This document shows positions 1 to 64,000 of a stretch of DNA of 64,000 nt, piece by piece. Under the pieces are notes generated by a model. The model was given only the letters and a program-made list of their open reading frames with translations, searched no databases and was not told the DNA's origin. Both the position numbers and the translations under genes were made by a program. How positions within the stretch are numbered: position 1 is the stretch's first letter; each line of letters opens with the position of its first letter. Origin of the DNA: Schizochytrium sp. TIO01 (Eukaryota; Sar; Bigyra; Thraustochytrida; Thraustochytriidae); the NCBI GenBank assembly GCA_004764695.1, contig SMSO01000014.1, positions 5,818,029-5,882,028 on the forward strand, read 5' to 3'.

Positions 1-502
1 GCATTCATGCTGGACGTTCGAGAAGCGCATAGAGAACCATTCAAGGTAGAGTAGGTGTAGTAGACTTAATATATTCGTATTGTTGCGAAACAGCTGTCTT
101 GAGGGACCCATAGTTCCCACGGGTTATAACTTTATAACTTAACACTCTTGATAATCACTTCACTAAGAAGGCATTTCTGGCATGCCTCTTGCCAAGATTT
201 GTTCCAATCCAGTTTAAACTCCATCTCGGGAATTGAACATTTTCGAATTTTCCAGCCAGATGACTCAGATAACATTTAAACAGACTTCAATACCTACCAG
301 TTTAATTTCCCCCAAGATGATTATAAAGCAACCGTTCAAATGATTGTAAAAGTAGCTGTGTTCAGAGTCTTGAGGTATAACGTCGTTGTTAGTATGCTCT
401 TCTCAGGAGTGGTAGGTGGTAGAATGTAAAAGGTAGAGGCGGGGGAGAAGTAAATTTTAATTTATAGAGAAAAAAAAAAATATGGGGAGAAAAAAATAAT
501 TT
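1..502. other. AT-rich non-coding flank
   Basis: No reading frame with recognisable protein character was seen. A run of A's lies near 470-495, just downstream of the minus-strand tRNA gene, where the T-run on the transcribed strand could act as a Pol III terminator. Confidence 0.4.
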
Positions 503-526
503 TGCGGTCTCCGCGGATCGAACGCA

Positions 527-559
<33 letters not shown>

Positions 560-575
560 CCTGAGCTAAGACCGC
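503..575 (-). tRNA. tRNA-Phe (anticodon GAA)
   Basis: Read on the minus strand this is a complete 73-nt cloverleaf. It has a 7-bp acceptor stem GCGGTCT/AGACCGC, a D arm GCTC...GAGC, a 5-bp anticodon stem TCAGA/TCTGA around loop CTGAAGA (anticodon GAA, phenylalanine), a 5-nt variable region AGGTC, a T stem CTGCG/CGCGG with loop TTCGATC, and discriminator A. The internal A and B boxes are intact and there is no intron. The gene lies about 120 bp from the right end of the Fanzor element copy 1. It was assigned from secondary structure by eye. Confidence 0.95.
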
Positions 576-694
576 ATGTTTAACATTAGATGTTTACAAA
601 AAGAGCAATTGAACATATATACCTACTCTAACAATATGGAATAAGCTATACAAATAAAATCGGTGGAAATATATAACCTCCAAATAGTACTAGT

Positions 695-830
695 GTCTCT
701 TAGATTTTAAACTACAAAATTTGCAAAACTTGCATTTCATAGAAGGAGCTAAGACTCCATCACGGACTAGTTAGACTAACCCGCGACTCAATGAAATGAT
801 TTTTTTTAAATCATGTCCTTGGATAGGTAG
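695..830 (-). ncRNA. Candidate omega/guide RNA and right end of Fanzor copy 1
   Basis: Immediately after the tnpB stop (806-808) lies the box TGAGTCGC (complement of 783-790), conserved in all four copies. It is followed by a perfect GTTAG-T-CTAAC hairpin (770-780) and a GGAG/CTCC hairpin (745-758), then AATGCA. Equivalent positions in the other copies carry different but still pairing stems. Known TnpB and Fanzor guide RNAs overlap the 3-prime end of the nuclease gene and the right end. The RNA boundaries given here are approximate and no transcription evidence exists. Confidence 0.5.
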
Positions 831-2257
831 CGTAAAAGGATGCCTCTTGCGGCATGGACATCACGGTCTGCTACATGGTTGCACTTGAGATTAGGGCATT
901 GGAAAACCTTGGATGCCCCGAGTTTATGGTGGAGGGTACCGCACTCATTGCATGTTTTTGAAGTGTAGCTCTCTTGGCAAAGAACAAGCTTGCACCACGG
1001 GAACATCTCAGCCTTATGAATGAGAGCCTGGCGGAACCCAAAATGGGACCAACGACACATCATTCGAACAGACTTCTTGGATATCCGTCGCTCCATCCTC
1101 CTGCTCATCTTAGAGGTTTCGAATTTAGGCAAGAGAATAACACGATAGTTTTCACAAAGCCAAAGCGCGAGCTTGCGGTGAATCTCAGTGATCTTGTTCT
1201 TGATCTTGAGTTGGGCGCGATAGAAGGCGCGCTTCAAGGGGGTGTTGAAATCGTATGCAGTTTTCTTTTTATTTTCTTGAGCTTTATCAATCCTGCTTTG
1301 GATCTTATCAACGCGGCGACAGAGATAGAATATGGTTCTAAAATCTTTCCCTGTGCCCCATTCAATGGCGCGGCCATCAGCATCATACATCGTCTGAAAC
1401 GAGCGAACACCTGGATCTAGAGCAATGACACTGTGGTGCGCCTTGGGTGCCTGGTCCATTGGACGCTTTTCTTCTTCTCGTAAGAAGCAGAAGTACACAT
1501 GCCCAAGGCGATTCATTTGCACACGCATGGCGTTCTTAATCTGACTGGGGAACTTTTCTTTGCGCGTACGAAACTCTTTTAGAAAGCTGGTGGTCTTTGA
1601 TTTCTCCGTATTCCAGATACGTGCGTTCACTTCGAAAATCTGTGATTCATCACGCTTGGTCCGAAACTTATAAAAAGATTGCTCATGAACTTTCTTTTGT
1701 ACAGCGAGTTCTTCGTTTTTGGCTCGTCCAGAGTTAAGAGCCTTGAAGAAATCCAGAATCCCGGAATCACGGATAGCCTGTGGGACCTCGAGAACCCATT
1801 CAGGAGCATCATGCCTTTCTTTAGATCGAACGGCTTTCTTTTCTCCATAGAGGGCACCATACGTTTGGGGATTCCCATCTTCATCTACTAAAACCTGCTT
1901 CGTCTTGGAATCCTTTTTGATGCACGCTTCTTGATGCAATTTGATGGCTTCTTCATCGCCCTTCGCCACGTCTCGGTGAAACGCAACGCCAGTATTGTAG
2001 GCTCTTCTAGTGACACCAAACCATTTAAGCAACTGTGTACGCTGATCTTTAGTAGGGTATACCCTGACCTTTTTGGCACGGACAAGGTCATATTCTTTCT
2101 TGATGGTCTTGCGCGCCTTCGTGCGAGCTCGCTTCTTCCTCGCTGCGTCGTCGCCGTCTATTTTGCGCTGCTCGTTTTCCGTGATGCGATGCCACAAAGA
2201 CGGTGATGATTCCGAGGAGGTCTTTGGTGAAGGTGTCTGCGTCTCCGGCATGTGCAT
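806..2257 (-). CDS. TnpB/Fanzor2-like RNA-guided nuclease
   Basis: This protein of about 483 residues carries the three RuvC acidic residues of TnpB/Fanzor nucleases: Asp in ALDPGVRSF (about 281), Glu in LLPKFETSK (about 380) and Asp in ADRDVHAARG (about 466). A zinc ribbon lies between the last two (CNEC about 436-439, then CPNLKC about 454-459). The N-terminal part has the TnpB opening KKVRVYPTKDQ...LLKWFGVTRRAYN. Two nearby ATGs (2257 and 2251) are plausible starts. The frame stays open upstream to 2746 but has no ATG at its far end. Known Fanzor2 proteins use an RNA from the gene's 3-prime side to guide DNA cleavage, so activity here is inferred. One oddity is that the second zinc pair is C-x4-C, whereas copy 3 retains C-x2-C. 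Confidence 0.88.
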   Translation of the reverse strand: MHMPETQTPSPKTSSESSPSLWHRITENEQRKIDGDDAARKKRARTKARKTIKKEYDLVRAKKVRVYPTKDQRTQLLKWFGVTRRAYNTGVAFHRDVAKGDEEAIKLHQEACIKKDSKTKQVLVDEDGNPQTYGALYGEKKAVRSKERHDAPEWVLEVPQAIRDSGILDFFKALNSGRAKNEELAVQKKVHEQSFYKFRTKRDESQIFEVNARIWNTEKSKTTSFLKEFRTRKEKFPSQIKNAMRVQMNRLGHVYFCFLREEEKRPMDQAPKAHHSVIALDPGVRSFQTMYDADGRAIEWGTGKDFRTIFYLCRRVDKIQSRIDKAQENKKKTAYDFNTPLKRAFYRAQLKIKNKITEIHRKLALWLCENYRVILLPKFETSKMSRRMERRISKKSVRMMCRWSHFGFRQALIHKAEMFPWCKLVLCQESYTSKTCNECGTLHHKLGASKVFQCPNLKCNHVADRDVHAARGILLRYLSKDMI

Positions 2258-2786
2258 CTTGGCCGTGTACCACGATTTTGACATTTTTTCTTTCGAAAAG
2301 GTGTTCCAGGAGGTCGACTGCGATTCGCGCAAGTCGGTCGCGGTGCATGACCACAACTTGGCCGATTCCGCCGCGGTCACAGGCGTCCAGTAGGGAGCAC
2401 AGGCCTTGGCGTTTGAAATTGACCCCGCTACCGATGTCTTTGTAGACGGCGGAAGCATCTGGGTAGGCGCGCTGGAGATCGCCAACCTGGCGTTCGAGGT
2501 CCTCCTTTTGCTTGGCCGAGGACACTCTGGCGTAGATAACGGTACATCCAGAGCTGCGTTGCTCGCGGCCGGTGGAACCGCAATCAAAGATGCGCTCAAC
2601 ATCGTCGCAGGCGTAGATGCGCTTGCCTCCGGGGAAGCGCGCGCAGCGCACGCGTCCGCCATCGGCCCAGCCCCGAAGGGCGCTTGCTGAGACCCCAAAC
2701 TTCCGGTGAAAGAACTTTGCTGGTTTGTATTCGAGGTTTGTTCCACTTGCAGTGTTTGGAGCTTGGCGGTTCCTTGGCCTCCCCAT
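2088..2786 (-). CDS. tnpA: IS607-family TnpA serine recombinase
   Basis: This 232-residue protein has the IS607 transposase layout: an N-terminal MerR-like helix-turn-helix (about residues 20-67) followed by a resolvase catalytic domain. The nucleophile is Ser89 in YARVSS, followed by KQKEDLERQ. Further family landmarks are DIGSGVNFKR (about 117-126), the arginine motif HRDRLAR (about 148-154) and, near the end, DLLGIITVF with a GKR tail. The start is the ATG at 2786, the first in frame, and it is preserved in copy 2. Serine transposases of this family cut and join DNA at a dinucleotide core through a 5-prime phosphoserine intermediate. The 3-prime end overlaps tnpB by about 170 nt in another frame, a typical IS607 arrangement. 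It is bacterial-type in origin but sits among eukaryotic genes. Confidence 0.9.
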   Translation of the reverse strand: MGRPRNRQAPNTASGTNLEYKPAKFFHRKFGVSASALRGWADGGRVRCARFPGGKRIYACDDVERIFDCGSTGREQRSSGCTVIYARVSSAKQKEDLERQVGDLQRAYPDASAVYKDIGSGVNFKRQGLCSLLDACDRGGIGQVVVMHRDRLARIAVDLLEHLFERKNVKIVVHGQDAHAGDADTFTKDLLGIITVFVASHHGKRAAQNRRRRRSEEEASSHEGAQDHQERI

Positions 2787-2957
2787 TTTCTTACCTAACT
2801 ACTCCACTTCTTATTAAAGATCTAACTAAGTATAATATATGATTAATATGAAACAAGCACATCGAAATATAAGTTATCGAAATTTTAACGGTTTTTGTCA
2901 TACTGCTCCAAATAAATGATATAGAAGTCTGCTAAGACATGGAGACTGGGTAAGAAA

Positions 2958-3430
2958 ATGGCACGGCCAAGGAACCACCAAGGTCCAAACGCTACAAGTG
3001 AAGCAAACTTTCAATAGAATCCAGGAGAGTACCTCAACCAGAAGTTTGACGTATCGGTAAGTGCGAGACAAGTGCATGTATGCAAATGACGATGTTGAGT
3101 GCATCTGTCGCTGCAGTTCCGGTGGCCGCGAGCAATGCAGCTCTGACTGTACCAGTATCTCCCCGAGTGTCCTTTGCCAACCAATATAGAATCTCAAACG
3201 CGAGACTTTTGGTCTCCAGCGTGTTGTCGACAAAGACATTGGTAGCGGGGTCAACCTCAAAAGGCCGGGATTGCGTGCCTTACTGGATGCCTGTGACGAA
3301 GTCAGCCAGTTTGTCGACCAAGTTGCGCAAGTCGCCGTTGACATCCACATCTCAAAAGAAAAAGAAGAAGAACTCGTGATACACCACCAAGATGCACATG
3401 CCGGAGACTCTGACACCTTCTTGGCATCGT
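2958..3430 (+). pseudogene. tnpA remnant of copy 2
   Basis: The start MARPRNHQGPNA matches the beginning of copy 1 TnpA, but a TAG stop falls at codon 20 (3015). Further on, fragments of the recombinase domain (SSKRP-like and LRALLDACD segments around 3200-3300) appear in more than one frame. The helix-turn-helix and catalytic serine regions are disrupted, so no active recombinase is expected. The end coordinate is approximate because the remnant runs into the tnpB overlap. Confidence 0.75.
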
Positions 3431-4202
3431 CACTGTCTTTGTGGTCTCGCATCACGGATAACGAGCAGCGCACAATAGACAGCGCCAACTTAGCGAGGAA
3501 GAAGAGGGCACGTGCGAAGAAAGAGTATAATCTATTTTGTGCTGGGGATATTCGTGTCTATCCAACGAAAGACAGGCCCTTTCAAGTTAAAGAATGGTTT
3601 GACGTTACCAGAAGAGCTTACAACATTGGCGTTGCCTTCATTATGACTTGTCCAAAGGTAAAGACGAAGTGTGGCCCTTCATCAGGATGCATGCATCAGA
3701 AAGTCCTAAAACGAAGGAAGCCCTGAAGACGAAACAGGCAACCCTAAAATGTTCGCTATAACTACAGAGTAAGACGTGCATACATACGCGTTATCCTCAA
3801 TACCAAGAGCAAAACCGAGGTTCGCCACAAACTTGTACTTTGGCTCTATGAATATGACCGTGTTATCCATTTGCCTGAATTTGAAACCTCCCAAATTGTT
3901 AATAAATTAACAGGATGAACTAAAATAAAGAGGTTTCGAATAATGTGACGCTGGGTCACTTTATATTCCGCCAAGCGTTCATTCACAAAGGCGAGCTTTT
4001 CCCCTAGTGTAAGCTTGTTATTTGCCGAAAGGCTTACACTTTCTAAAAACATGCAATGAATCTGGTGCCATCCATGGAAAACCTCGGAATCCAAAGGTTT
4101 CAAATGCCTCAAATGCAAACACATAACCAATAGCGATATCCACGCCGTCGAAGCCATCCTTTTGCGCTACATATACAAAGAAATTATTTTAAAATGTCTT
4201 TG
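3388..4202 (+). pseudogene. tnpB/Fanzor2 remnant of copy 2
   Basis: The N-terminal part is readable (SLWSRITDNEQRTID, then AKKEYNL, VYPTKD and WFDVTRRAYNIGVAF) up to a frameshift near 3640. After an internal deletion around 3760-3790 the C-terminal part resumes with HKLVLWLYEYDRVIHLPEFE (3820-3880), more stops, and finally KCLKCKH and DIHAVEAILLRYI before 4202. The first RuvC aspartate region is absent, so the nuclease is dead. In this copy one continuous frame (3271-3726) runs from tnpA-derived into tnpB-derived sequence, the result of a frameshift. Confidence 0.8.
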
Positions 4203-4521
4203 AGTCGCAGTTTAGATTATTAACCTGCAATTGGGCCTTAAGCCCACGTCACCGTAGGAAATGCAGTTTTTATAGGTAAAGACGAAGTGTTCTTGATCCC
4301 TACTTGGGCTCAGAGATGATTCAACGCTTTTAAAAAGGAAGATACTAGAAACTTGAGAACGATCAATAAATTATTAAGGACTATCAGAGCATATCTGAGC
4401 GTACCTGTGAGGATACAGCACAGCAATGGTTGGGCATGACAGATTGAAGGTTTAACTTTGCGATTCTACTACTACTACAACACTGAAATTTGTCTCAAAG
4501 AACATTCCGCTGAAGGTCGTC

Positions 4522-6030
4522 CTAAACCTGTGCAAGATCACGATGTGTTCGGGATCCTGAGTGGTTTGCGGATGGTCCGGCTGAAGAATTTGAAGGTAAA
4601 ACAATGGGTGGAGCATTGTGTACATTACTTGCTTCTTCACCTGTTTGGTCGGGATGTTCTCTGCCCGGGTTGTGGCGAAATGAGGTTGCAAAGCTAGCAA
4701 CCTCGTAATCGTGGTTTGCGGAGTAGTGGGACGGGGCTGATGTCGCAGATGAAGCTGACGATGACGACCTAGAAGTTAGGTTCTGCGCATGAGATGGGAC
4801 AGCTTCAGCTATAATAGGGCTTGTAGTGGACTGAATGGAAGTGAGTTCTGTAGCTCTTTCGTCACTACGCATACCACTAGGGATAGAGGAGCCAGCTCCA
4901 GAAGTAGAGCTGGCATCACCAGCTGCAACAGGAGCTTCTCCCGGAGAGGCATTCTCATAGAATCGAATAATGGGAATTTCTTGCATACACATTGGGCAAT
5001 GCAAAGACCGTTCAAGCCATGCGTCAATGCAGTGGACATGGAAGTAATGTTTGCACTGTAGTACCTTAACTGAGGCGCGGTCGCGGAGTTCGTCTTGGCA
5101 AATCACGCAAAGGTCCGCATCTGCGTCCTCCGCAAAAGGGGACACAACAGCTCCGTTTGCTGCATAGTTAGCTTGGGGTACAGGGAGGGGCGTCGAAGAG
5201 GCTGCGGCAGCAGCTGCAGCTGGTGGGAGAGGTGGGCGGGGATGGGCGCTTGCACTTGGTTCACACAACTCCACACTTGGGGAAAGGGTTGTTGTGGAGG
5301 TAACAGGAAAGGACTCGGGGGGGATACCTTTTTGATACATACGCACAGGAATGCTTTCGATTGTCATTTTTGTGTTGAGGCTCTCCGTTAATGAAGCCGC
5401 AAAATCTGCAGCAGAACGAGACTGATTCTGCTGTTGTTGGATGAATTCAAGGCTGAAGGCATTCCCGCTGAACATGTGAGGGCGTGCATCATCATGGCGC
5501 ACCACGAGATGTTTATGGACAAGCTCTCTCCCATACAACGCACCAATCACCTGAATAAAAGCTAAGAAAGTCTCCATACCTATTGCTGTGATAACCACTA
5601 AATATACGTCTTGTGTGGACTCAGTTTCGCCATGTACTTCTTCGCCATTTCGCACATCAATGACCATTTTTGTTTGCACCAAGACATTCGCAACATAAAG
5701 ACAAAGTGAGGCAAGGCAGCAAAAATAAAAGCACGAGAGTGTGTCCTTATTCATGCGAGCTGCACCAACAAGACCACAATAGGCGACACCAAGCGAGAAT
5801 GGAATTGTGAATGAAGAATCAGAGACGTTCCATACAGTGACAGTCAGCACGAAGCGTACACAGTAGGTAATCAGCATAACAATGCACAATAGCTTAATCC
5901 TCCTGCGCAAAGAATTGCGCCTTGCCAGTCGTTCGGCCCTTGACGTCTGTGCATCCCGCGACTCATCTATCTCCGACCGAATGTTGGACCCAGCGCGGCT
6001 TAAGTTTGGTTCAATTTGCACAAATACCAT
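4522..6030 (-). CDS. Polytopic membrane RING-H2 E3 ubiquitin ligase
   Basis: The ATG at 6030 gives 502 residues; the open frame continues upstream only to a GTG. Four hydrophobic segments (about residues 45-67, 74-92, 98-119 and 142-167) make a membrane domain. A Q/S-rich and proline/alanine-rich linker follows, then a RING-H2 finger (about 308-348) with CVICQDEL, CKHYFHVHC and HCPMC, which contains all eight zinc ligands. The Ser-rich tail after the finger looks disordered. RING-H2 proteins of this shape recruit an E2 and ubiquitinate substrates at a membrane, often in the secretory pathway. Substrate and compartment cannot be told from sequence. A 5-prime non-coding exon upstream of 6030 is possible. 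Confidence 0.85.
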   Translation of the reverse strand: MVFVQIEPNLSRAGSNIRSEIDESRDAQTSRAERLARRNSLRRRIKLLCIVMLITYCVRFVLTVTVWNVSDSSFTIPFSLGVAYCGLVGAARMNKDTLSCFYFCCLASLCLYVANVLVQTKMVIDVRNGEEVHGETESTQDVYLVVITAIGMETFLAFIQVIGALYGRELVHKHLVVRHDDARPHMFSGNAFSLEFIQQQQNQSRSAADFAASLTESLNTKMTIESIPVRMYQKGIPPESFPVTSTTTLSPSVELCEPSASAHPRPPLPPAAAAAAASSTPLPVPQANYAANGAVVSPFAEDADADLCVICQDELRDRASVKVLQCKHYFHVHCIDAWLERSLHCPMCMQEIPIIRFYENASPGEAPVAAGDASSTSGAGSSIPSGMRSDERATELTSIQSTTSPIIAEAVPSHAQNLTSRSSSSASSATSAPSHYSANHDYEVASFATSFRHNPGREHPDQTGEEASNVHNAPPIVLPSNSSAGPSANHSGSRTHRDLAQV

Positions 6031-8300
6031 CGTGTGTTCAACGTTGATAAACCTCTTCTGGATTTGCTGACAATTTCCTCTAGCACGTGAGTTAGCACGT
6101 AACTTTTGCACACGATACTCGGGAAACCAGCGATGACTGAAGTTTCTGCAACCAAATGTGTATCCGATATGATATATGTATAATAGACTAAAACAAAACT
6201 CGAGCAAAGAACCTCCTCGAAAAGCACAAAGAACAGATAAACGAGGGCCTAGCTTCACCAGTTGCCTGAGCTTTCTCAGCTATCACAAAAAAGAGAAAAG
6301 GCTTGCGCTTCGACAATCCGGGTCTCAGGATAAAAGCAAACCTTTGTTTCTGTTCAGAGAGTGAAATCTTAGCGCGTACCCAAGAAGCACTTGAGCAGAT
6401 ATGAAAGCCGGCGGCCAAGTAGTCCCGATCTGTGTATTCTCCAGGGTGGAGAGATGACCTTGCTTCGCTAAAGACAGGCCAGTATGCCGTGCCACACGTC
6501 TCCGATGTGTGTGTCTGATCCTTCAAGAGTTAGTCCCGCGCTTGTGACGCCCTGACGGACTCGCTCGCAGCCGGCACTTCTCTCCGAGTGAGTTTGGACT
6601 TTGATTGCTCGCGCCGCAATGTCCAAAAACCCGATGGTGTCTCAAACTTACACTGCATTTAGGACGAAAATGAACTTAATTACAATGGTGAACTATATGA
6701 TCAGGAATAAAATACATCTGTACTTTACACTAGCACTATCATAGTCTTTCTTTTCTTCTCTCTAACGAAATTCTAATAGGTACTACTAATATTTGCATAG
6801 TATATAAGCTCTTTGGTTTTAATTTATTTCTTCCACGTCCGCGCGGGCTTTGCAGAGAGAATTCATTTCCGGGCCTGACTCTCCCCTTCTACAAGTCACT
6901 GTTTCTCACCACTTCAGGTTCGTCGGCAAGCAAAACATTGTTGAATGACTGCTCTGTCTGGAGAATTACGAGTGCTGTGTGGTTGTGACCTTTAGTTATT
7001 GTACATGGCAAATCCCGATGTTCCAGGTAGGCATCAGTGGGTACCATCTTCATAGAAGAAGCTACCTAGTCTTAACCTTTCGGTAGATATTTATGACGAT
7101 GGTGCCAATTGTTTTAGTGCAGCAAAGGTGAACGATTGTAGTTCTCTATCGTCGAGCGACATCTGGGCACTTGTGCTAGAGATCTACAGGGATGCTGGTG
7201 TGTGGAAGGCTTGCCTGGATGAACCCTTTGATGGCGAGATAAGCTGATAGGCTTGATATGCTCGGGTTCTGGGGACAGCTGAAACAACGAACAAGATGTT
7301 ATCAACATAGGCCTATATGAAGTTCTTCAAGAAGAAGACTAAACAATAAAATGTATCTCAAATGCAAAGCAAAGTGAATTGCAGCAAGCAATGTGGAGGT
7401 GATTTTCAGTATTTTTAGAACGTTCGACTCTCCCCCCTTTCAAAAAAAATATCCTCTTCTCCTATTTGTAATATTTCTACACTACAACAGAGTGGATTTG
7501 TAACAGGTCACATTCACGTTGTTGATCACCTTGGGCTCAACTATCAGTCCTATGATTTGTCTTTGCAGAAAGTGAACAATTAAAATAGGAAATGGTCCTA
7601 ATTTCAAAAGACTTCCGGCCTTTGGACTTTGCGGCACGTATGCTGAATGACGAATTTGGTCAGCTACAAGTTGATCATGAGGATGAAGGCAAGAGGCTTG
7701 TGGAAGGGTTGAGAACTTTAAAAGTTAGCGATCTGCTGCTCTTGGGCTTCAAGCCCAAGGTAGGCAGATTCATGTTTAAACTAGAAGACTAAGACAGACT
7801 TGATCTTTCAATTGAAGAGGTTAGCTTAGCTTGCTACTTCAACTATCCATTCAGATTTCACCATACTTTGTTCTGGTCAATGTATATGTACACTTTTACC
7901 TCCCGAGTTTTTTCACTTCACAACCACGTAACTGGATGTCTCGTTATGGCCCTATGTACGTCTTCAGCCTTTGAGGGCTTACAATGGAATGTCAAGAACT
8001 TCAACAATGACTTGTCTATCGATAGCTTGGATTAGAAATCTCAGCAAAACACTGATAAGTTCAAGTCAGGTTTGCCTTGTTGTTTCAGTATCAAAGACTG
8101 CACCTGCCAGGAGCTCCTGGTATATGTTTTGTGGCTTATTTGATAATTTAATTTGGGAAAGGCAGTACAAAATCGACGTTTGAAGAGCAAGTTCTGATGT
8201 TATGTGCTGGGTTTAAATTGTTAGGTTTCGTTGAACATTCTATCAATTGCCACTGGTAGTGTGGCTGATTCTCTTCATCATACAGCGGCGCAATAGAGCT
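6031..8300. other. Mostly non-coding interval with one possible small exon
   Basis: The first part is the 5-prime flank of the RING gene. A 66-codon ATG frame at 7592-7792 (begins MVLISKDFRPLDFAARML) ends at a KPK codon triplet followed by GTAGGC, which could be a splice donor. A second short coding-like stretch follows an acceptor-like TTCAG near 7966. The phases do not join cleanly, so no gene is called. Nothing else is recognised. Confidence 0.3.
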
Positions 8301-9056
8301 TTAGTGTTTAGTTATTGCCTCCATAGATCGTGTATCAGCTGCCCATGCATTGCGAAATCTCGAATGTATTATTTGACCTATATTGCGCACAGCCCTTTCG
8401 TATTTCAGAGTTTTGCCCGGGTATTCCAAAACACAGATTATGCGTCTTAGAGGTTTCCCGTTGTATTCCCTATATATTAGAGATGTCGGTAAAATATGCT
8501 GTATCACCTGGACCTTGTAGGTGGCTGCAAGCTTGTTGAGCTGATCCCATAGGCGTCGCTGTTTGAGAGTGCCAATTCCTTGGTATTCTTCCTCGGTGAA
8601 GTATTTTAAGAATCCTCCACGAGTTGCTGACTTTAAATATCTCAGCAAATGCCTTACTTGGGGGCACTTGTTGTTTTTCAAGTCAATGCGGCGCGACTTT
8701 ATAGTCACAGCATTTTCCTTCGGGGAAATTGACGAACAAAAACTAATTTTTATGTCCAGGAAAGCTTCAAGAAAACGCACATTTCTTGAGCCTTTTCCCC
8801 TGAGATGTTTGGTTTTTTCATTGTTAATGTTGATGGTAATTTGATTCAAGCAATTGCAAGGTAGCATAATGTTAGCTGCATGCTGATATTCTTCGTTCGT
8901 TTCCATATCTTCTTCAATACTTTCTTTCTGACCTTGTTGTGACTGCTGCACTAGGAGTTGTTGATCATGGTCAGACTGATTCCCGTTTTGGGCATCTTTT
9001 TTGCTTCCTTCGTGGCCTTGCTCTTTGCCCTTGGAACCATGTGACATCGGTAGCAT
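8301..9056 (-). CDS. Hypothetical protein, 251 residues
   Basis: The product is not recognised. The ATG at 9056 opens a 251-codon frame in AT-rich DNA, where a frame this long is unlikely by chance. The first 60 residues are Gln/Asp/Lys-rich and look disordered (for example DQQLLVQQSQQGQ). Residues from about 70 on have an ordered, basic character with segments such as SRNVRFLEAFLDIKI, CPQVRHLLRYLKS and GFLKYFTEEEYQG. No membrane segment or signal peptide is evident. The frame ends at TAG/TGA-rich sequence before 8301. It could be a single-exon gene or the largest exon of a split gene. Confidence 0.45.
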   Translation of the reverse strand: MLPMSHGSKGKEQGHEGSKKDAQNGNQSDHDQQLLVQQSQQGQKESIEEDMETNEEYQHAANIMLPCNCLNQITININNEKTKHLRGKGSRNVRFLEAFLDIKISFCSSISPKENAVTIKSRRIDLKNNKCPQVRHLLRYLKSATRGGFLKYFTEEEYQGIGTLKQRRLWDQLNKLAATYKVQVIQHILPTSLIYREYNGKPLRRIICVLEYPGKTLKYERAVRNIGQIIHSRFRNAWAADTRSMEAITKH

Positions 9057-11690
9057 TTAATGAGAAGTTGTAGCCTTCTTCCCGGTAGTCTAGGAACAAA
9101 CAGAAGGATAAACGCTAGAGAGGTTCGTTGTCAATTTAGTGTTTGATGCCAAAAACTCTTGATTTCTGATTTGCCCTTTTCAACAATCCAAATGGAGTAG
9201 CTGTTCAATCTATTGCTTCTGCAATAAAAGCTAAGAGCTAGCACCTACTAGGCTATCTTTAATAAATGTATTTGTTATCCTCGATCGAATCATGCGTACT
9301 TTCCAGGGCACCATAAGAATGCACGTGCAGTTTCCTGTGAGTTGATTTTCTTGGAAAATGAAAGAACAGCAACAGTTCCCTGTCGAAGCCTCTCATGCGT
9401 CTCAGTGCATTCGAAACCTAAATAGTATGCTCACAGAATCGACACTTTGTGACCGTACACAATGCGGCGGTAGTAAGAGTTTGCGTCAAGGAAGTCATTG
9501 TTATTCCACCTTGTGTTCGTGCACTTAAAAAAAAGAAAAGCTCTTTTCAAGCATAATCATAATTCAAATTTGGCCCAAGCATACTAATAAACTATTGTCT
9601 GTTTTATTTCCTGGGAAAAGGCAGCATAGCTTGAGCTAGGTCGAGCTTGGAGAAAACCACTTGATGGATTGATTAAATTTCTCCTTTCATCTGATACTTA
9701 ATTAAAGCAACGAAACCATTGTAAATAAATGCTTTTCATCAGTGAGGCTGATTGCAGAACGTTCCTTCCCAGGAAACTCAAATTGAGAAGTGTCCCGTGC
9801 GGGACATTAGGCCAAATGTCAGTCATGGTTGATTGGGAGCATTTATCAATAAAATTTCGTATCAATATTTTTCTTTATTTGGTTGATACCTAATTAAGTA
9901 GTGCCTATTGTTCAACAAAGGTAAAAGAAAAGTCAAATCTGGCCACTTCTGACAATCAAGTTTAGCGACACGATGGAAATGGCAAAAGTAAGTTGGGTAC
10001 TTGATGCTATCGAGCGTAAAAGTTTCAAATCTTTCTTTCAAAGGCAAGGAAACAACGAAATTTACAGCCAGAAACTTGATATAACTTGCGATTGCTGCAC
10101 AGTACAACTTGTTACGTGCTTGTAATCATGTCTCTGAGTTATATGTGACAAGACAACATGGCAAGTACAAGAGCAAACATAATTATAAAAAACAAAAAAT
10201 CTGTATGATAAAAAATTGACTCTTGGAAAGAAAACCAACGAAACGAAACGAAATGGGAAGAGAAGAGACCTTACTGAACTTTTGTTTTCAGGAAAAAGCC
10301 TGAGGTTTCATTTTCAAAAAATAAAAATTGTTTGAGTTATGGGTTATCCTGAGAGTGGAGAAAACAGTGTAGTACTGCCGTTGTGCTCAAGCAAAGCGAA
10401 TGTCTCTCTTAATTGGGAGCACATGTAAATGGTATGTCTGGAGTTCTTTAATCTCGCGAGTTGCGTGTTGTCCCGAGTTTCGTCAGTATAGTCAATCTCT
10501 GACTGATCAAGGGTCGGATTTCAGCACTCGGACACGTACATATGAGAAGTGAGAGCTTTCGGCTGTATAGACAGGCAAACTCAAAGTCTGTCAGCGCAAA
10601 CAGCACAGAAAAGAAGCGAAGAAAGGCTCCGAGTAATGAGAAGCCGTCGAGTCTCGTGAGTAAATCTGCATTGAGGTATATTCTTGACTTTGCATTGTGG
10701 GCAGAAGGGACTTGATAAGGGCTATGCTGGGTTTCTTCTCGCCATAAACGATATTATGGTCAATGTAACCACCAGACAAATGTGCATCCTAAAGAGCAAG
10801 ATCAGTGAAGTATCGAGGCTCCAAATGGCCTAGAATTGGTCAGCAGGAAATTGAGCACATTGAACGCACGAAGGCGCTGACAGCAAAGTAGACTTGTTAA
10901 AAAGCTGAACAAGCACACATGCAGACCATATCGAGATAAGAAAAGCAGAATACAGGCAAAACTAGAGCAGGAAGTGTCTTCGGAATGGTGTCTGTGTGTA
11001 GAGGCGATGGCTAATTCTTCGGCAGTAAGGGAACATTTTTTCCTGGCCCGATGACAAGACTGTAGCGGCAATTATAGAAACAAAGCCTAACTACAGATAA
11101 TATTCATTTTCGGAGTTGCCTTGCGGTTTGCTCGGTCGTCCTGCTAATGATGAAAAGCTTCACAAAATTGTAGTGGTAGTGGGCATGCTTTTCTTTGCCA
11201 AGTCCGAATCTAAGCCTCTCAGGCGTAACCAATTTGTGGATAGTGATCCCCTCCATATAAGATTCTTACTCTGCCAAGAACAACCTTAATATCATAGAGC
11301 AACGAATTGATCGATGTATTATTCAAGGCCAATCCTATCAATCCTGTTCTATGAACTGAAGTTGCCCCAAACTCTCGCCGTTAGGCTAGTAGGTAGTTGT
11401 CCGTACCAGAGTCGTAGTATCCCTTAAGTACACTTAATGGGTCCTACTGTACCTATGAGAAGAGCCTGCTACTATCATTCCATCTATCAGTTGCTAACTC
11501 AGGGTAGGACTGTTAAGGCACATAGTAGGACCTGTTGTAGCCGGTTAGAGAATAGGGAAAGAAGAATAACAGATAGATAAACTTCGCTGAAGAAATATAC
11601 ATACTATATAGTACTATAGGTAGGTAAGTGTACTGACTCAAATGATACAGGAGAGATAAAAAGAGGAGAAAGAACACGGAAATCGATCAA
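9057..11690. other. Long non-coding interval
   Basis: No protein-like frame longer than about 90 codons was seen on either strand. An 11-nt inverted repeat (TTTCCTGGGAA at 9607-9617 and its complement at 9766-9776) is the only symmetrical feature found. From about 11,400 the sequence becomes repetitive, with many TAGGT/AGTAG-type words leading into the microsatellites. Confidence 0.35.
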
Positions 11691-11748
11691 TTCAATTCAA
11701 TTCAATTCAATTCAATTCAATTCAATTCAATTCAATGAATAGATAGAT

Positions 11749-11786
<38 letters not shown>

Positions 11787-11787
11787 T
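11691..11787. repeat. Compound microsatellite (TTCAA)9 plus GATA/GAAA
   Basis: Nine perfect TTCAA units (11691-11735) are followed by GATA units, then AAAGA units and GATA units again up to about 11787. It is simple-sequence DNA with no coding role visible. Confidence 0.9.
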
Positions 11788-12059
11788 ATGGTAGATAAGA
11801 AAGGGCACAGCAGTCAGTTGAATCAATGAACAACTAAGGATAAGCAGAAGAGGCGGGGGGCATAGGTGAACGGCTAGGTAGCTGCTAGCTAGCCAGAAAG
11901 GAGATAGTTAGACGGGTTTTCAAATTCAAAATTGAATAGGGAGCTATACTTAGTTATTTACTTAGTTAGTTAGTTAGATAGTTAGTTAGTTAGATCGTGT
12001 ACCTGATTCTTCTTCGAACCTACAAGAACAGGCGATAGTTGCGATAAGAACAGGCAGTC

Positions 12060-12275
12060 TCAATCTATAGATAGGTAAATGAACAGATGAAATGGAACAA
12101 AGTAAATAGTAGATAAGCAGATGAACAAGTAGGCAAACAGGCGAGTAAATAAATAGGCGAATAGTGAGTAAATAGATAAATAGATGAATGAACAAATAGA
12201 TGAATAGTGAATAAATAGATAAAGAATAAATAGACAAATAGACGAATAGAAATAGATAGGAGGTAGGTACCTGAA
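12060..12275. repeat. Degenerate AAATAGATGAA-type tandem tract
   Basis: About 200 bases of imperfect tetranucleotide-like repeats of the type ATAGATAAATAGATGAA lie upstream of the DYRK gene. The reverse strand reads as Ile/Tyr/Leu/Ser-rich frames, which explains several long but spurious antisense frames. Confidence 0.8.
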
Positions 12276-12689
12276 TATGAAGGAGAAGGAGAAGGGAGAA
12301 GAAGAGAGAGAAGGAAAAGGCAGAGCGCGGAAGAGGGAAAAAAGCGGCGGGCAAAACCTGAGGCGTCTCGCGGCGCGGCTGCTGCGCGGGGTCTGCGGTC
12401 GCTCAGGGCCGCGCGGGCGGAGGAGGAACTTGGGAAAAGGAGAAGCGGTGCGGAGCGGCAGGCCCTGTAGCGCGACTGCAGGGCTTCTGCGCACGGAGCA
12501 CTCGAAGACGCGGCGAGCTCCTGGAGCGAGTTTTGAAATTTCCATCGCTGCAGCACTCGTCGCCGCAGCCGACGCCGAGGCAGTAGCGCTGCGCAGATAA
12601 GGGGTGGTGGAGTGAGGAGAGGACGGAGGAAAGGGATCCAGAAGCGCCTGGCCGGCAGCTGACGCCGCGCCGCCGCACGGGCTCGCGGC
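12276..12689 (+). other. GC-rich 5-prime leader of the DYRK gene
   Basis: Purine-rich then strongly GC-rich sequence leads directly into the DYRK start codon. It probably contains the promoter and 5-prime untranslated region. No TATA-like element stands out close to the start. Confidence 0.4.
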
Positions 12690-15293
12690 ATGAGCCCTGA
12701 TCGGGCCGGCATGGTGCCGGATGAGGCCAACTCCAACGTGCCGGCGATCCCGCCGCTACCGCCACTTACCGCAAACTCAGCAACCATGGCGCTGGCATCT
12801 CCTGGCGACGTAACTACATCGGACCAGCTCCAGCTGCAGCTGCAACTCCAGCTCCAGCTCCAGCAACAGCAACAGCTGGGCCACAATCCAAATCAGAATC
12901 CAGGTCAGAATTTTCAGAACTTGAACTTACAAAATCTTAACGCACAGAGCTTGCAGAATCAGCAGCCAAGTCTGGGGATGCTACAAAGTCAAATTCACCA
13001 GCACCAGCAGCACCAGCAGCAACAACAACAGCAGATGCAAATGCAAATGCAAATGCAGCAGACCACTATGGCGCCCGTTCTTGGAGGTGGCGCTGTGCAG
13101 CAGCATTTACAACAGTTGCATCAGCAGAAACAATTCCTGTCTACGGATCTTACGCCCTCTAATTTAGCCAATGCAACATCATCATCTACATCTTCAACAT
13201 CATCGTCATCATCATCTTCTTCGTCATCGTCATCTTCGTCATCCACTTCATCGGCAGTACAAGGGGGCATGGCCGTAAACACCTCCGCCGCAAACATGTA
13301 TGCAACTTCGAACGCCGGTGCCATGGCAATGGCACCGGCAGCAGTACCGGCAGCAGGACGCCGCGATCCAATGGAAGCTCCTGTGCGCAAACTCAGCGTC
13401 AATCTAATCAAAACTTACAAGTACATCAACCATGTTTACTACGAAAATAAACGAAGGCGCCAAGCGCAGCAGCAACAACAGCAGGCACAGCAGCAACAAC
13501 AGCAACAGCAGCAGCAAGGTCCAGCCACGGATGCTAGCAACACTGCAAACGGTGCAACAGCCAAACGCAAGTCCGCAGGTGGATCTACAGGAGCCTCCTC
13601 ATCCTCAGTGGCCAAGAGCAGCGCTGGTGGCAAGGTATACAATAACGGTTACGATGATGAAAATTCAGACTATTTGATACGCATTGGAGAAAGGATCCGT
13701 GATAGGTATGTCGTAAAACAGAAAATTGGCAAGGGCTCTTTTGGTCAAGTAGTGCGTGCCTACGACGACGTGAAAGGTGAAAATGTAGCTGTCAAAATTA
13801 TCAAGTCCCGTAAACCTTTTTTTCTGCAAGCAAAGACTGAAATTGCGCTTCTTCAGGAACTCAACATGAAGGATAGTGATGACAAATGGTTTGTTGTTCG
13901 ACTCCTTGACACCTTTGTTCATCATAATCATCAGTGTCTCGTCTTTGAAATGCTTTCATTCAACCTTTATGATCTTCTGCGAAATACAAACTTCGACGGC
14001 GTCTCTCTAAATCTTATCCGCAAATTCGCACGGCAAATTCTCAAAGCGTTGCATTTTCTTGCTCGCGAGGATATTGATGTGATTCATTGCGACCTCAAAC
14101 CTGAAAACATCCTTTTGCGGCACCCCAAGAGGTCAGCAATTAAAGTAATCGACTTTGGGTCTTCATGCAAGTCAGATCGACAAATGTACCAGTATATCCA
14201 GTCGCGATTTTATCGATCGCCAGAGGTCATCCTTGGTCGTCCATACTCTGTGGCAATCGATATGTGGTCCCTGGGTTGTATTCTTGTGGAAATGCACACC
14301 GGCGAGCCTCTTTTTTCGGGTACTGATGAACATGATCAAATGATTCGTCTCGTGGCAGTGCGCGGGATGCCCCCAGAAGAAATACTTGATGGATCAACCA
14401 AAACACACAAGTTTTTCGAACCAAATACTGCACCTGACACATGCCACGAGGTTTTTCGCAATTCCAAATGGAAGCTTAAGCCTCACAAAAACCGGAGCCG
14501 CTCAGTCGACTCTGAGCTTGATCAGCATCAGCGATCATTGCGCAGTATCCTTGGTATGGATGGAAACAACGGGCCAGCATCACGCAGAAAGGGCGAACCT
14601 GGTCACTCAGACGAAATGTATGGCATTTTCATTGACCTGGTGGAACGGATGTTAGATTATGATCCTAGTACGCGTATTACACCGAAAGATGCTCTATCAC
14701 ATCCATTTATTCTTTCTGATCGGGTCACACCCACTGGTGGGTCAGGGGCTTCAGCAACGGGAGCGCACGCGTCTCAATCGCAACAACAAGCGCAACAGCA
14801 GCATAATCATCACCACCAAGCGCCCCACCTACAATCAAACCAGACTGCGTCTCCAATTCAAAATGAACAAGTCAATATCGGATCCCAAGCTGCGCGCAAT
14901 CCTGTGCAACAGCTACAGCAGCTGCAGCAACAACAAATTAAACATCAACAACATCAACAACATCAACAACAACGCCATCAACCGTCTTATGCCGGCGGTG
15001 CTAGTAGTGATACACATCAACACTCCAACAAACAAACTATGCAACCAAGTAATACTTCATCTGTGCAGCAACAAACTGCAGGAAACCGTTATAGTCGACC
15101 TCGTCGCAGGTCTTCTTATACTAAGCGACCAGGTTCCGCTCCTGCAGCCTCTAGTGGAGGCAACCAGGTCTCGCTTCGGCGTAGTACACGTGTAGCGAAG
15201 CAGAATCGACCGGTGCCGCAGCAGCAGCAAAGCAACAACAGCAGTAGGTCCATACTGGTTTCTTTTGTTTCTAAAATGATGTTTATAAAGTAA
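12690..15293 (+). CDS. DYRK-family dual-specificity kinase
   Basis: This 867-residue protein is closest in motif content to DYRK1A/minibrain. The DYRK homology box is [20 protein letters not shown] (about 235-254) followed by a KRRR basic patch. [11 protein letters not shown] then leads into the kinase domain (about 341-690), which has GKGSFGQVV (P-loop), AVKII (lysine), HCDLKPEN (catalytic loop), DFGSS and the autophosphorylated activation loop [18 protein letters not shown]-type insert sequence and [10 protein letters not shown] close the domain. Long Gln tracts flank the DH box, a serine run lies at about 166-188, and a Gln/His-rich region follows the kinase. The start is the first in-frame ATG after the leader, and no intron is needed. 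Family members act in the nucleus and cytoplasm on growth and differentiation. Confidence 0.95.
12820..13080 (+). repeat. CAG/CAA-rich polyglutamine-coding tract
   Basis: Interrupted CAG, CAA and CTCCAG units encode Q/LQ and MQ runs in the N-terminal region of the DYRK protein. Similar tracts occur at about 13466-13520 and 14775-14985. A TCA/TCT serine run lies at about 13180-13250. Confidence 0.85.
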
Positions 15294-16189
15294 GGGATGC
15301 CGAGAAAATGGGAACATGCATGGCTGTTAGTTTCTGGCCTCTTTTGGCTAAGTGTGCATATCTTTAATTATGATTGGCTAATTGATCAGGCATATGCACA
15401 TAATAGTTGGGATTATCGTTAAACAAACAAAAAACTAATGAGCAACAGCTTGTGATATTATATAAATCACTAAGCAATCCGAGATTCTTTCTGTTTTACG
15501 AGGAAATGTGATCAAATCCTTTTTTAAGATAAAGAAAGCCTATGATATTTTAAACTTCAACTTTTCAGCAGAGCCTTCCTCTGAATTATGTTGAGCTTCT
15601 TAGAAGATTCTCTAATGTACTAAGCGGATCTTCACTCCTTCAATATATATGATATTTTAACATTTGCGACCTCTCCCGGTCATATTCATTTCCTGTCTCT
15701 TTTTCCTTTAGTAACGTTGCAGTGGTTTCTACCTAATATCCGCAGGACATTCGTCGGGCAACGATGGCCTAGGTCAAAATCGTGCTTGCCAATTCAACCA
15801 TGCATGTAGCGACCTCAGATCTCTTGCGGTATAGTCGCTGTAAAAGCAGATACTACTTCTACTTACAGAGAGTTTCCGAAAAAAATTCCCAAGACCTTGG
15901 AGTTGATCACTTCAGCAGTGTAAGTTCTATGAAGGTGACTACACAGTGCTTAGAATAAAGAGAGTGGTGGTGCAGAGGAATAAGTAATAAGAAGTCACTT
16001 GCAGAAACGGAGTTCTGGAGGCAGCAGCAGTAGCAGCTGTTGTGCTTTGCTTACCTCGAGCTGTAGAGGCGAGGAACGTCCAGAGAGAGCGCACAAATTG
16101 AAGCAAAACCTGTTTGGGGGTTGAAGCGGAACCTTGTGTTACGTTCTTGCGTGAGTCTGTTTGAGAGATTGAGGTCTTTGTCATACAAG
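15294..16189. other. DYRK 3-prime flank and RluA-gene 5-prime flank
   Basis: AT-rich downstream sequence follows the kinase gene. From about 15,950 the sequence is more balanced and includes a short in-frame extension of the pseudouridine synthase gene that begins with a TTG only. No separate gene is seen. Confidence 0.35.
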
Positions 16190-17332
16190 ATGCATACGCT
16201 CAAGCAGCTCGGACGTCAACACATTGTTTTTGAGAGTAACCATTTGTTGGTCGTGAACAAACCGGTGGGCGTTCTGAGTCAAGATGGGAGCAAAGTGGGT
16301 AGCAACCTCGTAGACCTTTCAAAGGATTATATCAAGTCTAAGTTCAACAAGCAGGGTAATGTCTATGTTGCACCTTTGCACCGCCTTGACCGTGTGGCGT
16401 CTGGCTTGGTTTGTCTTGGTCTCTCAAGTAAGGCTGCAGCACGCGTGTCAAAGAGCTTCCAGGAGCGCCATGTTCGCAAGGAGTATCTTGCTATTGTTTC
16501 AGGCCTTCTTGACCGAGAGGGTAAAATAGACGGCGGAAGTTCTTACTCAGAGTACTGGACCAACCGTGGTGGCAAATTTGTTTCGGAGCGCGCAGGCAAC
16601 GACCGCGAGCAGGTTGATGGGGATCTTGTAAGTTTATTGTATTTGCTTTGGGAGCTTGTAGCCGATTAGGGTAGGCTAGTTTATTTGGAATTCAGGTTTT
16701 TGCAATTGGTATGGTGGTGGTTTCAATACTGTAGCAGCACAGCTGCATTGTATTTCTGGCCACTTGTATTATGCACAAAAACGTAAAGAAACTCTTATCA
16801 GTAGAAGACTAACAAGGTGCAAATATTGCTATCTATTTGGCTGTGATATTCTTACAACGAACGTTAGCAATGGAGATTGATCAATCATCCGATTGACATG
16901 AAAGGTGGACAAACTACGTCATATTCTTTCATTGCTATTCGAACATCGACAGGGCGCAAGCACCAGATTCGCCGCCAGCTTGCAAGTATTGGACACCCGA
17001 TTCTCGGGGATGTTCTGTATGGAAGTGGAAGGCGTTTCGGCGATGCTTCTCTTAGCCATGGCGCCCCCGGTCCGATTATGCTACATGCTTCCCAATTGAT
17101 CATTCCGAATCCGGTGCGGCCTGAGCCTGGAAAGGGAGGAAAGGCAAAGACATCCCGTGCTTCTTCCTCTCGTTTCCTCAAATTCCAGTGCCCGCCACCG
17201 AAGGAGTGGCGCTTGAGCTTGAGTTCCCTGACCGTGCCCGACCTTCGTAAGGGCCAGACCTACTTTGATATGGCTGGAGGCGAAGAAGAGGATAAGGATG
17301 AGGAAACCAAGCTTCTTCGTCAGATTTTGTAA
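16190..17332 (+). CDS. RluA-family pseudouridine synthase (two exons)
   Basis: Exon 1 is 16190-16627 and exon 2 is 16868-17332. The intron (GTAAGT...TTAG) is 240 nt, phase 0, giving about 300 residues. The N-terminal part has LLVVNKPVGVLSQDG. The catalytic motif is HRLDRVASGL, whose aspartate is the family nucleophile, followed by RKEYLAIVSG. Exon 2 supplies RTSTGRKHQIRRQLASIGHP and DVLYG, the conserved C-terminal signature. Enzymes of this family isomerise uridine to pseudouridine in rRNA, tRNA or mitochondrial RNA. The exact target is unknown, and no N-terminal S4 domain is present. The start is the first ATG before the conserved region. Exon 1 read alone runs into a false stop inside the intron. 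Confidence 0.88.
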
Positions 17333-18531
17333 GTGGCCACGGAGTTAGCTGTCTATTGCGTATGGTTCGTTTATTGGCTGTGCATGTGTATCGTTGCTCG
17401 TTTCAGCCATGATGAGCTCAAGCGCCAATGGAAATCTTTGCTGTCCAGACGCGGAGATGCCCATTTATTTCACTGCCTAGGTTGCACGCTACTACGGAAA
17501 TTGTCAGTAATCTATCAATTAAAATTCAGACCTTTGAAATTTCTTTCTTTAGTTTTGATCATTGCTTCCACAACGCAATGGTTGTATTTTATTTTTCGTA
17601 TGAAATGTTTCATTCTTTAAGCAGACCGATCTCTGTTGTTTATTTCTTTAGTTTTTAAAGCAAAAAAGGAATATCTGAGAGTTTTGTCCCCTCATCAAAC
17701 TTTATTATACTTTAGTGGAGAGTACAAGCAAAACATTCTCAAATCTAGATGATTAATTTCGTTCAACATGCCCGTTCCGTAAGAATCTTTTTCGCAGACT
17801 ACACATATCATGGCGGCTATCATTCTGGATTTTTAACAACAAAATAAAATATCCAATCTTAATATATATATGGAAAAGCAACTGATGTGATACTTGTGAT
17901 GGGATTCGATTTTGTCGGCATACCAGTTATTTTCCTCAATGCTCGGAAATTATGAAAATCTAAATACCACGCCCGATTCGAATTCTGGAGCAGGGAGATT
18001 GTGGTTAGTGTTTAAGTGTTTGTTCCGACTCAAAAGCTATGTTTCCGTGACTGTAATAGTCTGAGTCCACTCGAGGGAACCCTGTCTTCATTTTTGTGCT
18101 GAAGTGATGCTTCAGTGTAAACAAACACAGCTTCCAAGGTAGCACCTCTGTTAAATTAGACTAATTAATCACCGAGTCTGAAAAAAAACAAAGGGAACGC
18201 AAGAGACGATACAGAAGAGAACCTGTAGCACCAAAGGGCAGGCTAAACATCAATAGATGAGGCACAACACAAATGCATATGAAAAGAGGAAATCAGAATT
18301 CGGCCATTACCTAGTTGTGTAAACAAATGAAAGGAAGTTCTAATAAATAGTGGGTTCATCAAGGCGCAAGAGTGGAGGCAAGTCAAGAAAGTGAGTTTCA
18401 CAAAGTGCTGCTTGCTAAGGGGGAGGGCAGTTGAGGATAGCAGCTAAGAAAATCCATTTGAGTAACGACACGAAACGGCAAGGAAAAACAGAAATAGAAT
18501 GCAGGGGCTGGTCAGAAAATAAGGTAACAGG
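17333..18531. other. Intergenic region between convergent genes
   Basis: AT-rich 3-prime flanks of the RluA gene and of the minus-strand mitochondrial uS9 gene. Short frames are present but none has protein-like conservation cues. Confidence 0.4.
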
Positions 18532-19258
18532 TTAACGCTTAACCCACTGGAACTTCTTGCGAGCCTTGGGCTGGCCACCCTTCTTGCGCTCGACCATACG
18601 GGGGTCGCGCCTCAACATCTTAAGAGGCTTGAGGATGGAGCGGTGTGCGGGGTTGTAGTTCTGAAGCGCCCGGGCGAGGCCCATGCGGATAGCGCCGGCC
18701 TGTCCGCTGAAGCCACCACCACTGACGACGACGTTGACATCAAACTGGCCGATGGTGTCTGTGACGATGAGCGGCTCAATAGCTTCAAAACGAACATCAG
18801 CATCGCCAAAGTAATACACGAGCTCACGGCGGTTGATTGTGATGTCTCCCTGACCCGGCTTGATCCACACACATGCCGTGCTGGTCTTGCGACGGCCTGT
18901 GCCATATGCGCGTCCGTGCTTGTCAATGTTCACAGTGCGTGCGAGAGGAACAGACGTGTCCACTTTGACCTCCTTAGTATCATTAGCATCAAGGCTGACA
19001 GACTTGCCGGCCTCGACGTCTTCAACATCCTTAGCGCTCAACTTGCTCAAGGTCTCGCTCCACACAGGCGCGGCGGAGTCGAGCTTGTCGAGAAAGGCGT
19101 CCCAGTCAAAATCCGCTACGAAAGAGGAGTACGGCTCTGCCACGGGGGCAGCCGTGTTAGGGAGTCGCGGAAGCCTGTCCACGCGTCCACGGTTGTTCCT
19201 CTGCTGGCGGCGCGGGTTGTTGTTGTTGTTGTTGCTGCTGTTGTTGTTCTTGGCATTG

Positions 19259-19289
<31 letters not shown>

Positions 19290-19407
19290 CGGAGGCGTCC
19301 GTAGATGCCCAGCGGAAAGCAGGGGCGCAGGCAGCGTGACGCTGCAGGCCTGCTGCGGGGGCCCAGCGGCCCGCCTGCAGCGCCCTCTTCGCGGCGCTCG
19401 CGAGCAT
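18532..19407 (-). CDS. Mitochondrial small-subunit ribosomal protein uS9
   Basis: From the ATG at 19407 the product is 291 residues; the frame upstream reaches only a GTG. The N-terminus (MLASAAKRALQAGRW...) is basic and amphipathic, like a mitochondrial presequence, followed by low-complexity Ser/Asn tracts. The C-terminal 130 residues are the S9 domain: GRAYGTGRRKTSTACVW, VVVSGGGFSGQAGAIR, LARAL, and the tail MVERKKGGQPKARKKFQW that reaches the decoding site in bacterial-type ribosomes. The family is a core small-subunit protein. A plastid copy would look similar, but the rest of the window gives no hint of plastid genes. Confidence 0.92.
19200..19290 (-). repeat. AAC/GTT trinucleotide tract encoding poly-Asn
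   Basis: Runs of GTTGTT on the plus strand encode interrupted Asn and Ser runs between the presequence and the ribosomal domain of uS9m. Confidence 0.85.
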
Positions 19408-22400
19408 GGCAGGAAAGCTGTCGAAAGAGGCTTCTGCTCTTCTTTTCCTCGTGCTTGCTTGGCTGCTGCTCTTCTCGCCTCCAGCAGACAGCGCAACAGA
19501 GAAATAACCGAGGCACCACACTCGAGTATAGCTTATAGTCTATAGTATATCTCCGCTTTATACTATAGGCTATTCAGATACCTCATAGTATTCTATGCCA
19601 GGCACTCCTGATAGAATGTAATGCAGAGGGCGCCTTAGCTTAGGCATAGGTTGTCCTAAGCCATAGCAGTGCTAACGATAACAATAGAAGTGCGGCTAAG
19701 GCAGTGGTTAGCTAAGCACTGTTGGCCAGCTAGGTAGTCTGGTAGCAGTGAGAGAGCATAGGGGGCTTAGGGGATAAGGTTATGAGGCACATAAGAGCCA
19801 TGGGCAGAAGCACTGCTGGAGAAGGAGGAGAGATGTGTTTTTTTACTCTAACCAATGACATTGATCAAGGTCATTGAAGAAATTCATCGTAAGATGTTTG
19901 AAGAAGGCTGCGCTTTGAAGTCCTCGTTTGGGAGATCTAGGTTAGTTTGGTAGTCATGTGCAGAGGGCCTTAAGGGTGTCCATGCTGCTTTGCGAATGGT
20001 CAGAGCTGATGTGAAGTTTGCCTCAGCTTTCTCACATTCTACAAAAGTGCTCCATGCTTGCGTAAGACTCGAAATAGAGGGTTTTATGTATGATGGTTCA
20101 TTTAGCAATAGGTGAACAGACGTGGTTCTCATCGAAGTGCTTCGAAATAGCCTACTATTAGTACGTGGTATCAGCAGGTTGGAATTAGCACATGTGCGCA
20201 AAAATGAATAGGAATGGGAAACTAGGTACTACTTTCTGCTTGAACCAAAGGTGACTTTGAGTCAAATAAAGACAAGCAAACAAAAAGCTTTGGATTGAGA
20301 TGCTAAGACAGATAATTGATAACCTTTCAATGCAGTTTAATCGAAATAAGGCGTGCAAAGGGAACAGAACAAACTTGGAACAATCTGAACCCAATTCCTT
20401 CCTTAAATCGAAATATCCTCACCTAATATATCGTTCAAACGTTCTCTCCAGGGTTCTAAGCTATTTTGTTCATAGGTGGTGATGGCCATATGGCATTGGT
20501 TTGGTGCTGGTACTTACTAGAGTTGAGCTGGCATGAACTTGGGGTGGGTGAACATTAATAACAGAGGAGTTGATGACTCTCGATATAGTAAAGTACAGTG
20601 CTAAGGTGGGAAACTCGCCATGCAGAAATTGCAATAAAAGACTCGGAGGTTTATGAGTGACCTCGAATTCATGCACTCTCAGCGCTCAGGGGGCATTCCT
20701 GCTAAGCCTGGTGCCTAAACAAGATCTCAGGTCAAAGATATTGCGATTCCACATGCAAACCCTATTTGGTCAAGACTAAAGAGAACGAAGATGGCTCAGA
20801 TTATTAGATATTTCGTCCAACTTACAGTTTTTTGCTTTTCGCAGTTATCTAAGCATTGGCAGGAAGCTGAAAAGAAGTATCTTGCAAACTCTGCACTACA
20901 TGTTCTACTGTAGTACAGCCCATGGCACTTGGTCGATAGTTTTATTTTGCCTGATAGCTACAACAATTCTATGAAAAGAGAAGCGCCCCGCGAGCAAAAA
21001 CCTTGTTGTTGGTAGTAAGAAAGCAAACCTAGACTTAAAATCCTGTATGAGAGTCCTACATGGGTAGGGTATGATCTGCATAGTAGACCAACTTATTCCT
21101 TTATGAGGTCACTACCGCCTTGTAAGAACCGCGTTGTTGCGAGAGGTGGACAAACCTTGCATATCTTTGAGCCTTAAGGCAACCTTACTCTATGCAGATA
21201 CCAATGATACCATTGTATTGAATATGAAGCTTTTGGTCGCCTGACAAAGTTTAGTAATGTTATATCTCTCGCTCTAATCGTGGAGTAATAGCACGCTTCA
21301 ACTGGTGCCCTGTGTCATCAAATTCAATCAACGCATCGGTCACTTGTAATTCACCCTAGCATAAGGCTTCCGTAACTTGTGACCTTTATATTTACTTCAG
21401 CTCACTTGCGCAACCCCAATTCGTTTATCCTACTTGAACGATGTTCTATTACCACATTAATAAGAACATCCGCTTAAAGAACGTTCGACGGCAAACCCGA
21501 CTAGGGTTAGGGCAAGTCTGCGATCTACGGCGGTAGATTGATTGCTCTTTCGTGAATGCAGCTGCCTGCTGAAAAGCTACTGCCATGGCAGACTTGCCTT
21601 GTGCAATTTGGACGATATCGCTGGCTTGGTCCCAGCTTTGGCCCGTTTCTTGTGCAGGTATTCATGCTGCGATCGTTGATATTGGTGATAACGTGAAAAT
21701 AGATCGAAAGTTATTATTATTAAAAAGTACTACAAACAAACCAAAATCGTCATTTACTTACTTCTTTATTTCTTTATTTCTTTATTTAGTAATACAAAGG
21801 AGGAAATGAAGGGAGGAGAGCGCACATTTTTTATCTTGAACACCTGAATGAACAATTTCTTTCGCAATCCGTCGTGGCGTTCTCCACAATCGATCGAAGC
21901 TGCCAGCGCTGCCAGCAAGCTGCGGTGCAATGGCCCTCGAGGTGATCCAGACCTTGCGGATCCCCGTCTTTAGTCAAAACCACCGTGATCGAGGTCAGAT
22001 CTCTGTCACGAAATGCTCTCCCGCGTATTCATTTCTTAGCAACCTTGGAAAGAAAACTTTAAAGCCCTCCGCCATGCATGCATGATATAGTGTGTGTTAT
22101 ACGCGAAGGAAAGGGAAGAGACTGAGGCTTTAGAGGAGCTTTGAAGGAGTTTTGAAGGAGCTTAGATTGTTTGATTATGTGAGTGATTGATTGATTAATT
22201 ATGTGAAAGGTAATTATGTGGTTAATTAGGCGATAAAAGAATTGAGGATATGGGGGGAAATAAGGAGAGGAGGAGTGTTACTGGATATAGTAGGTGGGTC
22301 TTAGTAGTAGTGGTGGTAGTAGTAGTAGTAGTTAAAAGGAAGGAGAGAATGAGTGGAGAAGAGAGAAGAGAGAAAATGTTATGGAGAAGAGGGGTGATGG

Positions 22401-22476
22401 AGAAGGAGAGGCAGCAGAGATGTATTAGCGTGTCGCTCCGTCCAGGGTTCCTTCTCCGCGACTCTTTTCTTGCACG
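19408..22476. other. Long intergenic region, divergent uS9m / uL4
   Basis: About 3 kb with no supported gene. The part near 19,530-19,760 is rich in TATAG and CTAAGC words, resembling short diverged repeats. Around 22,300-22,335 there is a GTAGTAGTGGTGG-type trinucleotide tract. Purine-rich sequence just upstream of 22,477 is the likely uL4 leader. No tRNA or known RNA was recognised. Confidence 0.35.
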
Positions 22477-23619
22477 ATGACTGACGCCGCCGCCCGCCCG
22501 ACCGTTTCGGTCTTCGACGCCGCTGAGGGCGAGTCCAAGGTCCTCGGCAACGTGGCCCTCCCCGCCGTCCTCACCGCCCCCATCCGTACCGATGTGGTCC
22601 ACTTCGTGCACTCCAACGTGGCCAAGAACCGCCGCCAGGCCTACGCCGTGAAGAACGACGCCGGTATGGAGTACGCCGCTGAGTCCTGGGGTACCGGCCG
22701 TGCCGTCTCCCGTATCCCCCGTGTCCCCGGTGGTGGTACCCACCGCTCCGGACAGGCTGCCTTCGGTAACATGTGCCGTGGTGGTCGTATGTTCAACCCC
22801 ACCCGCATCTGGCGCAAGTGGCACCGCGCTATCAACGTGAACCAGCGCCGCTACGCCACCGCCTCTGCCCTCGCTGCCTCTGCCGTGCCCGCCCTCGTCA
22901 TGGCCCGCGGCCACCGCATCTCCCAGGTCCCCGAGATGCCCCTCGTCATCGGCGGTGAGCAGCTCCAGCAGATCGCCAAGACCAAGCAGGCTATGGAGCT
23001 CCTCGACCTCTTTGGCGCCAGCGAGGACGTCGACAAGGTCAAGAACTCCAAGAAGCTCCGCTCCGGCAAGGGCAAGATGCGCAACCGCCGCTACGTTATG
23101 CGCCGTGGACCCCTTCTTGTGCACGACTGCGCCTCTGCTGACCTCCCCCGTGCCTTCCGCAACGTTCCCGGTGTTGAGCTCTGCAACGTGAACCGCCTCA
23201 ACATCCTCCAGCTCGCCCCTGGTGGCCACGTCGGTCGCTTTGTGATCTACACCCAGGACGCCTTCGAGAAGCTCGACAGCATCTTCGGCACCCTCTCTGA
23301 GAAGTCTGAGGTCAAGAAGGGCTTCGCTCTCCCCCGCTCCATGGTTTCCAACGCTGACATCGACCGCATCATCAACTCTGAGGAGATCCAGAAGGTCGTC
23401 CGCGACACCAAGTCTGGCAAGTCCCGCACTGCCCGCAAGAAGAACCCCCTCCGCAACCTCGGTGCCATGATCCAGCTCAACCCCCACAAGCAGGTCCACC
23501 GCCGCGCCGAGCTCGCTGCCGCCAAGCAGCGCGAGGAGCGCCAGGAGAAGATCAAGACCAAGCGCGAGTCCAACACCCGTACCGAGCGCCAGGCCTTTTA
23601 CAAGAACATGCTCGCCTAA
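22477..23619 (+). CDS. Cytosolic ribosomal protein uL4 (RPL4)
   Basis: This 380-residue protein matches eukaryotic uL4 along its whole length. It has RPTVSVFDAAEG at the start, AGMEYAAESWGTGRAVSRIP and GGTHRSGQAAFGNMCRGGRMF (the long loop lining the exit tunnel), RRYATASALAASAVPALVMARGH, IPLV-type GGEQLQQ, then LNILQLAPGGHVGRFVIYT and a basic C-terminal extension. The start is the ATG at 22477, right after the leader. Codons end almost always in C or G, a bias expected for a highly expressed gene and visibly different from neighbouring genes. That bias also creates a long open frame on the opposite strand. No intron. Confidence 0.96.
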   Translation: MTDAAARPTVSVFDAAEGESKVLGNVALPAVLTAPIRTDVVHFVHSNVAKNRRQAYAVKNDAGMEYAAESWGTGRAVSRIPRVPGGGTHRSGQAAFGNMCRGGRMFNPTRIWRKWHRAINVNQRRYATASALAASAVPALVMARGHRISQVPEMPLVIGGEQLQQIAKTKQAMELLDLFGASEDVDKVKNSKKLRSGKGKMRNRRYVMRRGPLLVHDCASADLPRAFRNVPGVELCNVNRLNILQLAPGGHVGRFVIYTQDAFEKLDSIFGTLSEKSEVKKGFALPRSMVSNADIDRIINSEEIQKVVRDTKSGKSRTARKKNPLRNLGAMIQLNPHKQVHRRAELAAAKQREERQEKIKTKRESNTRTERQAFYKNMLA

Positions 23620-24614
23620 GTAGTCTCCGCCTGTGTTGATATGTCGCCTCGGGTTTTATTAGCACACTAAGAAATTACTTTTGCGTGACCTTCTTTTAAT
23701 TTCTCTCATTTCATGACAGAGTCTAAAATCTCTCATTGCTGATGGATAGGTAGACCGAGTCATGAGTTTCCTCTTCTCTTCAAAGGCTTGCAACCAACAG
23801 CAACATATACTCGTGCTTCTCCTGCTACTGTGCGCTGACTCACCTTCGTCCGTTTACTCACTCTCTCATGCACTATACATTGTTACATGCTAGGTACCCA
23901 TCTTCTCCTGCCAAGACGCTGGATCTTATCTTGATCTGAAATATGCGTTCTTGCTGGGCGATGTGGCGGGGATGATATAAAGCTTTGTATTGATGCGAAG
24001 GTGTAATAAACATAACCAATGAATCTCAGAGCACTATGGAGAAAGCCGGGGCAGATATGTCCCAAGCTGGCGGGAACATTGTCGGACGCATCAATAAACA
24101 TGATTGAAATTATTAACATTCATGCATTGTGTTCCTTTGGGCCTGCAGATCTGCGTACGTGTGGGGTGCGATCACTCTCTTTCCTAGCCCACAAGGGCTG
24201 AAGTCACTTCTACACGAAAAACCAACTTCGTGTTCTGACCTTCTGATGCTGAAAAAAACAAAGGAAGATTATTACTTTGGTGATTAGCAAGACGGTCACA
24301 AAAAGCGTCATACGGACAAAATATTTAACTTGTACGGCGCGTAGCTTTCTGAAATTGTCTTCAACTCAATCAAATTCCTTTCAAGAAAAATCTTGCTGGG
24401 GAAAAGAGCAAATGCACGACATACGGCGCTGCATCACAGCTTGTTATCTTTCTGCTTAGTGATTCATTTACCCAAACCATACCTATTTTTTTTTTCTGTC
24501 TTGATTTTTTATTTAGTTTGACCTTTAACACAGAAGGAGGTGAAGTACTAGGCTCTTGCTTAATCTCGCTTCGAACTAGGCTCCGTTCCATTATTTGGTA
24601 CGTTAGTTTCTGTT
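23620..24614. other. uL4 3-prime flank and spacer to Fanzor copy 3
   Basis: AT-rich downstream region. A CTTTT/TCTTTT stretch follows the stop. No coding signal was recognised. Confidence 0.35.
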
Positions 24615-25485
24615 CCATATTAATCAATAAGTGGAGGAGGCTAAGTAAAAAAATTGGCATGGCCAAGGAACTACCAAGCTCCAAACACTACAAGTTAATA
24701 AAACCTACAATACAAGCCGTGAAAGTACTTCAAGCGGAAGCTTGGCGTCTCAGCAGATGCCCGTTGGGCGAGCAATCGCATATATGCAAGTGACGACATT
24801 AAGCGCAAGTATGACTGAGGTTTGTTCCGGCGGCCGCGAGCAACGCAGTTTTGACTGAACCATTATTTACGCCAGAGTGTCCTCCGACAAGAAAGACTAG
24901 AATTTAAAATGCTAAATTGGTGATCTTCAGCGTTACAGACGCCCCCGCCGTCTACAAAGGCAGCGGTAGCGGGGTCGACCTCAAAAGGCTGGGCTTACGT
25001 GCCCTACCGGACTACCGAGATTCGCCGCAAGCTTGCACTTTGACTCTGTGAAAACTACCATGCCATCCTTTTAACTAAATTGTGAAACCTCCCAGATGGT
25101 CAACAAGTTGCCAAAACGGATCAAAACCAACCCAGTTCGAATGATATGTTGTTAGCTACCAGCAAGCGCTCATTCTCAAAGCCAAATTTTTCTTCTGGTG
25201 TAAACCATTTATTTGCTGAGAGGATTGTACTTCAAAAACATGCAATAATTGTACCATCCACGACAAACTCGGAGCATCCAAGGTTTTAAGGTGCCCTAAA
25301 TGCAAACATGAAGCCGATCGTGATATCCACGCCGCTAGGGGCATCATTTTGCGCTACATATCCAAGCACATGACCTAAAATTTGTCTTTGAGTCGCGGGT
25401 TAGTTTTGTAAAACGAAGCCGTGATTTGGTCCTTAGCGTCACGTCACCATAGGAAATGCAAAGTTTATAGGTTAATTCCTCAGTG
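24615..25485 (+). mobile_element. Non-autonomous IS607/Fanzor2 derivative, copy 3
   Basis: This element of about 0.87 kb has the family left end (CATATTAATCAATAAGTGG...), the first half of tnpA, and then, at about 25,010-25,015, an abrupt switch into the last third of tnpB. Its 3-prime side keeps TGAGTCGC (25389-25396), a GTTTT-GT-AAAAC hairpin (25403-25414), CGTGA/TCACG pairing (25420-25443) and AGGAAATGCA. The tnpA::tnpB junction is the same as in copy 4, although the two are about 35 kb apart. Neither gene is functional. Confidence 0.85.
24655..25378 (+). pseudogene. tnpA::tnpB deletion fusion remnant (copy 3)
   Basis: The tnpA part keeps the start region (AAGGAACTACCAAGCTCC) and DIGSGVDLKRLGLRALPDY-like sequence, with stops in between. 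The tnpB part begins at the equivalent of EIHRKLALWL. It reaches the zinc ribbon, which here reads CPKCKHEADRDIHAARG with the usual C-x2-C spacing, and ends ILRYISKHMT before the stop at 25376-25378. About 1.2 kb relative to copy 1 is missing between the halves. Confidence 0.8.
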
Positions 25486-25886
25486 CTACTACTACAGTAT
25501 GCAATCAATTTCCCCAATAAATTGGAATAGTATGCTTATGGGATAAAGTGTATCAGGTGAGACCATGGGACAAGTAAAAGCAGGTGAACATAGGAGGTGC
25601 GTACCCTGTTTAGTTAGTATGCTGTATCTAAATTAAAGTGTATTTTTATAAACTATAAAACGACATGTTGTAGGCTGGACAAGCTAGTCTTTATCATTTA
25701 GAATCGGCAATGACAAGAGGGAACTTCAGACGAACATGAACAGCAACAACCGAGAATAAGTCGAAAGGAAAGAAGAACCAAGTTATATTTCGGCACACAC
25801 AGTACCAGAATCGTTGCTAGTTATATGAAAAATTCCAAGAAGGGATTATTAAGATTCTCTCTCTGACGCTTGCTCTCAAGTTGCTA
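25486..25886. other. Spacer and CFAP58 3-prime flank
   Basis: AT-rich sequence with no coding or structural signal recognised. Confidence 0.35.
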
Positions 25887-28592
25887 TTATACTGCCTTAG
25901 TTTGCTGTGCTGAAAAGGAGAATCCGCCCCCAGCAATGCGATTCCCGGGTCGCAGTCCCGAGGCTGCTACAGCACCAAGTGATTGCTGTTCTTGTTCCTG
26001 ATCTGCTTCCTCTTGGTTGTTACTTCCTGCATGATGAGCACGCTTAGGAGAAGAGCTCTCTGCCTGCTGAGCCAGGCTACGCTTCTGCAAATAATACTTT
26101 CTCTTCATGTCTTGTAACTCTCTCGAAATACGCTCAATTTCAAACTTATACTCATTCACCTGAGCCTGGTGCATATTCAATTCTGAGGCCATCGCCTTCA
26201 TTTGCCGCGTCTTATCCTTTAGAGTCTGCTGATATACGCTCAGCTGCTCAGCCACCTCCGGACCTGGTTGCCTAGCAAGAATACTCTTCAGCTCCGCATA
26301 TAATTTCTCCTTCTCTTGAATAATCAGGTCCTTTTCGACAACCTGCTCAGTCTTAGCAATTAAACGCTTCTGTAAAGTCTGAATCTTTTGGATCATTTCA
26401 TACGTCGCCGGGTCAGAACCTTCCAATTTGCGCCAACGGTGTACATTCATTGGGTTTTCCAATTCTTCAGACAACGCCTTCACCTTGGTTTTCTCTTGCA
26501 AAAGTTCACGCTGCAAATTGAAGATCTCACGTTTCAAATCACCGACACTTCCACCTTGGTTTTTATTAATCGCAAGTTGTCGCTTCATATCTGCAATCTT
26601 CAGTTTGAGCACGCGGATATCCTGTGTTCGCTCACGATACTGAGTCTCACCATTTCGCAAAGTGGATTGCTGGATCTTAATCTTCTCATATAAAAGGGCC
26701 AGCTCGTCATTACGGCGAATCAACTGTGTACCCAAAATATCGCGTTCATTAATCACTTGATCATATTCCTTGCGCTGCCGCAACGCCTCGTCATCCATCT
26801 TTTGAATCATATGAGTCAACTTTAAGATCTCTGCATTTTGTGCATTGATGGTCTGCTCATTTGCTTCAAGCAAATTTTTCATCTTGCTGAGCTCGTTCTT
26901 GAGCTGTTCCTTCTGTTTTTCCACCTTTTGATGGTCAAAATGTTCCTTCACCAAAGCATGGTCTTTGGCAGTAATTTCTTCCTTCAGTTGTTCAACCTGA
27001 TGGTTCATGATCTTGAACTTTCGTTTCATCTCCGCAATCTCATCCTGGCTCTCGATAAGGTTCTTGCTGTACAAGTTTCGGTCAGAGCGCACGGCTTCAT
27101 AGAGTTGCTGCTGCTGCTTCAATTTCGACTCTCCCTCGGCCACCTTCTTTTGCATCTCTCCCAGCTGCATCTCCTTCAGTTTAATCTGCTCCAGAGCCTG
27201 CTGAAACTTGGCGCCAGCCTCGCTAGCTTCCACGCCATACTTTTCACGATCTTTCTCAAGCTGGTAGATTAATTTACGCTGCTTGCTTGCCTCCTGCTTG
27301 AAAGCATAAATTTCATTTTCGAGGTTCTTTGTTGTGCGTTCACTAATCTTCACCTGGTCTACCACAGCCTTAGTCTTTTGCTGCTCACGCGTAACAGCCT
27401 TCTCGTGAAGTTCAAGACCACGCTTTAGCGTCTCCACTTCCTTCTCCTTACCATCCTCGCGCTTACGGCCATCCAAGAGCTCTTTTTTCAGCTGCTCAAC
27501 CTGGTTGTGCAAGTTCTCCTGTGCAGCTTTGTGATCTTCAATCACTTGACGAAGCTGGAGACCATGCTTTTTCTCCTTATCAAGCTTACGCTTGGCCATT
27601 TCGATGTCATTTGTCGCCTTTGTTAACTCGAGGTTCTTTCGCTTCATATCATCCTGCATGCCATGATTCTCAGTGGCAATTTGACGAATTTGCAGCTCCT
27701 GAGCCTCGACCTCATCCGTTAGCTTTTGTGCTTTCTGAGAAAGGGCCTCGTAGTCTCTTAAGTACTTGTCACAGCTATTGCGGGCCTCTTTGAGGCTAGT
27801 TTCAAGACGGGTGTTCTCTTCCTCCGCTTCTTTGAGCGAGGAGGTCTGATCGTCATTCTCTTGCTGCTTGCGCTCAAGACGCATTTTCAAGTCCTTCATT
27901 TCCTTATCCAGGCGCTCTCGACGACGTGCATCACGCTGTTGCTCGGCGATCTTCGTCTCGAGCTGCTCATGTAACTGACGTTGAGCTTCCTCCATACTAG
28001 CATTCTTCTGCTTCTCAAGTTCAATAGTCTCACACAAATCGTCTGCACGGGCATTCAAGTCTCGAATAGTCAAAGAGTGCTCTTCATTCTTACGCAGCAG
28101 CTCATCGCGATCCTTTGTAAGCTCGTTCAAAGTATTCTCCTGGCCCATCGATAGCCCAGCACCCTGCTCTACAAGACGGCTCAAGTTCACAATTTCGTCC
28201 TTGAGGTTCTGGATTGTCTCCTTTGCTGTACGCTCCTTTTCGTGGCTTCCGTCAACCATTTTCCAAGCCTTTTCAATTTCCTTCTTCAAGGCAGCAATTG
28301 TGCTTTGATCCTCTTGACTCAACTTGAGTGCAGCTTGAACTTTAGCCGCATTATTAACAATCTCGCTATTGAGCTCGCGGCACTTCTTGATCAGTCGTTT
28401 CTCCTGCTCGTGGCTCTTTTTTAATGCACGATGCAGCTTCTCATATTCCAGTCGAAACTTCTCTAAGCTTTTGTCTCCCACCAGTTCGCCGAGCACCTCC
28501 TGGAAATCCTTTTCCAATGCTTCAAAGGCAGACGACTCAAAGTCTCCAATACCATCTTCAAGGCCTTCCTTGAGACCTATATCGTCTCCCAT
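25887..28592 (-). CDS. Cilia- and flagella-associated protein 58 (CFAP58)
   Basis: This 901-residue protein is an almost continuous coiled coil in one exon, about the usual length of the family (roughly 870). The C-terminal signature is clear: LENPMNVHRWRKLEGSDPAT, then YEMIQKIQTLQKRLI, VVEKDLIIQEKEKLY and ILARQPGPEVAEQL. The N-terminus (FEALEKDFQEVLGEL) also fits. CFAP58 sits on axonemes and basal bodies and is needed for flagellar assembly and motility in the organisms studied. The start is the ATG at 28592. The final 50 residues are Gln/Glu-rich and probably disordered. Its presence shows that the host builds a motile flagellum. Confidence 0.93.
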   Translation of the reverse strand: MGDDIGLKEGLEDGIGDFESSAFEALEKDFQEVLGELVGDKSLEKFRLEYEKLHRALKKSHEQEKRLIKKCRELNSEIVNNAAKVQAALKLSQEDQSTIAALKKEIEKAWKMVDGSHEKERTAKETIQNLKDEIVNLSRLVEQGAGLSMGQENTLNELTKDRDELLRKNEEHSLTIRDLNARADDLCETIELEKQKNASMEEAQRQLHEQLETKIAEQQRDARRRERLDKEMKDLKMRLERKQQENDDQTSSLKEAEEENTRLETSLKEARNSCDKYLRDYEALSQKAQKLTDEVEAQELQIRQIATENHGMQDDMKRKNLELTKATNDIEMAKRKLDKEKKHGLQLRQVIEDHKAAQENLHNQVEQLKKELLDGRKREDGKEKEVETLKRGLELHEKAVTREQQKTKAVVDQVKISERTTKNLENEIYAFKQEASKQRKLIYQLEKDREKYGVEASEAGAKFQQALEQIKLKEMQLGEMQKKVAEGESKLKQQQQLYEAVRSDRNLYSKNLIESQDEIAEMKRKFKIMNHQVEQLKEEITAKDHALVKEHFDHQKVEKQKEQLKNELSKMKNLLEANEQTINAQNAEILKLTHMIQKMDDEALRQRKEYDQVINERDILGTQLIRRNDELALLYEKIKIQQSTLRNGETQYRERTQDIRVLKLKIADMKRQLAINKNQGGSVGDLKREIFNLQRELLQEKTKVKALSEELENPMNVHRWRKLEGSDPATYEMIQKIQTLQKRLIAKTEQVVEKDLIIQEKEKLYAELKSILARQPGPEVAEQLSVYQQTLKDKTRQMKAMASELNMHQAQVNEYKFEIERISRELQDMKRKYYLQKRSLAQQAESSSPKRAHHAGSNNQEEADQEQEQQSLGAVAASGLRPGNRIAGGGFSFSAQQTKAV

Positions 28593-29944
28593 TTTGCTTA
28601 GCTCAGCACTTGCCAGCCTATTGCCAGCTAAGCTAAAAAGGCTCTACAAAATTGATAACGTAGCAGCAAAGCAGTTGGTCGTAGCTCCCCTCGTCGTCTT
28701 TCAAGGTTTTGGCAAGAGTTCCGAACTAAAGTTAGTGCAACAAGAACCTTTTCTGGCCAGGCACTAGGTATGCTTGGCGTTCCCACCACGCCAAACTATG
28801 CCGAGTCCCTTCGAGCGAGTGTACTATTAAATCCTTGATGAGCGTGGCACCGTATCACCACGTGACCCCAACCCAGTCTACCCCAGTTCTCACGACCGTC
28901 GATGTGCGATCGATGGGTCGTGCTCAAAGGCCATCAGTGTATGTGTAACAAGCTTTTTTGATTTCTTCGTATTGAAATAAAGAACACTAAGCTATCTATA
29001 GTTTTGATATTTTTGTCCGTCTACTATCTCTGGAACTTTGATTTCTTTATGAAATAAACTCAAACGGGTGCACACACCCTTGTGCCCACTCTTCTGACTA
29101 AACAGCCAATCGCCAACCGCAAGTGCCTACTTCTTCATCAGGTACGAGCTAAATAAAAGATTTTTTCTTCTGATTGACTGGAAGTATCGGGTAGCCGATG
29201 TGTGTTTTTACTCTAGGAGTCAAGACTGGTGTGTACCTTCAACGGATCTCTCGAGCCTTTCCGTTCAGAATGATGAACATTAATTTTGATCTTTCAATTG
29301 TCACTTGAGGTCTGCCTTCCTTATGCGCCTTCCTTATGAGCGAAGGTGCAAGCAGCTACTGATGCTCTTATGTTAGCTTGATGGATAGCTTTTATGCGAT
29401 TACACCAAGCCCTACGATCAGAGTAACTTATTCACTGTTATATATATATATATATATATATATAGAGTACTTCTGTAGAAATGAGAAATATTGTTTATTT
29501 TCGCTGTAGTGGATGCGATAAACAATTCTTCTCAAAGAAATAATCAGAAATAAACCCAGTCAACCATATGAAATGAAGCTTGCAGCAAGCGTTTTGGGTC
29601 AAAGTCTCTCGTGACCTTCTAAATATCATCATAAAAATCAATCAACATCGCAGCTCGCCAACACAGAACCATTGCAAGGTGTGTACTTAACGGAACGCAA
29701 CAACGATGCGAGTAACCATCTTGTGCTTTCAAGAAAGAGAAAAAGAATGAAAGGAAGAAATGAAAGCAGAAGGGAATGTGTGCACTGTTGCTTTCTTTTA
29801 GAGCAAGAGAGAAAGAACCTATGCGTCCAAATAAGTTCTACGATCTTCCTCTTAGCGAAGGATTCCATTGTCTTGCTCGACAAGGTGAGCTCGGAGATGC
29901 CCTGCGAGTTATGAGCTCTTCGATACGTCTTTTAGATTAGCAAG
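28593..29944. other. Divergent intergenic region
   Basis: Upstream region shared by CFAP58 (minus) and the ASH-domain gene (plus). It contains a (TA)12 tract at 29440-29463. Short frames near 29,640-29,914 show no protein-like features. Confidence 0.4.
29440..29463. repeat. (TA)12 microsatellite
   Basis: Twelve perfect TA units in the spacer between two probable ciliary genes. Confidence 0.95.
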
Positions 29945-31015
29945 ATGCAAGGCATCGTGGACAAAGCCCGTGCGCGTCCGCAGAGCGCTCAGCCTCTGCT
30001 CAACCGCTCGGGAAAGGGTTTTGGGCTGAATCAAAATGTAGAGCCGCAGAAAGAAGAGATGGAAAGCGATGCGGCTGCAGCGAGGATCCTTGCTAGACAA
30101 TCTAGCGTACGAAAGCTATCAAAAGCCGTCTCAGCTGCTTCGTTTGCATCCCGCCTTAGTCTCCTTAAAAGTACGGCTGGAAACAAGAGTGCCCCAACTT
30201 TACCCACCAAACGAAGACCCCGGACAGCTAAACCACAAAAAATAAAGTCACATGCAGAACTTGATAAAGAGCTGCGAAGACTTGAGGGAGAGATAACATT
30301 TCTAACTTGTGGTCAAGGTGTACGTGATCGTGATCACCTTAAACTTTCAAGCCAACATTTCACAGTCAAACCTGGTCTTGTGGATTTTGGCTTGATCAGA
30401 CTTGGCGACACCGCGACTAGGACCTTCACAATTCGTAACATGGGGGCTGCACCCTGTCGTATTAAGATTCTTCCTATTGAGGATCGGAACCTCATTGTGA
30501 AACTCGGAGCTGCCGAGACACGTATTGCCCCTGGAATGCGTGAAACAATTGTGCTCGATTATGTGGGGAAGACGCTCTGTACCATAGATCTAAATTTGAC
30601 AATTATGGCGGGAAAACTCGAGAAATTCCAGCTTCCGATTCAAGGAACTGTAGTAGAACAAATTCCAGAACCATTTTCCCCCACAGATCCGGACTCGCTG
30701 TTGTCATGGATTCCTCGTTTACCAGGGTCATATTTTAACTGGAAGACAGAAGAGGTAGTCATTGAACATAATACCCAAATTTATTTTGATCCAGGACAGC
30801 CCGTGGACGCTATTGCTGCTCAAAATAGTAGACTTCGAAAACAGCAAGTACAATCTATACTCCCGGCATATTGCGTGCGAGTTTTGGATGAGCGCCGAAA
30901 TCATGATTTACCAAATTCAAGAGAGTCGGAAGATATTCTTGAACCTGTCAAGGATGAAGACCGGGAGCAGCTTGATTCCGGTATATTTACCTTTTTAGAA
31001 GGAAAGTCTCTGTAA
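29945..31015 (+). CDS. ASH/MSP-like Ig-domain protein, probably ciliary
   Basis: This 356-residue protein starts at the ATG at 29945, just after a CTTTTAGATTAG leader. Residues 1-130 are basic and low in order. Residues about 137-230 form an immunoglobulin-like beta domain of the ASH/MSP type: HFTVKPGLVDFGLIRLGDTA, TFTIRNMGAAPCRIKIL, then RIAPGMRETIVLDYVG. In known proteins (ASPM, SPD-2, hydin, various CFAPs) this fold marks centrosome and axoneme proteins. The remainder contains SLLSWIPRLPGSYFNW and an acidic C-terminus. It lies beside CFAP58. The exact orthologue is not recognised, and a partial relation to SPAG17- or hydin-like proteins is possible. Confidence 0.7.
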   Translation: MQGIVDKARARPQSAQPLLNRSGKGFGLNQNVEPQKEEMESDAAAARILARQSSVRKLSKAVSAASFASRLSLLKSTAGNKSAPTLPTKRRPRTAKPQKIKSHAELDKELRRLEGEITFLTCGQGVRDRDHLKLSSQHFTVKPGLVDFGLIRLGDTATRTFTIRNMGAAPCRIKILPIEDRNLIVKLGAAETRIAPGMRETIVLDYVGKTLCTIDLNLTIMAGKLEKFQLPIQGTVVEQIPEPFSPTDPDSLLSWIPRLPGSYFNWKTEEVVIEHNTQIYFDPGQPVDAIAAQNSRLRKQQVQSILPAYCVRVLDERRNHDLPNSRESEDILEPVKDEDREQLDSGIFTFLEGKSL

Positions 31016-31334
31016 TATTATCTTTGTTGTAATCTCCTTTTATATTCTACTCAAATTTCTCAATGTTTTAAATGTGTCATGCAAAGTTTGCTACCATGGC
31101 TTTAGAAGACTGCCTGAGCATTGGCAAAGGACTGTTGAAGGTTTGGTTGGGTACAGAACAAATGTGTAATTATAAGGCAATCAAATTTTTGCCAATCCCT
31201 CTATATTTCAAAGAAATAAGGAGGGCCGTTAGGAGAAAACAACAAGATTTTTTAAAAGAGATTTTTTAAATGTTTCTTATTCTTTCTATCATTTCATAAG
31301 CTCTTGTAAAAGATAAGATGGTATTTGTGCACAA
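31016..31334. other. Short spacer between convergent genes
   Basis: AT-rich 3-prime flanks of the ASH-domain gene and RPN11. A 65-codon frame at 31072-31269 has no features supporting a gene. Confidence 0.4.
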
Positions 31335-32273
31335 TTAGAAAACGATAGAGTCTAGTGATGTTGTCATGCTCTGGTCAATGTTATCAGCCATGAGCTCCTC
31401 AACGCTTTCCTTGAGGTGACGCTTAGGATCAATCTTGCCGACGTTCTCGATCATAATCTGCTCAGCAGACTTCTTCTCCTCTTCTGCAACGCGCTCATTG
31501 TAGCTCTTGGCAAGAGTGACCATCGACTTGATGGTACTCTCGTTCTTGCGAGAGTGCTCCTCAAAGTCGCGCGGCACCATGCCGGTGGACCATTTCTTGG
31601 CGTGAACATTACTCAACATCTTGATCTCAAGCTCATTCTTCCTGTACGCAATAGGAAGGCTGTAGTAGTGGCGGTTCAAACCATGGATGAGGGCCTGAAT
31701 CGAAGGTTTGTTCAAGTGGCCCACGTTGGACGTAGTTTGGCGAGGCTCAATCTGCATCATAGCCTGCTGTGGGTTGATAAGCCGGAAGGCGTCGATGACC
31801 ACCTTGCCCTTCACGGACTGGATTGGGTCGATAACCACTGCTACGGCGCGCTTGTTCAAGGTCTCAAAACTCTGCTGGGTGTTGCAATCAGTGGAACTCA
31901 ACCAGCATCCGAATCCAGGATGAGAGTGATACCATCCCACCACCATTTCAGGGCGACCGGTCTGCTTGAGGGCATCCAGCATCTTAGTCTGGAACACAGC
32001 ATCTACGGACTCTACAGAAACTGAAGATCCACTCTGAGGCATCGCAAAAACGTCAACGACCTGGATGTGATAATCGCTCACAAACGATCCCAACAGAAGA
32101 CCCATAACCTCCATGGGCACACCAGCACGACCGTGCTTCAACATCTTAATCAACGCCAGAGACGAAATACTAACAGTCTCCGCAGTATCAGGTTGCGGCA
32201 TATCACCACCGCCGCGCATGCCACCCATGCCGCCGCCGCCGCCCTGCTGAAGCAAGCGCATAAGACCCTCCAT
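31335..32273 (-). CDS. 26S proteasome deubiquitinase RPN11 (PSMD14)
   Basis: This 312-residue protein is the same length and order as known RPN11. The MPN+ (JAMM) zinc protease domain is complete. [15 protein letters not shown] carries the catalytic glutamate, and [14 protein letters not shown] holds the two zinc histidines and the aspartate. [30 protein letters not shown] matches the Ins-2 region that docks on the lid and base. It removes ubiquitin chains from substrates as they enter the proteasome. The Gly/Met-rich N-terminus differs from animal versions, and the C-terminus ends DSIVF. The start is the ATG at 32273. Single exon. Confidence 0.97.
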
Positions 32274-33550
32274 GGTACCTAAATTTGAAGAATGAGATGG
32301 ATATAAACGAAGTTGACCTTAAATCTGCAGGTGCTCTTTGGAAACCTTCAAGAGTTTCTTAAGAGACCTTTCTATAGGACCTCAGAAGACTCCTCACGAG
32401 AGACGTCTTGTGGAGTTTGCTCAAGGTTTTCGAAGATTATCAACAAAGTTCGTGCAGCCGGATCCCAAGATTTTTCACAGAACTGAGCCTTCAGCTCGAG
32501 CTCAGAAACACGACAGGGGAAGGAGATGTAATAAAAGTCCGCAAGGAGCTTGGATGATTGTTGCCGTGCGCGGCCAGGTTGGGGCTGCGCGGTCAAGGTC
32601 TGTGGCGAGCTCCGAGACGGTTTGGGCGCGAAGCTTCGCTATGGTTTCCGGCGCCTGCTTGCGCCGAATATTAGCCAGCCTTGATATAGCATAATACTAC
32701 GCTGATTTGAGACCGTCGAGGAAAGAGGGGATATCGATCGTCAACAGAAGGCATCGAGATTGAGCGTAAGCTGAGGTTCGAGCTCTAAGTTTGAAGGACA
32801 ATAAAGGAAGTCACATGAACTTCACATGACGGAGAGTGACAGGTGAGTAGGCAGGTGGAAGAAGCGTTTTTGAGAGGCCCTTCGTTTTTGCGTCTCATTT
32901 GCATTTCCATGATGCTGATTCAAGTTCTACTAGTTTTGTTAGAAAGGTAAAATTTTTACAAAAGGAAAAAGGCCTTGAAATCAAGGGAGAAAGCAGAAGA
33001 AAGAAGAACCCCAAAGAACTTTTGAGATTGATTTATTCTGAAATGCTTTGAGAGAACAAGAACGAAGAAGAGGAAAGAAAAGGAGAGGAAAGATACAGTT
33101 AGGAAAGAAGATAGAAAACGTAATGGTGCCTCAGTATGATTAAAAAGAAAACAGAAAAAAGAAGGAGCAACATCCTTAGGGAAATCAGAAAAGATCGAGA
33201 CTGCAAACCCGTTTCTGCACTTTGAGGAAAGTCGCAAGAACGTACTCAGCGAAGACGCTTTGGCGAAGAGCGAAATCTAGGTTATCAAAACTTGCGCGAG
33301 TCAGCTGGGCGAGACAGCGAAGAAGAACTAGCTAGTTTGTTGTTGAGTGTAGCCCCGAAAAAAGATTGCGCAGTCAAGTCTGTACAGCAAGACTCAGACA
33401 AAGGCTCGAGCTTGCCTGCAAGGATTTTACAGACAAAGGAGGGAGGCTTGCACTGTAATCTGCGGTTTTCCAGGTCAACTTTTGCGAGAGTAAACTTAGA
33501 GGTCGCGTCACGTTGTGTTTTGGAGGATTAGATTTTTAGATTTGTGAAAA
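32274..33550. other. Divergent promoter region RPN11 / ClpP
   Basis: About 1.3 kb between two protease-system genes transcribed apart. It includes AG-rich tracts at about 32,960-33,170. No RNA gene or protein-like frame is supported. Confidence 0.4.
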
Positions 33551-34339
33551 ATGCAGGCCATCAAGACCGCTGCGAAGAAAATGACGAGGGCGAGGTCTTC
33601 TCTCGCATGCCGCGAAATGCACTCGTGGAGGCCCAACGGAATGGGTTTTAACGCAGCTTGGGGAGGGAATATGACTGCACCCATGAATGCCAATGAAGGT
33701 AGCGTTGCGGAGCCCTGGAACATGTCCACTCTTGTGCCCATGGTTGTTGAACAAACCCACCGTGGCGAGCGCGCTTATGATATCTACTCGCGCCTTCTTA
33801 AGGAGCGAATTATCTTTCTGCAAGGGCCTGTTCATGATGGTATGTCCGCAGCCATTTGTGCGCAGCTCTTGTTCCTGGAGGCCGACCATCCAGAGAAGCC
33901 AATCCAAATGTACATCAATAGCCCCGGAGGTAGTGTCACGGCAGGACTGGCCATCTACGACACCATGCAATACGTTAACTGCGACATTCACACACTCTGC
34001 ATGGGCCAGGCGTCATCTATGGGCTCGCTTTTGCTGGCCTCAGGTACTGAGGGTCACCGCCGCAGTTTGCCTAATAGCCGCATCATGATTCATCAGCCCT
34101 CCGGTGGAGCCCAGGGTATGGCAAGTGATATCGCAATTCACGCCGAGGAGATCATCAAACTCCGCCAGCGTCTCGCAGAAATCTACTCCCACCACACTGG
34201 CCAGCCGGTGCAGACCATTATGAAGACCCTCGACCGTGACTACTTTATGTCCCCGCAAGCGGCCGCAAAATTTGGCATTATCGATGCCGTTATTGAGAAG
34301 CGTCTCAACTACCAGAGCGGAGGCAACAAGTCCGACTAG
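33551..34339 (+). CDS. clpP: Mitochondrial ATP-dependent Clp protease proteolytic subunit
   Basis: The 262-residue ClpP has an N-terminal extension of about 55 residues rich in Arg, Lys, Ser and Ala, consistent with import into mitochondria. The mature part begins [21 protein letters not shown]. The catalytic triad is visible: Ser in [15 protein letters not shown], His in [11 protein letters not shown] and Asp in TLDRDYFMS. The substrate-strand motif [19 protein letters not shown] is also present. ClpP forms a double heptamer that degrades proteins unfolded by ClpX. The start is the ATG at 33551, the first after a stop in frame. Single exon. Confidence 0.95.
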
Positions 34340-34874
34340 AGTCTTCAATGTGTCGCCCACTTACTCGTGTACTAAAAAACATCCAAGAGTTTTGCATATA
34401 TAAATAATATATATCATCAGAAAATCACACCATTGAAAACCGAGTCTATTCATTTTCCTTCAACCTTGTATTTAAGATTGCTCGTCCAGGCCTGAGGTAA
34501 CTAATGCATTCATATCTCATGCAGTCAAATAGCCTCATGTTGCATAGACTTTCCGTAAAGCCTAGCCACGACTGCAACGTTCTCGTTGCAACCACAAGAA
34601 TATAGCTTTTCAGTCGAGAAAAAAGGTATTTTGGATCAGTAATTATTCACATGATAGCCTCACTAACGTTTCAGAAAGATTATTAAGGATCTCGTGTGTA
34701 GCATCTAGTTTGGCATGCAACTTCAAGATCAGTTTGACCTTATGTAATCTACTTGAATAGGAACTGCATATGACACCGGTATAAGTTGATGGTAATTTTG
34801 ATAATTTTAACCTCTCTCAAAAACTAAAAAACAAAGAAAAAAAAGAAAAAAGAAAAAAGGTATCACTGATTTTC
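34340..34874. other. ClpP 3-prime flank
   Basis: AT-rich spacer between two tandem plus-strand genes, with an AAAAAGAAAAAAG tract immediately before the next start codon. Nothing else is seen. Confidence 0.4.
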
Positions 34875-35648
34875 ATGGACAAACTCCAAACAGATTTTAA
34901 AACACTTGGTACCCTATATTCATATCTGATGACCGTGAATGGCCAAGGACCCAACGCTGCAACATATTCTGACGATCGCATCTCTGGGGCTTCCGGGGAC
35001 ACCTTGAGCGTGGAAGAAGCCAAAGAAACAGCGGTTTGGGAGCTTGAATCGCCGTCCACCATGCAAGATCACAGCAACTTTGCCTCGTTCGAAGGCTCTG
35101 CAGACCGCAACGCCGAGGACAGGACTTCAGACGGCTCGTCGGAAGACTCTGCGTCGTTTTCTGGTGACCAAATCGGTTATATGCCCCTTTTAGGCAACAT
35201 GAGCGACGATGACGATGATGACTCTGATGGAGACCATTTTCAAGTCCCTGGAAATGGCTTTCGAGAAGACGATGAAGGTCAAAATACAGAGAACCTTGTG
35301 CAAGCTGCAATGCAGATTATAGAAGCAGATTATACATACACTGTAAATGCAAAGTCCATGGCAGAACTCGAGGCAGAAATGGGATTTATCGTAAAGGGCG
35401 AGACTGCTTTATCAACGAATGAGCCAATACAGACTGATGATGGCCATGACGAACCTATCCTTCCCAACTCGGACGCTGGAATAGCACAAAATAGTGACCA
35501 GGATAACAAGAGTATTAATGGACCTCTTGTTGATGAGGCGCTGAGTAACAATACTTTTGCTTCAGAGCCTATGGATGCAGATGTAGCAGAGAAGATCAAG
35601 CAGCTTACGTTAGGTTTTAATCTGAGACTGAACCGAATGCCGAAATGA
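34875..35648 (+). CDS. Acidic hypothetical protein, possibly MEA1-like
   Basis: This 257-residue, very acidic protein has a central DDDDDDSDGD run and many Ser/Asn/Glu residues, so it is probably disordered. Two short segments, GYMPLLGN (about 101) and DVAEKIKQLTLGF near the C-terminus, recall from memory the layout of male-enhanced antigen 1 (MEA1), in which a GYxPL motif precedes an acidic stretch and a terminal helix. The resemblance is weak and the end is shorter than I would expect. The start is the ATG at 34875. No membrane segment or signal peptide. The frame is long for this AT-rich region, which supports a real gene. Confidence 0.6.
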   Translation: MDKLQTDFKTLGTLYSYLMTVNGQGPNAATYSDDRISGASGDTLSVEEAKETAVWELESPSTMQDHSNFASFEGSADRNAEDRTSDGSSEDSASFSGDQIGYMPLLGNMSDDDDDDSDGDHFQVPGNGFREDDEGQNTENLVQAAMQIIEADYTYTVNAKSMAELEAEMGFIVKGETALSTNEPIQTDDGHDEPILPNSDAGIAQNSDQDNKSINGPLVDEALSNNTFASEPMDADVAEKIKQLTLGFNLRLNRMPK

Positions 35649-35994
35649 AACGCTCTATCAAAGTGACCTGAAAGAATGCCCAGAGAATTCTGTTTGCTGC
35701 TGAAAATGATTGTGACATGTATTATATTTAATCAATAATACTGGTTTTAATTTCACTCGTACATCGTTGATTCTTGATGAGTTCCAGCAATGAGTTTATA
35801 CCATTCAAATAGTTCTTCATGTGGACACCATTTTGCTTCATCAGCCCCCCTTTTTTTTGTTTGTTTAACAGAGCTGTTTTGAAAGATATCCATGATGATA
35901 GTGAATTACTATATCTCCTGCAAAGGGGACATTTAAAAAAAGGTTAGCCTTTGACATGCATACGATCTAATAAAATTGCATTCGTTTCATAAGT
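35649..35994. other. Spacer between convergent genes
   Basis: AT-rich, with a C- and T-run near 35,846-35,862. It holds the 3-prime flanks of the acidic protein and the phosphatase. Confidence 0.4.
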
Positions 35995-37908
35995 TCACTC
36001 TTCTTCTTGGATATTCATCTTGTCAAAGACACTGGTTAGGTCTACAGCTTCACTTGGCCGAGATGGGTCTTGGTCGCGCTTTGGCAATTGAACAATTACA
36101 ATGGAGATGTTGTCATTCGAACTGAGGCAATCAACTGCAACCATTTCAGCTGCACCATCCAAATCTGTCGTATCAGGCTGTGCAATCGCTCCCTCAACAG
36201 CCTTTACTGTGTCCTCATTGCTTTTGACATCCCATACACCATCACAAGCAAGGACCACAAACTGCTCCTTGTCTACATTGCGCGGGATGATAAAAGTCTC
36301 CGGTACACTAGAGATCACAGGTTGTTCCTTGTTTTTATACTCGACATCGCCGAGGGCACGGGTCATGGCAAGCTGGGTTGAGTCGTCGTCCTGGTCAGGG
36401 CAGATAGAGAAGCGGAGGTTTGGTTCCTCACCCTTTTGAATAACCATGCCGCCTGCTGCTTCGATGCGTTCCCGCTCACTTTGCCAGAACTCAGTATCTA
36501 CTGAGTTGGAGTAGCAGTGATCTCTCGTGCTGGCAAGAACCTTACTGTCTTCAAACACAATACTGCGAGAGTCACCTACATTAGCAAGAACAATGTGAGT
36601 GTCAGTGATTGCAGCTATGGTGGCAGTGCTTCCACTCGTATTCAAGATCTTCTGCTTTCCATCAGAGCTGGTAAAGATGAACTTATCAAGAAGCTGCTTG
36701 TCGAGCTCCTGAAGAGTTTCTTGCAAAATTGTTGCAAGTGCTTCTGGGTTACTCCGGGGACTAGAAGAGGCGGAAATGGCCTCAGCCCGAGCCTTGAAGA
36801 CATCCTCAATATGCTTTGCTGCAAAGTCCGCAGAGGCACGTCCTCCATGACCATCAAACACTACAAACATACTGACTCCTGGGAAAACATTGGGTGCCAA
36901 ATACACAGCGTCTTCCATCTGCACACGATAGCCGGGTAAGCTAGCATGCCCATACTTGAGAACAGGTGCCATACCTGCTTCACGATTAGGTCTACGAACG
37001 GTCGCGGTGGAGAGGCGACTGCGGAAGCGCTGTTTGCGGTTCTTCGTTCTTGCTAGCGGCGAGATACTCTGATCACCAAGCTTGTGAAGCATCTTGATCA
37101 TCTTGGCACGGTCTGCGGGGGTACCGACCTTACTGAGCGCCGAGTGGCCGGCCGGGGTAGTGCCACTGGCATCAACAGGTGCTGCCTCTCCAAGTACATT
37201 TCCGTTATCCATGAGTTCCATAAGGGCAACGGTGGCGTCCTTCTTGAGTTCACCTGCAGCAATGTGCAATGCAGTACGGCCATTAAGGTCTGTTGCGTAC
37301 GGATCAAAACCGAGCTCTTGCACCAGGAAGCGGCACATTTCTGCATTGCCCATGTGAGCCGCGTGGTGGAGTGCAGTGAATCCTCTTCGACCCTGCTGGT
37401 TCAACGTACGCATATTCTTTAGCTCAGGGTTCATCATGACCTCACGACGCACACCCTCAAGGTTGCCCTTCATTAAGTTACTCATGAAGTATCTGGCACG
37501 CTGGTTGTCCAACACAGGTTGGTCTCCATACGACATGAGCTCGGCAGTTGCCAGAGACCTCGAGGCCTCGATAATGCGCTCACTAAGCGGATCAGCATCG
37601 TTGAGAGAGATATTTTTGCGTTGGCCTGCCGCAGGAGGCGTACTCGGTGGCGAAGGAGTCTTGGGTGCAGGCAATACACTCTCGACAGCTTTCTGCTCCA
37701 TAGTCCCCGCTGTTAGAGGATCACTAGACTGCTTTGACTGCTGAGTTTGTTGTTGGTTGGCTACGAGCTGTTGCATGTCTTCCTTGAGCTTTTCATTTTC
37801 ACGCATAAGTTTTTCCATGCGCGACATGAGTTCATCTACGCGAGACACGAGCTGAGTGAGCACCTTGCTAGTGCCGTCTTTGCCATCCTCGGCACCAATG
37901 CTAGCCAT
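35995..37908 (-). CDS. Ankyrin-repeat PP2C-type protein phosphatase
   Basis: This 637-residue protein has three parts. An N-terminal coiled coil (about 17-60: LVSRVDELMSRMEKLMREN) is followed by a Gln/Pro-rich linker. Ankyrin repeats follow at about 172-240 (GFTALHHAAHMGNAEMCRFL, GRTALHIAAGEL). The PP2C domain at about 316-620 has YRVQMEDA, FVVFDGHGGRASADFAA (metal aspartate and glycines), ANVGDSRSI, TRALGD and ACDGVWDV. PP2C enzymes are Mn/Mg-dependent Ser/Thr phosphatases, and the ankyrin part probably selects substrates. A lone acidic tail (MNIQEEE) ends the protein. The start is the ATG at 37908. Single exon. Confidence 0.93.
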   Translation of the reverse strand: MASIGAEDGKDGTSKVLTQLVSRVDELMSRMEKLMRENEKLKEDMQQLVANQQQTQQSKQSSDPLTAGTMEQKAVESVLPAPKTPSPPSTPPAAGQRKNISLNDADPLSERIIEASRSLATAELMSYGDQPVLDNQRARYFMSNLMKGNLEGVRREVMMNPELKNMRTLNQQGRRGFTALHHAAHMGNAEMCRFLVQELGFDPYATDLNGRTALHIAAGELKKDATVALMELMDNGNVLGEAAPVDASGTTPAGHSALSKVGTPADRAKMIKMLHKLGDQSISPLARTKNRKQRFRSRLSTATVRRPNREAGMAPVLKYGHASLPGYRVQMEDAVYLAPNVFPGVSMFVVFDGHGGRASADFAAKHIEDVFKARAEAISASSSPRSNPEALATILQETLQELDKQLLDKFIFTSSDGKQKILNTSGSTATIAAITDTHIVLANVGDSRSIVFEDSKVLASTRDHCYSNSVDTEFWQSERERIEAAGGMVIQKGEEPNLRFSICPDQDDDSTQLAMTRALGDVEYKNKEQPVISSVPETFIIPRNVDKEQFVVLACDGVWDVKSNEDTVKAVEGAIAQPDTTDLDGAAEMVAVDCLSSNDNISIVIVQLPKRDQDPSRPSEAVDLTSVFDKMNIQEEE

Positions 37909-39296
37909 CTTGGGCTTCTTCGATGTTAGAACCAGACAAAAAGGCCTGTACGAAGCCCGCTACAGCACCCAAACCTCGGCGATTACGTCGCAAATTGTTC
38001 TGCAAGAGCCTTTGCAACGCCCAAAGTCCCTAACCTTGAGAAATCAGGTGAGGGTTTATCTTTTCTTGTTTTGCTTTGCTTTGCTTTGATTTGCACTTGT
38101 ACTTTCTCCAAAGCGGTTATCAATTTCCCGCTCTTCCTGTTGTATAATGTAATAGATAGCAACTCCAGGTTGGCGACTAGTCAAAAAATGAGACAATGTT
38201 AAGAGCGCTCTAAGATTAAGAGACCTTGGACATCCGCCTTGAGATGCTGTGCTGCGCGGTAATACGAGCGTATGCGTAGATTAACAGAGAAACGTGGTCT
38301 CTGCGGAAGCGAGTAAACGTTTTAATTTAGCCACTGTTGAGAAAAATTAACTCTGATCAAGTTGTGATGTGAGGGCGTACAACATCATAGCATTGCAAGA
38401 ACTTTCTTTGCAAGAGTGAAATGGGGCATATATACTAATATACATCAATAATTTCATTCATAGCCAAACTTCCAATGTGAATCTCGATCAGGTCTGTGCG
38501 CCCATGGGGTATGTACTCATCATATCCATAACATTATGTATTGTAACACTGTCTTGCCAATTTCGGAAAATAGTTGCTGACAAGAAGAAACAACTCCAGT
38601 CATTGAATATTCAATCTCATGCAGCAGAAGTTTCAAAGCCAATGAATTACTGCTCAGTGAGAAACCAACCCTATCGAGCTTTAGAGAGCTTCTCATAACA
38701 ATAGACAATTCTACAGGGATTGCAGGACAACGACAAGTACTAATACTGTAGTCTGACAGAGAAGGGAACCAAATTGAGGGATCCTTATAGTGACAAACAT
38801 AATCTTCAGTTCCCAGAAAACCTCAGAAAAACTACTGAGTACTTTAATTTCACAGGGGGAAGGGGTGACGGTTCTCTCTTCGATCCTCTAGTAGGTGATT
38901 TTGAAGTCAGTTTATACAAAATATAAGTCTTTTATGTTCACGACGTATGTATGAAATAGCAACTCCTGGGTGCTCTCAACTTTCTGGTTTCACGTGAACA
39001 ATTCCACAACAGCTGACCCTGAACACGTCTCAGACGGTCTGCGCTCAAAGCTGTCTTGAAGTCAACCGTGCGGGCTTGCTCAGGGGATCGTACGTAGCCT
39101 CCTTGCGTCAGCCGCCTGCCACTGTTAAAGCTTTAGTTGGCTTAGATTGACAGATCCGGGCTTTCATCAATACTTGCTGGCCTTTCGACAATATTCTATG
39201 CGAATAAAATAGCCATCCCCAGAGAGCGATTCCTCCGAATCGGAAGCGGTATACCGCTTAGAGTTTTTGACCTTTTCTCAAAGCTAGTCTAGTAGT
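37909..39296. other. Divergent region PP2C / ankyrin gene
   Basis: No gene recognised. A 73-codon frame at 38477-38698 contains one hydrophobic stretch (VLIISITLCIVTL) but otherwise lacks support. TTGCTTTG repeats occur near 38,070-38,090. Confidence 0.35.
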
Positions 39297-42200
39297 ATGC
39301 CCAAAAGACTCTGTCCAGTTCAGCAACTGCTGAGTCATGCGTCTAAACGAGTTAAAGAAAATAATGGGAATTCTTCCTCAACTCCGAGTATGGGTTGGTA
39401 CTCAGGAATTTCAGAATCAAAGCCTGATGATTCCGTGCAAACTCCTGAGCCGCTAAAAAGTGTCACGCGAGTCAAAATGCTCCCGCCGCATCGTCTCGCA
39501 CAAGAGCTAGTAGAAGCTATGGAGGCTGGGGACATATGGCACATTCGATCTCTCCTATCGCAGCCAGTAATAAAAGCCACACCTCTTGCTCGTTTAACTG
39601 GCCTTCCAGAGTATCTCGCGTCACTAGATATTCCGGCTGAGGTCTGGCAGGGTTTGCGGGAGCTCATTGCGCGCCCCTGGGAAATGCTAATTTCTGATGT
39701 AGTGGAATATGCTCTTAGTTGTGGCGATGTTGAGCAAGCACGCCGGATTGTAGACACACTTGGGACCGACCCTGCTCGATCAAGCCTCATTCGCCGACCT
39801 TTTATTATCTTGCGAAAGGCCCTGAAGGCGGGCCAGCGGGACGTGGTAGACTTCATTTTTTCCCTTCCCAACCTCACTGTAGACTTAAATTTAGGTGTTG
39901 GATTGCCACTTCGCACGGCAGCAATTCATGGCTGGGTGCATGCCATAAAGTACCTCTTGTCAACGTCTAGTGTAGATCCTAATGCACGTCCGCGTGCTGG
40001 ATTGTCAGCATTGTCTAATGCAACTCGATATGGCCATATCGAGGTTATTAGACTTCTTTTAAAAGATCGTCGTACGAATGTACATTTGGATGACGAGGAT
40101 GCTCTATGTGAAGCAGCAAAAAGAGGACACCTGGATATCGTAAAACTCTTACTTAAATGCGGCGCAAACCCAGGCTTGATTCATAGTTTTCCTTTTCGAG
40201 TGGCGTGTGCAAACGGTCATATTGAGGTTGCACGGCTTTTAGCCAAAGACTCAAGAATTAAAATTGATGCATGTGACGGGGAGGCTTTGATGAGCACTTG
40301 CTTTTATGGGGCATCGGATCTGGTTAGTGCTCTGTTAAGGTGCAGGACGGTAGACCCCTGCATTGACGGTTGCAAAGCTATACGTATTGCCCTGGAGCGC
40401 GGTCACCTTGAGGCGGCCCGAATTTTGCTTGCAGATCATCGAATCCCCCCATCTGCAGCTTCTTCTTTACTAATATCTGCGGCGTCGAGTGGATTATCTG
40501 AAATCGTAGATGAGCTTTTAAAAAGTGGACGTGCTTCTGCCAGTGCATCGGACCAAACTGCGATTCGTGTCGCGTGTGCAAGAGGGCACACTCGAACAGT
40601 CGAGTTGCTGCTTGCAGTAGATGGGGTCGATCCTAGCACACATGGGAATGAAGCCTTGCGAGAATCTGCGAAAGGGGGTTTTCTGGACATTGTGAAACTA
40701 CTATTAGCCCATCCAAGCGTTGACCCATGCGCTGAAATGAGTGAGGCGCTGGTGGCCGCCTCGGCTCGCGGGCACTATGACATAGTCAAATGCCTTTTGT
40801 CTGACGGACGCGCAGATCCAGCGGCTTTGAGTAACCTTGCGCTTCGGCTTGCATTGGAGAACAGCCACGACGAGGTTGTGCTCATTCTCGCTGCAGACCC
40901 TCGCGTTGACTTGTCGATGGACAATAACAGGCTCTTCATTATAGCTGCTGACCAGGGTCGTGAAAGAGCAGTGTGGGGGTTGCTAGCCCACCGAAAAGTG
41001 AATCCAGCTGCAAGAAATAATGCAGCAATATGTTTAGCTGCACAAAATGGACATTTAAAAGTTGTGAAATTGCTTTTGGCCGATGGCCGCTCAGACCCTA
41101 GCTGTGAACAAAATGATCCGATTCGTTATGCTTCCAAAAATGGGCATCTCGCTGTAGTCGAAGCTTTATTGGAGGATCCACGTGTAGATCCCAGTGATCG
41201 GGACTCCGAGGCACTTTTATGGGCTGTACAGGGTGCACATGCTGATGTAATGCGTGCACTTGTTGAGCATAGCGCCCGGACAGTGGACCCGGCTGCTGGA
41301 AACCACGCTTATTTAATGTGGGCGATCGGGATGAATAATGTGACAGTGGTGGGGCGCCTCTTGAATGATCCTCGTGTTGACCCTGCGACTAACAATGATT
41401 GGCCGATACGTGAGGCGGCTCGATTGGGCCATGCAAATGTTGTAGCATTGCTAGCAAATGAAGACCGTGTTAACCCTTCGGCTGTGAAATGTGTTGCACT
41501 GAGGGATGCCTGCCGTCTTGGTCATACAGAAGTAGTTCGTATTCTTCTGTCGCAGACGAGTAGTGATCCTACTGTGCTGAGGAATGCTCCATTACGGTTA
41601 GCATGCGAAAACGGACATGAAGATATTGTAAATATTCTTCTCTCCGATAGTCGTGTTCGGGGAACACAAAAAAAGAATACAATGCTTGTGGTTGCGATGG
41701 AGCATGGGCAACCTGGAGCCCTCTGTGTTTTGATTCGTAGTCAACATTACTGTTTAAGGCCTTTGTGGATTCAGCTGATGCGATGGGCTTGTAATAACAA
41801 TAATGTAAGCGTCGTCCGGGCTTTGCTAGAAAATGAAGATTCTCGGCCAGATTTCGATTCCGATTGGGCAATTCGAACAAGCTGTGAGAATGGTTATGCA
41901 GATATTGTAGATGCGTTGTTGAAGGATGGTCGTTGTCATCCACTCACCCAAAATTTTATTTGTTTTCATTCCGCTGTGCGTAGCGGCTGTGCTCGTATCG
42001 TGAATGCATTGATCAATATCAATGCAGCACCCTCATCTGCACAACAAGCGGTTTTTGATCCCCCCCCCTTCTTGTAGCCGTTCAAGAAGGGCACCTCGAT
42101 GTGTTCCGTCTTCTTTTGGAACATGATCAATTTCTTGTTGCCTCGTCTCTCATTGTTTCTGCTGTGACGCAGAATCGGATTGAAATGGTTCGCATTCTCC

Positions 42201-42901
42201 TCAAGGATGCGCGAGTTGACCCCACTGTCCAGGGTTCTCGTGTTCTGCAAGTTGCCGCTTCAGATAATCGCTGCGAAATAACACAACTGCTGCTCGAGGA
42301 TAAGCGAGTGGATGTGAAGGCCTCAGATTGTTTGGCGTTCAGGGAAGCTGCCTTGCGTGGGCATGTTAATATTGTAAAAATGCTTCTTGCTGAACCAAAC
42401 ATAGATCCGCGCGTCATGAACGATTTTGCTTTGCGTCAGGCCTGTGAGCGAGGGCATGCTGCTGTCGTTCGTTTACTGTTAGAAGATGGGCGAAGCGACC
42501 CTGCGCTGAATAATAATATAGCAATCCATATGGCGGCCCGGTATCATCGATTTGATGTAGTACGCACGCTTTTAACCAGTCCACGTGTTAAGCGAAACTT
42601 GAGCTCCTGGCTGCTTTACCAAAGCGATGGTATTGCTCCAGTTCAGAGCGATATGGAAGCAGGGGCCTTTTCTGCAGCTCAAGTATGTATTATGGTTTAT
42701 AAAGCGTTGGTCTCCCATTCCCCTCGCCAGGGAGGTTTGGCATATCATAAAGATATCATTCTTGATATCTTGACCTTTGCTTGTGCAGACAAATTAATTT
42801 TGTGCTTTAGCAAGTTAGCTGATGTCCCAGGACGAGCACGCAGGCTTTTATCTGACCTAATAAACATTCGGGAGAAAAATAGTATCAATACTTCCTCGTG
42901 A
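39297..42901 (+). pseudogene. Giant ankyrin-repeat protein gene with one frameshift
   Basis: Two abutting frames make one protein of about 1,195 residues. The first (39297-42077, 926 codons) starts with a short non-repeat region and a segment containing LVEAMEAGDIWHIRSLL. It then carries about 25 ankyrin units of one type, with consensus near DGRxDPxxxxNxALRxAxxxGHxxVVxLLL. It stops after a run of nine C's (42060-42068). The second frame continues the repeats at once (VQEGHLDVFRLLLEHDQ) to a distinct C-terminus ending at 42901. One missing C in the run accounts for the break, so it may be a sequencing error, a polymorphism or a recent null mutation. The partner of the repeats is unknown. The start is the ATG at 39297. 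Confidence 0.85.
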
Positions 42902-43517
42902 TCAATATCATCGCTACTGTCCTTCGGGTCATCTCAAGTGATTTAACATCCTACCATTAACTAAATAGATTGGGTGAAAAAGATTTCACTTCTCTTTCGT
43001 GAAAAGTTCAGAAGGTTAAAGAGCGAATCTAGAGCCTTTTTGTTCTTTGAAAACAAAATTTGTTGATCAAGTTGGCCATTATGGTAAATGCGTACATATT
43101 TTTGTTGAGTCAAGGTTAAAATAGAAGAGAATAAATGGTCAAGCCTTATTGCTGATGTAATGATGTAATGTGAAAATAAAATGTATAGTGGTTTTCTTTC
43201 ATATAATATCTTCTCAACTACACATAGTCGAGAGGAAGTTTTCTTTGGAATGAAGAAAGTTTTAAACCTGCACAAAGATTCCCCGAAATTAAGCATTTGA
43301 AGAAAACTGTTTACAAAGGTGACTTCCTCAACAGCATCAAGACCACATTGGCTCCCAAATAGGCAGCCAAGAACCAATCAACAAGCGATACAACGAGTTC
43401 GTTGCATTTCGTTAAGAAAAAACAAAAAACATGCGGCATGGCCAATACATCTCACTGTATTGAGATTGAAAGAACACACATACAAAGCAAATACTTGAAA
43501 TCTCGCGAGTGAATTCT
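42902..43517. other. Spacer between convergent genes
   Basis: AT-rich 3-prime flanks. A 138-codon minus-strand frame (42961-43377) begins with TTG only and shows no recognisable domain. Confidence 0.35.
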
Positions 43518-44174
43518 CTAGAAAAACACGTTATATATCAGCAAAAGGAAGCACATGATAACAACGCCAATGGCACCATATCCTACAAGTTTCTTGACGC
43601 GTTCGTTATGTTCCATATTCCTTAAGATTCCTCTTGCCTGGCCAGTGAGTGAATTTGTTTCTTGAAGCTTTCGGCGCGTGGACTCTAGCGTGGCACGGTT
43701 CTCCTGCAGCTGTTCCGCTACGCTTTGTGCGGTTTCCTCAATTTCGAGCATAGTACGGTGCGAGTCTTGTAATTTCCGCGTGCCATCTTCCATGCGCTGA
43801 TTCACTTTGAGCATGCGCTCACGCTCTGCAGAAGATCCTGAACCATGCGCTGACGAGGCCACGGATGAGGTAGTGAGATATGCACGCTTGCTGGCTTCGT
43901 AGACACCGTTGAATCTAGACTGCAAATTCTTGGCGTCGTCCTTGAACTGCTTTACTTTAGCCTGCAATGCTTTGCGACTCGCAGAGTCTGCTTGCGAGCG
44001 CGCCTCTGCCTCTAGTTGTTTAATTGCTTGAGCAGCCTTAGAGAATTCACCCTCAAGATCGTTTAGCTTATTCGGATCCACGTTACTGCCATCCCCTGAT
44101 TCCAGTAAATCGTCAAGAGTGTCACGAATACCATCTAAAATAGTGGAAATCTCGCCCTCGTAGAGTCCCAACAT
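43518..44174 (-). CDS. Vti1-type Qb-SNARE
   Basis: This 218-residue tail-anchored SNARE has an N-terminal three-helix region (about 1-105: YEGEISTILDGIRDTLDDLL, LNDLEGEFSKAAQAIKQLE). A Ser-rich linker and the SNARE motif follow at about 125-190 (LKVNQRMEDGTRKLQDS, MLEIEETAQSVAEQLQENR), with the zero-layer glutamine in EQLQENRATLE. GILRNMEHNERVKKL leads into the C-terminal membrane anchor VGYGAIGVVIMCFLLLIYNVF. The order and spacing fit Vti1, which works in Golgi, endosome and vacuole fusion. The start is the ATG at 44174. Another Qb family such as membrin is less likely because of the arginine-rich pre-anchor segment. Single exon. Confidence 0.85.
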   Translation of the reverse strand: MLGLYEGEISTILDGIRDTLDDLLESGDGSNVDPNKLNDLEGEFSKAAQAIKQLEAEARSQADSASRKALQAKVKQFKDDAKNLQSRFNGVYEASKRAYLTTSSVASSAHGSGSSAERERMLKVNQRMEDGTRKLQDSHRTMLEIEETAQSVAEQLQENRATLESTRRKLQETNSLTGQARGILRNMEHNERVKKLVGYGAIGVVIMCFLLLIYNVFF

Positions 44175-45220
44175 TTCTGCTGCGAATTTCGCTTGACACC
44201 TTCAATGTCTGCTTCTCTCAAAATCTTCTGCTCCACCTTCAGACTAGGGTCTTGCTCGCCACGTGGGTCGTCTGCTCCGGCTCCGAGGATCTTTGTCACG
44301 TCCAATCCACCGCTTCTGTCTGCACAGGGGATGAGAGCAGAGAGTGGCGAATACTTGATCACTTGTGTTCTACTTGTAGCTTTAACAAAATGCTCAACTT
44401 TGCCCAGAGTCTGCACAACGGAGTCAGAAACCTATCCCTTTTCCTGTTTGTTGCGTTGTCAATTCGACGCTCTTCTCGCAGTGTATTTATACATACCAGA
44501 AAATGTACCATCATTGATAGAGTAACTGCTAAATAGGTCTATAGTTGACAATATTAGCAGCATCAAACAAAGAAAGGAGGCCTCTTTGTAATGCTTATTC
44601 TAGCGAATGCGAATATTTTTGCTGCAAAGATTCTATTGGTACGATTCATTTTAGAGCTATCTGGGGTTCTTCTGACTGATGGCCTCTTTAAGGCTTCAAC
44701 TATTTCGGAGTTGGAATTGATTTATTGTTTTCACAACACTTTGCGTTTGTGTACCATCCAGTGAGTAATTTCTTCTTTATTAAAAAAATAACTACATGCA
44801 TGTATTTGCGTTTCACTGGCATATTATCTAAGATACCCACATCGTTGTGGGTATAAATAAGGATTGCGAAACGTAAAAAAATATCTGGTGGATTCCGGCA
44901 AGTAATGTGTGCATATCCGGAAAATTGACGGTATCATTTAGGTGTGTACGATATGGTTGCCTTAGATAAACATCGACCACGATCAAGATCACTTGAAGAA
45001 TTGATTCTGAGGTCCCTAGCTCAGGTCTTAGATGCTCAACAACATAGAATTATCCTTGTACTGAGGGAACAAACAGAGCCAGTATATCAAGAGAATATAG
45101 GAACTGAAGCCATACTTCGGGACGAGCAAAGCTATAGCTGTACCAGAGGTATAATTTAAAATGACAATCTGTGAAATGAGATTCATAAGCAAATAACATA
45201 GTACAAAGTAAAATAAGAAT
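44175..45220. other. Intergenic region
   Basis: No gene supported. A 71-codon plus-strand frame at 44944-45159 overlaps the end of the TMEM107-like gene region and has no distinguishing feature. Confidence 0.35.
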
Positions 45221-45889
45221 TCAAATACGCACATCGACTCGTCTCAGCAAACTGGAACGAAGAACAATGCGATCTATCATGAACAGAGCAGATATAATAA
45301 GCGGAATTGCATTGCAAAACATGAATACAAAAGTGTATGCAAAGATTGGCCATGGCTGCATGAGCATGTATGATGTTGCCGTGAGACCAATAATGTGCAT
45401 GATGAGAGAAAATGTGTTAAAAATCGAAGATTGACTTGGGTGGCCCCATGTCATTGTCCCAATCTCAATCACATTGCACATAATGGATGATGCAAGTAGC
45501 CACGAAAAACTAGGAAGAGTAGAAATAGAAGAAGATTAATATCATCATGTCAGTGAAAACGATGCCAGCTATTACCAATTCTTAGATCAGGATATTACAT
45601 TCCCCTACTTACTTGAAGTCTATTTGAAAATACTCCCTGCGAAAACTTTCGTCATCTGTGATACGCGAGTCACTGCGTAATGCAGCCGCAAGATTATAAT
45701 ACTGCAGAAGCGTTTTGGTCAAAATGTATGTAAGTACATCGTTGATGAAAAATGCAAACTAGCAAACTAGAGAACCTCTGCAGCAGCAAAACGTACCTTT
45801 TCATCATAAAGAACTGAAGTCACAAGAAGCTGGAGGAAAATTGCTACAAAGCGGGCCTGCAAGCTCTTCATCCCAGAACCCGTCTTCAT
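45221..45889 (-). CDS. TMEM107-like four-span membrane protein (three exons)
   Basis: Three exons join with GT-AG introns in consistent phase: exon 1 45797-45889 (donor GTACGT), exon 2 45613-45758 (acceptor CTAG, donor GTAAGT) and exon 3 45221-45509 (acceptor CCTAG). The product is about 175 residues. Exon 1 gives the first hydrophobic segment (FVAIFLQLLVTSVLY). Exon 2 ends EYFQIDF. Exon 3 supplies the rest, with SSIFNTFSLIMHIIGLTATS and PIFAYTFVFMFCNAIPLIIS. These match the TMEM107 pattern SMFN...IGxHxxxS...YIFVFCSALP as I recall it. TMEM107 is a ciliary transition-zone protein. Two ATGs (45889, 45871) are possible starts. Confidence 0.68.
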
Positions 45890-46413
45890 CGCCTTCAACA
45901 CCTTTATTTGTTCGTCGCAAATGCCGTTTCTCACACAAGGTCGAGAACGTTTCCGCTGAAGAAACCCCTATGCTTTGACAAGAAGAAAGTAAAGGTAGCG
46001 TCTGCAGAGCTAATCTGCTGCCCTGCCAGAGCACCCAACCCTTTGCCTCCCGCTATTGAGGTTTTGGGACACAAAGAGAAACAATGATGAACTTGTTGTC
46101 TAAGAACCGTTAGACCATTTTTAATTAAAAAAAATAATAAAAATAGAACTAGGTACATTAAAAGAACTCTTACTAGAAAAAAACATTAAAACGGAAAAAA
46201 TAACTGAGTTGTTGGTACTCACATAAATAGCCTCGTTTAGTTTGAGTTTTCCCTCCCCGTAGCCCGGCAATAAAGTGCCTTGCATAAACATAATTAATTT
46301 TCAAATCACTTTTGCAGTGATTCTTGACCGTATGACCTTGTGCTGAACCAGTCCTGTATTTTACATATAACTTTGTAATAACACAATGTATAGAAAAGCT
46401 TAAAACATTATTC
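45890..46413. other. Spacer between two minus-strand genes
   Basis: AT-rich. It contains the 3-prime flank of the 706-residue gene and the upstream region of the TMEM107-like gene. Nothing is recognised. Confidence 0.35.
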
Positions 46414-48534
46414 CTACTTAGCACGGATTCCACCATTCAACTGATGGGTGGTATCATCTAAATCGTTATTAGAAATTTCTAAGGCATTGTCATCCTCATC
46501 GTCGAGACTCTCAGCGAGAAATCGTTGAATGTCAGTGTTGGAATACCATAAATTTTTGGCTTCCAATGGGTCAAGGTTGTCCTCTGGAGGAAGGGAGTGA
46601 ACTTCGTCTTCTTCGGCAAAAGAAATGTGTCGCTCAGCACGTTCAGAAATTTCACTATTAGAGTCTTCCTCAGATAGCTCTGTATCACCATGAAGTGATA
46701 CATGGCTAGCATGGTCTCGTACGGGTTCGTGTTGCCTCTCAGGTGCACTAAGGTTTGGGTTTGTAAGTAGGCGACGCCACTCTTCTTGCGATACACAAAT
46801 CCGTTCATGACCAGACCCTAAATCTACTCCACCTTGAGTTGCATCTTCTGGAGCATAGTTTCCATGATCAGTCGACAGAGTGGTATTTTTCTTGCTCTTA
46901 TTATCCTTGTTATATTCCCCGCCCTCTTTGCGTGCTGATTTCTTCGACTCTCCATCCATATCTCCATTTGATATTTTACTATTGGTATCGCCATTTGGAA
47001 GCCTACTTTCTTCCTCACTTCTATTATTGAGGGGTGCATGTACATGCACATCTTTCCCAGCAGCTTGCAGGTTTGATGAGGATTCGTCAACAGGGGAGGC
47101 CTCATATAATTCTTGGAAACAGTGAAAAGCAAACTGAAAGCCCTCAATAGACTCCGGTGCGGTCTCCTGCCATGCTATGTAGGCACCCGGCGTAAGCGTC
47201 AAGCCAATATACCTCATCATAGTTTCAACAACAGCGTGTGCAAACTGATCTAAAACTATCCAGAAACACTCTCGATCGACCTTGTCAACAGCATGTCTCC
47301 CAAACAAGAGAGAAACAGTCTCAAGAACGACAGATCGTAGAGCCCTTGAATGGTGAATGAGACGGTTCAACAAGTCGCAACCAAGTTGAAGATGTGCAAG
47401 ATATGTTTGATTCTTTGAGGCCATTTTGTGAAGACTGTCGTGCTCTTCTAAAATGCGATCGTAGATCTTGCAAAATGCTTTCGTGCTCATGAAGACGAAA
47501 AGAACTATCTTGGCAGTATCAATCTCTCTCATGTGTGAAGATACTTTTGTATTTGATGCAGGGAGTCTAAGAATAGCTTCACGAAGTAGACCCAGCTCAG
47601 TGCTGTCTTGCTGGCAGAGCTTCTGATAAAGCGTGCCAAACCCTTGGCGCGCAAGAAAGCTAATATTCAGGCTACAGTTTATAACTGCCGCAATTTCAGA
47701 GCCTCTGATATTCTCGTTTCCCGAGGGCTTGTCTAAACATTTCTTGCTCTTGAGTGAATCCTCATGCTGGTTCCTTTTCTTTTGTTTTACGGTTTGAGTG
47801 CAACTCAGAGTACTCAAATTGGTGCTATTTCCATGAGCACGACCACTACAGCTCTGCTGCGTCCTATGTTTCGAAGTCCGCTGCTTTCCTGACTTTGGTA
47901 AGAGATGAACGCTTTGGTTCGTACCCAGACTCTGCAATCTCCGCGAGTTCCTCACGAATGAAAGAGTTTTCATATCATTGTACTCACCAGTGGTTTTACG
48001 AGGCCTGCTCCGTTCTGGATGCCGTGCCGAGGGGCTCGCACGAACCGATTTGTGCGAGAGTTTCTGAGTCACGGACTTCTTCCTGTTCAGTCGCTTAGTT
48101 GACAATTGTACAGTGGGTCCTGATGCTTTATCTGAGCGATGTTCATGGTTCGATGGCAATATACTTTTCGAGTTCATTTTTTGGGTACTCTTGGACATTG
48201 ACGTTGATCCTGGTGCTGATATATTTGACGCGGTTCGGTTGTGAGCAAAGGCTCCCGTAGCAATAACATTATCTAGAACGGCCTCTGCTAGCACTACAAC
48301 GAGATCTTCTAGTTTCTCCATGCGGTCTGCCATCTCAAGTTCTGCATCGAGGCATGCAACAACATCCGGCATTTTGGAGGCCACATTATTCAGTACTGAC
48401 CTGCAAATTATTTCAAGTTTAGCATCATCGTGATCTTCCAGCTCTTTCCCATCTTCTCTCAAGCCTCTCCGGACAAAGGTCACTGCCAAGCCCACCACCA
48501 CCTCACGAGGAGGTCTTGGGCTATTCTCTGCCAT
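46414..48534 (-). CDS. Hypothetical protein, 706 residues
   Basis: The product is not recognised. It starts at the ATG at 48534 in one exon. Residues 1-95 look ordered and helical (LEIICRSVLNNVASKMPDVV, MEKLEDLVVVLAEAVLDNVI). Residues 95-275 are Ser/Arg/Lys-rich and probably disordered. Residues about 280-480 are a second ordered helical block (LNISFLARQGFGTLYQKL, TKAFCKIYDRILEEHDSL, LQLGCDLLNRLIHHSRALRS, HCFQELYEAS), perhaps a helical-repeat domain. The C-terminal 200 residues are acidic with a short conserved-looking motif, LWYSNTDIQRFLAESLDDED. No membrane segment. The three-block layout suggests a scaffold or cytoskeletal protein, which is inference only. Confidence 0.75.
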   Translation of the reverse strand: MAENSPRPPREVVVGLAVTFVRRGLREDGKELEDHDDAKLEIICRSVLNNVASKMPDVVACLDAELEMADRMEKLEDLVVVLAEAVLDNVIATGAFAHNRTASNISAPGSTSMSKSTQKMNSKSILPSNHEHRSDKASGPTVQLSTKRLNRKKSVTQKLSHKSVRASPSARHPERSRPRKTTGEYNDMKTLSFVRNSRRLQSLGTNQSVHLLPKSGKQRTSKHRTQQSCSGRAHGNSTNLSTLSCTQTVKQKKRNQHEDSLKSKKCLDKPSGNENIRGSEIAAVINCSLNISFLARQGFGTLYQKLCQQDSTELGLLREAILRLPASNTKVSSHMREIDTAKIVLFVFMSTKAFCKIYDRILEEHDSLHKMASKNQTYLAHLQLGCDLLNRLIHHSRALRSVVLETVSLLFGRHAVDKVDRECFWIVLDQFAHAVVETMMRYIGLTLTPGAYIAWQETAPESIEGFQFAFHCFQELYEASPVDESSSNLQAAGKDVHVHAPLNNRSEEESRLPNGDTNSKISNGDMDGESKKSARKEGGEYNKDNKSKKNTTLSTDHGNYAPEDATQGGVDLGSGHERICVSQEEWRRLLTNPNLSAPERQHEPVRDHASHVSLHGDTELSEEDSNSEISERAERHISFAEEDEVHSLPPEDNLDPLEAKNLWYSNTDIQRFLAESLDDEDDNALEISNNDLDDTTHQLNGGIRAK

Positions 48535-50062
48535 TTGCAGCTAACTTCCTCAGACGCACATGGCCAGCCCTTTCAACGACTTGAGGTTATGCTCTCTGTG
48601 GACACCAAAGAAGCGGTTCTAATGATCTTTGCGGTGCCCTTAACCTAGGGAAGCAAGAAACAGGAGTCAACTTAAGTTCCTGGCTTTGCGAATTGAAGTT
48701 TTATTATGTCTTCTTTGACAAAATGAAGCAACAGCTTTCTCCATTTACCTCTTTCGTCTCTCCATCTCTCTCACATTTTAACCCCTTTTTAGCCTTTCAA
48801 AACTGCTACATCACTTCCTAGTGCGTACCTAAATGTTCACCAACTAACAAGTTACTAACCAAGTAATTTGAGTACCTATAGAAGAATGATTCTTCTTAAA
48901 AACCGCCTTCGTCAAATTAGCAATGTATGGGTCAAAAGCTCAAATCATGAATAAAGAAAAGAAATCTTTCTATGCTACACCTGGTCAGCGCCGTTTATAA
49001 TGGCATCAGAATAAACCACGCTTCAAAATGATGGTACCTTTCCATTTACATTTTGGCATTTCCATCTCTCTAGGTGGAAACTAGGGGAGCTCAGGGAGCT
49101 ATTCATTTGATTAAACGCGACTCAATGCTGTGCATTCATGATACTGCTCAATGCTTCTCCTAATTTCATCCAAGGCCCCTGCCAAAACAAATGGCAAAGA
49201 TAAATCCGAAGATAAGCCATTCTCTCATAGTCTTGCGCCAGCAACTGGAGACCATTTTCGTTCTCTACTGGAGGTGAAATAGAGCAGAGTAGATAATCTT
49301 CATCGAAAAAAGACATAAAACAAAATTAGTGCAAGACAAAGAGGCTACAATTTATTGTGTTCAGGTTGTGGGGCCTATAAGACAATCTAAAACATGCTTT
49401 GGGGATTGTCGAGAAATAACTTTTGTGCAGTAGACATGGCAAATGAGAAAAAAGGATGATCAGTTGGTGAGCTTGCCTACACATTACGTATTGGGCCAGC
49501 AATCAGTTTCTGCATTTTGATGGAGGCCCAGGCACATTGTTCAATAAGAAATAAGGCACTAGAAAAACTGTAAAATCAATCATCTATTGCCATATTGACA
49601 TCTGAATTTTGGGATCATCATTCTCTGATCTTAAGCTTTTGCAGGGTGCAACTGATTCCTTCACATTGATGTCATCAACTCAGGTACAAATCTATCCAAA
49701 TCGAATACTACTTAGTATATAAATGCCCTCCATGGTACAGAACCAGATGATGGAGCTGTATCTCTGTGAATTCTTCTTCGCTTGTCTGAGAAGTAATACT
49801 CGGCCGCGCTAACATTCCGCAATGTCTCTCAAATTCAAGCTTGCACTTCCCAAAGCAATCCAATGCAAAAGAGACTTCTTATAACCCATTTGCGACATTT
49901 ATAACTCACTATATCATTCTATAACCCATTTGTATTCCATCAATACTACAACAGTGCTATATCCCATAGGTGAATAATGCGTCCTTTTTGCCATCATGGC
50001 CAATAAATAACTCAACAAGCAATGAAACAAATTCTATTTGTTCCTTCGCTGGACGGCGCGCG
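48535..50062. other. Divergent region upstream of CWC2
   Basis: AT-rich, about 1.5 kb. ATAACCCATTTG occurs twice (about 49,881 and 49,921) close to the CWC2 start. A frame continues upstream of 50063 to a GTG at 49970 without an ATG. No RNA gene is recognised. Confidence 0.35.
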
Positions 50063-51427
50063 ATGAAGAGCTCGGTAACTGGTAGCGCTGGCCCCGTGGG
50101 CGCTGCCTTTGCCATCCGCGAGAAGACCTGGCGATGCCCTTCCTGCAAGAACTCGAACCCTCCGCAGCGTCACGCTTGTACACGATGCCGCAAGAAGCGC
50201 CCAATCTCCTCCTCCACGTCCAAAGATCTTGTTTGGCATGAGGGTGTCGCTGCTGCAGCTGCCGGAGTGGACCATCACTGGCGCGAGGCTCTTGATCCAT
50301 CTACAAAACAGCTCTACTACTTCAACGAAGTGACACGCGAGACCCGCTGGGACCGGCCCCGTGAGATGGGCGAGATTGTCCGGAATACCGGCTGGTTTGG
50401 TCGTGGCAGAGCTGGCGTTCAGTCCAAGCTCGACGCTAACAACGCTCGATACCTCTCTCGTCCCGCAGCCAAACAAGTCGAGGCCGCTCCTCGCGAAACA
50501 TCTTACCTTCAGGGTGCTGACATGTTCAACAAATGGTACGGCAAGTACGTTGGCGAGCACTGGACCAAGGACCAGAATCTCGAGCCCGCCAAACACAGAT
50601 GCATCCTTGAAGTGCACGCGGGATCTACCCGTGCTGACAAGGAGGCCGGTGAGGGCACATATTTTTGTATGTACTTTGCCCAGGGGGCTTGTCCAAAGGG
50701 TGCCAAGTGTAGGTTCTATCACAGAATTCCGACATATCAAGATGTCGGGCGCCTCGAGAAAGAGGCCATGAAAGACGTCTTCGGAAGGGAAAGACATGCT
50801 ACACACAGAGAAGATATGCGAGGAGCAGGCTCTTTTCAGACCCCAAGCCGCACGCTTTACGTGGGAAGGTTGCTACGAGCAGAGTACGGAGACGAGCCAA
50901 AGGCTCTGAGAAAGTCATTAGAGAAACACTTCTCGGAGTGGGGCGAGGTGGAGAGCATTAATCTGATCTGGGAAAAATCAATTGCATTCGTAAGGTATAG
51001 ATTTAGAAGCCATGCTGAGTTTGCACTTTTGGCAATGGCGAATCAGGCATTAGATAAGGATGAAATACTGGATGTGCGATGGGCTTATGAAGACCCAAAC
51101 CCTGCTGCGCAGGAGGCGATGCGGCGCTCGAATGCTGATGCACTGGCAGCTGCATTTAAGGCAGCTGGTGTGACGGTAGAAAATACGAGCTATGCGCTAC
51201 CGCTGGACTACACGGCATCATCAAAGGCAGCGTCCAATGCCCCTGCACAAATCACAAACGGAGAGGAATTGGCCGCAACACCTGATTTAAAATTGGGCAC
51301 ATCTAGCTCTAGTAGCTCTCAGGCGGAGAAACAACCACGAAGACACGAAGACTCTGATCTTTTTTATCCGGATACAAGTGCTCAATATGCTCCTGCTCCG
51401 CAGACTAAGAAGCAACGTACCAATTAA
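50063..51427 (+). CDS. Pre-mRNA splicing factor CWC2/RBM22-type with added RanBP2 finger and WW domain
   Basis: From the ATG at 50063 the product is 454 residues. Domains in order are: a RanBP2-type zinc finger (Cys25, 28, 39, 42: WRCPSCKNSNPPQRHACTRC); a WW domain (about 73-99: HWREALDPSTKQLYYFNEVT then RETRWDRP); the CWC2 Torus region with a CCCH finger (FCMYFAQGACPKGAKCRFYH); an RRM (RTLYVGRLL ... EVESINLIWEKSIAFVRYRF); and a disordered C-terminus ending in KKQRTN. Yeast CWC2 and human RBM22 contact U6 snRNA and the pre-mRNA in the active spliceosome through the Torus and RRM. The N-terminal finger-WW pair is not part of the yeast or human proteins as I know them and could bind RNA and proline-rich splicing factors. 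Confidence 0.9.
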   Translation: MKSSVTGSAGPVGAAFAIREKTWRCPSCKNSNPPQRHACTRCRKKRPISSSTSKDLVWHEGVAAAAAGVDHHWREALDPSTKQLYYFNEVTRETRWDRPREMGEIVRNTGWFGRGRAGVQSKLDANNARYLSRPAAKQVEAAPRETSYLQGADMFNKWYGKYVGEHWTKDQNLEPAKHRCILEVHAGSTRADKEAGEGTYFCMYFAQGACPKGAKCRFYHRIPTYQDVGRLEKEAMKDVFGRERHATHREDMRGAGSFQTPSRTLYVGRLLRAEYGDEPKALRKSLEKHFSEWGEVESINLIWEKSIAFVRYRFRSHAEFALLAMANQALDKDEILDVRWAYEDPNPAAQEAMRRSNADALAAAFKAAGVTVENTSYALPLDYTASSKAASNAPAQITNGEELAATPDLKLGTSSSSSSQAEKQPRRHEDSDLFYPDTSAQYAPAPQTKKQRTN

Positions 51428-52962
51428 ACATACACCGCTACGACCCGTTCTCCTATTTGTCTCTGAGGTTGATTTTATGAGTTTCCTCTCTATGGTTGCT
51501 CTGCACATGATCATTTTGATCTTAGTGCAACCGTGAGCGTCAGATCTGACGTCTCTGGTATCTGAAGCCTGTCGAAGCCTTGCCAAAAGTCAGTTAGCCT
51601 CATCTTTAGTATATTTCTCTTGTCAGGGTTCATTATAAAGAAACAAAACTTAACACGACACGACTTTTTATTTTTTCTACAAGTCATTTCTTAATTTGCA
51701 AGAGGTAAGGTGTTTGGCATCGTAAGTTGCTTCTGCTCAGGTTTCACATCTATCGTTCGCTTGCGTTCGTTTGCTGGTTATATCTCTATCAAAATTAAAA
51801 CTTCTGAAGTATTAAAACTGAGACAAATATACTACGAATGTATACTTTTCTTTGGAGGTTTAGGGACGTGCTGTATTTCGGGCTGAGGATATGAGCCTCT
51901 TCAAAGATAATATGCTGAAAGATAGACTCCACGGAGGTATAGTTATTCGAACATAGTAAGCAATTGAAATTTTTCGTCCCGTAAAATTACATTTGAATAA
52001 CTCGCTTTGTCCTGCCAAATATTATGTGCAAGTAGCAATACATCATCACATGGCCTGGAAACAATGACATATTATTATTAGGAAAATGGAGGCAGCCAGA
52101 AGAGAAAAACAGCTGAGTGAAACACCCCGTGGGGACTAGAAACCTATAAAGAATGAAAAAGAGAGGAAAATTTCTTGCTTGATACCTATTACTACAACCA
52201 AACTTTCTCAAAGGAGTACTTAAGATGCAGGTCTCTACCCATTGATGTCATTCCAAAAAGGACGAGACATGTGTAAGGGGTCGAGGGGCACCTGAGATGA
52301 AGGAAACTAGCTGCCTAGCAATGCATGCGTTGAAAATCGGAGAGAGCACAGCATCTCAATCAAAAGAGTCCAAGACGCTCGCAGAAGTCGATAACTTTTC
52401 GCAAGATTGCGTGCTTGCCTACCTTCCTGACGGTTTCTGCCCACAACACCTCAAATTTGACCAAGACTAGAACAGAGCCTACACAGTAAAAAGTAAGCCC
52501 CGAACGGGCAGGACTGTGCGGCACTGCCAATACTAGAGGAGTCCAATACATGATAAAGGCGCAACCATACCACTACAGAATAGGAACAACAGAGAATAAC
52601 CAACAGTCGTTCTTGAACTGGGCACTTTTAAGTAAAGTAAAAAGTAAGTAAGCGCAATCTTCATGAATAAGCCCCTCCTCAAATGACACTAGAACAGAAC
52701 AGAGTAGATGAGGGAAGCACAGGCGGCAGATTTAAAGAGGAAGGAGAGATGATGATGATGAAGGAAAGCTTTGCTGCTTTGGGTCAGTCGATATGATGTT
52801 TGAGTTTGTGAAAAATGGGGGAGGTTCGGGAAACTCGCGGGAGGCACAGGAAGAGAATGAATGAGCAAGGGTGCGAGATAGTTGGAAAGGGTGGGTGGGT
52901 GGAGGTGAAAGGATTGGAAAGGGGATCAGAGGGTAATGAATGAATCAATGAATGCACACAAT
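51428..52962. other. Spacer between convergent CWC2 and AdSS
   Basis: 3-prime flanks. Short frames at 51,987-52,211 and 52,360-52,551 have no supporting features. A purine-rich GGTGGGTGGAGG stretch lies near 52,890-52,910. Confidence 0.35.
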
Positions 52963-55194
52963 TTAGAGCTTGAAGCCCTTGGTTGCCATCTGGTCACGAC
53001 CAGGGCCCACACCAATCCAGGAAATTGGGGTCTCGAGGAGCTCCTCGATCCTGTTGAGGTAAGCCTGGGCCTCCGCAGGGAGCTCCTCGAAGGTGCGAGC
53101 ATCCGCAATGCTCTTCTTCCAGCCGGGGAGGGTCTCGTAGACCGCCTCGATGTCGTAGAGTCCGTTAATCGTGCTGGGCATGAGACCGTCCGGAAGAATC
53201 TCGCCGGTGCTCTTGCTCTTGTACGCAACACAGATCTTGATCTCCTCGAGCTCGTCAAGGCAGTCGAGCTTGGTAATGTTGATGGATGCGTAGCTGTTAA
53301 TCATGCAAGAGTACTTCATCAAAGCAGCATCAAACCATCCGCAGCGGCGCTTGCGGCCGGTGGTGACTCCAATCTCGCCTCCGATCTTCTGCAGGTAAGC
53401 TCCGATCTCAGTGCCAGGTGCTCCACGAGGGAGGTCTCCGCCAGCGAGGTCATCGGTGAGCTCGGTCGGGAAGGGTCCAGATCCCACACGGGTGGTGTAG
53501 GCCTTGACAACGCCAATGCTGCACTCCACCTTGTCCGGGGAGAGGCCCATTCCAGTGCAAACTCCTCCAACAGTGGTGGAGGACGATGTCACGAACGGGT
53601 AAGTACCGTGGTCGATGTCAAGCATGCAAGCGTTGGCACCCTCGGCAAGAATGTTCTTGCCTTCCTTGTAAGCCTTGTTCAGGAGATGGACAGTGTCACA
53701 GATCATGTCCTCCTCAAGCATCTTGTCACGCATGTCCTTGATCTTAGCGAGTTCTGTTTCTTTGTCGACGGTCACGTCGAACATGCGCTCGTGGGCCTCA
53801 GCAAGAGTAGTGTACGCAGCCACAAAGTCCTCCCATGGCTCCTTGAGCATGCCTGCGCGGACACCGTTGCGGGTCATCTTGGAGGCGTAAGCCGGACCAA
53901 TGCCCTGCTTGGTGGTGCCAAGCTTGCCACCACCACGTCCTTGCTCGAGCACGCCATCGACCTGCTTGTGGAAATCAAAGAGGAGGTGGGCACGGTCAGA
54001 GATCTTGAGGCGGCCCTTAGTGTCGATGCCAGCCTCCTGAAGAGGAAGGAGCTCATCGAAGATTGCGGGAATGTACACGACGCATCCGTTGCCGAGAACG
54101 TTGATCGTGTGCTCGTGTACGAGACCACACGGGAGAAGGTGGAAGGCAAACTTCTTGCCGTTGATCACGAGCGTGTGGCCAGCGTTGGCACCACCACCAA
54201 AACGCACGCCGTAGTCAAACTTCTCCTGGAGAACATCGGCAAGCTTGCCCTTGCCCTCATCTGCGGTTGTGTATAATTGTGGTTTGTTTAATTCACGGAA
54301 ACACAAATCGTCAGTTAGTAAACTTTTTATTCTCTTCACTCAATCATTCACTTGCTCAATGCATTTATCATCTGGGATCAGACCGTTTCTGATCCAAACC
54401 ACCGCTTCACTATGCCACTAGCAACGCCAATGCAAGGGATTGGATCGATCAAAAGAGTTCTCTGAGGTGAAAGTCGGTCTTTCCATGCAACCACACAATT
54501 AATTAGACATCCTTTCGAAAGCAAAATCCCAGGCACTAAGCCCTGCATGCCTTGACTAAGACTCTCAGTAAAACCTCACCAGGCTGCGCTGCACCCATAG
54601 ACCACTGCTGGTGCTCCCTCATGCTAATGCTTTACGTCAATCATATCGAATGACATTCCATAGTTCAATCATGACACAACAGATTGTTTCATACATTGTA
54701 AATGGTAAATAACATATAATGGCATGAAAGAGGGCTCTCGCGCACACACGTAGACTGGCTGCGCGGCGCCTCCGCCCATATACTTGCTGCTGCTTCCCGG
54801 ACACCAGATCCCCGCTTCGTTGGCACGCCTCTTCTGCTCGAACCGGGTTGGCTCCGAGGAGGGCTGCTCTTGGTTGAGAGCAAGCTCTGGCCGCTGCGTT
54901 TGCAAGCAATCAATGAATGCATGCATGCCATCCCAACTGCTCTCACTTACCGCCCCATTGCGCGCCAAGGACGACCGCGACGCGCGCGTTCAGGCCGCTC
55001 TCCGCGACCTTGTCACTCATTATGCTTCCTAGGCCGCGCTGGCCCGTCACAAGCCTAGCCGACTCGCTGCTTCTACTCTCCGCGATGTGGCTCTGACCTC
55101 GCCGCGTCGTCGCCCTTGAGGAGTAGTGGCCGTGAGTGGTCGAGAATCTGCGCAACGCAAGTCTACCCAGAAATGCGTTCCGCATACCGCGCAC
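52963..55194 (-). CDS. Adenylosuccinate synthetase (two exons)
   Basis: Exon 1 is 54951-55194 and exon 2 is 52963-54260. The 690-nt intron (GTAAGTG...CCGCAG) splits the aspartate codon inside the GTP-binding loop, so exon 1 ends VVLGAQWG and exon 2 opens DEGKGKLADVL. The enzyme joins IMP and aspartate, using GTP, in AMP synthesis. Further motifs are GGANAGHT, LGTTKQGIGPAYASK, ILAEGANACMLDIDHGTYPFVTSS, GVVKAYTTRVGSGPFPTE and GRKRRCGWFD. From the ATG at 55194 it is 513 residues and starts with an Arg-rich stretch (MRNAFLGRLALRRFSTTHG) like a mitochondrial presequence. The internal ATG at 55020 would give 455 residues, the usual cytosolic length. Exon 2 read alone begins with false intron codons. 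Confidence 0.94.
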
Positions 55195-55273
55195 ACTAAT
55201 AGCTTTAACGGTACGAGGCTGCTAGGCTGCACTTCGCCGCGCGGCCAGCCTCCTTTTAGTCTATTTGTTAGAA

Positions 55274-55292
55274 CTTCTTGATTAATTAATTA

Positions 55293-55354
<62 letters not shown>

Positions 55355-55532
55355 CGATTGAATGATTGATCGATTGAATGATTGAATCAATGAATGAATG
55401 ATCGATTGAACGATCGATCGATCGATCGATTGAGTGAATGAATGATCGAATGAATGATTAAATGAATGATATAATATGAATGAATGATTAAATGAATGAT
55501 CGAATGAATGATTAAATGAATGAATGAATGAT
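55274..55532. repeat. GATT then ATGA tetranucleotide array
   Basis: Near-perfect GATT units from about 55,290 pass into GATC and GAAT variants, ending with AATGAATG units near 55,532. A related GATT block recurs at about 56,960-57,043. Confidence 0.92.
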
Positions 55533-55675
55533 TGTTACTATTTTCTTCTTTTTCTTCTTTTTCTTCCTTTTCTCTCTTTTCGGCGGTGGATCAAGATCGT
55601 CGTTGGCGCCGTTCCTGGCGCTGCGCTGCGCTGTTGTGCCAGGGAGCTTGCTCGAAGGGCCTTGGTTTGATTCCC

Positions 55676-55778
55676 TCTGCTCTGCTCTGCTCTGCTCTGC
55701 TCTGCTCTTTCTGGCGATGACGGCCAAAAGAGCTCTATTCTCAAGAGAACTAAAGAAAGAAAGAAAGAAAGAAAGAAA
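55676..55778. repeat. (TCTGC)n and (GAAA)n microsatellites
   Basis: About six CTCTG units (55676-55706) and a GAAA run (about 55754-55778) lie near each other. Confidence 0.85.
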
Positions 55779-56454
55779 GAGACAATTTTCTTTCTGGGAG
55801 TCGATGACACCGGGTCCCGTTTGGCGCACCCCGGAGTTGCTCACCTGCTAATTTATGAGAGCTGCAGTCTCTGGTCTTTCCTTCTGCAGCTCGAAGCAGG
55901 TGCCAAGCTTCTGCTTGATTGTGCAACTTAACTTCTGCTCGAGGCAGGCTTCAGACGCTGCTGGAGTCTGTTTGTCGGCCTTCCTCTGCGAATATAGGTG
56001 CCTGGGTATTGATTGATTGGTTGTTCTGTGCGTGCGTGCAAGTTTCCGAGGTCAGTCAGTCGCCTCTTTCAATTGCGATGGGCTATGGCGTCACCGCGTC
56101 CCCTATGTCGGCACCGACGCTGTAGGTACTTCTTCTGCTTCTTCTTCTTTTTCTTCTTTTTCTTCTTTTCACGGCGATTCTTCTCTGTTTGATGCTTAGT
56201 ACGACGTATGAGTCGCTCCTTCTTAACCTCAACTCAACTCAACTCAACTTTGTTTGTGCTGTTCTTCAAGTTTACTTTCGAGTTATCTGCATTTAGAGGC
56301 CTTTAGGCCTTTACATAAATATGAGCTTTAACAATTGTAATGGTCATTGTAGTCGTTATTAATTTAAATAAAAATAAATTATAAAAAATAAACCATATAT
56401 GATATATAGAAAAGCTTGGGAAAGAGGAAACTCTTTAACTTAAGGTAAACCAAA

Positions 56455-56568
56455 TCAAAAAGAAAGAAGAAAGAAGAAAGAAGAAAGAAGAAAGAAGAAG
56501 AAACGAGGAAAAAGGAATTCTTTCTTTCTTTCTTTCTCTCTTTCTTTCTTTCTTTCTTTCTTTCTTTC
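56455..56568. repeat. (AAAGAAG)n and (CTTT)n arrays in opposite strand sense
   Basis: A purine AAAGAAG array (about 56457-56505) is followed directly by a CTTT array (56518-56568). The two could fold back on each other. Confidence 0.88.
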
Positions 56569-56959
56569 CTGCAAAAGTACGACGGAGCACCGTCACAAAT
56601 CCCGCAAAATGTCACGCCACAACTTGCGAGTTCGCAACCTCCCTGCGTCCGTGCCCGCTGCTGCTGCTGCTTTCTTCGCTGCCGCTGCCGCTGCGGGCGA
56701 AACCGGGCCTTCACTCGGCCCCGCTGGCTGCCGCCGCTCCTGCGTGCCTGAGCTCCAAGCTCTGGCCCTTCCCGTGCTCGTCGGGCACTTTTGCAGGTGC
56801 AGCTTTTGCGCCGCTTGCAATGGCGCCTGGAGTGGCTCACGTGAGCCGCCATGGTCTAGCTACCGAAAACGGTAGGAGTCACCACAGTTTGGAGGCGGGC
56901 ATTACGATGGAGCGGCGATGTTGGCGTCATAGACGTCGAAGAGCATCATGAATGATCGT

Positions 56960-57043
56960 GAATGATCGTGAATGATTGATGGATTGGTTGATTGATCGAT
57001 TGATTGATTGATTGGATTGATTGATTGATTGATTGATTGATTG
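56960..57043. repeat. GATT tetranucleotide array, second block
   Basis: Imperfect GATT/GATC units, closely related to the array at 55,290. Confidence 0.85.
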
Positions 57044-58914
57044 ACACGTTCTGGCGTGACAGCATTGGCTTCGACATCAAGAGGCGCGGATCAACTTTGT
57101 GCAAATGCATGGCGCCAAGAACTACCTAGGTACATTCATTCTGCGTGGCGTGCTACGCAGGTTGGTAGGTGCCTACCTGCTTTGGGAGAGAGTTATCGAG
57201 GATGATGAAACAATCATTTGTGTTGATCGATGAATCAGGTTTTAGTGTATTGCAGTCAGTAGCACGTAGGTACCTAGGTAGGTAAGCAAGTAGGTGGTAG
57301 TGTGCGCCAAGTTCCCTCCAGAGGATGATCTGATCATTAAGTCGGCGAACATACAAATGCGAGGAGCTGGCCGTACGAGATATCGTAAATGCATTCGACT
57401 GGACAACGTGGAGCCCTGGTTAAAGCTGGCAAAGGATCCCCAAAATTGAAGGGTCGTAGACATGTCTTGGCTAGTATATTATAAAATTTGATTAGCAAGT
57501 TCGCCAGCACAAGAACTGCCAGGAAGCATCCTCACTAGCATCGTCATCGCAATTGTCGGCGCCATCATCACCCATAATAGACGGAGGTAATTAGGCGCTT
57601 TTACAAGCCTCAAAGCACTTCAATTTGGGCCCGCCACAAGAAGTGTGATTATAGTCTTGCTGTCATAAATCATGAAGGGTGATTGCCACTGGGGTGGGAT
57701 TCGAGTTATCTTGTAAGGCGGTTCTGTTGAAAGGTGGCTCGGGCAATTTGGTACGCCGCCAGCGGTGATTCTCGGGTGAGAAGTCCACAAGAGAGCACCT
57801 GTGGAAGTTGGGAACCAGTTCGATTTAATTACCACTGGAAGTACTACCATGTTTTGCTCTTCAAAAAAGGCGCGAATCTGGTGACCATCGTGATACCATG
57901 ACAGAGTTGATGGCAACGGTAAGACTGTTCTCAATAATTTAGCTATGCAGGCTGAGTTGATTACACAATCAATCGTCCAGAGGTTCAACTGCGAGCCAAC
58001 ATCTTATAGGTCAACTGGTTGGCTTTTAATGCGAACTTCATCCAACACGATGACGAGTTCTAAGTTAATTCCGCTACGGCAACTATCATACATGACGGCT
58101 ATAGTTACTGACGATAGTATGACACTACTAGTATCACCATGAGAGCTATTTACGTTCCCCAGCAAAATGTTGCTTATCGTGTAACCCCTGACCAGTGAAA
58201 GTGCATAAAAGCCTCCTCGACATCCATTTCATCTAATGAGAAGTCTCTCTCAAGGATTTTTAATCTTGCTCATTTGAACCTGCCGCATACGTAAGCCACA
58301 TGGAACCCTTACACAATAATTCATGAACGGACAAGCGCTGAAGCTGATTTATACTTAAAGCCAAAGACCTCATGATATTTATTCACTCAATGCTGGCCCT
58401 ACCTACCTTGATAATTTATATAACTTTCTTAGACATTTATTTGCAACCGGGATGCGAGCAACTAAAAGACATAAAGACTTCTCCACGTGCAGCGTGCAAT
58501 CTAAACTAGCTCTCTATGCGATGGAATTAACATAAAAGGAAAGAAAATATCTTTGGGGGGGGGGGTTAATTTATTTGATCATACATGCTCTGGCGACCTG
58601 AAGAATGCAAACACACAACAAACAAGCAGAGAACTTTTGATGTTCTCAAGAGTGCAATTTAACAGAGACTGATCAACCATTTCACACATTTCCTGAGAGC
58701 ATCGCAAGAGTGTACACACCTTTCCTTTGAAACTTCCCTCTGCATTCTCGCGCAGTCATTGTGAAAAAGGAAACTAAAACGCAGTGTATTCAGTCATGAT
58801 GCCCTACCTTGCATTAAGCAAGTTGACTATCACGAGTATCACAGGTCAGCCAACGATGTGACTCTGATACTTTAATGTTTAATTTTGAAGAGGTTGGCTT
58901 GTCATCCGACAAGC

Positions 58915-59784
58915 TTATATAAGATTCTGTTGCTGCAGGGCTGCAATCTTGCGATCTTTAAGTTTGATAAGTTCGTCCATCTTTTTCACCTTAAGTTCAA
59001 GAATGCTCACCGTGTCCTGCAGCTCGGCAATAGTTTGATCCTTTTCTTCTAGCAGGGCGCGCAGGTCACCTCCCTTAATGCCTCCCCCGATTCCACCACC
59101 ACGAGGAGTTCCTGACATATAGGCTGGCCTTGAGTACTCATCGTCTTCCTCATCTCGGCGAGAGGAGTTTCGTGCCGCATCATGAAAGGCTGCTGGATTT
59201 TTCATCATGGCCATGGATGCACGCCCATATGAGCTGGATGCAACTGAGCCCGCATCGCTTCCCCCTTGCCTTCGTACTGGCACATCAGCCTTATATGCTG
59301 CAAGTTTAGGTCGAAGCTTCAATAATAAACGCTCAACGTGCATGGGCTTACATTCCGCAACTGCTTGGAGCTCGTCTTTTGTGACTGTGAGTTTAAGCTT
59401 GCGGAACACTCGTTCTATCAACATTGACAAATCAGAAAATTAAAACAAACCACCATTATCGCGCGTGTGGTGCGTACGCAATACGAGTCCACGAAAATAG
59501 GGCCAAAAAGTTAGTCTTGGTGCTCTAATCTAATCTCCAAAATTGAAAGCGCTTTACTTACTCTGCAATGTTTCCCAATTGTACATTTTCTGAGTGAGCC
59601 CGTTGGCTGGACTATAGTTGTGCAAATCAATAAGCTTTGGGTGATAGTGCATGATGACCTCAGCAAAGAGGACACCATCACTGAAGTCACGAGCAATATT
59701 GCGTTTCTGACGGGTTAGTGGAACCTGGTCTACCCATGTGTACAGATCCTGGAGCTGCTCGTCAGATAGCCTTGGTTCTCCCAT
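58915..59784 (-). CDS. SPEF1/CLAMP calponin-homology flagellar protein (two exons)
   Basis: Exon 1 is 59562-59784 and exon 2 is 58915-59414. The intron of 147 nt (GTAAGT...ATAG) joins ...NWETLQ to KRVFRKLKL in phase. The product is about 240 residues, near the family size. Exon 1 is the SPEF1-type CH domain: LYTWVDQVPLTRQKRNIARD, FSDGVLFAEVIMHYHPKLID, LHNYSPAN. Exon 2 completes it and adds a Ser/Arg-rich linker and a C-terminal coiled coil (LRALLEEKDQTIAELQDTV, KKMDELIKLKDRKIAALQQ). SPEF1 binds microtubules of the central apparatus and basal body. The start is the ATG at 59784. Exon 2 alone has a misleading ATG at its 5-prime edge. Confidence 0.92.
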
Positions 59785-60251
59785 GATTAATCAGATATGT
59801 GTATGAAGTCTTCTAAAATCCAATTTATCTTTGGCTCGACTTCAGCTCCACAAGGTTCTATTCGCTTCGTGCCTTGGTTGTCTGCGTACTTGAACCTCAA
59901 GAAACGAAACACTCGGGTTCTTCTCTCCGCCTTATTTCGTGCAGAAAGAGAAGTCTGATTGCCAACGAGGTCCGTCGCAACACCGGTGAACTATGTCTTT
60001 TGCCTTGCGTCAACAACACTGGCCCAGACGAGTCGTTGGGCCTGTTTGGTGCAGGAGAGACGATAGTTTATTTGCTTTCGTCTCGTATGCTTGCTGATGT
60101 ATTTGCTGTTACAAAGCATACTAAAATACAAAGTGAATGAGGGAATGAAACCGTCTTGTCGAGGGAGGACCAAAATTCTGTACTATTTTATAGTACTTTT
60201 AAAATTTGCTTTTTTTAAAAACGATTTTTTAAAAGTTAAAAACTTTTCTTG
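59785..60251. other. SPEF1 5-prime flank and spacer to Fanzor copy 4
   Basis: Contains the SPEF1 promoter region and then AT-rich DNA with TTTTTAAAA words close to the element. No gene is seen. Confidence 0.4.
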
Positions 60252-61140
60252 AACACTTAGTATTTAATTTATAAAATTTGCAAACTGCATTCCCTATGGT
60301 AACAAAATGGCCCCCATAGCGAGTTATTTTTTAACCAGCGACTCAAAGACAGTTCTTAAATCATGCCCTTGGGTATGTAGCGCAAAAGGATACATCTGGT
60401 GGTGTGTATATCACGATCGCCTGCGTTTTTGCATTTTTTGGGGGCTTTGGAAACTTTGCATGTTCCGAGATTGTCGTAGATGATACCACATTCATTGCAT
60501 GACTTTGCAGTGCAATCCTTTCGGCAAATGACTATTTTACACCGTTGAAGGAATGAATTTCGGCTTTGTAAATGAGCGTTTGTCGAAAGTCAACGAATGA
60601 CACATCATTTGAGCTGTCTTGATTTTGATCCATCTTATCTACTTGTGGAGTTTCCAAATTTAGGCAAGGATAGTTTTCACAGAACCAAAGTCCAAGCTTA
60701 TGGTGAATCCCGGTAGCCCAGTAGGGCGCGCAAGCCCAGCCTTTTGAAGTTGGACTCTCTACCGATGTCTTTGTAGATAGCGGATGCATCTAGATAGGTA
60801 TGCTTGAGGTCCGTCAGCAATCTGGCATTTAAAATTCTCGTTTTGCTTTTGCTTGGCGGAGGATTCTATGGCGTAGATAATGGCCCGGCAAGTGCTGCGT
60901 TGCTCACAGCCATGGGTGAGCTCAACATCGTCTCTTGCGTATATGCGGTTGGCTCCCGAGAGGCACCCGAAGAGCACTTGCTGAGGCGCCAAATTTCTTG
61001 TTGGAGGACTTTGATAACTTGAATTGAAGATTTATATCACTTATAGTGTTTAGGCCTTGGTTCCTTGGCTATTCCAGTTTCTTATATAACCTTTACTTCT
61101 TAATAAAGACCTAAATAATAATAAAAATATCATTTATATG
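60252..61140 (-). mobile_element. Non-autonomous IS607/Fanzor2 derivative, copy 4
   Basis: An element of about 0.89 kb on the minus strand. Its left end (about 61080-61140) aligns with that of copy 1 through CTTCTTAATAAAGA. Its right end keeps TGAGTCGC (complement of 60338-60345), a GTTA/TAAC hairpin (60323-60335), a CTATGG/CCATAG pairing (60294-60319) and TTTGCAAATTTT, ending CTAAGTGTT at about 60252. The tnpA 5-prime part is fused to the tnpB 3-prime part at about 60,705-60,715, at the same place as in copy 3. Confidence 0.85.
60356..61076 (-). pseudogene. tnpA::tnpB deletion fusion remnant (copy 4)
   Basis: The tnpA start codon has become CTG and a stop falls within the first codons. The recombinase segments are in broken frames, and the left half ends at the equivalent of GLRALL. 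The tnpB half begins near the EIHRKL equivalent and keeps CNECG and, at the end, DRDIHTTRCILLRYIPKGMI before the stop. The second zinc cysteine pair is damaged (KAPKKCKNAGDRD). No functional product is expected. Confidence 0.8.
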
Positions 61141-61948
61141 GAATAATAACGACGTACCATTTTGAGTTTATATAAAGTTCTCACGTTTTCATAGCTACAG
61201 TTTGCGATACACGCAAATATATAAAATTCTCAATGTACTTTGCTAAAGCTAACTTCGGGAAACGGGTGATTCTACATAATGTAGCTTGTAACTTACTTCA
61301 AAGGGAAAATATTGAGAAAAGGAAAAGGGACAACTTCAGGAGGCCCTTTAATTCAACACGTACAAAGATTTTATAATGAAGAAGAAAGATTTATTGTAGA
61401 ATGTTTACTAGATTTGTCTCCTTCAGGTCCAAAATATCGCGAATCGTACACGCGAATCTGATGTGAATTTTATGTAATGTGAGGGGGAAACAGTATATTT
61501 GATTTCGATGCCGCAGCTGTGTAGACAGCTGCTGCGGCAGGGAGACCGTATACTACCATGATGTCGTAAAGGGTAAATGGTGAATGGTGATGAAGATTGG
61601 GCGATTGTCCAGTCAAATGAGTTGATGATCAGTATGCCACAGTCAAACAATCAAAGAAACGAGGCTGTGCCGAGTGATCGTACAATTAAGACGGTACCAA
61701 GCAATGATGTCTCTCTACTTTATGCGGTAAAAAAAAAACAACTTGAAAGTGCATGTGTCTCAAAGTCGTGAAGAGTTTCAAGAAGTGAAAGCCTGCAAAC
61801 GGTGACATGCAAAACTCTGTTTGGTAGGAATTCGCTTTGTAAGCAACATGGGGGACCTACGAAACGCTATGAAAAAAAAGTGCAGATCGCAAGCCAAGCC
61901 AAACCAAACGTAATTCAAGCTGGATAAAAGAGTTTGATGGAAGGCTGC
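61141..61948. other. Spacer
   Basis: AT-rich sequence with no supported gene. CAGCTGTGTAGACAGCTGCTG near 61,514 is a short imperfect palindrome. Confidence 0.35.
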
Positions 61949-62902
61949 TTAATCGTAAACCTTGCCCAAAGGAGGGTACTCCTTGATAAAATAGGTCGGG
62001 ATCTGCATGCCGTCGAGGCAGCACATGTAAAGTGCTGTGGTGAGGACTAGCATGAGGGAGACAAGAAGACCAGCCATAATGTGAGGGGTGTTGCGAACCT
62101 GGGTGTCGCTAATGTCCGGGAAGGCATCGAGGCGGCGGCGGCTTGTGCTGAGCTCAACGAGGTTGTTAGTCATTGGATGAGAAGGTGCCTTCTTGGCATT
62201 GTCGCCGGTGAAGACGGCAACATAGCGATCAGCAACGTGCTTCTTCAAGGTCTCAAGGGTGTTGCCGATGGCAACATTCCAGCTCGCGATATCCTCGGGC
62301 AACATAACCACAACCTTGAGCTTTCCAGCAGCAATCTTGGCACCAAGCTCACTGTCGAGAACCTTGGCATCCTGAGTAGGGTCCTGGACGGTGATGAGTG
62401 TCTCCGGGTTCTTTCCGAAGGCCCAGCGGCTCCAGGCGGACTGAGTGCCGGGGCGAGAGGAGTCCACTACAAAGGGAAGAACCAGAGAGGATTTAGCAGC
62501 ATTAAATGCGCTTCTGAGTGTCTTAACAACAGCCTTGGATCCCGGGATCTGCTCAAAAGATCCAAGAGCCTCGGAGACTTCCTTGGCACTCAGTTCAGGG
62601 GCCAAAAAGAGCACTGTGGCCTGGGATTTTCCATGGTCTGCATCATACTTCACAGCATCCAGAAGGGGCTCGCTGGAGTCAGATTCGAAGCCAGAGATTT
62701 GATCCACAAGGGTAGCGGCATCAGTTTCGTCAAGACCCTCGAGACCAGCGTACACATTCTGGCCACTAAAAGTGGCCTGCGGTGCCCAGATCAGCACAGG
62801 CACGGGGAGCTTCGAGGAAGTAGTGCAAGCAGCTGAGGTGGTCTCCACGGATCCTGCCAGAGCCAGAACGAGCACCGCAATCGAACGCATGATAGTTTGC
62901 AT
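61949..62902 (-). CDS. Type I secretory-pathway membrane protein, possibly Ac45/VOA1/BIG1-like
   Basis: From the ATG at 62902 the product is 317 residues; the frame runs further upstream but a signal peptide begins exactly here (MQTIMRSIAVLVLALAGSVE). A luminal domain of about 240 residues follows, with an opening VPVLIWAPQATFSGQN and an internal TVLFLAPELSAKEVSEALGS. One transmembrane segment (about 274-296: GLLVSLMLVLTTALYMCC) comes before a short tail ending PPLGKVYD. This layout, with a thioredoxin-like or Rossmann-like lumen and a short tail, recalls V-ATPase accessory proteins Ac45/VOA1 and the BIG1 family. That link is tentative. The topology call is much firmer than the family name. 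Confidence 0.72.
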   Translation of the reverse strand: MQTIMRSIAVLVLALAGSVETTSAACTTSSKLPVPVLIWAPQATFSGQNVYAGLEGLDETDAATLVDQISGFESDSSEPLLDAVKYDADHGKSQATVLFLAPELSAKEVSEALGSFEQIPGSKAVVKTLRSAFNAAKSSLVLPFVVDSSRPGTQSAWSRWAFGKNPETLITVQDPTQDAKVLDSELGAKIAAGKLKVVVMLPEDIASWNVAIGNTLETLKKHVADRYVAVFTGDNAKKAPSHPMTNNLVELSTSRRRLDAFPDISDTQVRNTPHIMAGLLVSLMLVLTTALYMCCLDGMQIPTYFIKEYPPLGKVYD

Positions 62903-64000
62903 TTTGATATTAAGATTGATACTGATTGGATCGATCTTTATGAATAGTCGATAATGTTTATATTGTGTATCTGCTCGCAGCAACGTCAGGGTTTCCTGAG
63001 CCGTCCAGCGAGACCTCAGAAAGAGCACTATCCACAGTCCACGGGTTCTCCACAGATGCTACAGAAGCTGGGACGAGCGGCGTCAACGACGGCGGAGACA
63101 AAGAGACAAAGTTGTACGAGCTAGCTGATAGCTACAGCACCAGCGATGACGACCTCGACGAAGGCCTCTCCTCAGTGTTCGGGAGGGCTGGGTTGAGAGG
63201 CTGAGTGAAGGGTTGTCCTACTAGCTTCTCTGCCTCCTGCTCGGTGTCTTCGTGCCTCCCAGAGAGAGGCGCGCGCTGCTTCGTGTCTGCCGCGGCTTCG
63301 CCGCTGCTTTCTCTGCTTCTCTTCTCCCTCTTTATAACTCTAGAGAAGCATAACATAATGTTATTATTTGCTATTCTTTTATGTATGATGACTTACTTAT
63401 TCCATTTTACTTTCATTAAAATTAATTTGAATGAAATAACTACTAAAAATCATCATGAATTTACACCATAACCTGAAACAAAACAGAAGAGATATTCCAT
63501 CGCCAAAGTAGACTCTCGAATCCATCTGTTCATAAGGGTACAGATACAAAGCGTTCAGGTCTTTAAGGGCGTAAGAACCGACGTCAATGTAGACGACGGA
63601 CGATTATTTTTAATTAACATTATCTCATCGAAGTGATAACCATCGATGTTCTTGGGCCAGATCTTCATTCTAGGTGTGGTTTGCACAACTATTATTCATG
63701 GCATTCCGCAACGTTGAGGGGTATTTTGGAGAGCTTGTTATCATTCGTCTGCACCGCAAGACATGAATCTCGTGGCGTCGTATTTGGTCTTTGCTTTGGA
63801 TGTTGATTGCCTTCGCGTTTTGCCAAGCTGCAAACGGCAATATTGTTAGTTTTTTAGCAATCCGCCGGCTACTTATTATTTAATTACTTATCGAAGGCTG
63901 AAAATAAAGTAAAGTTTCTGTTTTCTATTAACAACGATTCTGAAAGAACAACCACTGTGCGACTATTATCGAGCGTATTTAAAGCTCTTCAGGGCGATGG
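62903..64000. other. Terminal flank
   Basis: Upstream region of the secretory protein, followed by AT-rich DNA. A GC-richer patch at 63,000-63,340 has frames on both strands but no recognised product. Confidence 0.35.

Follow-up and report, generated by a model that had tools for sequence, protein, structure and literature searches.

An intact IS607-type Fanzor2 element in a Schizochytrium chromosome and a predicted TnpB extension overprinted on its transposase gene

IS607-like elements carrying Fanzor2 have been described (Bao and Jurka 2013, PMC3627910; Yoon et al. 2023, PMC10711439), and the available parts of these accounts report an IS607 serine recombinase encoded beside a Fanzor2 with a DPG motif and an alternative catalytic Glu, together with a lack of terminal inverted repeats and a right-end RNA containing a pseudoknot. 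Fanzor2s have been studied as RNA-guided nucleases, and the biological role of Fanzor is described as unknown in the available part of Saito et al. (2023, PMC10432273). Here, we analyzed a Schizochytrium sp. TIO01 chromosomal stretch of 64,000 nucleotides (the window), in which one element shares the protein features and the lack of terminal inverted repeats and has a putative right-end RNA of this kind.

Identity of the element and its two proteins

The element resides on the minus strand, and both of its genes are intact (Table 1). Its left end lies at about 2904 (CAG/TATGACAAAAACC) and its right end at 697 (CTAAGAG), so that the span of 695-2850 proposed in the first-pass annotation stops slightly before the left end.

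Table 1. Coordinates of the element, its parts and related features in the window
Feature	Position	Strand	Basis or remark
IS607-type Fanzor2 element	697..2904	-	Limits set where between-copy similarity stops and flanks differ
tnpA, IS607 serine recombinase, 232 aa, ATG start	2088..2786	-	Pfam, NCBIfam and PDB matches
Open tnpB/Fanzor2 frame, in +1 to tnpA, 646 codons counted from a GTG	806..2746	-	
Predicted overprinted part, tnpA and TnpB N-terminal extension in two frames	2088..2662	-	PYW and SWY motifs
Fanzor2 core, KVRVYP to C-terminus	809..2071	-	RuvC acids, zinc ribbon, tree
RuvC D (DPG) of core	1417-1415	-	
Alternative E of core	973-971	-	
RuvC D of core	862-860	-	
Putative reRNA/omegaRNA scaffold, three hairpins	697..791	-	25 right ends aligned
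Presumed guide, first host bases past right end, first base A	677..696	-	Placed by position; copies have different flanks
tRNA-Phe	502-576		
Old decayed copy, same family, head to head with intact element	2949..4215	+	
Old decayed copy, internally deleted	24620..25404	+	
Old decayed copy, internally deleted	60332..61146	-	

The tnpA frame starts at an AUG in a strong context and is uninterrupted, and the catalytic Ser89 named in the first-pass annotation is the Ser of YARVSS (codon 2522-2520). In the profile search that had been suggested there, TnpA matched the NCBIfam IS607 transposase model NF033518 (144.6 bits, above the cut-off of 110; residues 26-210) and Pfam Resolvase (E = 6.6e-20; residues 83-216), and its PDB matches include 6dgc (ISC1926 TnpA catalytic domain) and 6dgb (IS607 family transposase IS1535). 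NF033518, Resolvase and Ser89 mark the protein as a small serine recombinase of the IS607 kind, in which a DNA-binding domain forms the N-terminal part.

The tnpB frame, also uninterrupted as first reported, ends with a stop at 806 and has in-frame AUGs at 2662, 2602 and 2458, the first of which is missing from some copies. The three RuvC acids and the zinc ribbon were located, the acids being D444 (DPG), E592 and D629 of the 646-aa frame; the Glu occupies the 'alternative' Fanzor place adjoining the zinc ribbon (E592-x6-C), and this spacing of six residues, together with the DPG in RuvC1, identifies the protein as a Fanzor2. For TnpB the suggested profile search succeeded in part, with matches to PF07282 (E = 5.7e-13) and PF12323 (E = 2.3e-9) but an NF040570 score of 90.7, below the cut-off of 100. 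The zinc ribbon reads CX2C...CX4C rather than CX2C twice, and because of this CX4C second knuckle the strict pattern of Yoon et al. (with CxxC at that position) matched none of the 26 copies scanned, versus 16 of the 26 when the second knuckle was relaxed. CX4C is found in the young family, and CX2C in an older copy.

A phylogenetic tree, likewise proposed at first pass, placed the window TnpB with L79 (a viral TnpB-like protein present as a 191-aa fragment filling 43% of the columns), 12 cyanobacterial or cyanophage rows and one Vibrio phage row, apart from 12 canonical TnpBs (support 100/100), and the window grouped with all of those rows except L79 at 100/98. The surroundings are eukaryotic, in line with the initial description of eukaryotic genes and a tRNA: Pfam matches were obtained for 8 of the 10 long window frames scanned, including 60S L4, RPN11, CFAP58, PP2C and RING proteins, and a tRNA-Phe was found. 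Since the protein has the DPG and the alternative Glu, falls on the 100/100 branch with L79 and cyanobacterial pro-Fanzors, and sits among eukaryotic neighbors, these data support the initial reading of an intact Fanzor2 transposon of IS607 type that resides in a eukaryotic chromosome.

The tnpB frame across tnpA

The tnpB frame (+1) runs without a stop across the whole of tnpA, a feature overlooked in the first-pass annotation, and under synonymous permutation a stop-free +1 frame over the window tnpA has a P value of 0.009. Of 33 further loci examined, tnpA was recognized by pattern in 20, and 16 were used (L090, L108, L110 and L115 were left out); together with the window they form 17 elements in 11 clusters, in which the +1 frame is open over 155 to 218 codons, each stretch beginning where that frame opens, so that zero stops arise by construction and only the length is informative. 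No viral relative was confirmed with exact peptide patterns drawn from the window proteins or with a two-row alignment (A2), and an eight-row alignment (A3) recovered 73 viral loci; a profile search of genome contigs with A2 gave 12 loci that served as the canonical TnpB rows and also led to a cyanobacterial genome. The viral set was reduced from 49 TnpA-bearing loci to 36 non-redundant ones and to 30 in which the tnpB frame reaches 440 aa or more, and all 30 have the +1 overlap (P = 0.003 to 0.040), frame length being part of their choice. Twenty-six cyanobacterial loci had a tnpB alignment long enough to enter the extension, and none of them has a stop from the first Met of the query to the end of the overlap, although tnpA contains stops in 7 of these 26; a +1 stop of L083 in one pairwise alignment is absent from the protein alignment. 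The overlap is shared by IS607 elements of the DPG/alternative-Glu type in cyanobacteria and on viral contigs, as opposed to six plasmid-borne canonical IS607 controls, which have no long open frame.

We infer from these sequences that an N-terminal extension of Fanzor2/pro-Fanzor is overprinted on tnpA and that it would be translated and functional, although the strong context of the tnpA AUG weighs against ready translation of the second frame in a eukaryote. The +1 frame could be open for other reasons, for instance DNA or RNA signals or the codon composition of tnpA, with TnpB starting near the end of tnpA only; we regard this as unlikely. Codon usage is controlled by synonymous shuffling, DNA-level signals are not, and long frames had entered into the choice of elements for both the 17-element and the viral sets. 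Against a general cause of this kind, the +2 frame of the viral elements showed no such effect (combined P = 0.93), the six canonical elements lack the long frame, and pairwise comparison of four of these showed no rise in fourfold-site identity. In each of 19 disjoint pairs, that identity was greater inside the overlap than outside it (418/729, 57%, versus 458/1348, 34%; pairs with more than 90% TnpA identity or fewer than 20 fourfold sites were dropped). Between the window and cyanobacteria it was raised, not significantly (P = 0.26 to 0.33); the tests within the eukaryotic family used counts from 8 of 13 pairs with rounded denominators, and two pairs (L018/L017 and L018/L020) showed no reduction of third-position change in tnpA, which fits other causes. 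The TnpA frame is also the better conserved of the two in 15 of 15 pairs. For the clade, the second frame is open beyond chance and constrained at the amino-acid level; for the eukaryotic family, the evidence is supportive but mixed.

Motifs of the extension also argue against such other causes. W92, S130 and W131 are invariant in 25 aligned frames; the lower mean conservation of the extension (0.41, versus 0.48 in the core) points the other way. The SWF of the profile aligns with the SWY of L79, a TnpB chain in the PDB, and both extension motifs are kept in two viral loci without detectable tnpA (L138 and L153). The SW pattern occurs in 42 of 44 long-overlap loci (not in L167 and L170) and in none of L172 to L175, and a split of the loci by motif nearly equals the split by frame length; the PYW pattern misses several loci with another residue before YW or with FW, and the DxG column may match an earlier motif inside the extension. 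A Leu codon, obtained from 39 of 42 overlap elements, has G as its third base in 35 of the 39, but also in 3 of 6 canonical elements, so that this comparison has a poor control; the four overlap elements without G have F instead of W in the second frame, probably due to the pattern matching one codon early. In addition, 13 of 16 cyanobacterial/phage elements have an ATG no more than about 10 codons from the point where the frame opens.

Programmed frameshifting, which would produce a TnpA-TnpB fusion instead of a separate long TnpB, appears slightly less probable still. The two frames overlap throughout, and the open frames of two copies of the family (L025 and L028) run from tnpA sequence (HLFER) into tnpB sequence (KMSNSW/KMANSW), as a fusion would predict; however, a shift near codon 166 would truncate the TnpA catalytic domain, and neither the start codons near the opening of the second frame nor the extension motifs of the two viral loci without detectable tnpA agree with it.

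Copies, ends and insertion sites

Four more full-length copies are 98.4 to 99.6% identical to the window element, and both frames are kept in 8 of 20 near-full copies. The intactness stressed in the first-pass annotation, which valued this copy since most are broken, is therefore real but not unique. Because near-identical copies have different flanks, recent mobility is supported, in agreement with the initial suggestion that the element may still move, and the data support a recent expansion of the family.

The 3' end of the element is predicted to fold like an reRNA scaffold, with a right-end fold z of -3.18. In the right-end alignment, 85.1% of cells were paired, versus 31.7 to 48.4% when slid, and RNAalifold gave 15 pairs, 3 of them with changes on both sides, a weak covariation. 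The loop of hairpin 2 (CUUAG) can pair with CUAAG at 703-699 as a pseudoknot, whose cells were 88.8% paired with little covariation.

Terminal inverted repeats are absent, and no target duplication beyond the crossover dinucleotide was seen in the ends or in the comparison of one element with two empty paralogues. When joined flanks of 17 copies were searched, an empty site was found for one copy (L020), as two empty paralogous sites in which the flanks are continuous around AG (AA in the paralogues). These ends and this one comparison suggest insertion at CAG/W via crossover at AG, the CAG being missing at 4 of 19 left ends. The GG crossover of ISXfa1 was not seen here. The crossover dinucleotide varies among IS607 members, and AG was thus not taken to exclude membership.

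Five copies have a common insertion of about 295 bp inside tnpA and the left end of the family. Since these tnpA-broken copies sit at separate places, TnpA probably acts in trans, in line with the initial proposal that the intact copy may supply proteins to shorter ones. The insertion contains a CCTAA-type repeat; a spliced intron was rejected, as the four copies inspected have no GT-AG boundaries.

An inactive relic, with copies made near-identical by gene conversion rather than by recent movement, is about as improbable as frameshifting: related copies may exchange sequence, but the flanks of the 17 copies were found only at or beside their own sites, save the two empty paralogues (counts are lower bounds), and both frames persist in the 8 copies. 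A bacterial contaminant, or a recent bacterial transfer without life in the eukaryote, contamination being one of the findings that the first-pass annotation had named as overturning its reading, is not credible even though IS607 elements are mainly prokaryotic and cyanobacteria or a cyanophage gave the best matches among plasmids and phages, because 62 matches of 65 to 100% identity (40 of 189 candidates scored) are spread over many contigs of the 64.06-Mb genome, the neighbors are eukaryotic, and no prokaryotic or phage row exceeds an identity of about 34 to 36%.

Proposed mechanism and relation to known systems

We consider it highly probable that the window element is an autonomous transposon of IS607 type, belongs to the Fanzor2/pro-Fanzor lineage, was recently active in a eukaryotic nuclear genome and has a TnpB extension overprinted on tnpA. 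Judged by sequence, the element would possess transposition and nuclease activities. TnpA would excise and insert it by crossover at the AG of CAG/W sites, and the right end would supply the RNA scaffold, with the first host DNA past the end as the guide. By analogy with its family, TnpB (Fanzor2) would use this RNA to cut the site that lacks the element, beside a CAG motif, and would thereby maintain the element or let it spread. TnpB would have an N-terminal extension read from the +1 frame along almost the whole of tnpA; this dual coding would be common to the DPG/alternative-Glu clade and inherited by the eukaryotic element.

Somewhat better than even, in our estimate, are the chances that a TnpB ancestral to Fanzors gained an N-terminal domain of about 150 to 200 aa overprinting the whole transposase gene, and that eukaryotic and viral Fanzor2 extensions descend from this second frame. 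The extension could help to coordinate TnpA with TnpB or, in eukaryotes, could act in the nucleus. If so, constructs starting after tnpA would miss part of the protein, the transposase and the nuclease would be tied more closely than tandem genes, and the coding of both proteins of a transposon would be fixed together in a single DNA segment. The young IS607-Fanzor2 family of this eukaryote, which includes intact as well as broken copies and has two empty sites, also offers a system for a direct test of the role of Fanzor.

The canonical IS607 controls (L117, L118, L119, L120, L122 and L124) also have tnpA followed by tnpB on one strand, but their tnpB frame is +2 in 5 of 6, the annotated overlap is at most 7 nt, and the frame is open upstream of the start for only 3 to 141 nt. 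The cyanobacterial/phage pro-Fanzor IS607 elements (Microcoleus phage OR578706.1 and others) share with the window the DPG and alternative Glu, the adjacent IS607 tnpA and the +1 overlap, and differ in sequence (about 34% identity in the alignment used for the tree) and in the position of the first start codon, which is at codon 29 in the window; related elements on viral contigs have the PYW and SW motifs. L79 (PDB 9b0l), which we take to be of mimivirus origin, is the best solved-structure match to the window TnpB and has the SW motif in its N-terminal part, and its extension is shorter. NlovFz2 and MmeFz2 are Fanzor2s described as having disordered N-terminal regions (96 and 61 aa, respectively), which the available part of Saito et al. 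(2023, PMC10432273) does not tie to tnpA. The available parts of PMC3627910 and PMC10711439 make no mention of an overprinted extension. Compared with the Fanzor2/IS607 elements described in those parts, the window family is young and multicopy, with 8 of 20 near-full copies intact, has a CX4C zinc ribbon, and would cross over at AG rather than GG.

Two genes and their family

TnpA matched the IS607 transposase model above the curated cut-off in a profile search, and its Ser89 sits in YARVSSAKQKEDL, in agreement with the first-pass annotation, which had described a tnpA with catalytic Ser89. The eukaryotic genes and tRNA that it had named as flanks were likewise recovered, as Pfam matches were obtained for 8 of the 10 long window frames scanned (including 60S ribosomal protein L4, RPN11, CFAP58, PP2C, kinase and RING proteins) and a tRNA-Phe is present. 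The host is a eukaryote, and the assembly containing the window comprises 64.06 Mb in 37 contigs.

Coding frames of the window element
Feature	Coordinates	Strand	Length
tnpA	2786-2088	minus	232 aa
tnpB frame	open from 2746 to stop at 806	minus	

TnpB matched the TNB and OrfB helix-turn-helix families (Pfam), and its best PDB match was the TnpB-like protein L79, which we take to be of mimivirus origin. A tree of TnpBs, which the first-pass annotation had called for, was built from 27 rows (the window, an L79 fragment, cyanobacterial/cyanophage proteins, one Vibrio phage protein and canonical TnpBs). It placed the window TnpB beside the L79 fragment and the pro-Fanzors (12 cyanobacterial/cyanophage TnpBs and one Vibrio phage TnpB), with the 12 canonical TnpBs apart from them across a 100/100 branch. 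The Vibrio phage F88 TnpB (L085) has DVG, yet it falls inside the pro-Fanzor side, and its gene stands after a 90-aa 'transposase' gene. Two cyanobacterial pro-Fanzors, L098 and L102, have kept DPG and E.YTSKT and lost the zinc-ribbon cysteines (SKTVSWTGE); L100 and L114 cluster with them.

A second frame across tnpA

In the window element, the tnpB frame is stop-free over 231 of the 232 tnpA codons. Synonymous shuffles that kept the TnpA protein and codon usage equaled this open +1 frame with a P of 0.009, and the +2 frame was ordinary in the same test. The same open frame was found in a Microcoleus phage element (35.9% identity over 329 aa; P 0.001). When 291 genomes of the Symploca genome's class were searched, 16 had matches with E ≤1e-40; in 17 elements (16 loci and the window; 11 clusters) the +1 frame was open across 155-218 tnpA codons, with a no-stop probability of ≤0.02 in 13 and of 0.035-0.12 in four. 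A scan of viral contigs yielded 73 loci, 49 of them with tnpA; tnpA and tnpB overlapped by 206-738 nt in 44 of these, and by 23-56 nt in the remaining 5 (four short TnpBs and one fragment). All 30 non-redundant viral elements whose tnpB frame is ≥440 aa long gave a P of 0.003-0.040 (combined 1.6e-37), and the +2 frame gave a combined P of 0.93 across all 36 non-redundant viral elements.

In the +1 geometry, a base in third codon position for TnpA takes second codon position for TnpB. At fourfold-degenerate sites, conservation was higher in tnpA than in non-overlapping tnpB in 19/19 disjoint pairs (pooled, 418/729 versus 458/1348) and reached P <0.05 individually in 13 of the pairs; such sites were alike in tnpA and tnpB of canonical controls (135/404 versus 205/578, summed over six non-independent pairs from four elements). 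Conservation was also raised, not significantly, in three pairs of the window with cyanobacterial/phage elements. Within the eukaryotic family, third positions were compared in 8 of the 13 available pairs: changes were rarer in tnpA than in tnpB between the genomic copy L009 and L017, L020, L022, L015 and L025 (P 1.5e-5 to 0.016), the L009/L018 pair was borderline (P 0.056), and L018/L017 and L018/L020 showed no difference. Nucleotide realignment of the overlap revealed better conservation of the TnpA frame than of the +1 frame in 15/15 pairs.

As a predicted protein, the overprinted N-terminal extension contains W92, S130 and W131 (618-aa window numbering), all invariant in 25 aligned full frames; its mean conservation, 0.41, is somewhat below the 0.48 of the core. 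W92 overlies a TnpA Leu codon, which was found in 39 of 42 overlap elements and ends in G in 35; this is a weak comparison, as the codon also ends in G in 3/6 canonical elements. SWF of the profile aligned with an SWY that precedes the core of L79. In 26 of 32 cyanobacterial loci the best tnpB alignment (some being self-matches) extended into the extension, and all 26 were stop-free from the query's first Met to where the overlap ends. Stops elsewhere were found in L090, L092, L100, L105, L106, L112, L115 and L116, and tnpA stops in 7 of the 26 (L083, L087, L088, L093, L094, L109 and L111); the nucleotide realignment differs in showing L109 without a tnpA stop and L083 with one +1-frame stop. 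The viral loci L138 and L153 keep both extension motifs at altered spacing with tnpA undetectable, and the short DLG elements L172-L175 are without both motifs.

The tnpA AUG stands in the context AAGAAAATGG. Leaky scanning past it would be a conjectural route to the tnpB frame, because the next two AUGs, at 2662 and 2602, lie in that frame; the AUG at 2662 is missing from several copies.

Ends, right-end RNA and copies

The right end reads CTAAGAG (CTAAGTG in older copies) and is followed by A or T in all 22 copies whose end is recognizable and in eight of nine others, four more with a decayed end being excluded. Of the 19 copies having the left core, 15 carry CAG no more than 12 bases ahead of it, and, unlike the right end, the bases between CAG and the core vary in length and sequence. 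Such variable bases were seen at the left ends of L012, L015, L017 and L027, and also of L011, L020, L024 and L026. When the two flanks of each of 17 copies were joined and compared with the genome, matches were confined to or beside their own sites except for L020, which has two empty paralogues (83% identity, continuous through the junction); its flanks read TTAAC-AG-TAACATT, with AA replacing AG in both paralogues. The ends and this comparison suggest that crossover would take place at AG within CAG|W. In ISXfa1, according to PMC10711439, the crossover is GG and the motif GGG; by analogy, we infer that the nuclease target motif would be CAG-like.

The last 175 nt of the element fold at -45.8 kcal/mol (z -3.18). 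Across 25 right ends, a structure of hairpins and a pseudoknot (a CUUAG loop with terminal CUAAG) was paired in 85.1% of cells, a share that dropped to 31.7-48.4% on sliding; of five covariation measures, three slightly exceeded shuffles and two fell below the shuffled mean. Published reRNAs likewise combine stem-loops with a pseudoknot, an agreement in shape that falls short of proof.

When the genome was searched at the DNA level and 40 of the 189 candidates were scored, at least 62 matches of 65-100% identity were obtained; over the element, identity reaches 98.4-99.6% in four additional full-length copies. Among 20 near-full copies, both frames are kept in 8 (one with tnpB 20 codons beyond the usual stop), tnpB alone in 6, and tnpB is broken or cut in 6. 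Their flanks, where compared, are unlike one another. At window 2905-2949 the left ends of the intact element and of an old decayed copy face each other, the two lying head to head on opposite strands. In both L013 and L019 tnpA breaks off early, at an identical point (166 aa), with tnpB open.

Five copies (L022, L023, L024, L026 and L030) have in common a ~295-bp insertion inside tnpA; they occupy five separate places with the left end of the family, and two are cut on the right. The best explanation for their separate locations is that TnpA acted in trans once the insertion was present, and the earlier suggestion that proteins may be supplied to other copies is supported to this extent. The insertion follows about codon 28 of tnpA and predates the spread of the five copies; in the four copies inspected, it holds a tandem repeat of CCTAA type that resembles telomere repeats.

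Comparison with known systems

Eukaryotic IS607-type Fanzor2 elements are already described in PMC3627910 and PMC10711439. The Fanzor signature of Yoon et al. (PMC10711439) consists of DPG and of a Glu that precedes the zinc ribbon by six residues; the window TnpB has both, and it does not match the strict pattern because its second zinc knuckle is CX4C. Saito et al. (PMC10432273) describe two Fanzor2s whose N-termini are disordered over 96 and 61 aa, and we propose that these regions may descend from the same extension as that proposed here. Full-length tnpA/tnpB overlap or overprinting was not reported among the matches listed in a literature search from which subscription papers were mostly absent; PMC9956272 notes that the genes of IS607 forms can overlap or lie apart, and the word overlap was not found in the available part of PMC11423790. 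The six canonical IS607 elements differ from the window element in an annotated overlap of ≤7 nt, in ordinary +1 stop counts and in the use of the +2 frame by 5 of the 6.
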